DNA of 64,000 nt from Agrobacterium fabrum str. C58 (GTDB lineage Bacteria > Pseudomonadota > Alphaproteobacteria > Rhizobiales > Rhizobiaceae). The notes under the pieces are model-generated. The model was not told where the DNA came from. It did not search any database and saw only the letters and a list, made by a program, of their open reading frames with translations. Both the position numbers and the translations under genes were made by a program. The stretch spans positions 1,045,001-1,109,000 of the forward strand of contig NC_003063.2 in NCBI RefSeq assembly GCF_000092025.1, written 5' to 3'. Numbering within the stretch: position 1 is the first letter of the stretch; each line of letters opens with the position of its first letter. Positions 1 to 64,000 of the stretch are shown piece by piece.

Positions 1-2415
<2,415 letters not shown>

Positions 2416-2678
2416 CCATTGATTATGTTCATCGAACAAAGGTCGATGACATCTGTTCTGTCTTCACGCTGACGTGGCCTTCGGCCACTACGCTGCAGAC
2501 GGCGCGCCAAACGATTGGCGACGGACTAGCGTCCTGTATGGCTGCCAAGCTCGATCTCGAGTAAGGCAGGCAAACAGACCAGTCACAGAAAGACGTGTTA
2601 AATTAAATCAGACGAAAGTCTGCCAGCTTCTCGAAAACAACAGTCCATGTTAAAACATGAACAATGTTGCGTTTTGCC

Positions 2679-2797
2679 GACCTGGTGGTTATCGCGGGGC
2701 GGCTGCACCCGTTCCCATTCCGAACACGGCCGTGAAACGCCCCAGCGCCAATGGTACTCCGTCTCAAGACGCGGGAGAGTAGGTCGCTGCCAGGTCT
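2679..2797 (+). rRNA. rrf: 5S ribosomal RNA
   Basis: About 119 nt, starting GACCTGGTGGTTATCGCGGG and ending near CGCTGCCAGGTCT. The two ends pair (GACCTGG with CCAGGTC), which gives helix I. The loop region CCCGTTCCCATTCCGAACAC is typical of 5S rRNA. It lies about 260 nt after the 23S 3' end, the usual spacing in an rRNA operon. The exact ends are uncertain by 1-2 nt. Confidence 0.95.
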
Positions 2798-2852
2798 GCA
2801 AAACGCAACTCAAAATCTTCTCATTCACATACCTCGGCCCAGCCGACACCAA

Positions 2853-2876
2853 GGGCCGCTATCCAAGCGGCCTTTC
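2853..2876 (+). terminator. Hairpin terminator after 5S rRNA
   Basis: Six-bp GC stem GGCCGC (2854-2859) and GCGGCC (2867-2872) with a seven-base loop, followed directly by TTT. It sits about 55 nt after the 5S gene. The short T run suggests partial termination, so the downstream initiator tRNA could still be read through. Confidence 0.6.
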
Positions 2877-2939
2877 GTCGTTTAAGGCAGGGCTTTAAAG
2901 GCAATGAAATGGCGTACAAAATCTTGTGCGCCCCTTAAA

Positions 2940-3028
2940 GGAGATAAATTGTGCCGCAATTTATCTCCGGCAAAGATCCGTCGTCGCTAAAGCAACGACG
3001 TAACCGCGACATTCGGCCTTGCCGAATG
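2940..3028 (+). repeat. Three tandem hairpins before tRNA-fMet
   Basis: Three consecutive inverted repeats fill the spacer. The first is a perfect 12-bp stem GGAGATAAATTG/CAATTTATCTCC with loop TGCCG (2940-2968). The second is CGTCGTCGC/GCAACGACG with loop TAAA and one mismatch (2979-3000). The third is CATTCGGC/GCCGAATG with loop CTT (3010-3028). The last ends eight bases before the tRNA. They may be RNase processing signals or termination/antitermination elements of the rRNA operon. None is followed by a T run. Confidence 0.6.
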
Positions 3029-3035
3029 CGCTGGA

Positions 3036-3112
<77 letters not shown>

Positions 3113-3134
3113 AAATTTAAACCCAATATCAAAA

Positions 3135-3163
3135 GGGCTCCGAGGAAACTCGGAGCCCTTTTT
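3135..3163 (+). terminator. Strong intrinsic terminator of the rRNA operon
   Basis: Perfect 10-bp stem GGGCTCCGAG / CTCGGAGCCC with GAAA tetraloop (3145-3148), followed by TTTTT. It begins 22 nt after the tRNA and ends the rrn transcript. Confidence 0.93.
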
Positions 3164-3170
3164 GCGTTCA

Positions 3171-3269
3171 GAGCGCCTTGAAGATAAGAACGCCAAGCTG
3201 AAGACGTTGCTTGCCGAGGTGATGCTGGACAGCGCCATTTTGAAGGATGTTGCTTCAAAAAAATGGTAA
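3171..3269 (+). pseudogene. IS3-family transposase OrfA, C-terminal remnant
   Basis: Thirty-two codons plus a stop read ERLEDKNAKLKTLLAEVMLD, then SAILKDVASKKW. This matches the leucine-zipper tail typical of IS3-family OrfA proteins (RLEDENAKLKKLL...LDNAxLKDLLSKKW in the family). The N-terminal helix-turn-helix and all of OrfB are missing and no terminal inverted repeat is visible, so this is a dead fragment. It begins 8 bp after the rRNA-operon terminator and ends 4 bp before the broken acetyltransferase, so insertion or deletion at this element probably caused that truncation. Confidence 0.75.
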
Positions 3270-3272
3270 CGC

Positions 3273-3769
3273 ATGGCGCGAGGGGCCGGGCGTGTTCAAT
3301 CCCGGCTGATGATCGGTCGAGCGTGGATGCCGCAGCGCTCGGCCGACATCGTACGCGCGGCCGATGAAGAGGACGCTGACGGAATACTCGATCTTGACCG
3401 TAAAGCGTACGGCATGCCGCGGGAAAAGCTTATCCGCGAATTACTCAAGGTTGGCGAGGCAGTTCTGTTGTGCGAGGACGGTAAATCTACCGGTTACGCG
3501 ATTGCTCGCCGCTTTGGACGTGGCTACGTCATCGGTCCCGTAGCGACGCAAAGCGACGAGGGTGCCAAGCTTCTCATCACGGCACTGCTTAGCGGACTTC
3601 GCGGCCAATTCGTCCGCATCGACGTCCATGAACAGGACGGGCTCAGCAACTGGTTGGAAGAACTAGGATTGAGAGGGTGAGTGACGCTGTATCGATGGCG
3701 CGGGGTCCTCTGCCGATTTCGGTTGGGAGGTTTCATACATACGCTGTCGCAAACCAGTCGTTCATGTAA
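3273..3769 (+). pseudogene. Truncated and frameshifted GNAT acetyltransferase
   Basis: The first frame (3273-3680, 135 aa) contains IVRAADEEDADGILDLDRKA and a later FGRGYVIGPV stretch. This resembles the second half of double-domain GNAT proteins of the YitH/Acetyltransf_18 type, which are normally about 280 aa. The frame stops at 3678-3680. A -1 shift near the GAGAGGG run (about 3668-3676) continues it as VSDAVSMARGPLPISVGRFH to a stop at 3767-3769, which restores the family-like C-terminus. The N-terminal GNAT domain is absent and the 5' edge abuts an IS3 remnant. Both features point to a pseudogene. The GNAT call is from recall of the family pattern and needs a profile search. Confidence 0.6.
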
Positions 3770-3987
3770 CGGCATCCGGGTCAACCGACCTAGTCACATG
3801 AGGTGAGGGCGTCCTGCAACTTGCGGGACGGCTCTGCTTTATCAGCGCACATCAACTGGAAGGGCAGCAAAGAAGAATCTGCTGGCGGATGATAGCGGTC
3901 GCCGCACTGCTCAACGGGAATTCATAGGCGTCGGGGGCGATCATCGCGCGTGACTTCAAGCCGGATCGTCAAAAGGAATAACCGGCG

Positions 3988-5301
3988 TTATCGCTGATCC
4001 CATTTGTCCAGCATGCCGTAATACCACACTGCCAAAGGAAGGAAGTAAGGCTTGCCGTTGTAAAACCGACGCCCGTCGAAGGGGAGATTGCGATAGACAG
4101 TTTTCCCAAGATCGGAGCCGAGCATTTCGTAGGCGACCCTGCTTCCGAGCCAGCTTGCGCGGGCAACGCCCGTCCCGTTGTACCCGCCGGCGAAATACAT
4201 CCCGTCGATCGTCTGCACGTGTGGCAGATGGTCGAAGGTGAAACCGAGCTGACCATGCCAGTAGTTGGTAATCTTCGCCGATGCCAGTTCAGGAAACACC
4301 GCCAGCAGAAGGCTACGAATATATTTGGCATTCGCAACGGCGCTTTCGTGGGCGCCGCTCATGTTGAGAACCCGACCGCCGAAGACGATGCGCGTGTTGT
4401 CGGGGGAGGGGCGGTAGTAGGTGACGACGCGCTGGCTGCCAGCCAGCATCTGCCGCTTGGGCATCAGGCGGTCCATGACCTCCACGGGGAGTTGTTCGGT
4501 TGCGATCAGACCGCTTCCCACTGGGATGATACGGCGCTTCAGGTGTGGCAGAAGCGAGCCACTATAGCCGTTCGCAGCAAGCAGGATCTGTCGCGCCGCA
4601 ATTGTCCGCGAGCCGACTTTGAAGGAAAATCCCCCATTTTTTCCCTCCAGGTCTGAAACGCGCGCGTTGCTGTAGATTTTCACGCCGAGACGATTGGCGG
4701 CCTCGGCAAGGCCTTTCACATACTTGGCCGGATGAATGCCGCAATATCCGGGCATGGCGACGCCGCCGTGATAAAGGTCGGAGCCGATCTCTTTGTGCTG
4801 CTCGGAGCGCGGCACCATATAGACGTTGCAGGGGATGATCTTGCGAATGCGGTCCATGTTGCGACCGATGGCGTCATAGACCCGAGGCGTCATAGCGCCT
4901 TTGAAATATCCGACCTCCTTGAGATCACAGTCGATCTTTTCCATCGCGACGACATCCTTGACGTGCTGGAGCGAATGGAAGCTTTCCTCGACGATTTGCC
5001 GCGCCGTGTCGGCGCCGTACTGCATTCCGGTGTCGAAGAAGGCCCAGCCGGGGCCGAGGAATCCGCCGTTTCGCGACGACGCGCCATAGCCTGGCTCGTC
5101 CGCGTCAAACACGCTGACCTGCTTGCCAGCCCGCGCAAGGACAAGAGCTGCGTTAAGGCCGGTGAAGCCAGCACCGATGATGGCTACCTCGGTAGACGAC
5201 GGAAGATCATCAGTCTGGACGGGCGACGGGCGCGCCTCCTCCCACCAGAAGGGAAGGTCGGTGGCATTGTCCGAGAAAAAGGGTGCTTTCAGCTGCATCA
5301 T
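3988..5301 (-). CDS. FAD-dependent amine/amino-acid oxidoreductase (PuuB/DAO-like)
   Basis: About 437 aa from the tandem ATGATG at 5296-5301. Longer upstream frames are unlikely because the conserved part begins just after MMQLKAPFF. The N-terminal PFWWEEA and Rossmann VAIIGAGFTGLNAALVLARA followed by SSRNGGFLGPG are typical of the DAO superfamily branch holding gamma-glutamylputrescine oxidase. The C-terminal GYNGTGVARASWLG closes the FAD site. It would oxidise an amine or amino acid with O2 or quinone. It is transcribed divergently from the aldolase-like gene at 5598, across a spacer holding a shared operator. Substrate unknown. A ribosome-binding site is weak. Confidence 0.85.
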   Translation of the reverse strand: MMQLKAPFFSDNATDLPFWWEEARPSPVQTDDLPSSTEVAIIGAGFTGLNAALVLARAGKQVSVFDADEPGYGASSRNGGFLGPGWAFFDTGMQYGADTARQIVEESFHSLQHVKDVVAMEKIDCDLKEVGYFKGAMTPRVYDAIGRNMDRIRKIIPCNVYMVPRSEQHKEIGSDLYHGGVAMPGYCGIHPAKYVKGLAEAANRLGVKIYSNARVSDLEGKNGGFSFKVGSRTIAARQILLAANGYSGSLLPHLKRRIIPVGSGLIATEQLPVEVMDRLMPKRQMLAGSQRVVTYYRPSPDNTRIVFGGRVLNMSGAHESAVANAKYIRSLLLAVFPELASAKITNYWHGQLGFTFDHLPHVQTIDGMYFAGGYNGTGVARASWLGSRVAYEMLGSDLGKTVYRNLPFDGRRFYNGKPYFLPLAVWYYGMLDKWDQR

Positions 5302-5516
5302 GTGTCTCACATCGCTGGAAACACCAGTATGGTCTTGCCAAGCAGATTTCCCTGCTCTTTTTCGTACAATTTCAGTGGAATGCTCTGTTTTGCGGTTGGA
5401 GGCGGGCCTAAAGAGCGCGGGCGAACGCGCATCATTTCTTCTCGGGTTGCGGGCGGCCTCGTCCACGGCCGCATGCAGTCGCGTGACTGCCTAGCGAGCA
5501 GTTGATGAAGCTCCAA

Positions 5517-5573
5517 CTTAATACAATATGTAGAGCCATTAAATAGCAGGTGAATGTCGTATGGGCTACAGTC
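5517..5573. promoter_or_regulatory. Shared LysR-type operator/promoter, copy 1
   Basis: A 57-bp block beginning CTTAATACAATATGTAGAGC, then CATTAAATAGCAGGTGAATG and ending GGGCTACAGTC. It aligns without gaps to 10101-10157 (41 of 57 identical by eye; the first ten bases and TTAAATAG are invariant). TACAGT is a plausible -10 for the rightward gene, which starts 25 bp after the block. The second copy lies beside the LysR gene, so this is likely the binding site of that regulator (9176-10090). Confidence 0.72.
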
Positions 5574-5597
5574 TCCCCAGTTGAAGGATCTGCAGTT

Positions 5598-6743
5598 ATG
5601 ACAAACGCCGACGCGATCAGTAAGATTTCCACCCCTAGCCTCATTGTTGACGAAGCACGCATGTTGCGGAACATCTCCAGATTGCAGCGGCATCTCGACA
5701 GTTTGAACGTCTCGATACGTCCGCACCTCAAGACGGTGAAATCGGTTGATGCCGCGAAGCGTATCCTCTCGAGCGGCAACGGTCCGGCTACCGTCTCGAC
5801 GCTGAAGGAGGCGGAAGTTTTCGCGTCGGCAGGCGTGCGGGATATCCTCTATGCCGTCGGCATCGGGCCGCAAAAACTGGACCGGGTGCTTGCGCTTCGT
5901 GCTGGCGGCTGCGATCTTTCCGTCGTGCTGGACACGCCCGAACAAGCAAGAGCCGTGGTTGAGGCCTCCCGCCGGGCGAAAGATGGCATCCCTGCGTTGA
6001 TTGAGATTGACTCGGATGGTCACCGCGCGGGTTTGAAGCCGGACGATCCCGCCTTGATCGATATTGGCCGTATCTTGCACGAGGAAGGCGCTGTGCTGCG
6101 CGGTGTCGTTACTCACGCCGGCGAAAGCTATGGCGTGGTGGGTGCCGAAGCGCTGGCCGCCTTCGCGGAGCGCGAGCGCCTGGCTGCCGTCACTGCGGCG
6201 GAAGCCTTGAGAGCCGCAGGACTGCCTTGTCCGACGGTCAGTGTCGGTTCGACGCCGACAGCCCATTTCGCCCGTGATCTGTCCGGCGTCACGGAAGTCA
6301 GGGCCGGGGTATATGTCTTTTTTGATCTCGTTATGGCTGGCATTGGCGTCTGCAGCTTGGACGATATCGCGCTTTCCGTGCTGACGACAGTGATCGGCCA
6401 TCAGAAGGAACGCGGCTGGATTATTGTGGATGCCGGCTGGATGGCCCTGTCGCGTGATCGCGGCACGGCGAGCCAGGCGGTCGATCAGGCATATGGCGTC
6501 GTTTGTGACATTCATGGCGATGTGATTGACGATCTGATCGTTAAATCCGCGAACCAGGAACATGGTATTCTGGCTCTGAGGCCTGGAAGCTCGGCACGTT
6601 TGCCAGATTTTCCGCTTGGAACCCAGCTTCGCATTTTGCCCAATCATGCCTGCGCCACTGGTGCGCAATTCGCCAGCTATACGGTGCTGCCAGCTGGCGG
6701 CTCCACGACGCTTGCCCAGTGGCCCCGCTTCAGCGGCTGGTAA
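5598..6743 (+). CDS. D-threonine aldolase / D-serine dehydratase-like PLP enzyme
   Basis: 381 aa. The start is taken at ATG 5598 (MTNADAISKISTPSLIVDEA), preceded by GAAGGA, rather than the longer upstream frame. Fold type III (alanine-racemase-like) PLP enzyme of the DSD1/D-threonine aldolase family. RPHLKTVKS near residue 45 supplies the PLP lysine, EIDSDGHRAG and SVGSTPT are typical PLP-barrel segments, and the C-terminal LPNHACAT provides the metal-binding His/Cys pair of this family. Members cleave D-3-hydroxy amino acids to glycine plus an aldehyde or dehydrate D-3-hydroxyaspartate/D-serine. It is the first gene of a run with a reductase (10 bp later) and an aldehyde dehydrogenase, suggesting aldehyde release and oxidation. 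Exact substrate not determinable. Confidence 0.85.
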   Translation: MTNADAISKISTPSLIVDEARMLRNISRLQRHLDSLNVSIRPHLKTVKSVDAAKRILSSGNGPATVSTLKEAEVFASAGVRDILYAVGIGPQKLDRVLALRAGGCDLSVVLDTPEQARAVVEASRRAKDGIPALIEIDSDGHRAGLKPDDPALIDIGRILHEEGAVLRGVVTHAGESYGVVGAEALAAFAERERLAAVTAAEALRAAGLPCPTVSVGSTPTAHFARDLSGVTEVRAGVYVFFDLVMAGIGVCSLDDIALSVLTTVIGHQKERGWIIVDAGWMALSRDRGTASQAVDQAYGVVCDIHGDVIDDLIVKSANQEHGILALRPGSSARLPDFPLGTQLRILPNHACATGAQFASYTVLPAGGSTTLAQWPRFSGW

Positions 6744-6753
6744 GGAGGTTGCC

Positions 6754-7698
6754 ATGCTGTTCATATCCGAAGAAGAATCCGCAACGCTTGTAACGCATGA
6801 TCTGGCCTTTACCGCTGCATGGGAAGCGCTGATCGCGGCTTGCGACGAAGCGACCGCGTCTTTTCCAGTCGTACTCGGCCATGGTTCCTCGACCAACAAC
6901 CGCTTTTCGGTCAAGGCAGCCGCAACAGTCGAGTTGGCCGGGCTGAAAGTCGGCTCTTACTGGCCAGGAAACCGCGACCTTGGCCTCAGTCGGCATAATT
7001 CGCTTATCCTGCTGTTCGATCAAGACACCGGACGGATCGGCACGGCGATGGAAGCGGGCACAGTCAATGCCTACCGTACCGCCGCCGCCGATGCTGTTGC
7101 GGCAGACCAACTGGCGCGCCGGGATGCCGAAACGCTTGCGATCTTCGGCGCGGGTCATCAAGCGCGCTACGAATGCATGGCTTTGGCGCGTGTGCGCTCT
7201 CTTCGCCGTGTGATGATCGTTGCACGCAACGGCGAACAGGCTGAAGAGATGCGATCCGCATTGCGCCAACATGGCTTGAATGCCGAGGTGGCTGCACCGC
7301 AAAATGCTTGCGCGGAAGCGGACATCATCGTCACTGCGACATCGTCACGGGCGCCATTGTTCGAAGCCGATTGGGTCCGGCCTGGAACGCATGTCGCCAG
7401 CATGGGGTCCGATGCCCGCGGCAAACAGGAATTACCGCCGGCACTGTTTGCCCGCGGCGACCTGTTTTGCGATCTTCCCGAACAGGCGCGCAGCATCGGC
7501 GAATTCCAGCATGCCGCTCCCGATCTGGAAGTCACAGCGCTGGGCGATGTGCTGGCGGGGCGTCGGCCGGGCCGTTCCTCCGATAGTGCCATCACCATCT
7601 TCGATAGTTCCGGTTTGTCGTTGCAGGATCTTTACATCGCCCGCCACTTGCTTGCCAAACGCGGCGCACATGAAACGCCGCTCTCAGCGAATAATTGA
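6754..7698 (+). CDS. Ornithine cyclodeaminase/mu-crystallin-family reductase
   Basis: 314 aa from ATG 6754, preceded by a strong AAGGAGG. An upstream in-frame extension overlaps the previous gene and was rejected. N-terminal substrate lobe with KAAATVELAGLKVGSYWPGN and a Rossmann NAD(P) site AIFGAGHQARYECMALA near residues 130-146. The family includes ornithine cyclodeaminase, ketimine reductases, and the iminosuccinate reductase of the beta-hydroxyaspartate cycle. Pairing with a D-threonine-aldolase-like gene recalls the bhcC-bhcD pair, but the aminotransferase and dehydratase partners of that cycle are not in the window. It likely reduces or forms a cyclic or acyclic imine in this pathway. 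Confidence 0.85.
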   Translation: MLFISEEESATLVTHDLAFTAAWEALIAACDEATASFPVVLGHGSSTNNRFSVKAAATVELAGLKVGSYWPGNRDLGLSRHNSLILLFDQDTGRIGTAMEAGTVNAYRTAAADAVAADQLARRDAETLAIFGAGHQARYECMALARVRSLRRVMIVARNGEQAEEMRSALRQHGLNAEVAAPQNACAEADIIVTATSSRAPLFEADWVRPGTHVASMGSDARGKQELPPALFARGDLFCDLPEQARSIGEFQHAAPDLEVTALGDVLAGRRPGRSSDSAITIFDSSGLSLQDLYIARHLLAKRGAHETPLSANN

Positions 7699-7715
7699 AC
7701 GGAGGATCGCGGCCG

Positions 7716-9173
7716 ATGACATCACCTCTTCAGCACCTGCAACAATCCGGACGGCTAAAGAAGTTTTACATCGATGGCAAATGGGTCCTTCCCAGCGGCT
7801 CAGACAAGGTCGCCGTCATTAATCCTGCCACCGAGCTGGAATTTGCAGAAATAGCGCTCGGTAATGATGAAGACGTTGCGCTCGCTGTTGCAGCTGCAAG
7901 AGGCGCTTTCGCCGGCTGGGCTCGAACCGGTCCGGCAGACCGGTCGGAACTTCTCAATCGCGTCCATCAGCTGATGCAACAGAGATTGGAACTTCTGGCG
8001 CAAGCTTTGACGATGGAAATGGGCGCGGCGATCAATTATGCCCGAAGCGTTCAAGTTCCCCTTGCTGCCGAACATATCAAGGTGGCTCGCGACAATGCGG
8101 CCAGCTATTCGTTTCTTTCGCAACGGGGGCATACGGCGATCCTCCGCGAGCCGATCGGCGTATGCGGCCTGATCACACCGTGGAACTGGCCGTTGTACCA
8201 GATAACCGCGAAGGTCGGCCCGGCTTTGGCGGCGGGATGCACGGTGGTTTTGAAGCCGAGCGAGCTTTCGCCCCTTAGTGCGTTGCTGTTTGCCGAAATC
8301 ATCGAAGATGCCGGCTTTCCGCCTGGCGTTTTCAACCTCGTCAACGGCGAAGGCACCATCGTCGGCGCTGGCTTGTCCGCACATCCCGACGTGGACATGA
8401 TTTCCATCACCGGCTCGACCCGGGCCGGAATTTTGGTCGCACAGGCGGCGGCTCCGACAGTAAAACGGGTGGCCCAGGAACTCGGCGGAAAATCGCCGAA
8501 CATCATCCTTGCGGATGCCGATATGACGCGGGCCGTGCCTTTGGGCGTCGCTGCGGCGTTTCGAAATCTGGGGCAGTCCTGCAGCGCGCCGACCCGCATG
8601 ATCGTGCCGCGCTCGCACCAAAAACACATCGAGGAACTGGCAGCGGCAGCGGCTCTGGAAATAGTTGTCGGCGACCCGTTATCGGAGCATACCACACACG
8701 GCCCGGTCGCGAATCACGCGCAGTTTGACCGAATTCAGCGGATGATATCGATCGGCATGGATGAGGGCGCCAAACTTGTCGTGGGGGGGACCGGCAGACC
8801 CGACGGCCTGGATACCGGCTTTTACGTGCGGCCCACGATCTTTTCAGACGTAGATCCGAAAATGCAAATTGCCCAGCAGGAAATCTTCGGACCCGTCTTG
8901 TCCATTATTTCTTACGATACGCTCGAAGAGGCGATAGAGATCGCAAACGATACGGTCTACGGTCTGGGAGCCCATGTTCAGGGGACGGACCTTCAAACTG
9001 TGCGAATAGTGGCGGAGCAGATTCGATCCGGACAGGTGCATCTCAATTATCCGGCGTGGGACCCCAATGCGCCCTTTGGTGGGTACAAGCAATCCGGCAA
9101 CGGTCGGGAATATGGCACCGAGGGCATGGAAGAATATCTGGAGATCAAGTCTATCCTGGGTTTCTATCCCTGA
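7716..9173 (+). CDS. NAD(P)-dependent aldehyde dehydrogenase
   Basis: 485 aa. The start at ATG 7716 follows GGAGGATCGC; the 18-bp spacing from the previous stop suggests one transcript. All ALDH superfamily landmarks are visible: TPWNWPLYQ, catalytic base Glu in AQELGGKSPN (about residue 253), nucleophile Cys in NLGQSCSAPTR (about residue 288), and EIFGPVLSI. It should oxidise the aldehyde released by the neighbouring oxidase or aldolase-like enzymes to an acid. The gene ends two bases before the stop of the convergent LysR gene, with no terminator between. Substrate not assignable. Confidence 0.92.
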   Translation: MTSPLQHLQQSGRLKKFYIDGKWVLPSGSDKVAVINPATELEFAEIALGNDEDVALAVAAARGAFAGWARTGPADRSELLNRVHQLMQQRLELLAQALTMEMGAAINYARSVQVPLAAEHIKVARDNAASYSFLSQRGHTAILREPIGVCGLITPWNWPLYQITAKVGPALAAGCTVVLKPSELSPLSALLFAEIIEDAGFPPGVFNLVNGEGTIVGAGLSAHPDVDMISITGSTRAGILVAQAAAPTVKRVAQELGGKSPNIILADADMTRAVPLGVAAAFRNLGQSCSAPTRMIVPRSHQKHIEELAAAAALEIVVGDPLSEHTTHGPVANHAQFDRIQRMISIGMDEGAKLVVGGTGRPDGLDTGFYVRPTIFSDVDPKMQIAQQEIFGPVLSIISYDTLEEAIEIANDTVYGLGAHVQGTDLQTVRIVAEQIRSGQVHLNYPAWDPNAPFGGYKQSGNGREYGTEGMEEYLEIKSILGFYP

Positions 9174-9175
9174 AC

Positions 9176-10090
9176 TTAGTCGTGCTGAACTCGCCACGGC
9201 ACTGGCTGAAACTGCTGCTTCAATATCTGCAGGAAACAGACCGTGCGCGCAACGCGACCACTACGGTTGTCCAGCAGTGCCACGACATCGGCATCCGGCA
9301 GTTGCCAGTCCGGCAATAACGCCACAAGACGCCCCCTGCGCAAATCCTCGGCAACGTCCCATTCCGAGCGTATGATGATGCCAAGTCCAGCTAGTGCCCA
9401 TTGCTTGATAACCTCGCCATCATTGCTGCTCATCGCGGGTTGGATTCGCAAGGTCAATGGCGGCTTTTCCTGATGGCTGAACCGCCACAATGTAACATCG
9501 GCGTGGTCTTCCCGAATAACGGCGCAGGCGTGTTGGTTCAAGGTCTCTGGCCGATCGGGCACACCATGCCGCTCAAGATACGATGGTGCGGCGCAGAGGA
9601 TACGGCGGTTGGGCGCAAGCCGATGGACGATAAGGCTGGAGTCCGTCAGCGGCCCAACATGGATCAATACGTTCCAGGCATCGCTGCGCAGGCTGACGGG
9701 ATCCTCAAACAGTGACAAAGTGAGCTTGACCTCAGGGTGCTGCTCCCGCAGCTGCGCCATCGCAGGCGCGATGTAAAGCCTGCCAAAGCCGAAGGGCGCG
9801 GCCACCTGCAAATGCCCCGTCACGACCTGGCGACGCTCCAACAGCTGTTCGGTCATCTCCTCCATATTGGTGAGGATTTCGACGCCGCGTTGCGCCAACA
9901 ACTGCCCCTCCTCGGTCAGGTGCAATCGACGGCTGGTACGCTCCAACAGCCGTACACCCAGCCGTTGCTCCAATTGCTGTAACCGCTGGGTCACAGCCGA
10001 TGGTGTCACGTCGAGCGCCCGCGCCGCCGCTGCCAATGATTGGGCGGTGCTGACGATGCGAAAAAATTCGAGGTCCTGAGATGTGATCAT
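9176..10090 (-). CDS. LysR-family transcriptional regulator
   Basis: 304 aa starting MITSQDLEFFRIVSTAQSLA at 10090. The longer upstream frame crosses the regulatory region and is rejected. Winged HTH with ALDVTPSAVTQRLQQLEQRL at residues about 25-45, followed by LLERTSRRLHLTEEG. The effector domain covers residues 90-300. Divergent from the FAD oxidase at 10276. The intergenic block 10101-10157 recurs at 5517-5573, so this protein probably controls both flanking units and acts as a local pathway regulator. Inducer unknown. Confidence 0.93.
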   Translation of the reverse strand: MITSQDLEFFRIVSTAQSLAAAARALDVTPSAVTQRLQQLEQRLGVRLLERTSRRLHLTEEGQLLAQRGVEILTNMEEMTEQLLERRQVVTGHLQVAAPFGFGRLYIAPAMAQLREQHPEVKLTLSLFEDPVSLRSDAWNVLIHVGPLTDSSLIVHRLAPNRRILCAAPSYLERHGVPDRPETLNQHACAVIREDHADVTLWRFSHQEKPPLTLRIQPAMSSNDGEVIKQWALAGLGIIIRSEWDVAEDLRRGRLVALLPDWQLPDADVVALLDNRSGRVARTVCFLQILKQQFQPVPWRVQHD

Positions 10091-10100
10091 GAAGGTCGAT

Positions 10101-10157
10101 CTTAATACAACATGCAAGGCTGTTAAATAGCGTCTGAAGGACAGGTTGGCTACAATC
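10101..10157. promoter_or_regulatory. Shared LysR-type operator/promoter, copy 2
   Basis: Block beginning CTTAATACAACATGCAAGGC, then TGTTAAATAGCGTCTGAAGG and ending TTGGCTACAATC. It aligns gap-free with 5517-5573. TACAAT at 10151-10156 is a good -10 for the gene at 10276, and no consensus -35 stands 17 bp upstream, as expected for an activator-dependent LysR promoter. The block begins 11 bp upstream of the LysR start codon, so autoregulation is likely. Confidence 0.72.
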
Positions 10158-10275
10158 GGTGCTTCATTCGCAGGATCACAAAGCCATGACTGATGACCTC
10201 CATGTTCCCTCTCTCCGAACTCGGCGCGCAGTTTGATTTTGCATCGACCCCAGACTGATTTGGAGCGGTAGGATA

Positions 10276-11604
10276 ATGAGCCCCACAATTCACAGAATTC
10301 AAAGCGACCAACGGCTTCCGGAAAGAGTTGATGTCGTCGTGATCGGCGGCGGCATTGTCGGAAGTGCGGCTGCCTATTTCCTGTCCAAACGCAAATACAA
10401 GGTCGCATTGGTCGAAAAAGGCTGGATCGGAGGCGAACAATCCGGCCGCAACTGGGGCTGGTGCCGCCAGCAAAATCGCGACGCTCGCGAACTGCCGCTT
10501 GCCATGAAGGGCATGCAACTCTGGGATCGTCTCGGCGAAGAGATCGGCGAGGATCTGGGCTTTCGTCGTAACGGGTTGGTCTATGCGTCCACCCGCTCGG
10601 CCGACGTGGAGCAATGGGAGCGGTGGCGTGAGGTGGCGCGCCAGTTCGACTTCGAAACCCACATGCTCACCGCCGCGCAAGCAAGAGAAATGACCCCCGG
10701 CAGCACCAGGGACTGGATTGGCGGCGTGTACTCCCCGACCGACGGCAAGGCGGAACCTGCCCGCGCCGCGCCCGTCCTGGCGCAGGGCGCCCGGCAGAAT
10801 GGTGCTGTTATTCATCAGGATTGTGCCGCACGCGGCCTCGATATCAGCGGCGGCAGGGTATCGGGCGTCATCACCGAGAAAGGCCTGATCCATGCCGACA
10901 TGGTTCTGTGTTCAGGAGGTGCCTGGGCTTCCATGTTCTGCCGGCGGCATGGAATAGACTTACCGCAGGCAGGCGTTCGCCAGACGACGCTGCGGACCAA
11001 GCCAACCGCCGATATCGTCAAGGGCGGTTTTTACAACCCCGAAATCACACTGACCCGCCGTCTGGATGGCAGCTACACGATGGCCCTTAGTGGACGCGGG
11101 ACTGTCGAGATCACACCGCAGGGCCTTCGCTACGCGACCCAGTTTCTCCCCATGTTCCAAAAACACATGAAGGCTCTGCGTATTCGTATGGGCCGCTCAT
11201 TCTTCGAGGGTCCGGAAGCGCTTACGCGCTGGAATTTCGATTCCATCTCTCCATTCGAACGCATCCGCGTGCTGGATCCCGCTCCCAATGCAAAAATGGT
11301 TCACGCAACCGTTGCGCAAGCGAAAGCGATTTATCCGGCACTCAAGAATGTGGAAGTCGCGGAGGCTTGGGGTGCCTGGATCGACACGATGCCTGATGCC
11401 ATGCCGGTGATTTCTCAAGTGCCATCCCTGCCGGGGTTCTTCGTGGCAGCGGGTCTCAGTGGGCACGGCTTTGGCCTGGGGCCGGCGGCTGGCCACCTGG
11501 CGGCCGACATCATCACCGGCGATGTGCCGATCTCCGATCCCCGCCCCTATCGCTACTCCCGCTTCTTCGACGGGTCGAGTCTCGGCGCACCCGGTGGAAT
11601 ATGA
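10276..11604 (+). CDS. FAD-dependent D-amino-acid-type oxidoreductase (DadA-like)
   Basis: 442 aa. Start ATG 10276 follows GGTAGGATA. Dinucleotide-binding VVVIGGGIVGSAAAYFLSKR near residue 20, then EKGWIGGEQSGRNWGWCRQQ, a signature of DAO-superfamily glycine/sarcosine/D-amino-acid or opine oxidases. The C-terminal PGFFVAAGLSGHGFGLGPAA completes the FAD fold. It probably removes electrons from a secondary amine or D-amino acid. Activated by the adjacent LysR through the shared operator. Convergent with the proline-racemase-like gene; 134 bp of unannotated spacer follow. Substrate unknown. Confidence 0.87.
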   Translation: MSPTIHRIQSDQRLPERVDVVVIGGGIVGSAAAYFLSKRKYKVALVEKGWIGGEQSGRNWGWCRQQNRDARELPLAMKGMQLWDRLGEEIGEDLGFRRNGLVYASTRSADVEQWERWREVARQFDFETHMLTAAQAREMTPGSTRDWIGGVYSPTDGKAEPARAAPVLAQGARQNGAVIHQDCAARGLDISGGRVSGVITEKGLIHADMVLCSGGAWASMFCRRHGIDLPQAGVRQTTLRTKPTADIVKGGFYNPEITLTRRLDGSYTMALSGRGTVEITPQGLRYATQFLPMFQKHMKALRIRMGRSFFEGPEALTRWNFDSISPFERIRVLDPAPNAKMVHATVAQAKAIYPALKNVEVAEAWGAWIDTMPDAMPVISQVPSLPGFFVAAGLSGHGFGLGPAAGHLAADIITGDVPISDPRPYRYSRFFDGSSLGAPGGI

Positions 11605-11738
11605 GTTGTCGCCCGCAGACAATTCGGCTTGATGTAGTATCCCCCTCGTCCGATCTGGCGCTGCTGTTCTCGAAAGATAGTTCCGTACCTATATGCTAGC
11701 TGCTCAGCAGCGACCTTGCCGGACCAGATGAACACTCC

Positions 11739-12737
11739 CTATCTGACCTGAAATCCGTGAGCGAGCGGGTCACGATCGTCAACGAATATCGTGTTGTGCC
11801 CAATGATCCGCGCCCAGCCGCCGATGCTGGGCCTGATGCCACTGAAGCTGCCGACCGTTGTCTCTTCTTCGACCTTGCCTTCGAAGATCGTGCCGATCAG
11901 GCTTTCCTGACGGAATGTTTCGCCGGCTTTCAGGCGGCCCTTGCCGTGCAATTGCGCCATTCGAGCCGACGTGCCCGTGCCGCCTGGCGAACGGTCGATG
12001 GCCTTGTCGCCGTAGAACACCGCGCCGCGCCCATCCGCCTCGGCGGAAACCGGCCTGTCACACCAGATGGCGTGATGAACGCCCCGTATCCGTTCGTCGT
12101 CGGGATGAACCGGATCGCAAATGGTGCCAAGCGCGTCGCGCAATTTCTGGCTGAGATCAACGACATCCCCGGCTGTCATGCCGTCGAGACCGGGCCAGCC
12201 GACTTGTGGCTCGATCACCGCGTAATAGTTGCCGCCATAGGCGATATCGACGACGAGTTTGCCGAGGCCGGGAACATTCACTTCCACATCGGCCGCATGA
12301 AGGTAACTGGCGACGTTGAAGATGCGGACGGATTCGACGAACTCGCCGGGTTTGTCGTACTGAATGTCGACTTTTCCCGCCGGCGTTTCGATCGAAAGCC
12401 TTCCCGGAATCCTCGGCGTTACCAGACCCTCCTCGATCGCCGCCGTAACAAGGCCGATCGTGCCGGCACCGCACATGGGCAGGCATCCGCTGACCTCGAT
12501 AAAGATCACGGCGAAATCACAGTCGTCGCGGTAGGCCGGATAGATGACCGCGCCTGACATGATGTCGTGTCCGCGGGGTTCGAACATCAATGCCTGCCGT
12601 ACCCAGTCATGGTTGCGGACAAACAGGTCGCGACGCTCGGATATCGGAAGATGCGGCAACAGCGGACCGCCCCCGGCAACGAGACGAACGGGATTTCCGC
12701 AGGTGTGGGAATCGATGCAGAAGAAGCTGTGGCGCAT
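11739..12737 (-). CDS. Proline racemase / hydroxyproline epimerase superfamily protein, second Cys replaced by Gly
   Basis: 332 aa, the usual length of this superfamily. N-terminal FFCIDSHTCGNPVRLV and the first active-site motif PMCGAGTIGL (family: MCGHGT) are clear. The second motif reads DRSPGGTGTSARMA; the nucleotides (CCA GGC GGC ACG) confirm Gly where 4-hydroxyproline epimerases have Cys and trans-3-hydroxyproline dehydratases have Thr. A two-base racemisation is therefore doubtful, and a dehydratase-like or different one-base reaction is possible. Last gene of the GntR-to-ABC transporter unit, 27 bp after the second permease. GGGAGAG precedes the start. The pathway context still favours a proline-like or hydroxyproline-like substrate. 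Confidence 0.85.
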   Translation of the reverse strand: MRHSFFCIDSHTCGNPVRLVAGGGPLLPHLPISERRDLFVRNHDWVRQALMFEPRGHDIMSGAVIYPAYRDDCDFAVIFIEVSGCLPMCGAGTIGLVTAAIEEGLVTPRIPGRLSIETPAGKVDIQYDKPGEFVESVRIFNVASYLHAADVEVNVPGLGKLVVDIAYGGNYYAVIEPQVGWPGLDGMTAGDVVDLSQKLRDALGTICDPVHPDDERIRGVHHAIWCDRPVSAEADGRGAVFYGDKAIDRSPGGTGTSARMAQLHGKGRLKAGETFRQESLIGTIFEGKVEEETTVGSFSGIRPSIGGWARIIGHNTIFVDDRDPLAHGFQVR

Positions 12738-12764
12738 GTGTCTGTCTCTCCCTAGTGCCGGGCC

Positions 12765-13616
12765 TCATCTCCGCCTGATGCCCCCGCGACCTTGCAGCGC
12801 GCCCCTGGACAGCCGGTCGAGGAGAATGGCGATGGCGACGATGGCCAGTCCGGCTCTTAGGCCCGGCCCCATTTCCATGCGCGTCAAACCGCGTGTGACT
12901 TCAGCGCCCAGTCCACCGGCACCGACAAGGCCGGCAAGAACGACCATGGCCAGCGACAGCAGGATGCACTGGTTGAGGCCGACCAGAAGCGTGGGCGTGG
13001 CGGAGGGGATTTCGATCTTGAGGAGGATCGCTCGGGGCGAGGCGCCGCTCGCCTGTCCAAGTTCGAGCAAGTCCTTCGGCACCTGGTTGAAGGCGAGTGT
13101 GGTGAGGCGCAGCATTGGCGGCACGCCGTAGACGATCGTGGCGATGATCGCGGGCACGCGGCCCAGGCTGAAGATCATGACCGCCGGGATGAGATAGACC
13201 CATGGCGGTACGGTCTGCATGATGTCAAGCAGTGGGCGGAGGGCTGTCTCGAAACGTTTATTGCGGGACGCCAGTATGCCGAGCGGAAAGGCGATCGACA
13301 CCGAAATGATGACGGCAACCGTGACCAGCGCCAGGGTTTGCATGGATTGTGTCCACAGGCCGGCGAAAAAGCAGAAGGCAAGCGCAAGCATCGTTACGAT
13401 TGCGGCCTTGAGATTGATGGCGAAAAAGGCGAGCAACGTCGCGATCGCAATCAGGGCAAAAGCGGGCGGATAGAGCAGCACGGCCTCGATCGCACCGAGA
13501 ACACTTTCGATGAGGTTGGTTACAGCGGCGAAAAACGGGTGGAAATTGGTATTCAGCCAGTCCACGGCGGGTGCGAGATAGATGCCCGGAGAAAATCTGA
13601 AGAAATCGAAGTTCAT
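12765..13616 (-). CDS. ProW-type ABC permease (second of two)
   Basis: 283 aa starting MNFDFFRFSPGIYL at 13616; a much longer frame on this strand only covers the neighbour out of frame. Several hydrophobic segments lie between residues 50 and 270. The inner-membrane coupling loop DLLELGQASGASPRAILLKI is the EAA motif that docks on the ATPase. Its ATG overlaps the stop of the upstream permease as ATGA, so translation is coupled. The osmoprotectant/proline (ProU/OpuA) type usually uses one permease as a homodimer. Here a second, different permease suggests a heterodimer. Confidence 0.9.
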   Translation of the reverse strand: MNFDFFRFSPGIYLAPAVDWLNTNFHPFFAAVTNLIESVLGAIEAVLLYPPAFALIAIATLLAFFAINLKAAIVTMLALAFCFFAGLWTQSMQTLALVTVAVIISVSIAFPLGILASRNKRFETALRPLLDIMQTVPPWVYLIPAVMIFSLGRVPAIIATIVYGVPPMLRLTTLAFNQVPKDLLELGQASGASPRAILLKIEIPSATPTLLVGLNQCILLSLAMVVLAGLVGAGGLGAEVTRGLTRMEMGPGLRAGLAIVAIAILLDRLSRGALQGRGGIRRR

Positions 13617-14461
13617 CTTGCACCTGCCTTGGCGCGACTGGTCGCGCTTTGTGTAAGCCTGTCCAGCACCATGGTCAGAATGACGATTGCGATCGCAGCA
13701 TTGATGGAGGTGGCGATATCCAGCGTGCGTACCGCCCCGTAGATCGTTTCGCCGAGGCCGCCGGAACCGACGATACCCGCGATGACGACCATGCCGAAAG
13801 CCATCATCAGGCTCTGGTTGATGCCAGCCATGACGCTGGGTATAGCGAACGGCAGCCTGATCTTCATGAACATCTGCCACGGCGTCAGTCCGCTTGCGTG
13901 ACCCAGTTCGATGAATTCCCGTGGCGTCATGCGGATACCGAGCGAGGTCAGCCGGATCGCGGGCGGCATGGCGACGATGAAGGTGGCGATGAGCGCCGTC
14001 GCCGGTCCGTAGCCCAGGAGGGCGATCGCAGGCAGGAGATAGATGTAAGGCGGCATGGTCTGGATCAGATCGAGAATGGGTTCGAGCACCCGGTCGAGCG
14101 ATTTGGTGAATCCCGCAATAATGCCGAGCGGAATGCCGACCAGCAGAGCGAGGATCGTTGCCGTCGTGACAAGCGCCAGGGTGCTCATGGTTTCGGCCCA
14201 CAGCCCCATCGTCGCGCAGAAAAGCAACGCGACGCCGGCGAGAATGCCGGCCGCCAGGTTGATCAGCCGCCAGCCCAGCAGGGCTGCGATGAGTGCGATG
14301 ACGACGGGCGGGGCAAGCTGGAGCAGCCACAGGATGCCGTCATAGCTGCCTTCAAGCAGCCGGCTGACGAAATCGAACAGCCCTTCGCCATTATCGCCGA
14401 TCCAGCCAAGGGCATCCTCCGTCCAGATATCGAAACGGTCCGTGATGATTGAGGTATCCAT
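13613..14461 (-). CDS. ProW-type ABC permease (first of two)
   Basis: 282 aa. A hydrophilic N-terminal 45 residues (including DIWTEDALGWIGDNGEG) precedes about six membrane segments, as in ProW/OpuAB. EAA loop: EFIELGHASGLTPWQMFMKI. The C-terminal half carries GGLGETIYGAV, a conserved feature of this permease class. It lies 13 bp downstream of the ATPase gene and overlaps the next permease by four bases. With ProV and ProX it forms an importer for quaternary ammonium or proline-like compounds. Confidence 0.92.
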   Translation of the reverse strand: MDTSIITDRFDIWTEDALGWIGDNGEGLFDFVSRLLEGSYDGILWLLQLAPPVVIALIAALLGWRLINLAAGILAGVALLFCATMGLWAETMSTLALVTTATILALLVGIPLGIIAGFTKSLDRVLEPILDLIQTMPPYIYLLPAIALLGYGPATALIATFIVAMPPAIRLTSLGIRMTPREFIELGHASGLTPWQMFMKIRLPFAIPSVMAGINQSLMMAFGMVVIAGIVGSGGLGETIYGAVRTLDIATSINAAIAIVILTMVLDRLTQSATSRAKAGAR

Positions 14462-14474
14462 CTTGAGCCTCCAG

Positions 14475-15566
14475 CTATGCCGCCACGGATTCTTCTTCCG
14501 CTGTTCCCGCCACGCCGCGAAGAAGGTCGCGGGTGGTGACGATGCCGATGACGAGGTCTTTTTCGACCACCGCGACGGCGTCGTGGTCAGACTGCATCGT
14601 CAGATCGATCAGCGCGCCGATATCGTCCCGTGGCGACGCCCTGAGCAGCGTGCCGATATCGCACTGGGGCTGCGAGGCGGCGAATTCGGCAACCGGCTGC
14701 ATGACCGTATGCGCCTTCACCAGATGAATTCTGGAGATGCCCGCTACGAAATCGGAGACGTAATCATCTGCGGGTTTCGTAACGATCTCCTCGGCGGTTC
14801 CCACCTGCACGATAACGCCGTCCTTCATGATGGCGATGCGGTCGCCGATGCGGATTGCTTCCTCGAGGTCATGGGTGATGAAGACGGCGGACTTGCCGAG
14901 CGACTTCGTCAATTGCCGAAATTCGTCCTGGAGCTGCCGACGGATAAGAGGGTCGAGCGCGCTGAACGGCTCGTCCATGAGAATGATTTCCGGGTCGGCA
15001 GCCAGGGCGCGGGCAAGTCCGACGCGCTGCTGCATGCCTCCTGACAATTCGTGGGGATACCGCGACGTCCAGTCGGCAAGGCCCACCTTTTCAAGCGCGG
15101 CGCGTGCTATACGGTTGCGCTCGTCTTTCGCTACGCCTCGAACCTCGAGACTGAAACCGGCGTTTTCGAGCACAGTGCGGTAAGGCAGCAGCGCTACGCT
15201 CTGAAACACCATGGCGATGTTGCGGGCGCGCAATTCGCGCAATTCGGCAGCATTCAGCCTGGCGATATCCTTGCCCTTCACCGTGATTTTTCCGAGGCTC
15301 GGCTCGATGAGGCGATTGAGAAGACGGATCAAGGTCGATTTGCCGCTGCCGGAAAGCCCCATGATGCAGAAGATTTCGCCACGATGAACCTGAAGGCTGG
15401 CGTCGCATACGCCGACGACGCAGTCGAAATCCTCCAGCACCTGCTTCTTTGACAATCCACCTCTGGCCACCGCCTTCACGGCGGTCGAAGCGCGCGCGCC
15501 AAAAATCTTCCAGACGTTCTGGCAGTCGACCAACACTTCGTTGGAATCACTCAATATCATATTCAT
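14475..15566 (-). CDS. ProV-type ABC transporter ATPase with CBS domains
   Basis: 363 aa from ATG 15566 (GGGGAACACA upstream); a TTG start 24 bp earlier is possible but weaker. Walker A GLSGSGKST, Q-loop VFQSVALLPYRTV, signature LSGGMQQRVGLARAL, Walker B IILMDEPFSALDP and switch His ITHDLEEA are intact. The last 90 residues, including DHDAVAVVEKDLVIGIVTTR, form a CBS pair as in ProV/OpuAA, where CBS domains sense ionic strength. It energises the two ProW-like permeases encoded directly downstream. Confidence 0.94.
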   Translation of the reverse strand: MNMILSDSNEVLVDCQNVWKIFGARASTAVKAVARGGLSKKQVLEDFDCVVGVCDASLQVHRGEIFCIMGLSGSGKSTLIRLLNRLIEPSLGKITVKGKDIARLNAAELRELRARNIAMVFQSVALLPYRTVLENAGFSLEVRGVAKDERNRIARAALEKVGLADWTSRYPHELSGGMQQRVGLARALAADPEIILMDEPFSALDPLIRRQLQDEFRQLTKSLGKSAVFITHDLEEAIRIGDRIAIMKDGVIVQVGTAEEIVTKPADDYVSDFVAGISRIHLVKAHTVMQPVAEFAASQPQCDIGTLLRASPRDDIGALIDLTMQSDHDAVAVVEKDLVIGIVTTRDLLRGVAGTAEEESVAA

Positions 15567-15652
15567 TGTGTTCCCCACGGACCTGCTCAAGGCTGGCCTT
15601 CAAATTCTGGACGCGACGTGCGGATCACCCCTGGCGACCCGCACGCTTAGGG

Positions 15653-16504
15653 TTATTCGCCTTTGATATTCTCCCAGCGCTTCAGCAGATCGGCATGGCT
15701 GTCGGTCCATTCCTTGACCGCTTGGTCCATTGTCTTGCCGTCATTGACCGCACCATTGATCGCGGTGATATCGGCAAGCGGCACGTAAACGCTGGCAATG
15801 ACCTCACGTGCATGCGGGTATTCTGCAGAGAAACCTTTCTGGCCGATCCAGTAGTAACTCTGTGGCGGCGGGAAAACGCCCTTCGGATCCTTGAGGAACT
15901 TGACGTCGTATCGCTGCATCATCCAGGATGGTTCCCAGACCGTCACGGCGACCCATTCCTTGCGGTCGATTGCCGATTTCAGAGCGGCCGTCATCGCGGC
16001 CGTGCTGCCTTCGACGAGCTGAAGCTTCAGACCGTAATCCTTGGCGGCCTTGCCGGCATCGCGCATCAGGCCCGAACCTGGCTCGATCCCGATGATCTTG
16101 CCCCCGAACTTGTCGGCGTTGTCGTTCAACTGATCCATCGAGTCGATCGTCACGTATTTCGGAACTGCGATCGCCTGGTAGAGGCCATGCGACACCGGCG
16201 AGATCTTTTCCAGACGTCGCTTGTTCTTGTCCCAGTAGTCCTGAGCGACGTAATCGGTCTGCGAGGCGAGAAGCTGGATGTCGCCCTTGGAGAGTGCCGC
16301 ATAGGCTATACCCCATTCCGAGAACGACACGACTTTCACTGTGTAACCGGAATCCTCAAGTACTTTCTTGGTGATCCCGGTGATGGGCGTGAGATCCTCC
16401 CAGGACATCGTACCCACCGTAATCGTCTTTTCCTCCGCTTTGGCGGAGAATACCGTCATGCCGACCATCGCGGCCGCACAAAGCACCTTCCATATAGTCT
16501 TCAT
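15653..16504 (-). CDS. ProX/OpuAC-type periplasmic substrate-binding protein
   Basis: 283 aa. The start MKTIWKVLCAAAMVGMTVFS at 16504 follows GGAGACTGACA and gives a clean signal peptide cut after SAKA. Mature protein begins EEKTITVGTMSWEDL. Trp/Tyr-rich segments (VAVTVWEPSWMMQRY, PPPQSYYWIGQ) resemble the aromatic box that holds quaternary ammonium or proline-betaine ligands in this family. It is followed after about 86 bp by ProV; the spacer contains a GTGCGG/CCGCAC inverted repeat that may set the binding-protein excess over the membrane components. Ligand not determinable. Confidence 0.92.
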   Translation of the reverse strand: MKTIWKVLCAAAMVGMTVFSAKAEEKTITVGTMSWEDLTPITGITKKVLEDSGYTVKVVSFSEWGIAYAALSKGDIQLLASQTDYVAQDYWDKNKRRLEKISPVSHGLYQAIAVPKYVTIDSMDQLNDNADKFGGKIIGIEPGSGLMRDAGKAAKDYGLKLQLVEGSTAAMTAALKSAIDRKEWVAVTVWEPSWMMQRYDVKFLKDPKGVFPPPQSYYWIGQKGFSAEYPHAREVIASVYVPLADITAINGAVNDGKTMDQAVKEWTDSHADLLKRWENIKGE

Positions 16505-16582
16505 TGTCAGTCTCCTAGTTCTTGTTCCCATTCTTCTCGAAGGCTTCGTGCTTGGCTCAGCCCTCACATTGCGTAGGAGGGT

Positions 16583-17929
16583 TCATCCCTCGCGGCCTGC
16601 ACGCAATTCCTGCAAACGGATCACCGAATTTATTCCGAGCCATGCGAATGGTTCCGGCGGGAGGCGGGACGGCGCGGGGTGATCCATGTATTGTTCGAGA
16701 TGCCGGGAGGTGGTCCCGGTCGCCAGCTCTGCCGCCATCATGCCGGCGAGGGTGCTTTTTACCGTGCCGAGTCCATTCTCGCAGCAGGCGGAAAAAAGCC
16801 CTTCCTCGATCTCGCCGAAGGCGGGGACATGGTTGAGGCTCAGGCAAATACGTCCTGACCAGCTATATTCGAAAGGTATGCCCCCAAGACCGGGAAAGCG
16901 GTCGTCGAGCGACCGGCGATGCGCCCGTACCATCTTCGAAAGTTGGTGCTTCGTCAGGTCGAGCGTCGTCTCATACGTATATCTTGTCCGGATCGCGATA
17001 CGCGACTGGCCGTCGGACGTGATCTTCCGGACGGTTGCCCCCATCGCATCGGCAGGAAGCAGCGCCCATTTGTCTTGTCCGGAAACCCTGCTGCCGTAAT
17101 CCCTCGCGGCAAATGGCGCCGTCATGGATGCATAAGCGAAGATGTGTATCAGCCGCCCGCGAAAATGACCGAAGTCGTCAACATGGCCGTTGACCCCCAG
17201 AATGACTTTCGGGGCGGTGACGCTGCCCGAGGGCGTCGTGGCTTTCCAGGCACGGTTTTCGCGCCTGAGTGCCGTGACGGGTGAATTCTCGAATATATCC
17301 ACTTTGGGCGACAGACCCGCGGCGAATTCGCGGATGTAATCCGCCGGCTGAATGAGAACTGCGCCGGGCGTATAGAGCCCGCCGAGATAATAGTCAGAAC
17401 CGGTCAGGGCGCGCATCTGTGCGGCATCGAGGAGGGTGTGTTTCTCGCCGGCGTTCTTGAGAGATGCGGCGAAGTTCTGGTTCAGTGTCATGCCGCGCCG
17501 GGTTGCCGCGGCATTGATCTTTCCGGCCGGATCGAACGTCTGGCGCGACATTCCATAGTCTTCGGCCGCTGCCGCGGCAAAGGCTATCGCTGAGCGGTTC
17601 TGTTCCATTTCCAGTCGTGTGGCGTCGATTGCGCCGCTCGAATATTCACTGGAGGCGAGGTTGTGGGGAACGTCGATCATGAAACCGGAGTTGCGCCCCG
17701 ATGTGCCTTTGCCGACTTCGCTCGCATCAAGAACGACAATCGTCTCGCCGGGATGGAGCTGGGTGAGGCGGCGGGCGGCGGAAAGACCCGCAAAGCCCGC
17801 GCCGATAATCAACCAGTCCGCTGTCACATCGCCCTCGAGGCGTCGAACCGGTTTCGAACGCTTGCTGATCGCCTCCCAGCCCGAGATGCCATTTTCGACC
17901 GGCAAACGCCTGACGGACAGGGTCGTCAT
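16583..17929 (-). CDS. FAD-dependent oxidoreductase (DAO family)
   Basis: 448 aa starting MTTLSVRRLPVENG at 17929, where ATG overlaps the upstream stop as ATGA. The Rossmann motif WLIIGAGFAGLSAARRL lies near residues 40-56, followed by GTSGRNSGFMIDVPHN. The C-terminal EEGLFSACCENGLGTVKSTL corresponds to the FAD-closing segment. Coupled translation with the aldehyde dehydrogenase suggests that the two act in sequence, the oxidase yielding an imine or aldehyde that is then processed. Fits the D-hydroxyproline-dehydrogenase role in a hydroxyproline-type pathway, but the single-subunit form and unusual racemase-like partner leave the substrate open. Confidence 0.86.
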   Translation of the reverse strand: MTTLSVRRLPVENGISGWEAISKRSKPVRRLEGDVTADWLIIGAGFAGLSAARRLTQLHPGETIVVLDASEVGKGTSGRNSGFMIDVPHNLASSEYSSGAIDATRLEMEQNRSAIAFAAAAAEDYGMSRQTFDPAGKINAAATRRGMTLNQNFAASLKNAGEKHTLLDAAQMRALTGSDYYLGGLYTPGAVLIQPADYIREFAAGLSPKVDIFENSPVTALRRENRAWKATTPSGSVTAPKVILGVNGHVDDFGHFRGRLIHIFAYASMTAPFAARDYGSRVSGQDKWALLPADAMGATVRKITSDGQSRIAIRTRYTYETTLDLTKHQLSKMVRAHRRSLDDRFPGLGGIPFEYSWSGRICLSLNHVPAFGEIEEGLFSACCENGLGTVKSTLAGMMAAELATGTTSRHLEQYMDHPAPSRLPPEPFAWLGINSVIRLQELRAGREG

Positions 17930-19443
17930 CTGACCGTCTCGTCCACCGAACGATCGGAGACGTCGATCCAGATCGTTTTGAGTTCGCAATAATTATCGTG
18001 CGCGAAGATCGATTTGTCGCGTCCGCCGAAACCGGATTCCTTGTAGCCGCCAAACGGCGTCGTTGCGTCGCCTTCGCCGAAGCAATTGACCGTGACGACA
18101 CCCGCCCGGATTTCGCGCGAGAGCTTGATCGCCTTGCGAAGGCTTCCGGTGTAGACGGATGCGGCAAGGCCGTAATTCGTGTCGTTGGCAAGAGCTACCG
18201 CCTCTGCCAGCGTGTTGAAGGTCGTCACCGACAGGATCGGGCCGAAAATCTCTTCCCGGAAAAGACGGCTTGCAGGGGGCACGGCATCGACGACCGTGGG
18301 TTCGATGAAGATTCCCTTCTCGGTCTTGCCACCGTGAACGATGGTAAGATTTTCTGCCTTCACGTCCTCGAGGAAGGAGTGGACCTTATCGAAATGGGCT
18401 TTGCTGACGAGCGCGCCGACGCGGTTTTGCGGATCGAGAGGATCGCCCATCCTCCATTCCCGCATATAGGCGCCGATCCGCTGCAGCAGCTCGTCCTTGA
18501 TTTTTGCATGGACGATGAGCCTGGACGAGGCCGAGCAGTTTTCGCCCATGTTCCAGAATGCGCCGTTGACCACCTGCTCGGCGACGAGGTCGAGGTCTTC
18601 CGCATCATCCAGCACCACCGCCGGATTTTTGCCGCCGCATTCAAGGACGATGCGCTTGAGGTTGGAGTCGGCCGCATATCGCAGGAACCGCCGTCCCGTT
18701 GGCGTCGATCCGGTAAACGCTACCATATCGACATCCATATGCATGCCGATCGGCTCGCCGACCTCCTTGCCGCCGCCCGGAACGACGTTGAAGACGCCAG
18801 CCGGAATCCCGGCTTCATGCGCCAGTTCGGCGACGCGCAGGGTCGTCAGCGTTGTCTCCTCGGCCGGTTTGACGATCACCGAACATCCGGAGGCGAGCGC
18901 CGGGCCGATCTTCCAGGCCAGCATCAGCAAAGGGAAGTTCCACGGCAGCACGCAGCCGACGACGCCAACCGGCTCGCGCACCACGAGTGCAAGGGCGTTC
19001 GATCCCACCGGTGCGGTATTGTCATACAGCTTGTCGATGAGCTCCGCATGCCAGCGGATGGTGTGGATCGTGTCAGGAATGTCGACGGTCTGGCATTCGG
19101 AAACCGGCTTGCCGCTGTCCAGGCTTTCCATGACGGCTAGTTCGTGGCGATGCTGCTCCAGTAGTTTTGCGAATGTGAGCAAAATGGCCTTGCGTTCGCC
19201 AGGTGGCAGCAGGCGCCAGCGGCCGTCGTCGAATGCCGCCCTGGCTTTGCCGACCGCATAGTCCACGTCACTCACGTCGCAGGCCGAAATATCGGCGAGC
19301 GTTTCGCCGGTGGCGGGATTGATCGTCTTGAAGGTCTTGCCGGAACCGGCGGGCCGGAAAGCCCCGTCAATGAAGGCATTGGCCGGGAACTGAAGGTCTG
19401 AGGCAATCGCCTTGTATTCGGCGGCGGTCAAAGGTTCATGCAT
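17926..19443 (-). CDS. Aldehyde dehydrogenase (PuuC-like)
   Basis: 505 aa from ATG 19443 with GGGAG upstream; a TTG start 18 bp earlier is less likely. Catalytic Glu in VLECGGKNPAVV, Cys in NMGENCSASSRL, cofactor loop VGCVLPWNFPLLMLAWK, and FGPILSVTTF are all present. Overall similarity in length and N-terminus to gamma-glutamyl-aminobutyraldehyde dehydrogenase PuuC. In this operon it could oxidise 2-oxoglutarate semialdehyde or another omega-aldehyde acid. Overlaps the DapA-like gene by 8 bp and the FAD gene by 4 bp, hence a tightly coupled unit. Confidence 0.93.
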   Translation of the reverse strand: MHEPLTAAEYKAIASDLQFPANAFIDGAFRPAGSGKTFKTINPATGETLADISACDVSDVDYAVGKARAAFDDGRWRLLPPGERKAILLTFAKLLEQHRHELAVMESLDSGKPVSECQTVDIPDTIHTIRWHAELIDKLYDNTAPVGSNALALVVREPVGVVGCVLPWNFPLLMLAWKIGPALASGCSVIVKPAEETTLTTLRVAELAHEAGIPAGVFNVVPGGGKEVGEPIGMHMDVDMVAFTGSTPTGRRFLRYAADSNLKRIVLECGGKNPAVVLDDAEDLDLVAEQVVNGAFWNMGENCSASSRLIVHAKIKDELLQRIGAYMREWRMGDPLDPQNRVGALVSKAHFDKVHSFLEDVKAENLTIVHGGKTEKGIFIEPTVVDAVPPASRLFREEIFGPILSVTTFNTLAEAVALANDTNYGLAASVYTGSLRKAIKLSREIRAGVVTVNCFGEGDATTPFGGYKESGFGGRDKSIFAHDNYCELKTIWIDVSDRSVDETVR

Positions 19444-20347
19444 GATTGGCTCCCGACGCAATCTGGGCGACTGTTCGCTTCAACGTGGTAACGACAGTCT
19501 GGAGAGTTCGTTTTTCATCGGAATTGAGGGGGCGAAGCGGAGCCCGGACAGATCCGGCCCGAAGCCCGATGATTTCGCATCCATGCTTGATGGATTGGAC
19601 GAATTTTCCGCATTCGAGAAAATCCATCAGCGGCAGCATTGCGGTCATGATCGCGCGTCCCTTGTCGAAGTTCTTTTCGACGACGCAGGCTTCGTAGAGT
19701 GCCACATGCTCGCGCGGCAGGAAATTCGAGCCCGCGCAGACCCAGCTTTTCGCGCCCCAGGCGAAGAATTCCAACGCCTGGTCGTCCCAGCCGCAGGACA
19801 GCGCAATCTGCGGGAACTTGCGGGCGAGGAGATGCAGATTGCCCATGTCGCCAGAGCTTTCCTTGATGGCGACGACATTCTTCGATTTGCCGACGCGGGA
19901 GAAATATTCCTCCCCCATCACCACACCCATGCGAGCAGGGTAGTTGTACAGCATGATCGGAAGGTTCGCCGCGCGATCAACCGCAAGCGCGTGGACGGCG
20001 TTTTCACGCTCGGTCGGCAGCGCGTAGGGCGGAGAGGAAACGAGAATGGCGTCAGCGCCGATTTCCTTGGCCGCCTTGGCATATTCAATGGAATCTTCGG
20101 TACGGGTGGCGCCGGTTCCGACGACGAGCGGCAGCCGCGTACCGATCACTTGTCTGGCGTAGGCTGCCAGATCGAAGCGCTCCTGGGCCGTCTGCGCGTA
20201 ATATTCGCCCGTCGACCCACCGATGATGATGCCGTGCACCCGTGCTTCCATGAGCGACTCGAGGACAGCTGCGAAGGCGTCGCGGTCGATCTCTCCGTCA
20301 TGACCGAGCGGTGTAATCGCCGGGGTATATATACCTTCGAATTTCAA
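19436..20347 (-). CDS. DapA-family lyase (dihydrodipicolinate synthase / HypD-like)
   Basis: 303 aa. The most credible start is TTG at 20345-20347 (reading as MKFEGIYTPAITPLG), overlapping the GntR stop as TTGA and preceded by GGAG eight bases upstream. N-acetylneuraminate-lyase/DHDPS fold: GGSTGEYY, catalytic Tyr in LYNYPARMG, and Schiff-base Lys in VVAIKESSGDMG are intact. Members include keto-deoxy-sugar-acid aldolases and pyrroline-hydroxycarboxylate deaminase of hydroxyproline catabolism. With the downstream aldehyde dehydrogenase, a deaminase producing 2-oxoglutarate semialdehyde is the simplest reading, though not proven. Confidence 0.88.
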   Translation of the reverse strand: MKFEGIYTPAITPLGHDGEIDRDAFAAVLESLMEARVHGIIIGGSTGEYYAQTAQERFDLAAYARQVIGTRLPLVVGTGATRTEDSIEYAKAAKEIGADAILVSSPPYALPTERENAVHALAVDRAANLPIMLYNYPARMGVVMGEEYFSRVGKSKNVVAIKESSGDMGNLHLLARKFPQIALSCGWDDQALEFFAWGAKSWVCAGSNFLPREHVALYEACVVEKNFDKGRAIMTAMLPLMDFLECGKFVQSIKHGCEIIGLRAGSVRAPLRPLNSDEKRTLQTVVTTLKRTVAQIASGANHA

Positions 20348-21054
20348 GACGATTTCTCCATCGCTGAGACGGGCACCTCGACGAGAGCATCCGCCTTCAT
20401 TCCCTGGGGTGCGATGAACATCTCCATGTTCTCGCGCGACAATTCCCAATGTTCGAAGACCAGATCGACGACGGCGTCCTCGTTGTGCGACTGGATTGCG
20501 GCGATGAAGCCGTCATGATGTTCGACGGCGAGGTTCAGACGCTGGCGCATGTCGTCATTGCGTGGTCGGTAGAATGTGTGGCCGATGCGGGCGTGATCGA
20601 TCAGAAGACGACCAAGGCTCGCCTGCAGATAAACATTTCCGGACATGTCTCCGATCAGGGCATGGAAACGATTATTTTCCACGACCATGGACGGAGCGTC
20701 GCCCAACATGCTTGCCGCGCGGAATCGCTCCTGTGTGTCCTTCAGCTCGCCAAGCTGTTTCGGCCGGAAGTTCTGCACGGCGAGGCGGCCGATCGCGGCG
20801 TAGATCATCGGAGCGACCAGAAAGAAGTGCCGAAGCGTCTGGTGGTTCATCGGAATAACGCGCGCACCGCGATTTGCCCGAATGTCGATATAACCTTCGC
20901 CTTCGAGCCGGCGGAAAATTTCCCGGACCGGCGTGCGGGAGAGACCATAGCGCAAGCCGAGGCTGACTTCGTCCAGGTCCTGATCGGGATCGAGTTCCAT
21001 CGTCAGAATCTGATGCTTGATATCGTCGTATAAGCCGTCCTTGCCGCTCTTCAT
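20344..21054 (-). CDS. GntR-family regulator (FCD subgroup)
   Basis: 236 aa starting MKSGKDGLYDDIKHQILTME at 21054, behind a consensus GGAGG seven bases upstream; the longer frame extends into the promoter. N-terminal winged HTH with YGLSRTPVREIFRRLEGEGY and DIRANRGARVIPM, then an all-helical FCD ligand domain. First gene of the nine-gene minus-strand unit, with its stop overlapping the DapA-like start. A perfect 19-bp palindrome at 21144-21162, about 90 bp upstream, is the likely operator. The ligand is probably the pathway substrate or an intermediate. Confidence 0.92.
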   Translation of the reverse strand: MKSGKDGLYDDIKHQILTMELDPDQDLDEVSLGLRYGLSRTPVREIFRRLEGEGYIDIRANRGARVIPMNHQTLRHFFLVAPMIYAAIGRLAVQNFRPKQLGELKDTQERFRAASMLGDAPSMVVENNRFHALIGDMSGNVYLQASLGRLLIDHARIGHTFYRPRNDDMRQRLNLAVEHHDGFIAAIQSHNEDAVVDLVFEHWELSRENMEMFIAPQGMKADALVEVPVSAMEKSS

Positions 21055-21143
21055 CGAAACCTCCTGCCCGAAAACTGCGCGGGCCCAATCCATTATGCCA
21101 ACGATGAAAAGTTCGCATGGCTCAAGAGATGAGTCAATAAAAT

Positions 21144-21162
21144 TGTATAATCTAGTTATACA
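21144..21162. promoter_or_regulatory. Palindromic operator candidate for the adjacent GntR regulator
   Basis: TGTATAATCTAGTTATACA: a perfect 7-bp inverted repeat around a 5-bp centre in the AT-rich spacer upstream of the GntR gene. Size and symmetry suit an FCD-type GntR dimer. No second copy was seen elsewhere in the cluster, so it should regulate the whole minus-strand unit from this one promoter. Confidence 0.6.
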
Positions 21163-21584
21163 TTGGTTATAAGGAAATAATTTCGTGCATGGAGATTTAC
21201 GCGCTACGGATTCGTAACACGCTGAAAATGTTATATTTTCTTTGAGGCGCGCGTACCGCCGGTCTGCGCAAGGGCTGGTAATGGCGAGGAGGCTGATCTT
21301 GCTGGTGAGAGCATGACGTTCAGGACCGGGCAGCACCATGCCGGGGAGCGAATTCCGTCAGCTGCCGTGGGACCCGCCTGTGTCTTGCAATATTCGCCGG
21401 TGGGAAGCCGCGTTCGCAGACATGCAAAAAGGAGAACACCGCTTCCTCCAACCCGAAGATCACCTATAGGCGGGCGTCGGCGGTTTCAAATGGACGTTCC
21501 ACAATTATCCGACGGATGAGAACCGCGCGCTCGTCGTGGCGAAATACGCGAAACCTCCACCAGGCACGGGTTGGACGGCCAGCG
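21163..21584. other. Spacer with possible decayed reading frame
   Basis: About 420 bp between the GntR promoter region and the lactonase gene. From 21342 the plus strand reads MPGSEFRQLPWD... and runs to a TAG at about 21470; the same frame then continues AGVGGFKWTFHNYPTDENRA and further to a stop near 21602. The continuity across one stop hints at a decayed gene of about 85 codons, but I recognise no family. No start signal or terminator is clear. It may equally be chance coding potential in GC-rich DNA. Confidence 0.25.
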
Positions 21585-22502
21585 TCACCCTTCAAATCTG
21601 AAGGGTGCAAATCCTTTAGTCTGTGTCGGGATCATCCACACGCCGCCCGAGAAAGGTGCCTGTTCGAGCCGCTCTGCCGACATGTTGTGGCGGTGCGAGG
21701 TGACGAAAAGAGTGCTGAAATCGGGTCCGCCGAAGCAGGGCATTGTCGGGTGCGGCACAGGCATCTTTATCGCGGCGGTTTGTTTGCCGCCATCTTCGGC
21801 GAAGACATTCAACATGCCGGCGGAAACACCCGCACTGTAGTAGGTGCCGCTGCTGTCGAGGCAGCCGCCATCGGGCCGTCCGGTTTCTTCCGTCATCTGA
21901 GCTACCAGCACACCCTCGTCGAACAGGCCGTTTACCCTGTAGAAATTGCGTCTGCGTATCCATTTCTGCACGGAATCGCTCTGCCACATGATGGAACCGT
22001 CAGGGGAGAAAGCCAGACCGTTCGGGCATGTCAGCCCCGTCTGCATGCGCTTGGCGCTCGTTGCGGTGATCCGCCAGAGTTCGCCGTAAGGCTTCATCTC
22101 TGAGAGCGGAACATTGTGCATGGTTCCTACCCAGAAGGCGCCGTCGGGGCCAACACGGCCGTCATTAAGCCGGCAGGGAATGCCCTCCGGCGCCGGAATG
22201 GAGTGGAGGAGACGTGTCCTGCCGCTATCAGGATCGAGGATGACGATATCCATGCCGCAGGCGACGACGAGATCGCCGTTTTCACGAAGCCCGAGGCTCG
22301 ACACCGTGTGAGGAAACGGCCATTCGCGATATTGGCCGGGCTCGAGCGCTGCGGACCGCACCGTTTTGCCGAGGATATCGCACCAGAAAAGCACCTGACG
22401 CCTTTCGTCCCAAACAGGGGATTCCGCCAGCGTGCTCATCGTGTCGCACAGAAGTTTTGCCTGCGACATGGCAAGGGCTTGTTCGGGATTTGCCGTATTC
22501 AT
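21585..22502 (-). CDS. SMP-30/gluconolactonase-family sugar lactonase
   Basis: 305 aa. A six-bladed propeller of the SMP-30 family with its divalent-metal ligands: Glu in LAESPVWDE, Asn in PCRLNDGRVGPDGAFW, Asn in LTCPNGLAFSPDGS, and Asp in RPDGGCLDSS. It hydrolyses aldonolactones produced by sugar dehydrogenases. Lies 32 bp downstream of the GntR gene at 22535 on the same strand, so it belongs to the repressor transcript and is divergent from the Gfo/Idh/MocA genes that would generate its lactone substrate. A CACCCTTCA/TGAAGGGTG hairpin overlaps its stop but lacks a T run. Confidence 0.92.
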   Translation of the reverse strand: MNTANPEQALAMSQAKLLCDTMSTLAESPVWDERRQVLFWCDILGKTVRSAALEPGQYREWPFPHTVSSLGLRENGDLVVACGMDIVILDPDSGRTRLLHSIPAPEGIPCRLNDGRVGPDGAFWVGTMHNVPLSEMKPYGELWRITATSAKRMQTGLTCPNGLAFSPDGSIMWQSDSVQKWIRRRNFYRVNGLFDEGVLVAQMTEETGRPDGGCLDSSGTYYSAGVSAGMLNVFAEDGGKQTAAIKMPVPHPTMPCFGGPDFSTLFVTSHRHNMSAERLEQAPFSGGVWMIPTQTKGFAPFRFEG

Positions 22503-22534
22503 GATGCTCGAACCGTTGAAATGATGCCGCAGCC

Positions 22535-23248
22535 TTATTCGAAGTAGTCCTGATGGTTCTCGAAAACCTGCGAGAGAATGCCGAGGACGCGTCTCAGGTG
22601 TTTGCGTAGTTCTTCGGCCGCGAGGGTTTCGTTCCCGGCCTTGACCGCGCCGTACACCGCCTCATGTTCGGAAAGCAGCCGTGCCATATGCGCTTCGTCG
22701 GTGATGGCGAGTGCACGCAGGCGGTCCAGTCCGGATTTCTCGCGGATCAGCAGGGTCTCCAGTCTTTCCAGCCCCGTCGCAGCCGCAAGCGCACTGTGGA
22801 ACTGGTCGTCATGCACCCGGAAGGCCTTCCGGTCTCCCCGGTGCATGGCCGCGCGCTGGCCGCTCAGGGCGTGTTCGATCTCCTGTTCGGCTTCCGGCGT
22901 AATGCCGATCTGGCACAGCCTGCCAACGGCAGCCACCTCCAGCGCCTCGCGGATGAACTGCGCACTGCGGATGTGCTTTTCCGATAATTTTGAAACATAG
23001 GTGCCGCGGCTTGGCAGGGTGACGATCAGGCCATCATCTCTCAGCCGGCTGAGCGCCTCGCGCACCGGCGTCCGGCTGGAACTGAAGGATTGCCCAATCT
23101 CGTTTTCCGAGACCGCCTGGCCGGGAAAAAACTCCCGAGAAAGGATGGCGGATTTCAGCGCGGCATAGATCTGGTCAACCACTGGCCGGTTGAGGTCCAG
23201 TCGCTCCATCGTCGGCACGGTGCCACCTGTCACGGGAATTTTCGGCAT
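22535..23248 (-). CDS. GntR-family regulator (FCD subgroup)
   Basis: 237 aa starting MPKIPVTGGTVPTMERLDLN at 23248, behind GGAGGGTAT; a longer frame would run over the operators. Winged HTH: IGQSFSSSRTPVREALSRLR and DDGLIVTLPSRGTYVSKL, then FCD helices. Divergent from the sugar-acid operon beginning at 23352. Two palindromes containing the common core ACCGG lie at 23271-23318 between the two genes. Probably a repressor released by a sugar acid or keto-deoxy acid. Confidence 0.93.
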   Translation of the reverse strand: MPKIPVTGGTVPTMERLDLNRPVVDQIYAALKSAILSREFFPGQAVSENEIGQSFSSSRTPVREALSRLRDDGLIVTLPSRGTYVSKLSEKHIRSAQFIREALEVAAVGRLCQIGITPEAEQEIEHALSGQRAAMHRGDRKAFRVHDDQFHSALAAATGLERLETLLIREKSGLDRLRALAITDEAHMARLLSEHEAVYGAVKAGNETLAAEELRKHLRRVLGILSQVFENHQDYFE

Positions 23249-23270
23249 ATACCCTCCAGCGTTTTCATAA

Positions 23271-23282
23271 CCGGTATACCGG
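23271..23282. promoter_or_regulatory. GntR operator half-region 1
   Basis: CCGGTATACCGG, a perfect 12-bp palindrome 22 bp upstream of the GntR start codon. TATACC within it can serve as the -10 of a leftward promoter with TTGTCA (complement of the bases around 23295-23300) 17 bp upstream, so binding would block the repressor's own promoter. Confidence 0.65.
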
Positions 23283-23304
23283 AACACAAGTCTGTTGACA
23301 ACCG

Positions 23305-23318
23305 GCATACCGGTATGC
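23305..23318. promoter_or_regulatory. GntR operator half-region 2
   Basis: GCATACCGGTATGC, a perfect 14-bp palindrome. The sequence AACCGGYATACCGG is repeated at 23269-23282 and 23301-23314, exactly 32 bp (about three helical turns) apart. TTGACA at 23295-23300 lies just before it as a possible -35 of the rightward operon; the matching -10 is poor. Confidence 0.65.
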
Positions 23319-23351
23319 AATTGATCGCGCATTGGGAAGGAGGCTCCCGAA

Positions 23352-24404
23352 ATGCAAAATATCAAGACCTGCGTCATCGTTGGTGCCGGAATGGTGGCGA
23401 AGACGCATGTGCTCGCCTGTGCGGCAAGTTCAGAAAAAATTCGTCTGAAGGGTATCGTCGATGGCGGTTCCGGGCGCGCCAAGGCATTGGCTGCCGAAGC
23501 GTCGAAACACGCCGGATATGAAGTTGCGGTTTATTCTTCGATTGAAGATGCAGCGCGCGATGCGGATGTCGATTTCGCTATCATCGCGACGCCGCCAAAT
23601 GCCCGCATCGATATCGTCGGACAGCTCGCGAAAGCCGGCAAACACATTCTGATGGAAAAGCCCGTCGCCCGTAACACTGAAGAAGCCGATGGTATCGTCG
23701 CCCTCTGTCGCGACGCGGGCGTTACGCTCGGCATCATCTTCCAGCATCGCATGCGGGCGGCATCGCAAAAAGCCCGTGAACTGGTCGACGGCGGAACGCT
23801 CGGAGCACTGGGTCTTTGCGAAATTTCCGTGCCGTGGTGGCGCGCCCAGTCCTATTACGACGAACCCGGCCGCGGCACTTTGGCACGCGACGGCGGCGGT
23901 GTTCTGATCTCCCAGGCCATCCATACCATCGATCTCGCATTGAGTCTGACGGGTCCTGTCGCCCGCGTTCAGGCCATGGCGGCAACGACGCGTTTCCATC
24001 GCATGGAAACCGAAGATTATGTTTCTGCCGGCCTGCGCTTCAAGAATGGCGCCGTCGGTTCTCTGGTGGCGAGCACGGCAAGTTTTCCCGGTGCGGCTGA
24101 ATCGATCCTGCTCCACTTCGACAATGCCAGCCTGCGGCTCGCTTCGGGTCTGTTGCATCTCGACTGGCGCGATGGCCGGCAGGAGACTTTTGGCGGCGCG
24201 GCCGCCGGCACGGGCGGCGGCGCCGACCCTATGGCTTTCACGCATGAATGGCATAAGGGCGTCTTCGATGATTTCGCAGACGCCATCTCTTCAGGACGCC
24301 CGCCGGTCGTCACCGGCGAAGCGGCTCTTTTGTCTCACAGATTGATCGACGCGATCATCAACTCGGCCGACACCGGCAAGGAAGTGGAACTGCAGGATGA
24401 CTAA
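23352..24404 (+). CDS. Gfo/Idh/MocA-family oxidoreductase 1
   Basis: 350 aa behind GGAAGGAGG. N-terminal Rossmann CVIVGAGMVAKTHVLAC and the family motif MEKPVARN (EKP loop) near residue 98. The C-terminal alpha/beta dimer domain includes ISQAIHTIDLALSLTGPVAR with the catalytic His region. Such enzymes oxidise sugars or inositols with NAD(P). First of three paralogues in a row and first gene of the operon, transcribed away from the GntR gene. Overlaps the second paralogue by eight bases. Confidence 0.92.
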   Translation: MQNIKTCVIVGAGMVAKTHVLACAASSEKIRLKGIVDGGSGRAKALAAEASKHAGYEVAVYSSIEDAARDADVDFAIIATPPNARIDIVGQLAKAGKHILMEKPVARNTEEADGIVALCRDAGVTLGIIFQHRMRAASQKARELVDGGTLGALGLCEISVPWWRAQSYYDEPGRGTLARDGGGVLISQAIHTIDLALSLTGPVARVQAMAATTRFHRMETEDYVSAGLRFKNGAVGSLVASTASFPGAAESILLHFDNASLRLASGLLHLDWRDGRQETFGGAAAGTGGGADPMAFTHEWHKGVFDDFADAISSGRPPVVTGEAALLSHRLIDAIINSADTGKEVELQDD

Positions 24405-25413
24405 AGCAATCAAGTTCGTCGCTCTGGGTATTGAGCATCGGCATATTTTCGGCATGGCCCAGAACCTGCTGGATGCCGGCGCGGAATTTGCCGGCTGGTG
24501 GACAGAAGGCGAGCCCGATGTCGTGGAAGGCTTCGTCAAGCGCTTCCCGGATGTGCCGCGCGCAGCATCGAAAGAGGCGCTGCTGGCAGATGGCAGCATC
24601 GATCTCGTTGTCATCGCTGATATTCCGTCCAAGCGTGCCGATCTCGCGATTGCCGCCATGGAAGCCGGCAAGGACGTCATGTCCGACAAGCCCGGTTGCA
24701 CCACCTTCGAACAGCTGGATCGTCTTCGCCAGACCGTGGCGAAGACCAAGCGCATCTGGACCGTCGATTTCTCCGAGCGGTTTGAAGTTCCAAGCGTGAC
24801 CAAGGCGGCTGAACTCGTCGCGCAGGGCGCCATCGGCCGCGTCATCCAGACCGTCGGTCTCGGCCCGCATCGTCTGAACCGCCAGATCCGTCCGACTTGG
24901 TTCTTCGAGCGCGAAGCTTACGGCGGCATCCTTACCGATATCGCCAGCCACCAGATCGATCAGTTCATGTTCTTTACGGGTTCGACCGAGGTCGAGATCG
25001 TGTCCGCCACCGTTGCCAACTATGCCAACCCTCACGATCCGGGCCTGCAGGATTTCGGCGAAGTCGTGCTGCGCGGCGACAAGGGCCACGGCTATATCCG
25101 CGTCGACTGGTATACGCCGGATGCGCTGCCGACCTGGGGCGACGGCCGCCTGACCATCCTCGGCACCGAGGGTTACATCGAACTGCGTAAATACGTCGAT
25201 GTCGGCAATAGCGAAGGCACGGACCGCCTCGTTCTCGTGAATGGCGATCGCTGCGAATATATCGATGCTTCCGGTGCAGGCCTGCCCTATTTCGGTCTCG
25301 TGTGCGACGACATCCGTAACCGCACGGAAACGGCGATGACGCAGGAACACGTCTTCAAGGTTTGCGATCTGTCGCTGCAGGCACAGGCCAAGGCTGAGGG
25401 AGCATCGAAATGA
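24397..25413 (+). CDS. Gfo/Idh/MocA-family oxidoreductase 2, atypical
   Basis: 338 aa. N-terminus KAIKFVALGIEHRHIFGMAQ replaces the usual GxGxxG with GIEHRH, and the EKP loop is SDKPGCTTFEQ. The domain arrangement (ILTDIASHQIDQFMFFTG near residue 180) is still that of the family. The altered nucleotide-binding loop may mean different cofactor use or a non-redox role. Overlaps both neighbours (8 and 4 bp), so all three dehydrogenases are co-translated and may act on successive positions or form a redox-neutral epimerising set. Confidence 0.88.
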   Translation: MTKAIKFVALGIEHRHIFGMAQNLLDAGAEFAGWWTEGEPDVVEGFVKRFPDVPRAASKEALLADGSIDLVVIADIPSKRADLAIAAMEAGKDVMSDKPGCTTFEQLDRLRQTVAKTKRIWTVDFSERFEVPSVTKAAELVAQGAIGRVIQTVGLGPHRLNRQIRPTWFFEREAYGGILTDIASHQIDQFMFFTGSTEVEIVSATVANYANPHDPGLQDFGEVVLRGDKGHGYIRVDWYTPDALPTWGDGRLTILGTEGYIELRKYVDVGNSEGTDRLVLVNGDRCEYIDASGAGLPYFGLVCDDIRNRTETAMTQEHVFKVCDLSLQAQAKAEGASK

Positions 25414-26483
25414 TCGGTGTAGCCATCATTGGCGCCGGCATCGGCGCCCAGCATCTGACCGGTTATCGGGCCCTGCCGAAGCGCTTCGTCGTCAAGGCGA
25501 TCTGCGATCTCGACCTGGAGCGCGCCCGCTCCGTTGCCGGCGATGATACCTCCATCCGCCTGACCACCGATCTCGACGAGGTTCTGGCAGATGAGAGCAT
25601 TCAGCTCATTGACGTCTGCCTGCCGCCGCACCTGCATTTCCCGGTGACGCTGAAGGCGCATGCGGCGGGCAAGGACGTGGTTTGCGAAAAGCCGCTCGTC
25701 CGCTCGCTGGAAGAGGCAAATGCGCTGATCGACTCCGTCAAGAAGACCGGGCGCAGTGTGTTTCCGGTCTTCCAGTACCGTTTCGGACAGGCCATGCGGC
25801 AGCTGCGCGCGCTGATCGACGCCGGCCTTGCCGGCAAGGCCTTCGTCGCGAGCTCGGAAGTCCACTGGAACCGTGGCGCCAGCTATTACGACATTCCATG
25901 GCGCGGTACGTGGAAGGGTGAGTGCGGCGGCGCGATCCTCGGCCACGCCATCCACGCCCATGATCTTCTCTGCCACGTTCTTGGTCCGGTCGATGAAGTG
26001 TTCGCCATGGCCGACACGCGCGTCAATACGATCGAAACCGAAGACTGCGCAGCCCTCAGCTTCCGCATGAAAAGCGGTGCCCTGGCGACGAGTTCTGTTA
26101 CACTCGGCGCGGCCGAAGACACGTCGCGCCTGCGTTTCTGCTTTGAAGGTTTCACCGCCGAAAGCGGCACCTTGCCCTATCGCCCGGCTGAAGACACATG
26201 GCGTTTCATCGCCCGTGCACCGACGACGCAGGATCAGATCGACGCCGTTCTGGCAACAGTGGCTGATGGCGAAAACGGCTTCGCCGGTTTTGTCGAAGCC
26301 ATTGCCGACGCGATGGAAGGATGTGGCGGCAAGGAAGTGACTGTTAATGACGGTTTGCAATCGATCGAACTCGTCACCGCCATCTATCGCTCGGTCCGGG
26401 AAGGAAAGCCGGTTCGCCTGTCCGACGCTGCCGAAGGCGAGTGGATCAAGGGCTGGGCTCCGCGCGCATCCGCCAACGCATAA
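25410..26483 (+). CDS. Gfo/Idh/MocA-family oxidoreductase 3
   Basis: 357 aa. The start overlaps the preceding stop as ATGA. Rossmann VAIIGAGIGAQHLTGYRALP, EKP loop VVCEKPLVRSLEEAN, and GAILGHAIHAHDLLCHVLGP in the C-terminal domain. Closest in layout to the first paralogue. A ribosome-binding site GGGAGG follows 11 bp downstream of its stop for the ABC binding protein, so the operon continues. Substrate likely a sugar or glycoside imported by that system. Confidence 0.92.
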   Translation: MIGVAIIGAGIGAQHLTGYRALPKRFVVKAICDLDLERARSVAGDDTSIRLTTDLDEVLADESIQLIDVCLPPHLHFPVTLKAHAAGKDVVCEKPLVRSLEEANALIDSVKKTGRSVFPVFQYRFGQAMRQLRALIDAGLAGKAFVASSEVHWNRGASYYDIPWRGTWKGECGGAILGHAIHAHDLLCHVLGPVDEVFAMADTRVNTIETEDCAALSFRMKSGALATSSVTLGAAEDTSRLRFCFEGFTAESGTLPYRPAEDTWRFIARAPTTQDQIDAVLATVADGENGFAGFVEAIADAMEGCGGKEVTVNDGLQSIELVTAIYRSVREGKPVRLSDAAEGEWIKGWAPRASANA

Positions 26484-26505
26484 TCATCTAACGGGAGGAA
26501 ACCAG

Positions 26506-27777
26506 ATGACCAGAAAATACAGCATGGCATTGGCGCTCGCCCTGGGCGCGGCGTCCTTTGCAGGCGTCGCTCAGGCGGCCCAGGAAGTGCGCTTTACCTG
26601 CGCTTATGACGGAAACGGCTGCGAAATCCTCAAGGACATTCTCGCGCGTTACGAAAAGCAGCATCCGGACGTCAAGATCGTCACCGACGTCGTGCCCTAC
26701 AAGGCGCTGCTGGAAGGCCTGCCCGTTCAGCTCGCCGGCGGCAGCGGCCCGGATTTCGCGACGGTGACCGACCTTGGTGGTCTCAACCGCTATTATCTCG
26801 ATCTCACGCCCTATGTGGACGCGAAATATTGGGAAGACAATTTCTCGAACGTGCTGAAATGGTACCGCAGCGGCCCTGACGACAAGGGCATCTACGGCAT
26901 GCATACCCAGCTCACCATCACCGGTGCCTTTATCAACCGCACCCTGTTCGATCAGGCCAATGTGGCCGTCCCCGGCAAGGATGCGACGCTGGACGATTGG
27001 GCAAAAGCTGCCAATGCCGTGGCCAAGGCGACCGGCACGCCTTATCCGATGGCAATCGACCGCTCCGGTCACCGCATTGCCGGCCCGGCCATCTCTTATG
27101 GCGCGAAGATTTTCGATGCCGACGGCAAGCCGATCCTGGTCGATGAAGGCTTCACCACTTTCGTGAAGAAATTCGTGGAGTGGAACAAGGACGGCACCAT
27201 GGCGCGTGACGTCTGGGCCGGGCAGGGCGGCAATACCTATCGCGACGCCGCGCAGGAATTCATCAACGGCCAGCTGGTCTATTATTATTCCGGCAGCTGG
27301 CAGACCGCGCGCTTCGACAGCCAGGTGGGCGATGCGTTCGACTGGGAAGTCGTGCCGCAGCCCTGCGGTGGCGCTGCCTGCACCGGCATGCCTGGTGGTA
27401 CCGGCATCGTTGGCTTCAAGCAGACCAAGAACCCGAAGATCGTTGCCGATATCCTGAACTTCATGGCGCAGGACGAGAACTATCTCGACTTTACGGTTCG
27501 CACCCGCAACGTTCCGGCCAACAAGTCCGTGGCCGACAAGGGCGTGACCTATACCGGCGCAACGCCTGCGACGCAGAAGGCCATGAATGTCTGGCTCGAC
27601 CAGATCCCCAGCCTCAGCCCGATTGCCTATGCCTATCAGGGCTACAAGAACAACCGCGCCATGTTCAACATCTCCGTCCAGCGCATCACGCAGGCCATCG
27701 TCGGTGAAAGCACCGTTGATGAAGCCATGGCCCGCGCGAAGACGGACCTTGAGGAAGCGTTGAAACAGGCGAAGTGA
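26506..27777 (+). CDS. CUT1 sugar ABC transporter substrate-binding protein
   Basis: 423 aa from ATG 26506 behind GGGAGG. Signal peptide MTRKYSMALALALGAASFAG, cut after AQA. Mature protein begins QEVRFTCAYDGNG. Type I solute-binding fold of the MalE class: ILARYEKQHPDVKIV, GGSGPDFATVTDLGG, FINGQLVYYYSGSWQTARF. Two unusual Cys pairs (TCAYDGNGC near the mature N-terminus and QPCGGAACTG) could form disulfides. It delivers a sugar, glycoside or oligouronide to the two permeases downstream. Confidence 0.93.
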   Translation: MTRKYSMALALALGAASFAGVAQAAQEVRFTCAYDGNGCEILKDILARYEKQHPDVKIVTDVVPYKALLEGLPVQLAGGSGPDFATVTDLGGLNRYYLDLTPYVDAKYWEDNFSNVLKWYRSGPDDKGIYGMHTQLTITGAFINRTLFDQANVAVPGKDATLDDWAKAANAVAKATGTPYPMAIDRSGHRIAGPAISYGAKIFDADGKPILVDEGFTTFVKKFVEWNKDGTMARDVWAGQGGNTYRDAAQEFINGQLVYYYSGSWQTARFDSQVGDAFDWEVVPQPCGGAACTGMPGGTGIVGFKQTKNPKIVADILNFMAQDENYLDFTVRTRNVPANKSVADKGVTYTGATPATQKAMNVWLDQIPSLSPIAYAYQGYKNNRAMFNISVQRITQAIVGESTVDEAMARAKTDLEEALKQAK

Positions 27778-27834
27778 TCCATCGCCTTCCGGCGTGGCGC
27801 ATGCCGCGCCGCGCCGGATCGAAGGAGGACCCTC

Positions 27835-28803
27835 ATGTATAAATTTCTTGCGCCCGTCATGGGCATCGTCGAATTGCCCTTTGCCTTCCTGCAGAAGGTT
27901 CTCGGCCACCGGCGGATCGCCTGGGTGTTTCTGACACCCAACCTGATCCTGTTCGCGGTCTTCGCCTTTCTGCCGATCGCGCTGAACATGGCCTATTCCG
28001 TAACCGGCAGCGAACACATCTTGCTTTCGGAGCGCCCTTCCGTGGGCGGCGAAAACTTTTCGGTCCTTCTTTCCTGTCAGAATTACCTTGATCCCAATTC
28101 CTGTCAGCGCGACCTGTTCTGGCGCTCCGTCTGGAACACGCTGTTTTTCGTCGTGCTGCAGGTGGGTTTCATGGTCGGCTTTTCGCTGATCACGGCCGTC
28201 GTGCTTAACCGCGATATCCGGGCGCGCGGCTTTTTCCGTGCGGTGTTCTTCTTCCCGGTTCTGCTGTCGCCCGTCGTGGTCGCGCTGATCTGGAAATGGA
28301 TTCTCCAGCGTTTCGGCGTTCTCAATGCGGCGATGGAGGGGCTCGGCCTCGGCTCGGTGGACTGGCTGCTTGAAGCCAATCTTGCCTTCGGCTGGTCCGT
28401 CTTCCTGTCGGTATGGGCGCATATGGGCTTCTATACGCTCATTCTTCTCGCCGGCCTGCAGGCGATCCCGCGTGATGTCTATGAGGCGGCGCAGCTCGAC
28501 AAGGCAAGCCCATGGCGCATCTTCCGGCGCATCACCCTGCCGCTGCTCGCACCCACCATGCTTGTCGTTCTCGTCCTGTCGCTCATCAAGGGCGTGCAGA
28601 CCTTCGATGAAGTCTTTGCCTTCACGGGTGGCGGCCCGGGTTCGGCGACCACCTTTATCATTCAGTTCATCTATCAGACCGGCTTTGCCGGGACGCCCCG
28701 CAATTTCGGCCTTGCGGCTGCCGCTTCGCTGCTGCTCGCCGTGGTGCTCGTGGTGCTGACCGCCCTGCAATTCCGGGCAAACAGGAGCAAGGTCGATGGC
28801 TAG
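27835..28803 (+). CDS. CUT1 ABC sugar permease, MalF-like
   Basis: 322 aa with six predicted membrane segments starting near residue 30 (AWVFLTPNLILFAVFAFLPI). The EAA coupling loop is YEAAQLDKASPWRIFRRITL near residue 215. Between the first and second membrane segments is an extra-cytoplasmic stretch containing NYLDPNSCQRDLF, longer than in small CUT1 permeases. Overlaps the second permease by 8 bp. GAAGGAGG lies six bases before the ATG. Confidence 0.93.
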   Translation: MYKFLAPVMGIVELPFAFLQKVLGHRRIAWVFLTPNLILFAVFAFLPIALNMAYSVTGSEHILLSERPSVGGENFSVLLSCQNYLDPNSCQRDLFWRSVWNTLFFVVLQVGFMVGFSLITAVVLNRDIRARGFFRAVFFFPVLLSPVVVALIWKWILQRFGVLNAAMEGLGLGSVDWLLEANLAFGWSVFLSVWAHMGFYTLILLAGLQAIPRDVYEAAQLDKASPWRIFRRITLPLLAPTMLVVLVLSLIKGVQTFDEVFAFTGGGPGSATTFIIQFIYQTGFAGTPRNFGLAAAASLLLAVVLVVLTALQFRANRSKVDG

Positions 28804-29839
28804 GATTGGCGCATTTCTGACCCGTACCCGCGGCCGCAACGGCAAGCTGCACTGGACCGACTGGCTGTCCTACGCCTATCTTGGCGTGGCCGTGCTGATG
28901 ATGTTCGGTCCCGTCGTCTGGCTCTTGCTCTCTTCGTTCAAGACGGAAGCCGATCTCCAGCGCTTCCCGCCGCGCCTTTTGCCCTATAGCCAGGAAACCG
29001 TTGTTGTGGATGGGCAGGCGGCGCCGCTGCCGGCCTATGTCGACAAGGACGGTCGCACGTTCGGCATGATCAGACGCATCGGCCTCGTGGCCCAGGTGGT
29101 CGATCCCGCCAAGCCCGCGGAAGTGCTGAAAATGCAGTTCAACGAGCTGAAGCCGGCCGAAAAAGTGGCGCTTGCGACGGAAAACTACACCGAGCTTTTC
29201 CAGCGTTTCAATTTCCCGCTTTATTTCTGGAACTCGACCTTCATCACGGTGACCTCCACCCTCATCATGCTGATCGTCAATTCCATGGCGGCCTTCGCGC
29301 TCTCGAAATACGAGTTCAAGGGCAGGGGTGTGGTGCTGGCGCTGGTCGTCGGCACATTGATGATCCCGCAGACCGTGGTGCTCGTGCCGCTGTTTCTCAT
29401 CACCAGCCAGCTCGGTCTGATCAACAGTCTCTGGGGCGTCATCATTCCGGGCGCTGCGACACCGACCGGCGTCTTCCTGCTCCGGCAATATATGCTGACG
29501 ATCCCGGATGAAATCCTCGATGCGGCACGCATGGACAAGGCCAGCGAGTGGAAGATTTACTGGCGGATCATCCTGCCGCTCTCGGCCCCGGCGCTTGCTG
29601 TTCTGGCGATCCTCGCGATCATGTGGCGCTGGAACGATTTCCTCTGGCCACTGATCGTGCTGACCCGCAACGACAACTTCACCCTGCAGCTGGCGCTCAA
29701 TTCCTTCCAGGGGGAGATGACGACGGAATGGAGCAACCTTCTGGCCATGACGGTGCTGACACTCGCCCCGATCGCGCTGGTCTTCATGTTCCTGCAAAAA
29801 TACATCGCCACCGGCATTGCATCGACTGGCGGCAAATAA
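28796..29839 (+). CDS. CUT1 ABC sugar permease, MalG-like with periplasmic insert
   Basis: 347 aa, about 70 residues longer than the common MalG-type subunit. After the first membrane segment (VAVLMMFGPVVWLLLSSF, residues 36-53) comes a hydrophilic insert of roughly 95 residues (containing QETVVVDGQAAPLPAYVDKD and ELKPAEKVALATENY) before the next segment. EAA loop: LDAARMDKASEWKIYWRIIL. The insert recalls AglG-type alpha-glucoside permeases and may contact the binding protein. Followed 22 bp later by the ATPase. Confidence 0.92.
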   Translation: MARIGAFLTRTRGRNGKLHWTDWLSYAYLGVAVLMMFGPVVWLLLSSFKTEADLQRFPPRLLPYSQETVVVDGQAAPLPAYVDKDGRTFGMIRRIGLVAQVVDPAKPAEVLKMQFNELKPAEKVALATENYTELFQRFNFPLYFWNSTFITVTSTLIMLIVNSMAAFALSKYEFKGRGVVLALVVGTLMIPQTVVLVPLFLITSQLGLINSLWGVIIPGAATPTGVFLLRQYMLTIPDEILDAARMDKASEWKIYWRIILPLSAPALAVLAILAIMWRWNDFLWPLIVLTRNDNFTLQLALNSFQGEMTTEWSNLLAMTVLTLAPIALVFMFLQKYIATGIASTGGK

Positions 29840-29861
29840 TCCTCAGGGAGGAAATACGACA

Positions 29862-30941
29862 ATGGCAAGTATTCAGCTTCGTCAGGTCAAAAAGACATAT
29901 GGTGCCCTCGATGTGATCAAGGGTGTCGATCTCGATATCAAGCACGGCGAATTCTGCGTCTTCGTCGGCCCTTCCGGTTGCGGCAAGTCGACCCTGCTGC
30001 GGATGATCTCTGGTCTCGAGGAACTGAGCGGCGGCGATATCGTCATCGGCGGCGACGTGGTCAACACTGTGCCGGCTGCGGATCGTGGCCTTGCCATGGT
30101 GTTCCAGTCCTATGCCCTCTACCCGCATATGACCGTGCGCGAAAACCTCTCCTTCGGACTTGAGAATATCGGCACCCCCAAAAAGGACATCGCCGAGAAG
30201 GTCACCCAGGTCGCCAAGATGCTGCAGATCGACCAGCTGCTGGAGCGTCGCCCGAAGGACCTGTCGGGTGGTCAGCGCCAGCGCGTCGCCATCGGCCGCG
30301 CCGTGGTGCGCGAGCCGCGTGTATTCCTCTTCGACGAGCCGCTTTCCAACCTCGATGCGGAGCTGCGCGTCGATATGCGCGGCGAGATTTCCAACCTGCA
30401 CCGGCGGCTCGGCAATACCATGATCTATGTGACGCATGATCAGGTGGAGGCCATGACCATGGCCGACAAGATCGCCGTTTTGCGCGCCGGCAAGCTTGAA
30501 CAGTTCGGCGTGCCGCTTGATCTGTATAACCGCCCGGCCAATATTTTCGTGGCAGGCTTCATCGGTTCGCCGAAGATGAACTTCTTTGCCGGCGAAGTAA
30601 CGTCGGATGCAACGCCGTCCCTGAAGATCGCCACCGGCGAACTGATCCCCCTGCCGCAGACCGGTTTTGCCTACAAGTCCGGCCAGAAAGTGACACTCGG
30701 CATCCGTCCGAACCACGTGCAGGCGGGTGGCGAAGGTGCACTGACCATGTCGGTGCGCACCGCCGAACAGCTGGGCGGTGAATCCTATCTTTACGGCACT
30801 CTGGGTGATGGCACCCGGGTGACGTTGCATCTTTCCGGCCAGACCTCGACATCGGCAGACGAAGTCATCCGCCTGTCGGCGCCGCTGGAACACATCCATC
30901 TTTTCGATACGACGAGCGGGCTGACGCTCCGGCAGGACTGA
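29862..30941 (+). CDS. CUT1 ABC transporter ATPase (UgpC/MsmK/MalK-like)
   Basis: 359 aa from ATG 29862 behind GGGAGGAAATACGACA. Walker A GPSGCGKST, Q-loop VFQSYALYPHMTV, signature LSGGQRQRVAIGRAV, Walker B VFLFDEPLSNLDAELR, switch VTHDQVEAMTMAD. The C-terminal OB-like TOBE region (MNFFAGEV, LGIRPNHVQ) is typical for sugar importers. It powers the two preceding permeases. Next gene starts 37 bp on. Confidence 0.95.
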   Translation: MASIQLRQVKKTYGALDVIKGVDLDIKHGEFCVFVGPSGCGKSTLLRMISGLEELSGGDIVIGGDVVNTVPAADRGLAMVFQSYALYPHMTVRENLSFGLENIGTPKKDIAEKVTQVAKMLQIDQLLERRPKDLSGGQRQRVAIGRAVVREPRVFLFDEPLSNLDAELRVDMRGEISNLHRRLGNTMIYVTHDQVEAMTMADKIAVLRAGKLEQFGVPLDLYNRPANIFVAGFIGSPKMNFFAGEVTSDATPSLKIATGELIPLPQTGFAYKSGQKVTLGIRPNHVQAGGEGALTMSVRTAEQLGGESYLYGTLGDGTRVTLHLSGQTSTSADEVIRLSAPLEHIHLFDTTSGLTLRQD

Positions 30942-30978
30942 CAGCCTCAGGCGCAACCCGCAACGCAGGACCATTGAC

Positions 30979-32703
<1,725 letters not shown>

Positions 32704-32712
32704 GGACGCGAC

Positions 32713-33510
32713 ATGTTGAAGCGATTGCTCATCACCGGTGCCGGCGGCAAGCTGGGCAGCATGCTGCGCGGACGGCTTGGCCATGTCGCCCAGACCATCC
32801 GTCTTTCGGACGTCGTTGACCTCGGTTCGGCCTCACCTCACGAGGAGCTCGTTTCCTGTGCGCTCGAAGACGAGCAGGCGGTGCACGATCTCGTCAAGGG
32901 TTGCGACGGCATCGTCCATCTCGGCGGTGTGTCCGTCGAGAGAGCCTTCGATCCTATAGAGGCGGCCAATCTGCGTGGGGTCTACAATCTCTATGAGGCG
33001 GCACGGCTGAACGGCATGCCGCGCATTCTTTTCGCTTCCAGCAACCACACGATCGGTTATTATCCGCAGGGTCAGCAGCTTGCCCCTGATACGCCCTTTC
33101 TGCCTGACGGTCTTTATGGCGTCTCGAAGATTTTCGGCGAGGCGATGGCGAGCCTCTACCATTCCAAATTCGGCCAGGAGACGGCGATTGTCCGCATCGG
33201 CTCCTGCGAAGAGAAACCTTCCAACTGGCGGATGTTGTCCACCTGGCTCAGCCACGGCGACTTCGTCTCGCTGATCGAGGCCACATTCCGTGCACCGAAA
33301 CTCGGATGCCCGGTCATCTGGGGTGTTTCGGCCAATGACGACAGTTGGTGGGACAATTCCCATGTTGATTTTCTCGGCTGGCAGCGGCGCGACAATGCCG
33401 CAGATTACCGTGCGGAAATCGAACGCGATGTGTCGCGCCCCGACCCGGAGGCCGCGATCGCGAAATATCAGGGCGGCATCTTCATCGATGAGCCCATTCA
33501 CAGGACTTGA
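32713..33510 (+). CDS. udh: Uronate dehydrogenase
   Basis: 265 aa extended short-chain dehydrogenase. NAD site LLITGAGGKLGSMLR, substrate segment LFASSNHTIGYYPQ, catalytic Tyr/Lys in LYGVSKIFGEA, and YNLYEAARLNG. These match, segment by segment, the Agrobacterium uronate dehydrogenase I remember (NHTIGYYPQ, YGVSKCFGE, STWFSHDDFVSLIEAVFRAP). The reaction is hexuronate + NAD+ to hexaro-lactone + NADH. Its presence with an IlvD-type dehydratase and an SMP-30 lactonase points to oxidative uronic-acid breakdown. Starts nine bases after the dehydratase stop. Confidence 0.88.
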   Translation: MLKRLLITGAGGKLGSMLRGRLGHVAQTIRLSDVVDLGSASPHEELVSCALEDEQAVHDLVKGCDGIVHLGGVSVERAFDPIEAANLRGVYNLYEAARLNGMPRILFASSNHTIGYYPQGQQLAPDTPFLPDGLYGVSKIFGEAMASLYHSKFGQETAIVRIGSCEEKPSNWRMLSTWLSHGDFVSLIEATFRAPKLGCPVIWGVSANDDSWWDNSHVDFLGWQRRDNAADYRAEIERDVSRPDPEAAIAKYQGGIFIDEPIHRT

Positions 33511-33543
33511 AACACATTATTCGGCCATTGCGAGGAGACAGAC

Positions 33544-34254
33544 ATGAACAATGAAACGCGCGAAAAACTGTTGACGATTTCCGTCGCCACGCTGGCGACG
33601 GCGCTTTACAAGCGCGGCCTGCGCAACCAGGTCATCCAGGGCGTGCGCCCGCTGGGTTACAAGGGCAAGAATATGGTTGGCCCGGCCTTTACCCTGCGTT
33701 ACATGCCGGCCCGCGAGGATCGCAACCAGCTGGTGGAATTCCGCAATCCCGCCCATCCGCAACGCGTCGCCATCGAAACCTGCCCGCCCGGCCATGTGCT
33801 TGTCATGGACAGCCGCAAGGACCCCTCCGCCGCCTCGGCAGGCGATATTCTGGTCACGCGCCTGATGGTTCGCGGTGGTGCGGGCATCGTTTCCGATGGC
33901 GGTTTCCGGGATGCGGCCACCATTGCCGAGCTGGATATTCCGGCCTACCACACCCGGCCTTCCAGCCCCACCAACCTCACCAAACACGAGGCGATCGAGA
34001 TCAACGGCCCGATCGGCTGCGGCGACGCGCCGGTTTTCCCCGGGGACATCATCGTCGGCGATGCGGATTGCGTCATCGTCATCCCCGCCGGCATTGCCGA
34101 TGAAGTGGCGACGGAAGCGGTGGAAATGACGGCTTACGAAGATTTCGTGGTGGAACAGGTCAAGGCCGGCCAGACGATCATCGGCCTTTACCCCTGCACC
34201 AAGGAAGAGCATCAGGTCGCCTTTGCCGCATGGCGCAAACAGCACGGACGCTGA
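33544..34254 (+). CDS. RraA/HMG-aldolase-family protein (class II pyruvate aldolase-like)
   Basis: 236 aa behind GAGGAGACAGAC. Core motifs VRGGAGIVSDGGFRDAATIA and GDIIVGDADCVIVIPAG match the RraA/4-hydroxy-4-methyl-2-oxoglutarate aldolase family; the Arg-Asp pair in GGFRD is the usual substrate and metal-binding site. As the last gene of a sugar-acid operon it probably cleaves a keto acid to pyruvate or a related fragment rather than regulating RNase E. A strong terminator begins 25 bp after its stop. Confidence 0.88.
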   Translation: MNNETREKLLTISVATLATALYKRGLRNQVIQGVRPLGYKGKNMVGPAFTLRYMPAREDRNQLVEFRNPAHPQRVAIETCPPGHVLVMDSRKDPSAASAGDILVTRLMVRGGAGIVSDGGFRDAATIAELDIPAYHTRPSSPTNLTKHEAIEINGPIGCGDAPVFPGDIIVGDADCVIVIPAGIADEVATEAVEMTAYEDFVVEQVKAGQTIIGLYPCTKEEHQVAFAAWRKQHGR

Positions 34255-34278
34255 TCGTTCTCAAAGTTGGTCGCATTG

Positions 34279-34315
34279 ACGGGCGTCCCTTGCGGTGACG
34301 CCCGTTTCCTTTTTT
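34279..34315 (+). terminator. Intrinsic terminator of the sugar-acid operon
   Basis: Nine-bp stem ACGGGCGTC (34279-34287) / GACGCCCGT (34297-34305), followed by TTCCTTTTTT. It ends the eleven-gene-scale plus-strand transcript that began near 23352 and separates it from the convergent repeat-protein gene. Confidence 0.9.
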
Positions 34316-34362
34316 AGCGTTTCGCGAACAATCCCGTCCGCCGTATCTGGGAAAAGGACCGC

Positions 34363-37300
34363 TCAGACATCAAGATAAGACAGGATGGCTGAGGCGACGT
34401 CGGACGAGTCCTGCGCCGTGGTCGACGTGCCGACCGATCCGCTGGTATTGCCGGTACTATCTTGCGCCGAAGACGTCGCCGCCGCGGGGGTCGAGAGGAA
34501 GGAAGCGATCTCCTGCACGGAGCTGTTGGCCGGCTTGCTGCTGTTCAACGCGGTAACCTGAGCCGATGTCATGGCCGCGATCTGGCCGGGCGTGAAGGCT
34601 GCGGCCTGGGAAGTCGTGAGGCCTGCGAGTGTGCTGGTGCTCAATCCCGGGATCGCGCTTGAACTCAAGCTGATGATCTGTTCGGCGGAAAATGTCGTGA
34701 GGTCGTCTGCACCAAGCGCGGCCGCCTGCCTTGCGCTGAGGGCGCTGACCTGGGATGTCGACAATGCGCCGATTTGTGCAGCATCCATTGCCGCGATCTG
34801 GCCGTAGCTCAGTGACGCCACCTGGCCTGTCGTCAGAGCGGCGATCGACTCTGAAGACAGGGAAGCGACGACGCTGTTGGACAAGCCCCTGATGGCCGTT
34901 GAACTGATTGCAGCAAGTTCGCCGCTGGAGAATGTTCCCATATCCTCCAGTGTCAGCCCGGCCAGCCCGGATGAGCTCAATGCGGTGATCTGGCTGGTGG
35001 ACAGGGCTTCGATCCTGTCCTTACCAAGGGCATCGACCTGCTCGCTGGTCAATCCGGAGACGCCTGCGGTACTCAGGGCGGCAACTTCTGCCGTGGAAAG
35101 CGCGGCGATAAAGTTCGTGGACAGCCCCTTTATCGCGCCCGCGCCAATCGCCGCGAGTTCATCCGGCGAGAAGGTCTCGAGCATGTCGGTAGACAGTCCC
35201 TGAAGTGCATCCGAAGTCAACGCCGCAATCTGACGGGTGGACAGGGCTTCGACCTGTTCGACGCTCAGCGCGCCTGCCTGCGCGCTGCCAAGGCCCGCGA
35301 CAGCCTTGGCGTCGAGAGCGGCGATCTGGCCTTTCGTCAGCGCGGCAATGCCGGTCGCGCTGAGGGCTGCAACCTGTCTGGAGGTGAGGGCGCCAATTTG
35401 TGCGCTGGTGAGGCCGTTCAACTGGCCGGTGCCGAGGGCCACAATCTGGTCGGTGGTAAGGCCCGATACGGCCGCGGTTCCGAGGGCCGCGATTTGCGCC
35501 GTCGTCAGGGAGGCGATGGTCGACGCCGACAGGCCTGCGACCGCACTGGAGCCAATCGAGGCGATTTCGGCGGTGGTGAAGATATCAAGATCATCGGCAC
35601 CGAGGGCCGCAATCTGTTTCGAACTCAGGGCCGCGATCTGGACGCTGGTCAGGGCTTCGACCTGACTGGTGCTCAAGGCCGCGATCTGATCCGTGGTGAG
35701 GCCCGCCACGCCCGCTGTGCTGAGAGCGGCTATCTGGGCTGATGAAAGCGAGCCGATGCCGGAAACGCTGAGTGCCGTCACCTGTTTGGAGGTGAGGGCG
35801 CCGATCTGCGCATTGGTGAGGGCGTCGACCTGGCCGGTGCCGAGGGCGGCGATCTGGTCGGTGGTGAGGCCGGATACGGCCGCCGCGCCGAGGGCCGCGA
35901 TCTGCGCCGTCGTCAGGGATGCGATGGTCGATGCCGGCAGGCCGGAGATTGCACCAGAACCGATCGCGGCCATTTCCGCGGTGGTGAAGATAGCCAGATC
36001 GTCGGCGCTGAGAGCCGCAATCTGTTTCGAATTCAGGGCCGCGATCTGGGCACTGGTCAGGGCCTCGACCTGGCTGATGCTCAAGGCGGCGATCTGATCC
36101 GTGGTGAGGCCTGCCACGCCTGCGGCGCCGATGGCGGCTATCTGTGCCGCTGAAAGCGAGGCAATATCGGTCACCTCAAGTGCCGCAACCTGCTTTGAGG
36201 TGAGGGCGCTGATCTGGGCATTGGTGAGGACGTTGACCTGTTCGCTTGTCAGGCCTGCGATCTGTCCGGTGCCCAAACCGCTGATGCCGGCCGAACTCAG
36301 CGCGGCGATCTGTGCTGTCGTCAACGATGCGACAGTGTCCCTTGAGAGGCCCGCAACCGCATTCGAACTGAGCGCGGCAATGTCCCCGGTCGAGAAAGTC
36401 GCAATGTCGTCTGTGCCGAGAGCGGCGATCTGTTTTGCGCTGAGAGCCGCGATCTGGCCGCTGGTCATCGCCCCGACCTGATCGGTACTCAGGGCGGCGA
36501 TCTGATCGGTGGTGAGACCTGCCGCACCCGCAGCGCTGAGGGCGGCGATCTGGCCTGTCGACAGTGCCGTGATGTCGCTCACATCAAATGCCGCAACCTG
36601 CTTGGAGGTGAGGGCGGCGATCTGGGTATTGGTGAGGACGTTGAGCTGATCACCCGTCAATGCGGCGATCTGCCCCGTGCTCAGCCCGCTGATGCCGGCC
36701 ATGCTCAGCGCGCCGATCTGGGCTGTCGTCAGCGACGCTACGGTGTCCTTCGATAGGCCGGCGATCGCACTTGAACCGAGCGCGGCCATGTCCCTCGTCG
36801 AGAAGGTTGCGATATCGTCCGTGCTCAGGACAGCAAGCTGCGTAGAACTGAGCGCGCCGACCTGAACAGTGGTCAATGCCTCGACCTGAGCCGTTGTCAG
36901 GGCCACGATCTGCACGGTGCTGAGCGCCGCGATGCTTCTCACATTCAGTGCGGCGATCTGGCCTGTAGCGAGCGACGCAATGGTCTCCGCGGAGAGGCCT
37001 GCAATCGCATCCGAATTGATCGCGGCAATATCCTTGGTCGAGAATGTCGCGATATCATCCGTGCTCAAGGCCGCGATCTGCTTCGAGGTGAGCGCGTTGA
37101 CCTGCGTGGAGGTCAAGGCCTCCACCTGAGCGGTCGTCAAGGCGGCAATCTGCGCGGTGCTCAGCGCATTGATGCTTTGCGTGTTCAGAGCCGCAATCTG
37201 GGCGGTCGTCAGTGAGGCTATTGCCTCCGCCGACAATCCCGCGATCGCACTTGAACTGATCGCAGCGATATCCTTGGTGGTGAATTTTGCCAGATCTTCT

Positions 37301-39558
37301 GTCCCCAGTTCGGCAATATGCATGGAACTGAAGTTGAGGATCTGCGCACTCGTCAGGGCTTCAACCTGGGCGGTGCTGAATGTCGCCACTTGCTGCTTGC
37401 TCAGCCCAGAAATACCCGCGGCGCTCAGGCCGGAAATCTGTGCTGTCGAAAGAGCCGCGACGGCCTCGGTGCCAAGCGCCGCAATTTGTGCCGAGCTCAA
37501 CATTGCCATCTGCCTGCTCGACAGCCTGGAAATCTGCTCGGTGCTGAGCGCGGCGATCTGGCCGGTTGAAAGTCCGGTCATGCTTGACGTGCTTATGGCC
37601 GCGATCTGGGCCATGGAAAGCGATGCGATGTTGCTGGCGCCCATCGCCGTTATCTGTCCCGAGCTGAGAGCCGCGATCTGGGCCGTGGTCAAAGCCGAAA
37701 ACTGATCGGGGCGCAGGATTGCAATCTGCTCCGGGGTCAGGCCCTTGATGCTTGCCGCACTCAATACGGCGGTCTGGCTGGTGGACAAGGCAGCGACATC
37801 GCTACCCAAGGCGGCGACCTGCGTTGAACTCAACGCCTTGATCTGCGTGGTGGACAAAAGGCTGACTTGGCTGCCGCTCAAGGCTTCTACCTGATCGGAC
37901 GTCAGGCCGGCGATCGCACTGGCGCCGAAGGCGGCGATCTGAGCGGCGGTCAGTGCTGCAATGACATCCGTGTTCAAGCCCGACATGGCCTTACCGGTAA
38001 TCGCGGCAAGATCAGCGCTCGAGAAGGTCGCGAGATCTTCCACGCTCAGGGCAGCGAGTTGTGTTGAACTCAGCGATTTCACCTGTGTCGGGGAGAGGGC
38101 TGCCACCTGACTGGTGCTCAGGGCTTCGATCTGGTCGTCGGTCAGACTGGCGATCGCGCCGGTCGTCAGGGCGGCGATCTGAGCGGTGGTCAGCGCGGCG
38201 ATTGCGCCGGTGCTCAGGCCTGATATTGCCTTGCCGGCAATCGCCGCAATATCGGCGGTCGAAAATGTCGCGATATCATCCGGGCTCAGGGCTGCAATTT
38301 GAGCCGAGTTCAGCAGCTTCACCTGTGCCGCGGAGAGGGCCTCGACCTGCCGGGTGCTGAAGGCTTCGATCTGATCGGCTGTCAGGCTAGCGATCACGCC
38401 GGTGCTCAGGGCCGCAATGTGAGTGGCCGACAGGGCCTCGACCTGACCGGCGCTCAGGGCCTGGAACTGTGCCGAACTGAGGGCGTTCAGCTGGGCTGTC
38501 GTCAGCGCGGCGATCTGATCCAGCGTCAGAGTACCGATCGCCTCCGTGCTCAGGCGGGGCATGGCTGTGCCCGTGATCGCGGCGATGTCGGCGGTGGAGA
38601 ATGTTGCGATGTCCTCTGCGCTCAGGACCGCGAGCTGCGACGCAGTCAGCGACCGTACCTGTAACGGTGACAGGGCTTCGACCTGGCTCGTACTCAAGGC
38701 CGCGACATGGGTCGTTTTGAGTGCTGCGATCTGCGCTGTCGTCAAGGCGGCTATCTGAGCGGTACTCAGGGCCTCGATCTGCTCGGTCGTCAGGCCGGCA
38801 ATCGCGCTTGCATTCAGAGCGGCGACGCGATCCGACGTCAGTTCCGCGATTGCCTCGATGCTCAGGCCCGTTATGGCCTTGCCGGTAATAGCAGCGATGT
38901 CGGCCGCGGAGAAGGTGGCGATATCGTCTGTGCCGAGGGCAGCGAGCTGAAGCGAGCTCAACACCCTCACCTGGGCAGGGGTCAAGGCTTCCGCCTGCTG
39001 CGGGCTCAGGATCGCGATCTGTTCGGTCGTCAGGCTTGCGATCGCGCTGATGTTCAGAGCCGCGATCTGATCCGGGGTAAGTCCTGCGATCACCTCCGTG
39101 CCGAGGCCCGGCATGGCTTTGGCCGTGATCGCCGCCATGTCAGCGGTCGAGAAGGTTGCGATATCCTCTGCGCTCAGCGCCGCAAGTTGTGCGGAGCTGA
39201 GAACGCGCACCTGGGAAGAGGTCAGGGCTTCTGCCTGATCCGTCGTCAGGGCATGAAACTGGGTGGTCGTCAGCGCGGAAACCTGGCTCGCACTCAGACT
39301 TTTGATGGCGTATTGATCGAGAATGTTGAGTTGGTCGAGCGTCAAACCAACAATGGCGCCCTGTGAAATGGCGCTCAGCTGCTGAGAGTTGAGGATTTTC
39401 ACATCCTCCACATCCAATGCCGCGATCTGATCCGATGAGAGCGCCTTGATCTGCGTTGTGGAGAGTGACGCGACGTCCTCGGTTGTCCAGGCTGCGACCG
39501 CCTCTGTCGAGAGATATCTGATCTGATTGACATTCAGGGAAGCAATGATCGACGTCAT
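34363..39558 (-). CDS. Giant octapeptide-repeat protein 1 (putative glycosylated solenoid)
   Basis: 1731 aa from MTSIIASLNVNQIRYLST. Nearly the whole chain keeps an 8-residue period: L-S/T-S/T-x-Q/D-I/V-x-A, about 208 octads (for example LTTAQVEA, LSTDDIAT, FSTKDIAA). Higher-order blocks of ten or more octads recur around the phrase DDIATFST. Each octad offers a hydrophobic pair (positions 1 and 6) and usually two hydroxyl residues. No Cys, and the one Trp is near the N-terminus. There is no signal peptide or membrane segment. The last 57 residues lose the period and are Ser/Thr/Ala-rich, ending ILSYLDV, which could be a type I-style secretion tail. A function is not known to me. It is on the same strand as a GT41 glycosyltransferase and glf. 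Confidence 0.9.
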   Translation of the reverse strand: MTSIIASLNVNQIRYLSTEAVAAWTTEDVASLSTTQIKALSSDQIAALDVEDVKILNSQQLSAISQGAIVGLTLDQLNILDQYAIKSLSASQVSALTTTQFHALTTDQAEALTSSQVRVLSSAQLAALSAEDIATFSTADMAAITAKAMPGLGTEVIAGLTPDQIAALNISAIASLTTEQIAILSPQQAEALTPAQVRVLSSLQLAALGTDDIATFSAADIAAITGKAITGLSIEAIAELTSDRVAALNASAIAGLTTEQIEALSTAQIAALTTAQIAALKTTHVAALSTSQVEALSPLQVRSLTASQLAVLSAEDIATFSTADIAAITGTAMPRLSTEAIGTLTLDQIAALTTAQLNALSSAQFQALSAGQVEALSATHIAALSTGVIASLTADQIEAFSTRQVEALSAAQVKLLNSAQIAALSPDDIATFSTADIAAIAGKAISGLSTGAIAALTTAQIAALTTGAIASLTDDQIEALSTSQVAALSPTQVKSLSSTQLAALSVEDLATFSSADLAAITGKAMSGLNTDVIAALTAAQIAAFGASAIAGLTSDQVEALSGSQVSLLSTTQIKALSSTQVAALGSDVAALSTSQTAVLSAASIKGLTPEQIAILRPDQFSALTTAQIAALSSGQITAMGASNIASLSMAQIAAISTSSMTGLSTGQIAALSTEQISRLSSRQMAMLSSAQIAALGTEAVAALSTAQISGLSAAGISGLSKQQVATFSTAQVEALTSAQILNFSSMHIAELGTEDLAKFTTKDIAAISSSAIAGLSAEAIASLTTAQIAALNTQSINALSTAQIAALTTAQVEALTSTQVNALTSKQIAALSTDDIATFSTKDIAAINSDAIAGLSAETIASLATGQIAALNVRSIAALSTVQIVALTTAQVEALTTVQVGALSSTQLAVLSTDDIATFSTRDMAALGSSAIAGLSKDTVASLTTAQIGALSMAGISGLSTGQIAALTGDQLNVLTNTQIAALTSKQVAAFDVSDITALSTGQIAALSAAGAAGLTTDQIAALSTDQVGAMTSGQIAALSAKQIAALGTDDIATFSTGDIAALSSNAVAGLSRDTVASLTTAQIAALSSAGISGLGTGQIAGLTSEQVNVLTNAQISALTSKQVAALEVTDIASLSAAQIAAIGAAGVAGLTTDQIAALSISQVEALTSAQIAALNSKQIAALSADDLAIFTTAEMAAIGSGAISGLPASTIASLTTAQIAALGAAAVSGLTTDQIAALGTGQVDALTNAQIGALTSKQVTALSVSGIGSLSSAQIAALSTAGVAGLTTDQIAALSTSQVEALTSVQIAALSSKQIAALGADDLDIFTTAEIASIGSSAVAGLSASTIASLTTAQIAALGTAAVSGLTTDQIVALGTGQLNGLTSAQIGALTSRQVAALSATGIAALTKGQIAALDAKAVAGLGSAQAGALSVEQVEALSTRQIAALTSDALQGLSTDMLETFSPDELAAIGAGAIKGLSTNFIAALSTAEVAALSTAGVSGLTSEQVDALGKDRIEALSTSQITALSSSGLAGLTLEDMGTFSSGELAAISSTAIRGLSNSVVASLSSESIAALTTGQVASLSYGQIAAMDAAQIGALSTSQVSALSARQAAALGADDLTTFSAEQIISLSSSAIPGLSTSTLAGLTTSQAAAFTPGQIAAMTSAQVTALNSSKPANSSVQEIASFLSTPAAATSSAQDSTGNTSGSVGTSTTAQDSSDVASAILSYLDV

Positions 39559-39773
39559 GTCTGGAAAATCCTAAAGCCCAAGCCTCGACAGATGAATTTC
39601 CTGCCCCAGCCCTCGGAAGAGCATCGGTTACTCAGGTCCATCATTTTTCAGATGTTGAGTACGCAATCGGGCTTGCCTGAACCTTAAGTTGCGCTTCCGC
39701 CGATCGCCCTTTGCAATATTGAGTTCAGTACAGCAGAGGCTCGGACACCGGCGTGCTCGCCGGCCGATAAATC

Positions 39774-40970
<1,197 letters not shown>

Positions 40971-41032
40971 TCAAGATTTGCCGGGAGGTGCCGCATGGCA
41001 TTTGTCCTGGCCGGTGCCGTTTGATGCGGCGC

Positions 41033-43078
41033 TCAATTGTCCGGGTTCTGCCAGAGGCGGCGGTCATAAGGGATCGGCGCGTAATCGTGCCATTGCCTCA
41101 GCTTCTTCAGGTAGCGCTCGCGGTAGCTCTGTTCGTCCTCGAACTCGATGTTTTCCAGCAGCGCTTCCGCACCCGCTTCATAATAAATATCGAGATTGCT
41201 GAGATCGGGCACCGGGGTCTCGCCGCGCTCGCATTCGCCCTGCATTTGCCAGAAGAGTTCTTCCAGACGCCGTGCGAGCGCAGGGATATCCCGCAGGACG
41301 CTCGTCTCGCGCTGCCGGGCGATCGATTCCCTGACCTCCAGAAGGCTTTGGCGGTCTCGTTCGAAACCGATGGCACGGGCGACATAATCTTCCGGTGAAG
41401 AGCAGATCATTTCCGGCACGCCCGCTGCGGTGACAATGCTGCCGCAGAAGCGTGCGGCGAAGGTCTTGCCGTACATGGTGAGGACGGGCAGGCCTGAGGT
41501 TATCGCATCCGATGCCGTGGAATGTGCGCCATAGGGGAATGTATCGAGAAACAGATCGGCAAGACCGATGCGGGCAATATGCTGCGGGTTCTGGGCCTTC
41601 GGCGCGAAGACGAGCCGCTCGGACGCAACGCCGCTTTTTTCCGCAAGATCTCGCAGGCGTTGATTGACGTCGTCATCACCCGTCAGCAGCCATAGCAGGC
41701 TGCCGGGCGTCTCCGACAGGATGGTCATCCATCGTGCGAAGCAGTTTTCGGTGATCTTCTGCATGCCGTTGAAGCTGGCATAAACGAAGGCATCCTCCGG
41801 CAGTCCGACGTCGGCCCGGCTCGGCCGGGCGGCGACGGGCCGCTTTCGGTCGAGCGGCTGGTCGCAGGCGATGCGCAGCACCTTCTCGGAATAATAGATT
41901 TCGTTCTCCGGCGGGATCATGTAGCCGTCAGAGATCAGATATTGATGGAACGGGCTGCCCATCGATCCGGGGTAACCGCAGAAGCTGACGATGACAGGTG
42001 CTGGACGATAGGCGAAGATTTTTGCGCGCGCGTCCTTGGTGTAGCCATTCACGTCGATCAATATATCGATCTCGTCGGCGATGATCTGTGATGCGGCGGT
42101 GGCATCGTCCACACCGTGAATATCCCGCCAGCAATGGACTGCGGCCTTGATGCGCTCCTGCGTGCTGTCGGTGCCGCGGACATTGCCGCAATAATAGGCG
42201 AAGACCTCGAGGCTGTCCTTGTCATGCAGTTCCAGAACTTCGCAAAGGGCGAAGCCGACGGCGTGATCGCGAAGATCCGATGAGAGGTAACCGACGCGCA
42301 GACGCTGACCGGTGCCGGATTTCTGCTTCGGTGATCTTCGCGGAAAGCGGCTGAGGTCCGGACGCGCGCCGATCAGCGTTTTGCTGAGGCGGTAAGCTTT
42401 GGCCAGCTGGAACATCGGGTCGTCGGCGTAACAGCTGAGCGTCAGCGACGACATCGCATCGAGCATCTTGCGCGGGGAAATGTGGTTCGAAGGGGCGAGG
42501 ACCGGCCATTTGCACTGGCGCTGTCGCAACGATGCCCAGTGCTGGCCGGCTTCCGGCAGTTCCGGCCGCAGTTCAAATGCCTGCAGCAAAGCGGTCTCGG
42601 CCTCTTCGAGCTTGCCGGCGCCTTCGAGAACCCGGCCCATGTTCTGCAGGGTCATGTGCCGATGGCCGATCGTCTCGGCGTCGACATTTTTCGTCACCTC
42701 GGCATAATGCGACCATTGCTCCACCGCGTGGCCGATCAGCCCGGCATCTTCAAGCGCGCGGCCGAGATTGATGTGGCCGGGAGCAAATTCCGGATTGGCC
42801 TTCAGACACGCCCGGAACGCCTGTACCGCACCTGCGCGATCGCCCAGCTGGTTGAGCATGACGGCATAGTTGAAATAGGCGAGATGGATCGTCGGGTTAT
42901 TGTCGTTGAATGCGACCCAGGTCTTGTAAAGCTCTGCCGCAGCGGCCTGCTGGCCGGCGGCATTGAGCGCCTCTGATACGCTCAGCAGATCCATGAGGCT
43001 CAACCGTTGGTTCCGCGCGAGATCAAGGGCGCTGGGAGCGGCGGCGTCGTTTGAAGGAGAGACGTGGTTGGCGGTCAT
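41033..43078 (-). CDS. TPR-containing GT41 glycosyltransferase (OGT/SPINDLY-like)
   Basis: 681 aa from ATG 43078 (AGGATGTC upstream; a TTG 15 bp earlier is weaker). The N-terminal 200 residues hold about four TPR-like repeats (YFNYAVMLNQLGDRAGAVQA, INLGRALEDAGLIGHAVEQW). The catalytic half shows the SPINDLY/OGT signatures: RVGYLSSDLRDHAVGF (about 270), IDILIDVNGYT, FCGYPGSMGSPFHQYLISD, and LFLDTFPYGAHSTASDAITS (about 525). GT41 members transfer GlcNAc, glucose or fucose onto Ser/Thr or Asn of cytosolic proteins, including bacterial adhesins (HMW1C). It lies between two Ser/Thr-rich repeat proteins, which are its likely acceptors. Confidence 0.93.
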   Translation of the reverse strand: MTANHVSPSNDAAAPSALDLARNQRLSLMDLLSVSEALNAAGQQAAAAELYKTWVAFNDNNPTIHLAYFNYAVMLNQLGDRAGAVQAFRACLKANPEFAPGHINLGRALEDAGLIGHAVEQWSHYAEVTKNVDAETIGHRHMTLQNMGRVLEGAGKLEEAETALLQAFELRPELPEAGQHWASLRQRQCKWPVLAPSNHISPRKMLDAMSSLTLSCYADDPMFQLAKAYRLSKTLIGARPDLSRFPRRSPKQKSGTGQRLRVGYLSSDLRDHAVGFALCEVLELHDKDSLEVFAYYCGNVRGTDSTQERIKAAVHCWRDIHGVDDATAASQIIADEIDILIDVNGYTKDARAKIFAYRPAPVIVSFCGYPGSMGSPFHQYLISDGYMIPPENEIYYSEKVLRIACDQPLDRKRPVAARPSRADVGLPEDAFVYASFNGMQKITENCFARWMTILSETPGSLLWLLTGDDDVNQRLRDLAEKSGVASERLVFAPKAQNPQHIARIGLADLFLDTFPYGAHSTASDAITSGLPVLTMYGKTFAARFCGSIVTAAGVPEMICSSPEDYVARAIGFERDRQSLLEVRESIARQRETSVLRDIPALARRLEELFWQMQGECERGETPVPDLSNLDIYYEAGAEALLENIEFEDEQSYRERYLKKLRQWHDYAPIPYDRRLWQNPDN

Positions 43079-43521
43079 GACATCCTGCGGCAAGGCGACA
43101 AAGGGTCGAAGATAAAACAGCCTGTTGATGGGCCGTCTTTAGCTATCGCAGATAACTTGCCTGTGGCTGGATGTGTTTAAAGCCGGATTGCTTGCCCGGA
43201 TCGTCCCCTGGCCCGGAGAGGTGAAATGACCCTCTAGTTAAACGGCGGCTTCCGAAGCGCTGGCGCAGTCATGTGAAGCGATGCCTGCTCACATGTTCTG
43301 CGGATGGGGGGTGTTTCATCCCGCCGTTCTCATGATGATTGAAGGATTGATCTAATAAAATTGCCGATCCCCTCACGCATAAAGTATCGGAAAGAAAATA
43401 CGACGTAATAATCGCCAATCGCTAGGGGTATTTATTGCGGTTTATGGTTAGATAAAACTATCGCGTATTTCGCTGAAAAGATATGCTATTAAAACATTCT
43501 GTAAGGTTATTTCAAACGTAC
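43079..43521. other. Noncoding spacer upstream of the GT41 gene
   Basis: About 440 bp without a credible gene. The half toward 43521 is markedly AT-rich (for example TTAAAACATTCTG and TAAAGTATCGG) compared with the surrounding 60% GC genes. It probably holds the promoter of the GT41-glf transcript on the minus strand. No clear -35/-10 pair or operator could be singled out. Confidence 0.5.
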
Positions 43522-43548
43522 CACGACGCGGCTTTTGGCCGCGTCGTG
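43522..43548 (-). terminator. Hairpin after giant repeat protein 2
   Basis: Eleven-bp perfect stem CACGACGCGGC / GCCGCGTCGTG with a five-base loop, 21 bp past the stop of the repeat gene. On the minus strand only a short GTTTG follows, so termination may be incomplete and some transcription may reach the GT41 gene. Confidence 0.6.
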
Positions 43549-43569
43549 TGTTGTCTGGGTTCTTAAGCC

Positions 43570-46539
43570 TTATACTGTCTTGTAGGCTTTGATGACCGCC
43601 TCGACCTGGGCATCGTTCATGACCTTCATCTGCTGGGCCGAAAGTGCTCCAGCCTGCGCGCTGCTGAGGCCGCCAATGGCCGCAGTGGAAAGACCGGCAA
43701 TGGCGTTGGCGCCAATGGCCTTGATCTCGTCTGTCGAGAACAGGGCAAGCTCGGTGCTGTCGAGCGTCGCGACCTGAGCAGAGTTCAGACCTGCGACCTG
43801 CTCGGATGTGAGGGCCTTGATCTGGTCTGTCGAGAGCGCTGCGAACTGCGTCGTGGACAATGCTGCCGCCTGTGCCTTGCTGAGTGCGGCGATGTTGCCG
43901 GTGCTGAGCTTGGTGGCATCAAGTCCGCCGAGAGCCTTGGCGGTGATCGCCTTGACTTCGTCCGCCGTGAAGGTGGCGAGGTTCGCGGAGTTGAAGGCGT
44001 TGAGCTGCGTCGAAGACAGGCCGGCAATCTGGGTCTTCGTCAGTGCGGATGCATTGTCGGTGGTAAGCGCTGCCAGGGCTGCGGCAGACAGACCGGAGAC
44101 GGCAGTAGCGCCGATCGCCTTGATCTCATCGGTGGAGAAGAGAGCCAGTTCGTCGCTGCTCAGTGTTGCAACCTGCGCGGAGGTGAGGCCGGCAACCTGA
44201 TCGGAGGTGAGAGCCTTGATCTGGTCGGTCGACATAGCAGCGAACTGTGTCGTCGACAGCGCCGAAACCTGTGCCTTGCTGAGTGCGGCGACGTTGCCGG
44301 TGCTGAGCTTAGTGACATCCAGACCGGCCAGCGCCTTGGTGGTGACCGCCTTAATCTCGTCTGCCGTGAAGGTAGCGAGATTTGCAGAGGTGAGGGCGTT
44401 GAGCTGCGTGGATGAGAGGCTAGCAATCTGCGTCTTCGTCAGTGCGGATGCATTGTCGGTGGTAAGCGCTGCCAGCGCCGCAGCAGAGAGACCCGCAACG
44501 GCGTTGGCGGCGATCGACTTGATCTCGTCGGTGGTGAAGAGAGCGAGTTCGTCGCTGCTCAGTGTCGCAACCTGGGCAGAGTTGAGGCCCGAAACCTGCT
44601 CGGAGGTGAGAGCCTTGATCTGGTCGGTCGACAGGGCTGCAAACTGCGTCGAGGAAAGCGATGTAACCTGCGCTTTGGTCAGCGCGGCGATGTTGCCGGT
44701 GCTGAGCTTGGTGACATCGAGACCGCCGAGAGCCTTGGTGGTGATTGCCTTGATCTCGTCTGCAGAGAAGGTGGCAAGGTTTGCGGAGGTCAGGGCATTG
44801 ATCTGCGTGGACGACATGCCCGCGATCTGGGTCTTCGTCAGTGCGGATGCATTGTCGGTGGTAAGCGCCGCCAGGGCTGCGGCAGACAGGCCGGCAACGG
44901 CGTTGGCGCCGATCGCCTTGATCTCATCGGTGGAGAAGAGAGCCAGTTCGTCGCTGCTGAGCGTCGCAACTTGCGCGGAGCTGAGACCGGCGACCTGCTC
45001 GGATGTCAGGGCCTTGATCTGGTCGGTCGACATGGCAGCGAACTGTGTCGTCGACAGCGCCGAAACCTGTGCCTTGCTGAGGGCTGCGACGTTGCCGGTG
45101 CTGAGCTTGGTCACATCGAGGCCGGCCAGTGCCTTGGTGCTGATGGCCTTGACTTCATCGGCGGAGAAAGTGGCGATGCTGCCTGATGTCAGGGCATTGA
45201 GCTGTGTCGAAGACAGACCAGCGATCTGTGTCTTCGTCAGTGCGGTTGCATTGCCGGTGGTGAGGGCAGCCAGGGCTGCTGTGGAAAGGCCAGCGACCGC
45301 ATTGGCGCTGAAGGCGCTGATCTCATCGGTGGAGAAGAGAGCCAGTTCGTCGCTGCTGAGCGTCGCAACCTGCGCGGAGCTGAGACCGGCGACCTGCTCG
45401 GATGTGAGGGCCTTGATCTGGTCGGTCGACATGGCTGCGAACTGTGTTGAGGACAGCGATGCGGCCTGGGTTTTGGTCAGCGCGGCGATGTTGCCGGTGC
45501 TGAGCTTGGTAACATCGAGACCGGCCAGCGCCTTGGTGCTGATGGCCTTGATCTCATCTGCAGAGAAGGTTGCAAGGTTGGCGGAGGTCAGTGCATTCAG
45601 CTGTGTCGAAGACAGACCCGCGATCTGGGTCTTCGTCAGTGCTGCAGCGTTGTCGGTGGTAAGCGCCGCCAGGGCTGCGGCAGACAGGCCGGCAACGGCG
45701 TTGGCGCCGATCGCCTTGATCTCATCGGTGGAGAAGAGAGCCAGTTCGTCGCTGCTGAGCGTCGCAACCTGCGCGGAGCTGAGACCGGCGACCTGATCGG
45801 AGGTGAGGGCCTTGATCTGGTCGGTCGACATGGCAGCGAACTGTGTCGTCGACAGCGCCGAAACCTGTGCCTTGCTGAGGGCTGCGATGTTGCCGGTGCT
45901 GAGTTTGGTGACATCGAGGCCAGCGAGGATCTTGTTGCTGATCGCCTTGACTTCGTCCGCCGAGAAGGTTGCAAGGCTGCCCGACGTGAGCGCGTTGAAC
46001 TGCGTGGAAGACATGGCGGCGATCTGAGACTTCGTCAGTGCGGCTGCATTGTCGGTGCTGAGACCGGCGATAGCCGCCGCGGAAAGACCTGCGATGGCAT
46101 TGGCGCTGATCGACTTGATCTCGTCGGTGGTGAAGAGAGCGAGTTCGTCGCTGCTCAGCGTTGCGACCTGGGCGGAGCTGAGCCCTGCGACCTGAGAGGA
46201 GTTGAGCGCCTTGATCTGGTCGGTCGACATGGCGTCGATCTGGCTGGCATAAAGTGCCGTGACCTGGGACGAAGACAGGCTGCTGACCTGGGCGGAGCTC
46301 AGTTTCGCCATCTGGGTGAGCGTCAGGCCCTTGACCGCCGTTACCGAAATGGCGCGGAGGTCTTCGGAGCTGAAAAGAGCAAGGTTATCCGTGCTCAACG
46401 AGGCGATCTGAGACGAAGAGAGAGCCTTGATCTTGGTGCTATCAAGAGCATTTACGTCTTCCGACGTCAGGCCGGCGATCGTCGACGTGGAAAGCTTGGA
46501 AATCTGCACAGCAGACAGTGAAGAGAGGATCGAAGTCAT
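43570..46539 (-). CDS. Giant octapeptide-repeat protein 2
   Basis: 989 aa starting MTSILSSLSAVQISKLSTST at 46539 behind AAGGACACGTTC. The N-terminus parallels that of repeat protein 1 (MTSI-hydrophobic-x-SL), so the two are homologous. The chain is octads such as LSSAQVAT, MSTDQIKA, LTSEQVAG, arranged as six near-identical 133-residue super-units (16 octads plus one 5-residue step, LDVTK). No Cys or Trp, signal peptide or membrane segment. It ends MKVMNDAQVEAVIKAYKTV without the Ser/Thr tail of protein 1. Function unknown; a solenoid, scaffold or surface protein is plausible, with Ser/Thr at two positions of most octads as glycosylation sites. Confidence 0.9.
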   Translation of the reverse strand: MTSILSSLSAVQISKLSTSTIAGLTSEDVNALDSTKIKALSSSQIASLSTDNLALFSSEDLRAISVTAVKGLTLTQMAKLSSAQVSSLSSSQVTALYASQIDAMSTDQIKALNSSQVAGLSSAQVATLSSDELALFTTDEIKSISANAIAGLSAAAIAGLSTDNAAALTKSQIAAMSSTQFNALTSGSLATFSADEVKAISNKILAGLDVTKLSTGNIAALSKAQVSALSTTQFAAMSTDQIKALTSDQVAGLSSAQVATLSSDELALFSTDEIKAIGANAVAGLSAAALAALTTDNAAALTKTQIAGLSSTQLNALTSANLATFSADEIKAISTKALAGLDVTKLSTGNIAALTKTQAASLSSTQFAAMSTDQIKALTSEQVAGLSSAQVATLSSDELALFSTDEISAFSANAVAGLSTAALAALTTGNATALTKTQIAGLSSTQLNALTSGSIATFSADEVKAISTKALAGLDVTKLSTGNVAALSKAQVSALSTTQFAAMSTDQIKALTSEQVAGLSSAQVATLSSDELALFSTDEIKAIGANAVAGLSAAALAALTTDNASALTKTQIAGMSSTQINALTSANLATFSADEIKAITTKALGGLDVTKLSTGNIAALTKAQVTSLSSTQFAALSTDQIKALTSEQVSGLNSAQVATLSSDELALFTTDEIKSIAANAVAGLSAAALAALTTDNASALTKTQIASLSSTQLNALTSANLATFTADEIKAVTTKALAGLDVTKLSTGNVAALSKAQVSALSTTQFAAMSTDQIKALTSDQVAGLTSAQVATLSSDELALFSTDEIKAIGATAVSGLSAAALAALTTDNASALTKTQIAGLSSTQLNAFNSANLATFTADEVKAITAKALGGLDATKLSTGNIAALSKAQAAALSTTQFAALSTDQIKALTSEQVAGLNSAQVATLDSTELALFSTDEIKAIGANAIAGLSTAAIGGLSSAQAGALSAQQMKVMNDAQVEAVIKAYKTV
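43741..46134 (-). repeat. Six tandem 399-bp super-repeats inside the repeat gene
   Basis: The landmark GTTGCCGGTGCTGAG (plus strand) recurs at 43894, 44293, 44692, 45091, 45490 and 45889, exactly 399 bp apart each time. One unit is 133 codons, so copy changes keep the reading frame. Within each unit a weaker 24-bp period encodes the octads. High identity between units implies recent duplication or ongoing homogenisation. Confidence 0.92.
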
Positions 46540-47294
46540 GAACGTGTCCTTTACCGAATGGCGGATGGTCACGCCTATCTGCTGCCAGACACTGCCCATG
46601 ATGACAGGAACCCGGCATCCGCAAATAAAGCGAAATTGTGGAGAACATGGCTCATGTGAACCTGCGCTGGAAACGCTTCATGCAATTCGAGCCGGAGATC
46701 GGACCCGGATTTTCCACGCTAGCTTGTGCGAATGCCGCTAATAATTTCTTGCCGCTTAAGAAGCTCACGACGTGCGTGTCATATCAGGCGAACATTTAAA
46801 GCCGAGTTAATATTTAGAGTGGCGTCATCTATTCTTGGTAGATGCATATTTTAGATTCTAGTGAAGTATAAAATAAAGCGGACAAGTGTCGGTTTGGCCA
46901 TCTTTCACTGCCAGAAACCAGATGCGTTCGCTATCGTATAGGTAGCATGACTTCGGGATGGCAGGAGTATCGGGTTCTGGTTGCCGGTCTCGCCCTAAAC
47001 TGAATAACGATGCTTGGTAGGGGCTGATGCGCTTATGTAACGCTTGCCCGCCGCGGTTGAAAAATCGTTTTTTTCTTGATTCTCTACGCTGGTATTAGGT
47101 TTTTTTAAAATCGGAAGCTGTTTTTAGGCCATGACAATGCTTCAGCCGGGCAGATGCGACGAATAGGCTAATTCAGCCATACGCTGATGACGACATTCCG
47201 CAAACGGCGCCGAAAGAGCCTTCCCGCTATTGCAGTCAGATCGCTCTTATAACCGCCGCCCTTCCGCGCGTCGTCATGCTGGAATGTGCCGGCT
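46540..47294. other. Long noncoding, AT-rich spacer
   Basis: About 755 bp between the repeat gene and the LysR gene. The first 250 bp have ordinary composition and would contain the leader and promoter of repeat protein 2. From about 46790 to 47130 the sequence is AT-rich with runs such as TTTTTTT (47096-47107 area) and TAAAATAAAG. No open frame with a start signal and recognisable product was found on either strand. Could hold a small RNA, regulatory sites or an old insertion. Confidence 0.5.
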
Positions 47295-48194
47295 CTAGTC
47301 GAGCGCCACCATATGGGCCGTCAACTGTTCTTCGAAGAATTTCGAGAAGGTGGCGATGCGCGGCGGCAGCGTCTGATAGGGCGGATAATAGAGCGTCAGC
47401 CAGAGTTCCGGTGGGGCCCAGCCCGGCAGAACATGGACAAGCCGGCCGCTGCGGATATGTTCGGCGATATGAAATCCCGGCAGCATGGCCACACCTGCGC
47501 CATCGGCTGCCATATCAGCCAGAACCTCGCCATTATTGGCGCTGAAGGCGCGACCGGCCGTTATGGTGATGCTCGATCCGCCGTCCGAGAGGATCCAGTT
47601 CTCCCGCCGGCTTTCACCGCTATAGGCAAGGCAATCATCAGGAGTGAGGTCGCTTGGATGTTTCATCTGTGTGAACCGGCTGCCCGGTGCCGCCACCAGG
47701 ATTCTCGGCACAGCCCTGATCTTGCGCCAGATGGTGAATTTGTCTGACGGGGCCGACGAAATGCGGATCGCCAGATCGTAGTCGTCATCGACAATATTGA
47801 CCAGGCCGTCCGACAGGGAAATCTCGAAACACATTTTCGGATACAGTTCCCGGAAACCCGACAGGATCGGTGGCAGCACCGTCTTGCCGAGCCATGTCGG
47901 CGCGCTGATCCTGAGCCGGCCCTCATCGGCCTTGTGGGCGTTGCGGACATCGCGCCGGGCATTCTCCAGCGCCTCGACCGCAGGCTGTATCTGCGCGGCG
48001 AAGACGGCGCCATCTGTGGTCAGCGATACCTGCCGGGTGGTGCGGACGAATAGTTGCACACCGAGATCACATTCGAGCGCGGCAATAGCGCGCGTGACGC
48101 CGGCGGCCGTCATGCTGAGTTCGCGGGCGACCTGCGCGAAATTGCGCTTCTCGGCCGCCATCAGAAAGATTTTGAGAGCTTTATGATCGTTCAT
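47295..48194 (-). CDS. LysR-family transcriptional regulator
   Basis: 299 aa. HTH: RNFAQVARELSMTAAGVTRA, then IAALECDLGVQLFVRTTRQV. The effector domain contains LRISAPTWLGKTVLPPIL. Divergent from the dioxygenase-like gene at 48310, with a 115-bp spacer holding GCAAT (48213-48217) and ATTGC (48233-48237) as an inverted pair of LysR-box size. Likely activator of the 48310-52419 operon, perhaps responding to a quinone or aromatic compound. Confidence 0.93.
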   Translation of the reverse strand: MNDHKALKIFLMAAEKRNFAQVARELSMTAAGVTRAIAALECDLGVQLFVRTTRQVSLTTDGAVFAAQIQPAVEALENARRDVRNAHKADEGRLRISAPTWLGKTVLPPILSGFRELYPKMCFEISLSDGLVNIVDDDYDLAIRISSAPSDKFTIWRKIRAVPRILVAAPGSRFTQMKHPSDLTPDDCLAYSGESRRENWILSDGGSSITITAGRAFSANNGEVLADMAADGAGVAMLPGFHIAEHIRSGRLVHVLPGWAPPELWLTLYYPPYQTLPPRIATFSKFFEEQLTAHMVALD

Positions 48195-48309
48195 CGCATT
48201 ATTTCAAAAATCGCAATTCATTCGAGAGAAATATTGCAATTCCGCAACGTGATCAAGCGGGTTACATCTTTGTCCATCGAAACAAACACAGCGACCACGA
48301 AAGGCGCCG

Positions 48310-49245
48310 ATGATGATCAAGGATATCAAGGGCCTGCACCACGTTACCTCGATGGCGTCGGATGCGCGGCAGAACAACAGCTTTTTCACCGATACGCTCG
48401 GCCTGCGCCGGGTGAAGAAGACCGTCAACTTCGACGAACCCAGCGTTTATCACCTTTATTATGGTGATGAAATGGGTACGCCCGGCACGGTGATGACCTA
48501 TTTTCCTTTCGACCACATGATGGCGGGCCGCCCCGGCGTGGGTGAGGTGGGCGAGACCCAGTTCTCTATCCCGAAGGGTGCCATGGGCTTCTGGAAAGAC
48601 CGGCTGATTGCAATGGGTGCCGCCGGCATTCAGGCCGACACGGTCTTCGGCGCCAATCGCCTGCGATTCACCGGTCCCGATGGCGATGGCCTGGCCCTGA
48701 TCGAAACGGCAAATGATGGACGCGCCGCCTGGCAGGCTGAGGGCATTTCCGAAGAGAACGCCATACGCGGATTCTCCGGCGCACGCTTCAACCTGAATGA
48801 TACGACTGCCACCGAAGAACTTCTTCGCTTCATGGGATACGAGCGGGCCGATGCCGAGGGCAATGTGACGCGTTATGTCATTCCCGGCGGCAACGGGGCC
48901 GATACGATCGATCTTGCGACCCTGCCGAATACGCCCTTTGCCCGTCAGGGAGCAGGTTCGGTCCACCATATCGCCTTTGCGGTCGAAAACCGCGAAAAGC
49001 AGCTGGAAGTGCGCAAGGCCCTGATGGATACGGGTTATCAGGTCACCCCCGTCATCGATCGCGATTATTTCTGGGCGATCTATTTCCGGACGCCGGGCGG
49101 AATCCTGTTCGAGATCGCAACCAATGAACCCGGTTTCGACCGCGACGAGGATACCGCGCATCTGGGCGAAGCGCTGAAGCTGCCCAGCCGCTACGAGCCT
49201 TTCCGCAACCAGATCGAGGCGAACCTGGTGTCGCTCGCCGCATAG
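48310..49245 (+). CDS. Ring-cleaving dioxygenase-like glyoxalase-fold protein (MhqO/MhqE type)
   Basis: 311 aa with two vicinal-oxygen-chelate modules: IKGLHHVTSMASDARQNNSF at the N-terminus and AGSVHHIAFAVENREKQLEV near residue 215. Metal ligands are expected at the His of GLHH and SVHH and at Glu in GILFEIATNEPGF. Proteins of this type in Bacillus (MhqO/MhqE) take part in hydroquinone and quinone resistance. Start ATG 48310 or 48313 behind GAAAGG. Leads the operon with the YcaC-like hydrolase, 138 bp further on. Confidence 0.88.
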   Translation: MMIKDIKGLHHVTSMASDARQNNSFFTDTLGLRRVKKTVNFDEPSVYHLYYGDEMGTPGTVMTYFPFDHMMAGRPGVGEVGETQFSIPKGAMGFWKDRLIAMGAAGIQADTVFGANRLRFTGPDGDGLALIETANDGRAAWQAEGISEENAIRGFSGARFNLNDTTATEELLRFMGYERADAEGNVTRYVIPGGNGADTIDLATLPNTPFARQGAGSVHHIAFAVENREKQLEVRKALMDTGYQVTPVIDRDYFWAIYFRTPGGILFEIATNEPGFDRDEDTAHLGEALKLPSRYEPFRNQIEANLVSLAA

Positions 49246-49383
49246 GCGGATCGCTGATCCGTATCGACTGACCATACCATTCCGCCTTCTCAAGACGGCT
49301 GCCCCTGACGGGCAGCCGGCCGGCGAAGCCTTGTCAATTTCACCGCCGTAGACCGGCAATCACCACCTGAACGGAGAACCACC

Positions 49384-50073
49384 ATGTCGAAGCTTGAAGT
49401 CCTCACTCCCGCAAACAGCCAGTTGATCTTCATCGACCAGCAGCCGCAGATGGCTTTCGGTGTGCAGTCGATCGACCGCCAGACCCTGAAGAACAATGTC
49501 GTCGGCCTCGCCAAGGCGGCAAAGATCTTCAACATCCCGACAACCATCACCACGGTCGAAACGGAAAGCTTCTCCGGCAACACCTTCCCGGAGCTGCTCG
49601 CGGTCTTCCCGGAAAACGATATTCTCGAACGTACCTCGATGAATTCCTGGGATGACCAGAATGTCCGCGATGCGCTGGCGAAAAATGCCGCCACCGGCCG
49701 CAGGAAGATCGTCGTCTCCGGTCTGTGGACGGAAGTGTGCAATACCACCTTCGCACTCTCGGCGCTGCATGATGTCGCGGATTACGAGATTTACATGGTG
49801 GCGGATGCCTCCGGCGGCACTTCTCTCGATGCGCATAAATATGCCATGGACCGCATGGTGCAGGCGGGTGTCATTCCCGTCACCTGGCAGCAGGTGCTGC
49901 TGGAATGGCAGCGCGACTGGGCCCGCAAGGAAACTTATGACGCCGTCACCTCGCTGGTGAAGGAACATTCCGGCGCCTACGGCATGGGCATCGATTATGC
50001 CGTCACCCATGTCCATGGTGGTGCAGAGCGCGTCAAGCACGGCAAGCGCATCGGCCCGAACCCCGCGAAGTAA
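49384..50073 (+). CDS. YcaC-like isochorismatase-family hydrolase
   Basis: 229 aa. Cysteine-hydrolase fold: FIDQQPQMAFGVQSIDRQTL supplies the catalytic Asp, and VVSGLWTEVCNTTFALSALH carries the nucleophile Cys followed by the cis-peptide segment. Length and sequence resemble E. coli YcaC, an octameric hydrolase with unknown substrate. GGAGAACCACC precedes the start. Probably hydrolyses an amide or ester linked to the dioxygenase reaction. Confidence 0.9.
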   Translation: MSKLEVLTPANSQLIFIDQQPQMAFGVQSIDRQTLKNNVVGLAKAAKIFNIPTTITTVETESFSGNTFPELLAVFPENDILERTSMNSWDDQNVRDALAKNAATGRRKIVVSGLWTEVCNTTFALSALHDVADYEIYMVADASGGTSLDAHKYAMDRMVQAGVIPVTWQQVLLEWQRDWARKETYDAVTSLVKEHSGAYGMGIDYAVTHVHGGAERVKHGKRIGPNPAK

Positions 50074-50146
50074 GCTTTCAGCCATGCCACGCCGGCGGGA
50101 CCAGTATCCCGTCCGGCGCGGCTTTATCCATCCAAAGGAGGTTTCC

Positions 50147-50437
50147 ATGAAAGTCTATCTTCTGTCGCTTGGCGCCGGCCTGCTGGTCGGCATCGTCTAC
50201 AGCCTGCTTAACGTGCGCTCGCCGGCGCCGCCCGTGATTGCGCTTGTCGGTCTGCTGGGCATATTGGTCGGCGAACAGATCATCCCCTTCGCAAGGTCGA
50301 TCATCGACAGGGAACCGGCCGCCGTTTCGTGGTTCAACCAGATCAAGCCGCACATGTTCGGCCATATGCCCAAGGGTGGCGCTGAAACCACTGATCTCGC
50401 GCAGACGCAGCAGCCGTCCAACCGGGAGAAAAGCTGA
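50147..50437 (+). CDS. XapX-domain small membrane protein
   Basis: 96 aa from ATG 50147 behind AAAGGAGGTTTCC. Two hydrophobic helices (YLLSLGAGLLVGIVYSLL and PPVIALVGLLGILVGEQIIP) form a XapX/DUF1427 domain; the polar tail holds FGHMPKGGAETTDLAQ. Its function is unknown in the literature I recall, but XapX genes often accompany isochorismatase-like and amidohydrolase genes. The stop overlaps the next start as TGATG. Confidence 0.85.
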   Translation: MKVYLLSLGAGLLVGIVYSLLNVRSPAPPVIALVGLLGILVGEQIIPFARSIIDREPAAVSWFNQIKPHMFGHMPKGGAETTDLAQTQQPSNREKS

Positions 50438-52419
50438 TGCCGACACGACGCACTTTCCTCGGCGCGGCATCCAGTCTCGCCTTTCCGAATCTGTTTTCAC
50501 CGGCTAAGGCCGCTGATCCCATCAAGAGCGGAGCTTCGTCCATGCATCCAGATACCATCCTTCACAATGGCCGCGTCACGACACTTGATCGCGGCAATCC
50601 GAATGCAACGGCAGTCGCCATCAAGGATGGTCTGTTTGTTGAAGTGGGAAGCGATGCCGAGGTCATGGCCCTTGCCGGGTCGGAAACGAAGATCATCGAT
50701 CTCAAGGGCAAGCGCGTGCTGCCCGGCCTGATCGACAACCACACACACGTCATTCGTGGCGGCCTGAACTTCAACATGGAACTGCGCTGGGACGGCGTTC
50801 GCTCGCTTGCCGATGCCATGTATATGCTGAAGCGCCAGGTGGCAATCACGCCGGCCCCGCAATGGGTGCGCGTCGTCGGTGGTTTCACCGAGCATCAGTT
50901 CGTCGAAAAGCGTCTGCCGACCATCGAGGAAATCAATGCGGTAGCGCCGGATACGCCGGTCTTCCTTCTGCATCTCTATGACCGGGCGCTGCTGAACGGC
51001 GCAGCTCTACGCGCCGTTGGCTATACCAAGGATACGCCGAACCCGCCCGGCGGCGAGATCACCCGTGATGCCAACGGCAATCCCACGGGTCTGCTGCTCG
51101 CCAAGCCGAATGCCGGCATTCTCTATTCGACGCTCGCCAAGGGGCCGAAACTACCGCTCGATTATCAGGTCAATTCCACCCGCCACTTCATGCGCGAGCT
51201 GAACCGGCTGGGTGTGACCGGCGTGATCGATGCGGGTGGTGGTTTCCAGAACTATCCTGACGATTACGAGGTTATCCAGAAGCTGTCGGATGAGAACCAG
51301 ATGACGGTTCGGCTGGCCTACAACCTGTTCACGCAGAAGCCGAAGCAGGAAAAGGAGGACTTCCTCAACTGGACGTCATCGGTCAAATACAAGCAGGGCA
51401 ACGATTATTTCCGGCATAATGGTGCGGGCGAAATGCTGGTGTTTTCCGCCGCCGATTTCGAGGATTTCCGTCAGCCGCGACCCGATATGCCACCGGAGAT
51501 GGAAGGCGAGCTTGAAGACGTTGTCCGTATTCTGGCGGAAAACCGCTGGCCCTGGCGTCTGCATGCCACCTATGACGAGACCATTTCGCGGGCGCTGGAT
51601 GTCTTCGAAAAGGTCAATCGTGATATCCCGCTCGAAGGACTGAACTGGTTCTTCGACCATGCGGAAACCATCTCTGACCGCTCGATCGATCGCATCGCCG
51701 CCCTTGGTGGCGGCATCGCCACCCAGCATCGCATGGCCTATCAGGGCGAATATTTCGTCGAACGTTATGGCCAGGGCGTGGCGGAAGCCACACCGCCGAT
51801 TGCGCGGATGCTGGAAAAGGGCGTGAACGTCTCGGCGGGCACGGATGCAACGCGCGTTGCCTCCTATAATCCGTGGGTATCGCTGTTCTGGATGGTGACC
51901 GGCAAGACAGTCGGCGGCATGCAGCTCTATCCGCGCGCCAATTGCCTCGACCGTGAAACGGCGCTGCGCATGTGGACGGAAAAGGTCACCTGGTTCTCCA
52001 ACGAAGAGGGCAAGAAGGGCCGCATCGAGAAAGGGCAGTTCGCCGATCTCGTCGTGCCGGACAAGGATTATTTCTCCTGCGCGGAAGATGAAATATCCTT
52101 CCTCACCTCGGAACTGACCATGGTGGGCGGCAAGATCGTTTATGGCGCCGGCGACTTCAGGGTGCTCGACGAGAGTAATATTCCGCCCGCCATGCCCGAC
52201 TGGTCGCCGGTCCGCACCTTCGGCGGTTATGCCGCCTGGGGCGAGCCGCAGGGTGCCGGAAAGAACTCGCTGAGACGCGCCGCGATCACCTCCTGTGGTT
52301 GCGCCAGTGATTGCGGTGTTCATGGTCACGACCATGCCGGTGCCTGGACATCGAAACTGCCGATTGCCGATCTGAAGGGCTTCTTCGGCGCATTGGGCTG
52401 TTCCTGCTGGGCAGTCTGA
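50437..52419 (+). CDS. Tat-exported YtcJ-like amidohydrolase with Cys/His-rich tail
   Basis: 660 aa. N-terminus MPTRRTFLGAASSLAFPNLF is a twin-arginine signal ending near AKA. Amidohydrolase_3 core: LPGLIDNHTHVIRGG (HxH metal site), RLHATYDETI, WFFDHAETISDR and SAGTDATRVASYNPW (catalytic Asp region). After about residue 605 the family core ends and a tail rich in Cys and His follows (CGCASDCGVHGHDHAG, then GCSCWAV), which could bind metal or form disulfides in the periplasm. A GCAACGGGCG/CGCCCGTTGC hairpin (52440-52470) follows the stop. Confidence 0.9.
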   Translation: MPTRRTFLGAASSLAFPNLFSPAKAADPIKSGASSMHPDTILHNGRVTTLDRGNPNATAVAIKDGLFVEVGSDAEVMALAGSETKIIDLKGKRVLPGLIDNHTHVIRGGLNFNMELRWDGVRSLADAMYMLKRQVAITPAPQWVRVVGGFTEHQFVEKRLPTIEEINAVAPDTPVFLLHLYDRALLNGAALRAVGYTKDTPNPPGGEITRDANGNPTGLLLAKPNAGILYSTLAKGPKLPLDYQVNSTRHFMRELNRLGVTGVIDAGGGFQNYPDDYEVIQKLSDENQMTVRLAYNLFTQKPKQEKEDFLNWTSSVKYKQGNDYFRHNGAGEMLVFSAADFEDFRQPRPDMPPEMEGELEDVVRILAENRWPWRLHATYDETISRALDVFEKVNRDIPLEGLNWFFDHAETISDRSIDRIAALGGGIATQHRMAYQGEYFVERYGQGVAEATPPIARMLEKGVNVSAGTDATRVASYNPWVSLFWMVTGKTVGGMQLYPRANCLDRETALRMWTEKVTWFSNEEGKKGRIEKGQFADLVVPDKDYFSCAEDEISFLTSELTMVGGKIVYGAGDFRVLDESNIPPAMPDWSPVRTFGGYAAWGEPQGAGKNSLRRAAITSCGCASDCGVHGHDHAGAWTSKLPIADLKGFFGALGCSCWAV

Positions 52420-52628
52420 GCCTGATCGACAAGAGAAATGCAACGGGCGACGCATGCCGCCGCCCGTTGCCTGCAAACCTCGGACGGTAACAAAAAGAAT
52501 ATTGCAGATTATGCAATTATATCGAAACAATTGATGTAATTGTTGGCGGCAATCCTTTGCGCCAATATCGCTCCATCAGATGAACGCAGCGCCGCACATA
52601 TCGACGGCCAGATCGCAGGAGCATTAAA

Positions 52629-53069
52629 ATGACTGATCCATCTTCGACCCTTCGCCTTCGCGGGCTTCTTGCTGAAATCGTCGCCGCGCCCCTTACACGA
52701 ACCGTGGCTCTTCTGGCGCTTTGTTCGGCGTATATTCAGGGGCCGCTCACCAAGATCTTTGATTTTCCCGGCGCGATTGCCGAGATGAACCATTTTGGCC
52801 TGCAGCCGGCGGCGGCATTTGCCGTTTTTGTCATTATTTTTGAACTTACCGCCTCCGCCATGGTGGTAACGGGCGTCCTGCGCTGGGTGGGTGCTCTGGC
52901 GCTTTCGGGCTTCACGCTTCTTGCGACCTTCATCGCTCTCCGGTTCTGGGAAATGGCGCCCGGCATGGACCGCATGATGGCCACCAATGCCTTCTTCGAA
53001 CATCTCGGTCTGGCCGGCGCCTTTGTTATCGTCGCTGCAATCGATCTCACGAAAGGAACAGGCAAATGA
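52629..53069 (+). CDS. DoxX-family membrane protein
   Basis: 146 aa with four hydrophobic helices (LLALCSAYIQGPLTKIFDFP, FAVFVIIFELTASAMVVTGV, ALALSGFTLLATFIALRFW, HLGLAGAFVIVAAIDL). The pattern GPLTKIFDFPGAIAEMNHFG fits the DoxX/DoxD family of quinone-linked or redox-protective membrane proteins. AGGAG precedes the ATG. Overlaps the MFS gene as ATGA, so both are made together. Its promoter must lie in the 209-bp AT-rich spacer upstream. Confidence 0.88.
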   Translation: MTDPSSTLRLRGLLAEIVAAPLTRTVALLALCSAYIQGPLTKIFDFPGAIAEMNHFGLQPAAAFAVFVIIFELTASAMVVTGVLRWVGALALSGFTLLATFIALRFWEMAPGMDRMMATNAFFEHLGLAGAFVIVAAIDLTKGTGK

Positions 53070-54664
53070 GTGCCGCAAAATCCTCGGCGAGCAGCTTTGC
53101 TCCTCTTGCGCAACCGGTTTTCGCCGTCCTCTGGGCCGCGACGGTGCTCGGCAATACCGGCAGCTTCATGCGTGATGTCGCCAGTTCATGGTTGATGACC
53201 GATCTTTCGGCCTCGCCGGCGGCGGTCGCGTTGGTTCAGGCGGCTGGAACCCTGCCGATCTTTCTTCTGGCGATCCCGGCCGGCGTGCTGACCGATATTC
53301 TAGACCGCCGCAAATTCCTGATCGCAGTCCAGCTGCTGCTGGCCTCGGTCAGCGTCACCCTCATGGTTCTCGCCCATACCGGCATGTTGTCCGTCAGCGC
53401 CCTGATTGGCCTCACCTTCCTCGGCGGCATCGGTGCGGCACTGATGGGGCCGACCTGGCAGGCCATCGTGCCGGAACTGGTGAAGCGCGAGGACATCAAG
53501 AGCGCCGTGGCGCTGAACTCGCTCGGCATCAACATCGCCCGTTCCATCGGCCCCGCTGTCGGTGGCATCCTGCTTGCGGCCTTCGGTGCTGCCTTTACCT
53601 ATGGTGCCGATGTCGCGAGCTATTTCTTTGTCATCGCCGCTCTTCTGTGGTGGCCACGGGCGAAGAACGCCAATAATGCACTTCAGGAGAATTTCTTCGG
53701 TGCATTCCGGGCCGGCCTTCGTTACACCCGCGCCAGCCGGCCGCTGCATGTCGTCCTGCTGCGGGCCGCGATCTTCTTTGCTTTCGCCAGTGCCGTCTGG
53801 GCGCTGTTGCCTCTGGTCGCCCGGCAATTGCTGGGTGGAGATGCGAGTTTCTACGGTATCCTGCTCGGCGCCGTTGGAGCCGGTGCGATCGCCGGTGCGC
53901 TGGTCATGCCGAAGCTGCGTGCCCGTTTTGATGCCGATGGCCTGCTTCTGGGTGCCGCCATCGTCACCGCGCTCGTCATGGCCGGGCTGTCGTTCGCACC
54001 GCCGAAATGGCTTGCCATCATCATCCTGCTGTTCCTCGGCGGCGCCTGGATCACGGCACTGACGACGCTCAATGGCGCAGCCCAGGCGATCTTGCCGAAC
54101 TGGGTGCGGGGTCGTGGTCTGGCGGTTTATCTCACCGTCTTTAATGGTGCGATGACGGCGGGCAGCATTGGCTGGGGTGCTGTGGGTGAAGCCGCGGGTG
54201 TGCCGGGCACCCTGCTGATCGGTGCAGCCGGTCTCTTCATCGCCGGCCTCATCATGCATCGCCTGAAACTGCCTGCGGGTGATGCGGATATGGTGCCGTC
54301 CAACCATTGGCCCGAACCGCTCGTTGCCGAGCCTGTGGCCCATGATCGCGGCCCGGTTCTGATCCTGATCGAATATACTGTGGAGAAGGATCACCGTTCG
54401 GCTTTCCTGCATGCTTTGGACGAACTCTCCCAGGAGCGCCGCCGCGATGGAGCCTATGGCTGGGGTGTCACCGAAGACTCCGCCGATCCGCAGAAGATCG
54501 TGGAATGGTTCATGGTGGAATCCTGGGCCGAGCATCTGCGCCAGCACAAGCGGGTTTCCAATGCCGATGCGGATTTGCAGGGCAAGGTGCTTGCTTACCA
54601 TTCCGGGTTGGAAAAGCCTGTCGTGCGCCACTTCCTCACGATCAATCGCCCAGGAAAAGCATAA
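53066..54664 (+). CDS. MFS transporter with C-terminal ABM-like domain
   Basis: 532 aa. Residues about 10-405 form an MFS domain of the MFS_3/EntS type (SSWLMTDLSASPAAVALVQA, GVLTDILDRRKFLIAVQLLL, TLPIFLLAIPAG). Residues about 425-530 are soluble: PVLILIEYTVEKDHRSAFLH, YGWGVTEDSADPQKIVEWFM, ESWAEHLRQHKRVSNADADL, resembling a ferredoxin-like antibiotic-biosynthesis-monooxygenase fold. Probably an exporter of a reactive or aromatic compound, with the tail as a sensor or detoxifying module. Terminated by the hairpin at 54672. Confidence 0.9.
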   Translation: MSAAKSSASSFAPLAQPVFAVLWAATVLGNTGSFMRDVASSWLMTDLSASPAAVALVQAAGTLPIFLLAIPAGVLTDILDRRKFLIAVQLLLASVSVTLMVLAHTGMLSVSALIGLTFLGGIGAALMGPTWQAIVPELVKREDIKSAVALNSLGINIARSIGPAVGGILLAAFGAAFTYGADVASYFFVIAALLWWPRAKNANNALQENFFGAFRAGLRYTRASRPLHVVLLRAAIFFAFASAVWALLPLVARQLLGGDASFYGILLGAVGAGAIAGALVMPKLRARFDADGLLLGAAIVTALVMAGLSFAPPKWLAIIILLFLGGAWITALTTLNGAAQAILPNWVRGRGLAVYLTVFNGAMTAGSIGWGAVGEAAGVPGTLLIGAAGLFIAGLIMHRLKLPAGDADMVPSNHWPEPLVAEPVAHDRGPVLILIEYTVEKDHRSAFLHALDELSQERRRDGAYGWGVTEDSADPQKIVEWFMVESWAEHLRQHKRVSNADADLQGKVLAYHSGLEKPVVRHFLTINRPGKA

Positions 54665-54671
54665 ACAGAAA

Positions 54672-54692
54672 GGGGCCGAAAGGCCCCTTTTT
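54672..54692 (+). terminator. Intrinsic terminator after the DoxX-MFS pair
   Basis: GGGGCC (54672-54677), GAAA loop, GGCCCC (54682-54687), then TTTTT. It lies eight bases after the MFS stop codon and faces the 3' end of the convergent ProC-like gene. Confidence 0.92.
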
Positions 54693-54719
54693 CGTTCTCG
54701 TTTTTTTAAAGCCCGCCGG

Positions 54720-55502
54720 TTATTGCGCGATCCGCTCCATCACCCGGCTCAATGCCTCTTTCAGCGCATTGGAACCGCCATTTCTGTCGAAGTCCTGCAT
54801 GACCTGCTCGTTGAGGCCGCCCTTGGTGGCGAATTCGCGGCTCATCTCGGTGAAGTCAGTCTTTCCGCCTGACAGCAGGGCCACTTCGGAGAGACCGGCA
54901 AAGAGGGGCGTGACGTAGGCCCGCGCCTTGTCTTCCGGCAGGCCGTTCTCCGCCAGCCACTCCGTCGTCGTTTGCATGATGCCGAAATAGGTGGCCATCA
55001 GCGCGCTGGCGGCGGCCAGAAGGTCGTATTCCGCCTTCGTTGTGCATTCCACCGCATTGCCGAGCACGTTGAAGATCGCCGCCGTGTCCGTATCGGCGGG
55101 ATAGATGGCGGTGACGCCCTTGCGCCGGGCGACGAAGGGCAGCGGGATCGCTTGGGCGAGACGTACATCCGCGCCGATCCAGTCCAGGAGCGCGTCGCGG
55201 CTGGTTGCAGCCACGACGCTGATGACCTTCTGTCCGTCCCGGAACCGCAGAGGCCGGATGACCTCTTCGGCGATCTGCGGACGGATTGCCAGCATGACGG
55301 TATCGCAGCCATCAACGATCATCTGATTGTCACGGGAGATGATCACCTGCGGAAAATCGGCGGCAAGTCTGGCCGAGATATCCGCACTGCGCTGGGACAC
55401 CATGACATGCGGTACGGCGGCGGGCTTGACAAGCAGGCCGCGCACCATCGCATCGGTGATGGCACCCGTTCCGATGAAACCGATTTTCTGGGGAAGGGAC
55501 AT
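54720..55502 (-). CDS. Pyrroline-5-carboxylate reductase-like oxidoreductase
   Basis: 260 aa. Rossmann KIGFIGTGAITDAMVRGLL at the N-terminus; the C-terminal helical dimer domain carries KTDFTEMSREFATKGGLNEQ, equivalent to the proline-binding segment TPGGTT.E of ProC but with a different sequence. It belongs to the family but may act on another imine or have no biosynthetic role. GGGAAGGGACATG gives a good start. Stands alone, 217 bp from the divergent exonuclease gene. Confidence 0.87.
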   Translation of the reverse strand: MSLPQKIGFIGTGAITDAMVRGLLVKPAAVPHVMVSQRSADISARLAADFPQVIISRDNQMIVDGCDTVMLAIRPQIAEEVIRPLRFRDGQKVISVVAATSRDALLDWIGADVRLAQAIPLPFVARRKGVTAIYPADTDTAAIFNVLGNAVECTTKAEYDLLAAASALMATYFGIMQTTTEWLAENGLPEDKARAYVTPLFAGLSEVALLSGGKTDFTEMSREFATKGGLNEQVMQDFDRNGGSNALKEALSRVMERIAQ

Positions 55503-55719
55503 GAATACTCCACTGCGGCGAATGGGCCGACAGAGGCATCGGCTGTGTCATTTCCATCCGATGCTAAGTTCTCCGTCGGGAATTGTCGACAAGCAGATAG
55601 CGTTAATTTGCGATTGAAACGGAGCCCGCCACACTCGATGATGTGGGACTGCTATTGAATTTGACATGGGGTCGCCACTTCCGTTCCGGCTGACCTGTGT
55701 TTGGGCGGGAGAGCCATCG

Positions 55720-56337
55720 ATGAAAAAGGCAATCATATTCGACTGCGAGTTCCTCTGCCTGGAGGGGTCGCAGCGCAGATTCTGGTGTGCGGCCCATGAT
55801 CCCGATCCCGTCATCGCGCAGATCGGTGCCGTCAAGCTCGGGCTGGAGGGTGGATTTCCGCTTCTGGAGACCTATAAGGTCCTTATCTCTCCGGTCGACC
55901 GTCATGGCAGGCGATATGCGATTGATCCGTTCTTCACCAGGCTGACGGGGATCACCGAGGAGAATATCGAGGCGGAAGGCGTTCCTTTGCAGGATGCCCT
56001 CTCGAGTTTCGACAGCTTCTCCGAAGGTGCCCAATGCTGGTCATGGGGCAAGGACGAGTTGAATATGATGGCGATCAGCACTTATGTCGCGGGTATCCAG
56101 CCGCCCATGCCTGCCTGTCGCTTCGACAATGCCGTCAGGCTCCTGCTTGCGGCGGGGATGCCGGTCGAGGACCTGGCGAAAACGCCCAGCAACAGTCTGG
56201 CCGACTATTACGGCGTGGCGCATCCGCCTTTGCAGGGCCACGATGCGCTCGGTGATGCACTTTCAGTTTCCTATGCCCTGCAACATCTCCTGCGGAGCGG
56301 AAAGTTGAAGCCGGAAGAATTCACGCTCGCCGCTTAG
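55720..56337 (+). CDS. DEDDh 3'-5' exonuclease-family protein
   Basis: 205 aa from ATG 55720 behind GGGAGAG; the 18-codon upstream extension lacks a ribosome site. Exo I FDCEFLCLEG (D and E ligands), Exo II WSWGKDELNM, Exo III QGHDALGDALSVSY, with the His and Asp of the DEDDh type. Similar to KapD/oligoribonuclease-like and DnaQ-type nucleases. Overlaps the convergent LysR gene by four bases. Probably trims RNA or DNA; a partner is not visible. Confidence 0.88.
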   Translation: MKKAIIFDCEFLCLEGSQRRFWCAAHDPDPVIAQIGAVKLGLEGGFPLLETYKVLISPVDRHGRRYAIDPFFTRLTGITEENIEAEGVPLQDALSSFDSFSEGAQCWSWGKDELNMMAISTYVAGIQPPMPACRFDNAVRLLLAAGMPVEDLAKTPSNSLADYYGVAHPPLQGHDALGDALSVSYALQHLLRSGKLKPEEFTLAA

Positions 56338-57215
56338 CCGATATCAGGCGAAATTGGTCCCGGCCTATGCTCGCGAAAGGCGGCGGCAAGTGTACGCAAC
56401 GCTTCGCGGGACCTGCTGTCGGTCAGGGTCGAAAACATGATGATTTCGCTGGAGGGCAGAGGCGGCAGGCCAAAACGCTGGCTAACCTCGACTGTCCCTG
56501 GCGGCGCAAGACGGCAGGAAAAGGCGGAAATCGCAAGCCCGGCCGAGACGGCTGCGGTCACCATCGACGATGTGCCGCCGAGAAATACCTCCGTCCAGGC
56601 AATCGCCGCCGCATCCAGGGCATGGGTGGCGATGTTGCGCACACCACAGGCGGGTGAAAGTGCCGCCAGCCTGAGAGGTTCGCCCTGACGATGTTCGAAT
56701 TGCGGAGTTGCGTACCAGCCGAAATGCTCCGGTCCTAGCACCTCGCCGTCGCGCCGGTCGTCCTCGCGCCTGATGATGGCCGCATCGATTTCCCCACGGT
56801 CAAAGGCATCGAGCAGGGAGCGGGAATGGTCCATCCGGACTTCAATCGTAAGGCCGGGGTCGTGGTCGTTGAGCCGCGCGAGAAGCGTCGGCACCTCTGG
56901 CCCCGCCACATGCGCGGCAATGCCGAGGCCGAAACGGCGGCGCGGCGAGGAAAGGCCTGCCAGTGCACGATCGTGAGCCGCGAGAAATTCGCGGGCGGGT
57001 GCGAGAAACACCGCCCCCTGGGCGGACAGGCGCACCGAACGCGGTGTTCTTTCGAGCAGCCGCTGACCAAGCCTGTCTTCCAGTCGTTTGAGCTTGACGC
57101 TGATGGCGCCCTGGGTGGTGCCCAGCGTTTCGGCGGCGCGGGTGAAGCTCTGCAGATCAGCGATGGTGACGAAGGCCTCGACGGCTTCCACATCCAGCGT
57201 GCTCATTTCGGTCAT
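56334..57215 (-). CDS. LysR-family transcriptional regulator
   Basis: 293 aa (or 290 from the ATG at 57206). HTH: LQSFTRAAETLGTTQGAISV and KLKRLEDRLGQRLLERTPRS. Effector domain follows from residue 90. Divergent from the DHA2-type efflux gene at 57339, so it most likely controls that pump. The 123-bp spacer is AT-richer than the genes and has the motif TCAAGCCTTGA (palindrome, 57263-57273), a possible LysR-type site. Confidence 0.92.
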   Translation of the reverse strand: MTEMSTLDVEAVEAFVTIADLQSFTRAAETLGTTQGAISVKLKRLEDRLGQRLLERTPRSVRLSAQGAVFLAPAREFLAAHDRALAGLSSPRRRFGLGIAAHVAGPEVPTLLARLNDHDPGLTIEVRMDHSRSLLDAFDRGEIDAAIIRREDDRRDGEVLGPEHFGWYATPQFEHRQGEPLRLAALSPACGVRNIATHALDAAAIAWTEVFLGGTSSMVTAAVSAGLAISAFSCRLAPPGTVEVSQRFGLPPLPSSEIIMFSTLTDSRSREALRTLAAAFREHRPGPISPDIG

Positions 57216-57338
57216 TCCAATTTGTTGTCTCTGAAATACTCAATCATCCAATTCCGTTATGGTCAAGCCTTGACTAGTTTGCCTTTGGTTTATTGAGCGG
57301 ATGGCGCCTGTGCGCCTCCACCCACGAAAGGCTGAAGA

Positions 57339-58859
57339 ATGACCCTTGCTGTTACCGAACAAGCGGGCAGCAGAAGCGCCATGGCGCTTGCTGCCGTTTG
57401 TCTCTCCGCCCTGATGTTCGGACTGGAAATTTCCAGTGTTCCGGCAATCCTGCCCACGCTCGAAGAGGTGCTGCAGGCGGATTTCCGCCAGCTTCAGTGG
57501 ATCATGAACGCCTATACGATCGGCGTGACCATGGTGCTGATGGCAACCGGCGCGCTGGCCGACCGCTTCGGCCGCAAACGCGTCTTTATTGCCAGCATTG
57601 TCGCTTTCGCGCTTTCTTCCCTTGCCTGCGGAATGACGCAGAGTGTTTCCGTATTGATCGGCGCCCGCTTCCTTCAGGGATTGAGCGGCGGGGCGATGCT
57701 GGTGTGCCAGATCGCCATCCTGTCGCACCAGTTCCGCACGGCCCGGGAGCGTGGCATGGCGTTCGGCTGGTGGGGCATCGTCTCTGGCGTGGGGCTGGGT
57801 TTTGGCCCGATCATCGGCGGCGCCATTGTCGCGCTGTGGAGCTGGGAATGGGTGTTTCTCGTTCATGTGGTGCTCGGCATCGTGACGTGGCTGCTTGCCG
57901 CTGGTGGCGTAGGAGAATCGCGCGATCCGGAGGCGGCCCGCCTTGATCTTGCCGGCATGGCCACACTTTCGGTCGCCGTCTTTTGCCTTGCCTTTTTCAT
58001 CACGCAGGGGCCCGAGCTCGGTTTTGCGAACCCGATGGCGCTTCTTATCCTCGGTATCTCGGTCGCGAGCTTCATTGCCTTTGTAATTGCTGAAAAGCGC
58101 ACGCAGAGGCCGATGTTTGATTTCTCCGTGTTCCGCATCCGGCCTTTTTCCGGCGCGATCATCGGTTCGGCGGCGATGAATATCAGCTTCTGGCCGTTCA
58201 TGATCTATCTGCCGATCTGGTTTCAGGCCGGTCTCGGTTATGACAGCGTCACCGCCGGCCTCGGCCTGCTTGCCTATACGCTGCCGGCGCTGGTTATGCC
58301 GCCGCTTGCAGAGCGCCTGTCGTTGCGTTATCAGCCGCACCTCGTCATTCCGGCCGGGTTGTTCACCATCGGCCTGGGTTTCATGCTGATGAAATTCGGC
58401 AGCGGCATCGAAAATGCCAGCTGGCTCACCATGCTGCCCGGCTGCATTCTTGCCGGCATCGGGCTCGGCTTGACCAATACGCCGGTCACCAACACCACCA
58501 CGGGCGCGGTTTCCCCCGCCCGCTCCGGCATGGCGTCCGGCATCGACATGAGCGCCCGCATGATCTCGCTTGCCATCAACATCCCCATCATGGGCTTCAT
58601 TCTGGTGGAGGGCGTCCGGGCTTCGTTGCGGGCAAATCTGCCTGTGGGCACGGAAATGAAGGCCCTGCAATCGCTTGCGGAAAAGATTGCGGCCGGAACG
58701 GTAAGCACCCTGCCTCAAGAGGTTTCAGAGAGGCTTGTTCATCGGGCGCTGGCAGATGGTTTTGGGCTGGTGATGGTTTATGCGGGCATTGGCGTCTGGC
58801 TGCTTGCCGCGCTCAGCTACCTGGTTTTTGGCCGCCAACGGTGGGAGGGCAACGAGTAA
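57339..58859 (+). CDS. MFS efflux transporter, DHA2 (14-TMS) family
   Basis: 506 aa. N-terminal AALMFGLEISSVPAILPTLE replaces the usual LDxTIVNVALP motif, and motif A ALADRFGRKRVFIAS and motif C-like GIVSGVGLGFGPIIGGAIVA are conserved. Length and hydrophobic pattern fit 14 membrane helices, with a cytoplasmic or periplasmic loop around residues 430-465. A proton-driven drug or metabolite exporter at the inner membrane. Regulated presumably by the divergent LysR. Confidence 0.93.
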   Translation: MTLAVTEQAGSRSAMALAAVCLSALMFGLEISSVPAILPTLEEVLQADFRQLQWIMNAYTIGVTMVLMATGALADRFGRKRVFIASIVAFALSSLACGMTQSVSVLIGARFLQGLSGGAMLVCQIAILSHQFRTARERGMAFGWWGIVSGVGLGFGPIIGGAIVALWSWEWVFLVHVVLGIVTWLLAAGGVGESRDPEAARLDLAGMATLSVAVFCLAFFITQGPELGFANPMALLILGISVASFIAFVIAEKRTQRPMFDFSVFRIRPFSGAIIGSAAMNISFWPFMIYLPIWFQAGLGYDSVTAGLGLLAYTLPALVMPPLAERLSLRYQPHLVIPAGLFTIGLGFMLMKFGSGIENASWLTMLPGCILAGIGLGLTNTPVTNTTTGAVSPARSGMASGIDMSARMISLAINIPIMGFILVEGVRASLRANLPVGTEMKALQSLAEKIAAGTVSTLPQEVSERLVHRALADGFGLVMVYAGIGVWLLAALSYLVFGRQRWEGNE

Positions 58860-58898
58860 CCGCTGCCCTTCCTTTTTTCCGAACGGCTTTTTGCGGTC

Positions 58899-59183
58899 TT
58901 ATTTCACCTGGGCGACGACAAGCTTGCCATCGGCACGTTCGGCGATGAATTCGATATCAGCGCCTTCCTTGAGCTTGGCGAGGATGGCGTCGTCCTTCAC
59001 GCGGAACACCATGGTCATACCAGGCATATCGAGGTTTTTCAGGTCTTCATGGGTAATGGTGACCTTCTTGGCGGCAACATCCACTTTTTTCACCGTACCC
59101 TTCGTAAATTCCTGGGCGAAGGCGCTGAAGGGAGCGGCGAGCAGAAGTGCTGCGGCGAGGGTGAAGTTAACGATGGTTTTCAT
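58899..59183 (-). CDS. CusF-like periplasmic copper-binding protein
   Basis: 94 aa. Signal peptide MKTIVNFTLAAALLLAAPFS, cut after AFA. The mature domain is the small OB-barrel of CusF: ITHEDLKNLDMPGMTMVFRV holds His and the two Met ligands, but the Trp that caps Cu(I) in E. coli CusF (NWPAMTM) is Met here. Binds Cu(I)/Ag(I) in the periplasm and may hand it to the oxidase or outer-membrane factor encoded upstream. Last gene of the copper unit, 23 bp after the cupredoxin. Confidence 0.88.
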   Translation of the reverse strand: MKTIVNFTLAAALLLAAPFSAFAQEFTKGTVKKVDVAAKKVTITHEDLKNLDMPGMTMVFRVKDDAILAKLKEGADIEFIAERADGKLVVAQVK

Positions 59184-59206
59184 GGTCGTGATCCTTGTTG
59201 AGTGGG

Positions 59207-59683
59207 TTACTTTGCTGAAACTTTGAGATCGCCGCGCATGCCGGCTTCGTAATGCCCGGGTTTCAGGCAGGCGAATTCGAACATGCCGTCATTGGTGAAT
59301 TTCCAGACGATTTCGCCGCTTTCGCCCGGCGCGAGGCTGATGGCGTTCGGATTGTCGTGTTCCATCTCGGGAGCCTTTGCCATGACGGCCTTGTGCTCCA
59401 GATTGGCCTTCTGTTCGTCGAGGATGAATTCATGGTCCAGTTCGCCGACATTCTTCACGGCAAAACGCACGGTCTTGCCCTTCTTGAATTCGAACTTGGC
59501 GGGGGTGAACATCATCTTGCCGTCAGGCGTTTCCTTCATCGTTACCTGAATGGTCTGGGTCACCTTGGATTTGTCGCCCGGTTCGCCGATCGCCATTACG
59601 TTGTCGCCGCCGGAGTGGGTGCCGCCTGCAAAAGCGGGCGTGGCGAGAGCGGTGAGAAGCAGTGCAAGTTTCAGTCTGGTCAT
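59207..59683 (-). CDS. Periplasmic cupredoxin
   Basis: 158 aa. Signal peptide MTRLKLALLLTALATPAFA, then GGTHSGGDN. Type 1 copper ligands visible in family order: His in VGELDHEFILDE, Cys in FEFACLKPGHYEAGMRG, with the following His and Met. Plastocyanin-like fold. Likely electron donor or copper chaperone for the multicopper oxidase encoded 43 bp upstream. It lacks membrane anchors, so soluble in the periplasm. Confidence 0.9.
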   Translation of the reverse strand: MTRLKLALLLTALATPAFAGGTHSGGDNVMAIGEPGDKSKVTQTIQVTMKETPDGKMMFTPAKFEFKKGKTVRFAVKNVGELDHEFILDEQKANLEHKAVMAKAPEMEHDNPNAISLAPGESGEIVWKFTNDGMFEFACLKPGHYEAGMRGDLKVSAK

Positions 59684-59726
59684 TTTATGGTTTCCTTGGT
59701 TCTGGTGGGGGGTGTGATCTGCACGA

Positions 59727-61076
59727 TCAGCCGTGTTTCATCGGTTTCGGCGTGATCTGCGTTTTGGGGTCGGAGTTTTTTTGCGTATCCGGCAATTCGC
59801 CGGTCCATTCCCAGGCCTGGGTTCCGGGCGGGTTTTCGTACCAGCCAGGATCGGTGTAATCGCCCGCGGAGATGCCTTCGCGAACCTTCACCACGGAGAA
59901 CATGCCGCCCATCTCAATCGGGCCATGCGGTCCCCATCCAGTCATCATGGGGACAGTGTTCTCAGGGATTTCCATTTCCATCGCGCCCATGTCGGCCATG
60001 CCGGCGGTGCCCATCGGCATATAGTCCGGCCGGATCTTGCGGATCTTTTCGGTGACGGTTTTTTTGTCGACGCCGATGAAGGTCGGGACGTCATGTCCCA
60101 TGGCATTCATCGTGTGGTGCGACTTGTGGCAATGGATCGCCCAGTCGCCGACATATTTGGCGTCGAATTCATAGGCCCGCATGGCGCCTACGGGGATATC
60201 GATGCTGACCTCAGGCCAGCGCGCCTCCGGCCGCACCCAGCCGCCATCCGTGCAGGTCACCTCGAAATCGTAACCATGCATATGGATCGGATGGTTGGTC
60301 ATCGTCAGGTTGCCGACCCGGACACGCACGCGATCATTCTTGGAAACCACCAGCGGATCGATGCCCGGGAACACCCGGCTGTTCCAAGCCCACAGATTGA
60401 AATCCGTCATCGTCATGATTTTGGGGACGGAGGCGCCGGGATTTATATCGAAGGCGTTGAGCAGGAACACGAAATCGCGGTCCACAGGCATGAAAGCCGG
60501 GTCTTTCGGGTGGATCACGAAGAAGCCCATCATGCCCATCGCCATCTGCACCATCTCGTCAGAATGCGGGTGGTACATGAAGGTGCCTGATTTCACGAGG
60601 TCGAACTCGTAGACGAAAGTCTTGCCAACGGGGATATGCGGCTGCGACAGACCGCCCACACCATCCATGCCCGACGGCAGAATCATGCCGTGCCAGTGGA
60701 TCGTCGTATGTTCCGGCAGCTTGTTGGTCACAAAGATGCGCACCCGGTCGCCCTCGACGGCCTCGATGGTCGGGCCGGGTGACTGGCCGTTATAGCCCCA
60801 CAGGCGGGCGGTCATGCCCTCGGCCATTTCGCGCTCCACCGGCTCGGCGACAAGGTGGAATTCCTTGACGCCATTGTTCATCCGGAAGGGAAGCGTCCAG
60901 CCATTGATGGTGACGACCGGATTGTAGTCGGGACCGGTGGTGGGCTTCACCGGTGCCTGCGTCGCTGCCGTTTCCATGAGAGCCGCTTCCGGCAGGCTGC
61001 TGTTTGAGGTTTTCGCCCAGGCCGCCGAGGAGACCATTGCGGCGCTGACGCCCAGAAGTTGTCTTCTATTGAACAT
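59727..61076 (-). CDS. Multicopper oxidase (CopA/CueO-type)
   Basis: 449 aa from ATG 61076 behind AAGGAAAAGACC. N-terminus MFNRRQLLGVSAAMVSSAAW is a Tat signal. All four copper motifs are visible: TTIHWHGMILPSGMDG, TFMYHPHSDEMVQ, TNHPIHMHGYDFEV, and DWAIHCHKSHHTMNAMG (type 1 Cys-His). A Met-rich loop (MGTAGMADMGAMEMEI) is like the Cu(I)-binding insert of CueO. Oxidises Cu(I) to the less permeable Cu(II) in the periplasm. It lies 15 bp downstream of the TolC-like gene in a common transcript. Confidence 0.94.
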   Translation of the reverse strand: MFNRRQLLGVSAAMVSSAAWAKTSNSSLPEAALMETAATQAPVKPTTGPDYNPVVTINGWTLPFRMNNGVKEFHLVAEPVEREMAEGMTARLWGYNGQSPGPTIEAVEGDRVRIFVTNKLPEHTTIHWHGMILPSGMDGVGGLSQPHIPVGKTFVYEFDLVKSGTFMYHPHSDEMVQMAMGMMGFFVIHPKDPAFMPVDRDFVFLLNAFDINPGASVPKIMTMTDFNLWAWNSRVFPGIDPLVVSKNDRVRVRVGNLTMTNHPIHMHGYDFEVTCTDGGWVRPEARWPEVSIDIPVGAMRAYEFDAKYVGDWAIHCHKSHHTMNAMGHDVPTFIGVDKKTVTEKIRKIRPDYMPMGTAGMADMGAMEMEIPENTVPMMTGWGPHGPIEMGGMFSVVKVREGISAGDYTDPGWYENPPGTQAWEWTGELPDTQKNSDPKTQITPKPMKHG

Positions 61077-61090
61077 GGTCTTTTCCTTTC

Positions 61091-62569
61091 TCAATGTCCG
61101 CCACCGCCGCCGCCGGATGCGGCGGCAACCTCGGTCTCTCCGCCAGCCGCACCCGCACCGCCGCCGTAAATGGCGGGAGCGAGTCCGGCTTCGGCAAGCC
61201 AGAAGTCGCGTTTGGCATCAATGGCGAGCAGGTTCGAATTGACTTTTTCGCGGCTGTCGGCCAGCAGCTCGAAAGTGTTGGTGAGCATGCCGTTATAGGT
61301 CCGCATCGATTCCTCCTCGATCCGGTTGCGCAACGGCACGACGCTGTTGCGGTAGTGCAGGGCGATATCGTAGGTCGAGCGGTATGCCTGATAGGCCGAG
61401 CGGGCTTGCGAACGGACATTGACCGCCTTTTCCGCCAGGAGATTTGCGGCGCGCATATAAGCGAGTTCGGATTCCCGCATGCGGGCCTGACCGGAATCGA
61501 AGATTGGAATGACGAACTCCAGTTCGGCGCGCCCGGTCGTCCTTTTCTTTATGCGGTCTTCATCCCGTTCGCGCTCGGTCTCGAAACCGGAGCGCAGTGT
61601 GAGATCGGTGACATAGCGGGTCGCCTCGGTAAGCTTGAACGACCGGGCAGTTGCTTCAAGATCGAGCTTGGCCATCTGCAGATCCACCCGACGTTGCAAG
61701 GCCTCGGCCTCGATCGTGTCACGCTGGGCCAGCACCCTGGGAAGTGACGGCAGGCGGTTGGGGATGCTGTATTGGATATCTGATCCCCACAGCCCCATCA
61801 GCCGTGTGAGTTCCTCCCTGGCAAGACGGGCCTCCAGCCGCGCCTTGGCGATCTGGCCGGTGAGTTCGGCGTAAAACACCTGCTCACGGGCTTGGCCTTC
61901 CTTGTTCATCGCGCCTGACTCACCGAGTTTCGTGGCGAGCTCCGAAGCGGCGGCCGCAGCGGTCTGCGCCTGCGCCAGCTGGCCGACGTTTTCCGAAGCC
62001 GCCACGGCGGAAATCCATGCCCGACGGGTATCCGCAGCCAGTTGCAACGTTTTCAGTGCCGCGCCCAGCTGCGCCTTGCGAAAGCCCGTATCGGCAATTT
62101 CGACATTTTTTTTGAGCGTGGCGAGTGCCAGAATATTGCTGGTGAGGACACCTTCGATCGTCTTGTAGGCCCTGAGGCCCGGCGTGCCGATACCGGTCAG
62201 CCCCAGGCCGATGCTTGGGTTGACCAGCAGGGTCGATTGCCATGCGGTGGCAGCCGATTCGCCCAGATCGGCGTAAGCCGCCTGCAGGCCCTTATTGTTC
62301 AGCAGCGCGACCTGCACCGCCGTTTCGACGTCGAGGGTCTTGCTGGCTGCCATCAGCGTTTTGACGCGGGCCTCTGTTGCCCGTGCCTCGGCTCGGTTCT
62401 GCACCCAGGCGGTCTGCTTTCCGGTCGCCTCGGATGTCTTCGCCGAGACAGTCGTAAAACCGGCGTCCCGGGAAGCATATTGTGCGGCGGATACGCAGCC
62501 GCTGAGAAAAAGCGGCAACGACAGGATTGCCGCGAGTTTTGATCCGAGTGTGAATGGTCGTGTCATCAT
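61091..62569 (-). CDS. TolC-like outer-membrane efflux lipoprotein
   Basis: 492 aa. The N-terminus MMTRPFTLGSKLAAILSLPL ends in the lipobox LFLSGC, so it is a lipid-anchored OMF. Long amphipathic helical repeats (ASELATKLGESGAMNKEGQA; AEALQRRVDLQMAKLDLEAT) fit the NodT/CusC family. The last 25 residues are a Gly/Ala-rich tail ending GGGGGGH. Overlaps the lipoprotein gene upstream as ATGATGA. No RND pump or membrane-fusion protein is present in the window, unlike in Cus systems. Confidence 0.9.
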   Translation of the reverse strand: MMTRPFTLGSKLAAILSLPLFLSGCVSAAQYASRDAGFTTVSAKTSEATGKQTAWVQNRAEARATEARVKTLMAASKTLDVETAVQVALLNNKGLQAAYADLGESAATAWQSTLLVNPSIGLGLTGIGTPGLRAYKTIEGVLTSNILALATLKKNVEIADTGFRKAQLGAALKTLQLAADTRRAWISAVAASENVGQLAQAQTAAAAASELATKLGESGAMNKEGQAREQVFYAELTGQIAKARLEARLAREELTRLMGLWGSDIQYSIPNRLPSLPRVLAQRDTIEAEALQRRVDLQMAKLDLEATARSFKLTEATRYVTDLTLRSGFETERERDEDRIKKRTTGRAELEFVIPIFDSGQARMRESELAYMRAANLLAEKAVNVRSQARSAYQAYRSTYDIALHYRNSVVPLRNRIEEESMRTYNGMLTNTFELLADSREKVNSNLLAIDAKRDFWLAEAGLAPAIYGGGAGAAGGETEVAAASGGGGGGH

Positions 62570-62796
62570 GACGGGTCTCCTTTCGGAGCCTGCGCATTGT
62601 TCTGATCGCGCCAGGGTTTCGGATCGACCGGCATGCGGGCCGTGTAACCCGAGACCGGGGTCTGGTAGCGGGAAGGGACGACGCCAAGCGTTGGGTTTGC
62701 CGCGTCGTCATAGGAGGCGGCATTATTCATCACGGATGTGGCTGTGCAGCCGCCCAGAAGCAGGGGCGCCGCGACCACAATATGGATCGGGTTCAT
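62566..62796 (-). CDS. Small lipoprotein of the copper operon
   Basis: 76 aa. Signal peptide with lipobox PLLLGGC near residue 17, then a short polar chain rich in Pro, Asp and Asn (YDDAANPTLGVVPSRYQTP, RMPVDPKPWRDQNNAQ). I recognise no family. Its stop overlaps the start of the TolC-like gene, so they are translationally coupled. Probably an outer-membrane-associated accessory protein of copper export. Confidence 0.75.
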   Translation of the reverse strand: MNPIHIVVAAPLLLGGCTATSVMNNAASYDDAANPTLGVVPSRYQTPVSGYTARMPVDPKPWRDQNNAQAPKGDPS

Positions 62797-62883
62797 GAGT
62801 GTTTTCCGAACAGGAGATGCAGCGGCGCGACGGCGCTAAAGCCGCTCACGCACGGTCATTGCCCAAAGGCGGGCTTTGCCTGT

Positions 62884-63294
62884 TCAGATATTGGGCGGAC
62901 GGTGCAGCAGCGGGCTCTGGCCCGGTGCCTTGCTGTCGTCGGGGAAGGAACGGATGCTGCTGATGACGGGCGTGCCAATGCTGTCGTGGTCGATCAGAAC
63001 CGCCATGCCGAGACAGAAATCGCCGCAGCATTGCGGCTTTGCGGGCTTTTTGACGCCGCTGTCATTGTCGGCCATGTCGTGGTTATCATGATTGTCTGAT
63101 GTCATGGCCGAACCGCCATGATCCATCATCTTGCCGTGATCCATCATGGCGGACTGATCGTGCTGCATTCCCACGGTGTCGGGACCATGCATTGCGGCGT
63201 TGACGGTGGAAACGCTGTAGCCTGCCAGTGATAGGATCATCACCAGTCTAAACAGAAGGGCCAGCAATTTCGAGGCTCGCAACGTTTCACGCAT
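62884..63294 (-). CDS. Met/His-rich putative metal-binding protein (CopL-like)
   Basis: 136 aa from ATG 63294; an in-frame TTG at 63330 is less likely. N-terminal hydrophobic signal (LLALLFRLVMILSLAGYSVS) followed by a His/Met/Asp-rich stretch (HDQSAMMDHGKMMDHGGSAM, DNHDNHDMADND) and a Cys cluster QCCGDFCLGM. The composition suggests copper or silver sequestration in the periplasm, as for CopL/DUF2946-type proteins. The gene heads the copper transcript, 87 bp upstream of the small lipoprotein. A start-proximal RBS is not obvious. Confidence 0.7.
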   Translation of the reverse strand: MRETLRASKLLALLFRLVMILSLAGYSVSTVNAAMHGPDTVGMQHDQSAMMDHGKMMDHGGSAMTSDNHDNHDMADNDSGVKKPAKPQCCGDFCLGMAVLIDHDSIGTPVISSIRSFPDDSKAPGQSPLLHRPPNI

Positions 63295-63390
63295 GTGCTT
63301 TAGAAAAGCCGTTGTCCCGTGATTTGTCAATGGATATACTTCATAACCATCGATGAAAACCTTGTTTTGAGGCTGATCGCCTCTGCAGCT

Positions 63391-64000
63391 TCATACAAAA
63401 CCGATCAGGGCTTCATCGAGAATGAGCAGCTTGCGGGCCTGCGTGCGGGCATATTCCTCGTAAAAACCCTGCGAAATCCACAGCGCGGAACGGCCGCGCC
63501 GTCCGCTCCAACCGATGCCGCCGATCAGTTCGGCTGCCGCAAGTTTGCGGCCGACATGGCTACGTGACAGGGAGAGCGAGGTCGCCAGCTGTGTTACGGT
63601 CTGCACATCGGTGAAACGCCTGCCCTGTTCGGCCGGGAGCTCCCGGTCGATCCCCGCGATCAGGCGGTCCATCAGCAGCCCGCCCGCATCGAACCAGTTG
63701 AAGATAATGGAAAGCGGGCCCGGACAACGCACTTCCGGATGGGAGAGAAATGCCCGCGACACATGGGGGTGAATGTGGGGAAGCGTGGTTTCCGAGCGCT
63801 GAATGAAGCGGGATGCCCGAAAACCTTCGTCGAGCAGGTCCAGCGCCTGAAAATGCACATCGTACCATTGCGCCAGCATGGCGAGAGCCGGCGGTGAAGG
63901 AACGACGCCTGTGGCTTGATCTTCGGTGGCATCTACCGGCCGTGTCAACCCGCGTTTCAGGGCTTCCTTGAAGAAGACATAAGCGACACGATCGCTGGCA
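63391..64000 (-). CDS. Partial transcriptional regulator, 5' end outside window
   Basis: At least 203 codons, open to the edge. The frame extends upstream of a possible TTG (63948) as SDRVAYVFFKEALKRGL and leaves the window. The C-terminal part holds a winged-HTH-like segment (VTQLATSLSLSRSHVGRKLA, IGWSGRRGRSALWISQGFYE). Not a standard MarR or TetR by eye. It may regulate the neighbouring copper genes on the same strand, from which it is separated by about 95 bp. Family not assigned. Confidence 0.65.
   Translation of the reverse strand, partial: ASDRVAYVFFKEALKRGLTRPVDATEDQATGVVPSPPALAMLAQWYDVHFQALDLLDEGFRASRFIQRSETTLPHIHPHVSRAFLSHPEVRCPGPLSIIFNWFDAGGLLMDRLIAGIDRELPAEQGRRFTDVQTVTQLATSLSLSRSHVGRKLAAAELIGGIGWSGRRGRSALWISQGFYEEYARTQARKLLILDEALIGFV

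Follow-up and report, generated by a model that had tools for sequence, protein, structure and literature searches.

A conserved GT41-Glf gene cassette of Agrobacterium fabrum as a putative cytosolic O-glycosylation system for giant octad-repeat proteins

In the plant-associated soil bacterium Agrobacterium fabrum str. C58, a cassette of four genes encodes two giant octad-repeat proteins (rep1 and rep2), a TPR-GT41 glycosyltransferase and a UDP-galactopyranose mutase (Glf). Based on the observed gene content, the co-occurrence and adjacency of the genes across genomes, a position-specific Ser/Thr pattern in the repeats and conserved catalytic residues in the enzyme, we propose that this cassette is a dedicated cytosolic protein O-glycosylation system for the octad proteins, the product of which would be exported. 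As a reading of sequences, we give this a probability of about 0.7. A first-pass annotation of this DNA had already suggested the repeats, with two Ser/Thr per octad, as the glycosylated substrates. The system proved to be real and conserved and the acceptor idea gained support at octad position 2, but one Ser/Thr per octad tracks GT41 and not two.

The cassette is located in a window of 64,000 nt (GCF_000092025.1, NC_003063.2, 1,045,001-1,109,000), which is the whole stretch of DNA that was analysed. Its features are listed in Table 1. The four same-strand genes named by the first-pass annotation are all present on the minus strand, and each of them has profile matches. However, their order, given as repeat 2, GT41, Glf and repeat 1, had to be corrected to rep2, Glf, GT41 and rep1 by coordinate, and in the direction of transcription it is rep1-GT41-Glf-rep2. 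The hairpin that follows rep1 has a fold z-score of -4.45 over 81 nt. It scores as terminator-like only on the plus strand, and such sites are not in excess in the region (12 compared to 10.6 expected). The hairpin is a possible candidate for a transcript-end or processing element, and might be a means to make rep1 in excess of the GT41 enzyme. Upstream of rep1 a single, weak sigma-70-like site was found (46892-46865), with no excess over chance. Elsewhere in the window, a row of genes at 59207-62569 encodes cupredoxin-like, multicopper-oxidase-like and outer-membrane efflux proteins (the last with an OEP profile match, the other names taken from reading the sequence) that probably function in copper handling.

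Table 1. Features of the cassette, with positions counted from the first nucleotide of the window
Feature	Position	Strand	Description
rep1	43570..46539	-	Octad (ALTTAQ, PF20080) protein, 989 aa from the ATG at 46539; ORF open to 46599 (1009 aa, PF20080 E 6e-139)
TPR-GT41	41033..43078	-	681 aa from the likelier ATG at 43078; PF13844 E 3e-69; ORF with the TTG start at 43093 encodes 686 aa
Glf	39774..40952	-	UDP-galactopyranose mutase, 392 aa; TIGR00031
rep2	34363..39558	-	Octad (ALTTAQ) protein, 1731 aa; PF20080 E 4e-291; non-repeat C-terminal tail with the end ASAILSYLDV
12-bp hairpin	43522..43548	-	Directly 3' of rep1, between rep1 and GT41
Intergenic region	46540..47294	-	755 bp upstream of rep1; expected site of a promoter for the set

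Both repeat proteins clearly belong to the ALTTAQ family: the profile search matched PF20080 repeatedly, with 56 stretches in one and 18 in the other, and in the A. fabrum genome matches with E<=0.001 were found only in these two ORFs. In both proteins a period of 8 is far above the background, with an identity at lag 8 of 0.34 and 0.30 compared to 0.05-0.13 at lags not divisible by 8. Ser and Thr together make up 25-26% of the residues, approximately two per octad, in agreement with the first-pass claim. The consensus of the octad is L-[S/T]-[S/T]-x-Q-[I/V]-x-A, and Ser/Thr occupies position 2 in 80 of the 124 scored octads of rep1 and in 128 of 210 in rep2. By sequence, 9zem (HeliScrew4) is the only clear solved relative of the octad proteins. 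Pfam matches to CAAP1, HTH, Sigma70_r4 and LRR_EndoS were rejected as composition artefacts. Among the PF20080 matches listed (120 of 198), relatives with extra domains harboured PF00353, PF13205, PF00648 and PF05860, which we take to be RTX, Ig-like, calpain and haemagglutinin domains, respectively. In A. tumefaciens B6, rep2 appears as two overlapping frames (L056 2484-7675, L076 13592-18783), which points to either a disrupted gene or an error in the sequence.

The GT41 protein matches several TPR models in addition to PF13844, and is the only PF13844 match in its genome. The closest named genes are those of 'Rhizobium rhizogenes' ST15.13.057 (98% identity) and A. tumefaciens B6 (91%), with the next at 89%. 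Residue numbers follow the 686-aa ORF, and equivalences were taken from an alignment to PDB OGT chains and from the residue list in the excerpted text of PMC9715652. On this basis D273, H277 and K446 occupy the positions of D554, H558 and K842 of human OGT, and the catalytic residues are thus intact. D273 and H277 are kept in all 112 subfamily sequences of the fetched loci, and K446 in 111, with one ambiguous residue in the remaining sequence. At the position of OGT C917 and SPINDLY Y744, all 112 sequences carry a Tyr (Y521) and not the small residue of OGT. According to the excerpt of PMC9715652, the SPINDLY Tyr clashes with GlcNAc, and a GlcNAc donor should therefore be disfavoured. At the OGT L653 position, as read from the alignment, Cys is found in 107 of 112 sequences (C372) and Leu in five, all from non-Rhizobiaceae loci (L019, L073, L155, L159 and L212); on the sequences, this difference would be one evolutionary change that is indistinguishable from kinship. 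By profile, the enzyme does not classify as NGT/HMW1C, with a score of 22.6 bits against the NF049992 cut-off of 1000. A second, divergent GT41 (GT41b) was seen beside visR or flagellin genes in L062, L064, L066, L067, L069-L072, L078 and L120, and is likely an FlmG-type flagellin enzyme.

A scan of 84,980 species genomes, based on eight aligned GT41 proteins, yielded 301 relatives. The analysis was continued with the best 80 of these 301, which are 63-98% identical and have Rhizobiales-type titles, one being a Phyllobacteriaceae MAG. Octad neighbours were called with our own HMM (at least 60 bits). All ORFs were counted, because with a greedy ORF choice longer antisense ORFs mask part of the octad and glf genes; a 415-aa 'hypothetical' gene turned out to be an ORF antisense to glf and was no longer used as a reference. 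An octad gene was present in 76 of the 80 loci, with a median gap of 228 bp to GT41 and a maximum of 1,502 bp (65 within 1 kb), and in 49 loci the two genes are on the same strand. The four loci without an adjacent octad gene (R. giardinii, R. herbae, a MAG on a 5.7-kb contig and A. vitis) have one elsewhere in the genome, which in A. vitis is ~14 kb from GT41, apparently on the same contig. The conserved association between GT41 and octad genes, on which the first-pass proposal depended, is therefore present in these relatives. Outside the Rhizobiaceae, all eight loci that we examined (two from Pseudomonas, one each from Cereibacter and Pseudoroseomonas, two Niveispirillum-like, G034 and G243) hold GT41 and octad genes together, a count that is biased since several of them were fetched through the octad match.

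The association also holds at the level of whole genomes. In the A. fabrum genome and 40 relatives (GT41 subfamily at >=600 bits, PF20080 at E<=1e-8, glf at E<=1e-20), GT41 and PF20080 were found in the identical 19 genomes, namely 18 of the 25 of the genus and G034. The 18 genus genomes carry glf as well, and the other 7 have none of the three genes; in 17 of the 18 there is one glf, located next to GT41, and G013 has two. G034 harbours GT41 and octad genes without a glf at E<=1e-20, showing that Glf is not universal with this pair, and two genomes outside the genus (G028 and G036) have glf without GT41 or octad genes. We also searched a family sample of 297 evenly drawn genomes, which overlaps with the former set (GT41 E<=1e-150, octad E<=1e-20, glf E<=1e-60). 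GT41 was found in 30, octad genes in 52 and glf in 78 genomes. All 30 GT41-positive genomes have both octad genes and glf, compared to 22 and 48, respectively, of the 267 without GT41 (Fisher 2e-27 for GT41-octad and 3e-20 for GT41-glf, both ignoring kinship). The 22 genomes with octad genes but without GT41 comprise 15 with strong (E<=1e-90) and 7 with weak matches (E 1e-34 to 1e-21), a division drawn after the scores were known. Only 5 of these 22 carry glf, three strong (G576, G503 and G590) and two weak (G619 and G663). As this is near the background rate, the presence of glf goes with GT41 and not with the octad gene. Within the 80 kept GT41 loci, glf lies inside the locus in 59 and is missing from 21. 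It was present in all 25 genomes that were searched for it, which were these 21, those of L084, L086 and L140 (glf but no octad gene in the locus) and that of L089. Octad genes were found in all GT41 genomes tested, and in Shinella and other Rhizobiaceae also without a nearby GT41.

Next to gene content, the repeats themselves differ with GT41. Octads were extracted as L-1-2-3-4-[IV]-6-7, leaving out proteins of less than 250 aa or with fewer than 15 octads. We compared linked proteins, whose fetched locus contains GT41 (n=129, including proteins cut by the contig), unlinked proteins in genomes with GT41 (n=21) and proteins of GT41-negative genomes (n=16, from 15 genomes without this GT41 subfamily, 4 of which hold a more distant GT41). 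The fraction of Ser/Thr at position 2 was 0.766, 0.635 and 0.386, respectively. Because 11 of the 129 linked rows are second fetches or pieces of counted genes, the linked value was recalculated without them and was 0.763 (n=118). At position 1 the fractions were 0.757, 0.759 and 0.741. A second register rule resulted in 0.77, 0.64 and 0.40 at position 2, and 0.75, 0.75 and 0.77 at position 1. Ala (29%) and Pro (11%) are frequent at position 2 in GT41-negative genomes, indicating that the fold does not need Ser/Thr there. That Ser/Thr at position 2 tracks GT41 suggests that this position is the likely sugar acceptor, whereas position 1, where Ser/Thr is as frequent in the absence of GT41 as in its presence, is probably the helix N-cap. 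The idea of the repeats as acceptors thus stands for position 2, but not for position 1. Taken together, it is likely that the octad protein is the acceptor of GT41. Eight proteins of unassigned class, with means of 0.71 (position 1) and 0.41 (position 2), were kept outside these class contrasts; L156, L157 and L158 from this group served as unlinked partners in within-genome pairs.

A tree was built from the N- and C-termini, for which 174 scored proteins were reduced to 114 that had a recognisable start and were long enough, and then to 100 non-redundant tips. The 14 GT41-negative proteins on it form two groups, each with a support of 0.98, and the GT41-linked L018 (0.51) is placed in one of these; GT41 presence takes 3 parsimony changes. 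Phylogenetic regression on 97 of the proteins gave +0.39 at position 2 (t=8.0), +0.04 at position 1 (t=1.2), +0.06 at position 3 (t=1.7) and +0.06 at position 7 (t=2.3); as only ~3 evolutionary changes lie behind the position-2 contrast between genomes, the p values are not to be taken at face value. In the pairs within 19 genomes, linked proteins exceeded unlinked ones at position 2 in 17 of 19 (mean +0.185, Wilcoxon 0.0001), at position 1 in 10 and at position 3 in 7, and were slightly lower at position 6 (-0.036, p 0.026). The position-2 contrast was largest in the Niveispirillum-like G215 (0.95 vs 0.28) and G311 (0.96 vs 0.22), and ranged from +0.25 to +0.31 in four Shinella-like genomes. 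In nine Agrobacterium-type pairs the difference was small (-0.10 to +0.15), being reversed in G002 and nearly level in G009 (0.677 vs 0.682). L155, L159 and L019, which have two adjacent GT41 genes, have a Ser/Thr fraction of at least 0.76 at position 3. An explanation in which a second GT41 gene stands for a second modified position was rejected, since loci with one GT41 beside the octad gene (L073 and L212) also reach 0.70-0.79 there. The octads of these five loci carry Ser/Thr at both position 2 and position 3.

The Ser/Thr residues might instead be purely structural helix caps, with GT41 modifying something else. A short-helix solenoid would need an S/T-x-x-Q capping pattern, and the equal Ser/Thr content of position 1 with and without GT41 agrees with this. 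However, the frequent Ala and Pro at position 2 in GT41-negative genomes, and the higher Ser/Thr content there in the presence of GT41, make this explanation very unlikely. Alternatively, GT41 could be an FlmG-like flagellin glycosyltransferase and the octad gene a mere neighbour. Flagellar genes lie within 9 of the 80 main GT41 loci, and in 11 of the 25 genus genomes the order is GT41 - glf - octad - fliF - visN - visR, with cheB upstream, on the other side of the set, in 10. FlmG is itself a cytosolic TPR-GT enzyme that acts on flagellins, as stated in the excerpt of PMC7591256. On the other hand, 71 of the 80 loci have no match to the flagellar references, octad genes are present in all tested GT41 genomes and Ser/Thr at position 2 tracks this very GT41. 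Moreover, the 11 genus genomes with the cassette at the fliF side, together with G013, are the only 12 of the 25 that hold the distinct GT41b, which would fit the flagellin role. We therefore consider a flagellin role of the cassette enzyme highly improbable.

Glf passes the TIGR00031 equivalog cut-off (314 bits vs 303.75) and thereby classifies as UDP-galactopyranose mutase; its best solved relative is 2bi7 (582 bits). The usual role of bacterial Glf is in providing Galf for surface polysaccharides, and glf is found in 48 of 267 GT41-negative family genomes, so it might serve lipopolysaccharide or capsule with only an incidental link to the cassette. This is unlikely given that glf is absent from all 7 genus genomes without GT41, and in those with GT41 is single and beside it in all but G013. 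The first-pass suggestion that Glf supplies UDP-Galf to the system is partly borne out, in that Glf tracks GT41 genome by genome, and Glf probably serves the glycan of this cassette. As to how, GT41 could be a protein O-galactofuranosyltransferase that draws directly on UDP-Galf as its donor and attaches a single Galf at position 2 in the majority of octads, a tentative reading that we regard as rather doubtful. To our knowledge, no GT41 with a furanose donor was known earlier. With Galf as the direct donor, lineages with another neighbouring sugar enzyme would have re-tuned GT41. In Pseudoroseomonas, an annotated UDP-glucuronic acid decarboxylase lies directly upstream of GT41 (L019 12926-13900), possibly a swap of the sugar-donor enzyme. 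The Leu instead of Cys at the OGT L653 position in non-Rhizobiaceae loci fits such re-tuning, with absence of glf seen in one genome (G034) of the five with Leu. GT41 could also start the chain with a sugar other than Galf, such as glucose, to which another transferase later adds Galf to form an extended glycan. HMW1C-type GT41 relatives use UDP-Glc, and 5 of the 80 loci, as well as the genus regions L056-L058 (one of these from the same genome as L076), have a GT2 gene between the octad gene and GT41. The other 75 loci have no match to the one GT2 reference, which counts only weakly against an extended glycan as it was the sole transferase reference used. We judge this route a serious possibility, somewhat short of even odds. 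A PF12248-type gene occurs together with GT41 in 23 of 80 loci. Among 50,697 phage records, 88 match Glf, 82 of them over at least 80% of Glf, and the matches include 20 Rhizobium and 5 Agrobacterium phage records. One in Agrobacterium phage Atu_ph04 is reported in the excerpt of PMC6630229.

Neither rep1 nor rep2 has a hydrophobic N-terminus. In 141 of 163 octad proteins a Tyr lies within the last 8 residues, compared to 1.7% expected. The N-terminus MTSI of the octad protein resembles what we take to be rhizobial flagellin starts, and fits equally well as the first octad. Type I secretion genes were found beside 6 of the 8 non-Rhizobiaceae loci and 2 of the 80 main loci, where generic ABC ATPases that matched the C39-ABC reference weakly were not scored; no type I secretion or flagellar genes were recognised among the 10 window ORFs scanned. 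The sequences suggest that the octad protein is perhaps exported by type I secretion, but this route is uncertain since no more than 2 of the 80 main loci have such genes as neighbours, and flagellar neighbours are commoner. A surface adhesin or a flagellum-associated rod are possible roles.

For sugar transfer, donor, solenoid fold, export route and function we infer the following. By analogy with FlmG and SPINDLY, the TPR domain of GT41 would hold the octad solenoid, while the GT-B domain would add a sugar to Ser/Thr at octad position 2 in the cytosol. Up to ~208 sites on rep1 and rep2 could be modified in this way, 8 residues apart along one face. Glf would make UDP-Galf for the system, possibly as the direct donor of GT41. 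The resulting sugar-coated rod, without a signal peptide and with the conserved C-terminal tag of the family, would then be exported, perhaps by type I secretion, and would act at the cell surface as an adhesin, scaffold or flagellum-associated filament.

Parts of such a system are known elsewhere. BAHT/TibC heptosyltransferases modify repeat autotransporter adhesins periodically in the cytosol, as proposed for the cassette, but belong to another transferase family and use a heptose donor and a beta-helix acceptor. In Caulobacter crescentus, FlmG is a cytosolic enzyme that binds its acceptor with an N-terminal TPR and O-glycosylates flagellin with a C-terminal GT; four Thr of the flagellin FljK are cited as FlmG sites in the excerpted text of PMC7591256. 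It shares with the cassette GT41 the TPR and GT parts, the cytosolic location and the O-glycosylation of an exported protein, presuming that the octad protein is exported. Its substrate and sugar, flagellin and pseudaminic acid in the same excerpt, differ from an octad protein with a probably Galf-based sugar. SPINDLY and OGT likewise combine TPR and GT41 parts with the catalytic D/H/K, and the Tyr at the SPINDLY Y744 position is common to SPINDLY and the cassette enzyme. These enzymes function in eukaryotic regulation with GDP-fucose or UDP-GlcNAc (excerpt of PMC9715652), whereas the cassette GT41 is paired with Glf and one structural acceptor. HMW1C/NGT systems also have a GT41-type enzyme, a large secreted adhesin and simple hexoses, but modify N-linked sequons and rely on two-partner secretion, as far as the excerpts of PMC3012730 and PMC3983070 describe them.

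In the open-access literature (subscription papers and preprints were outside the scope) we found no paper naming the ALTTAQ repeat or HeliScrew and, among titles and abstract openings, no account of a GT41-octad-Glf association. If the proposed reading is true, the giant unannotated proteins of PF20080 would gain a role as acceptors of a dedicated cytosolic glycosylation machine. Their acceptor site would be readable from the sequence, and GT41-plus and GT41-minus relatives would form a natural test set. The donor chemistry of GT41 would be extended, and a strictly periodic, simple acceptor would become available for glyco-engineering; with Galf as the direct donor, the product would be a rod that carries sugars on one face, spaced 8 residues apart. 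It would also provide a reason for the retention of glf in some Rhizobiaceae.
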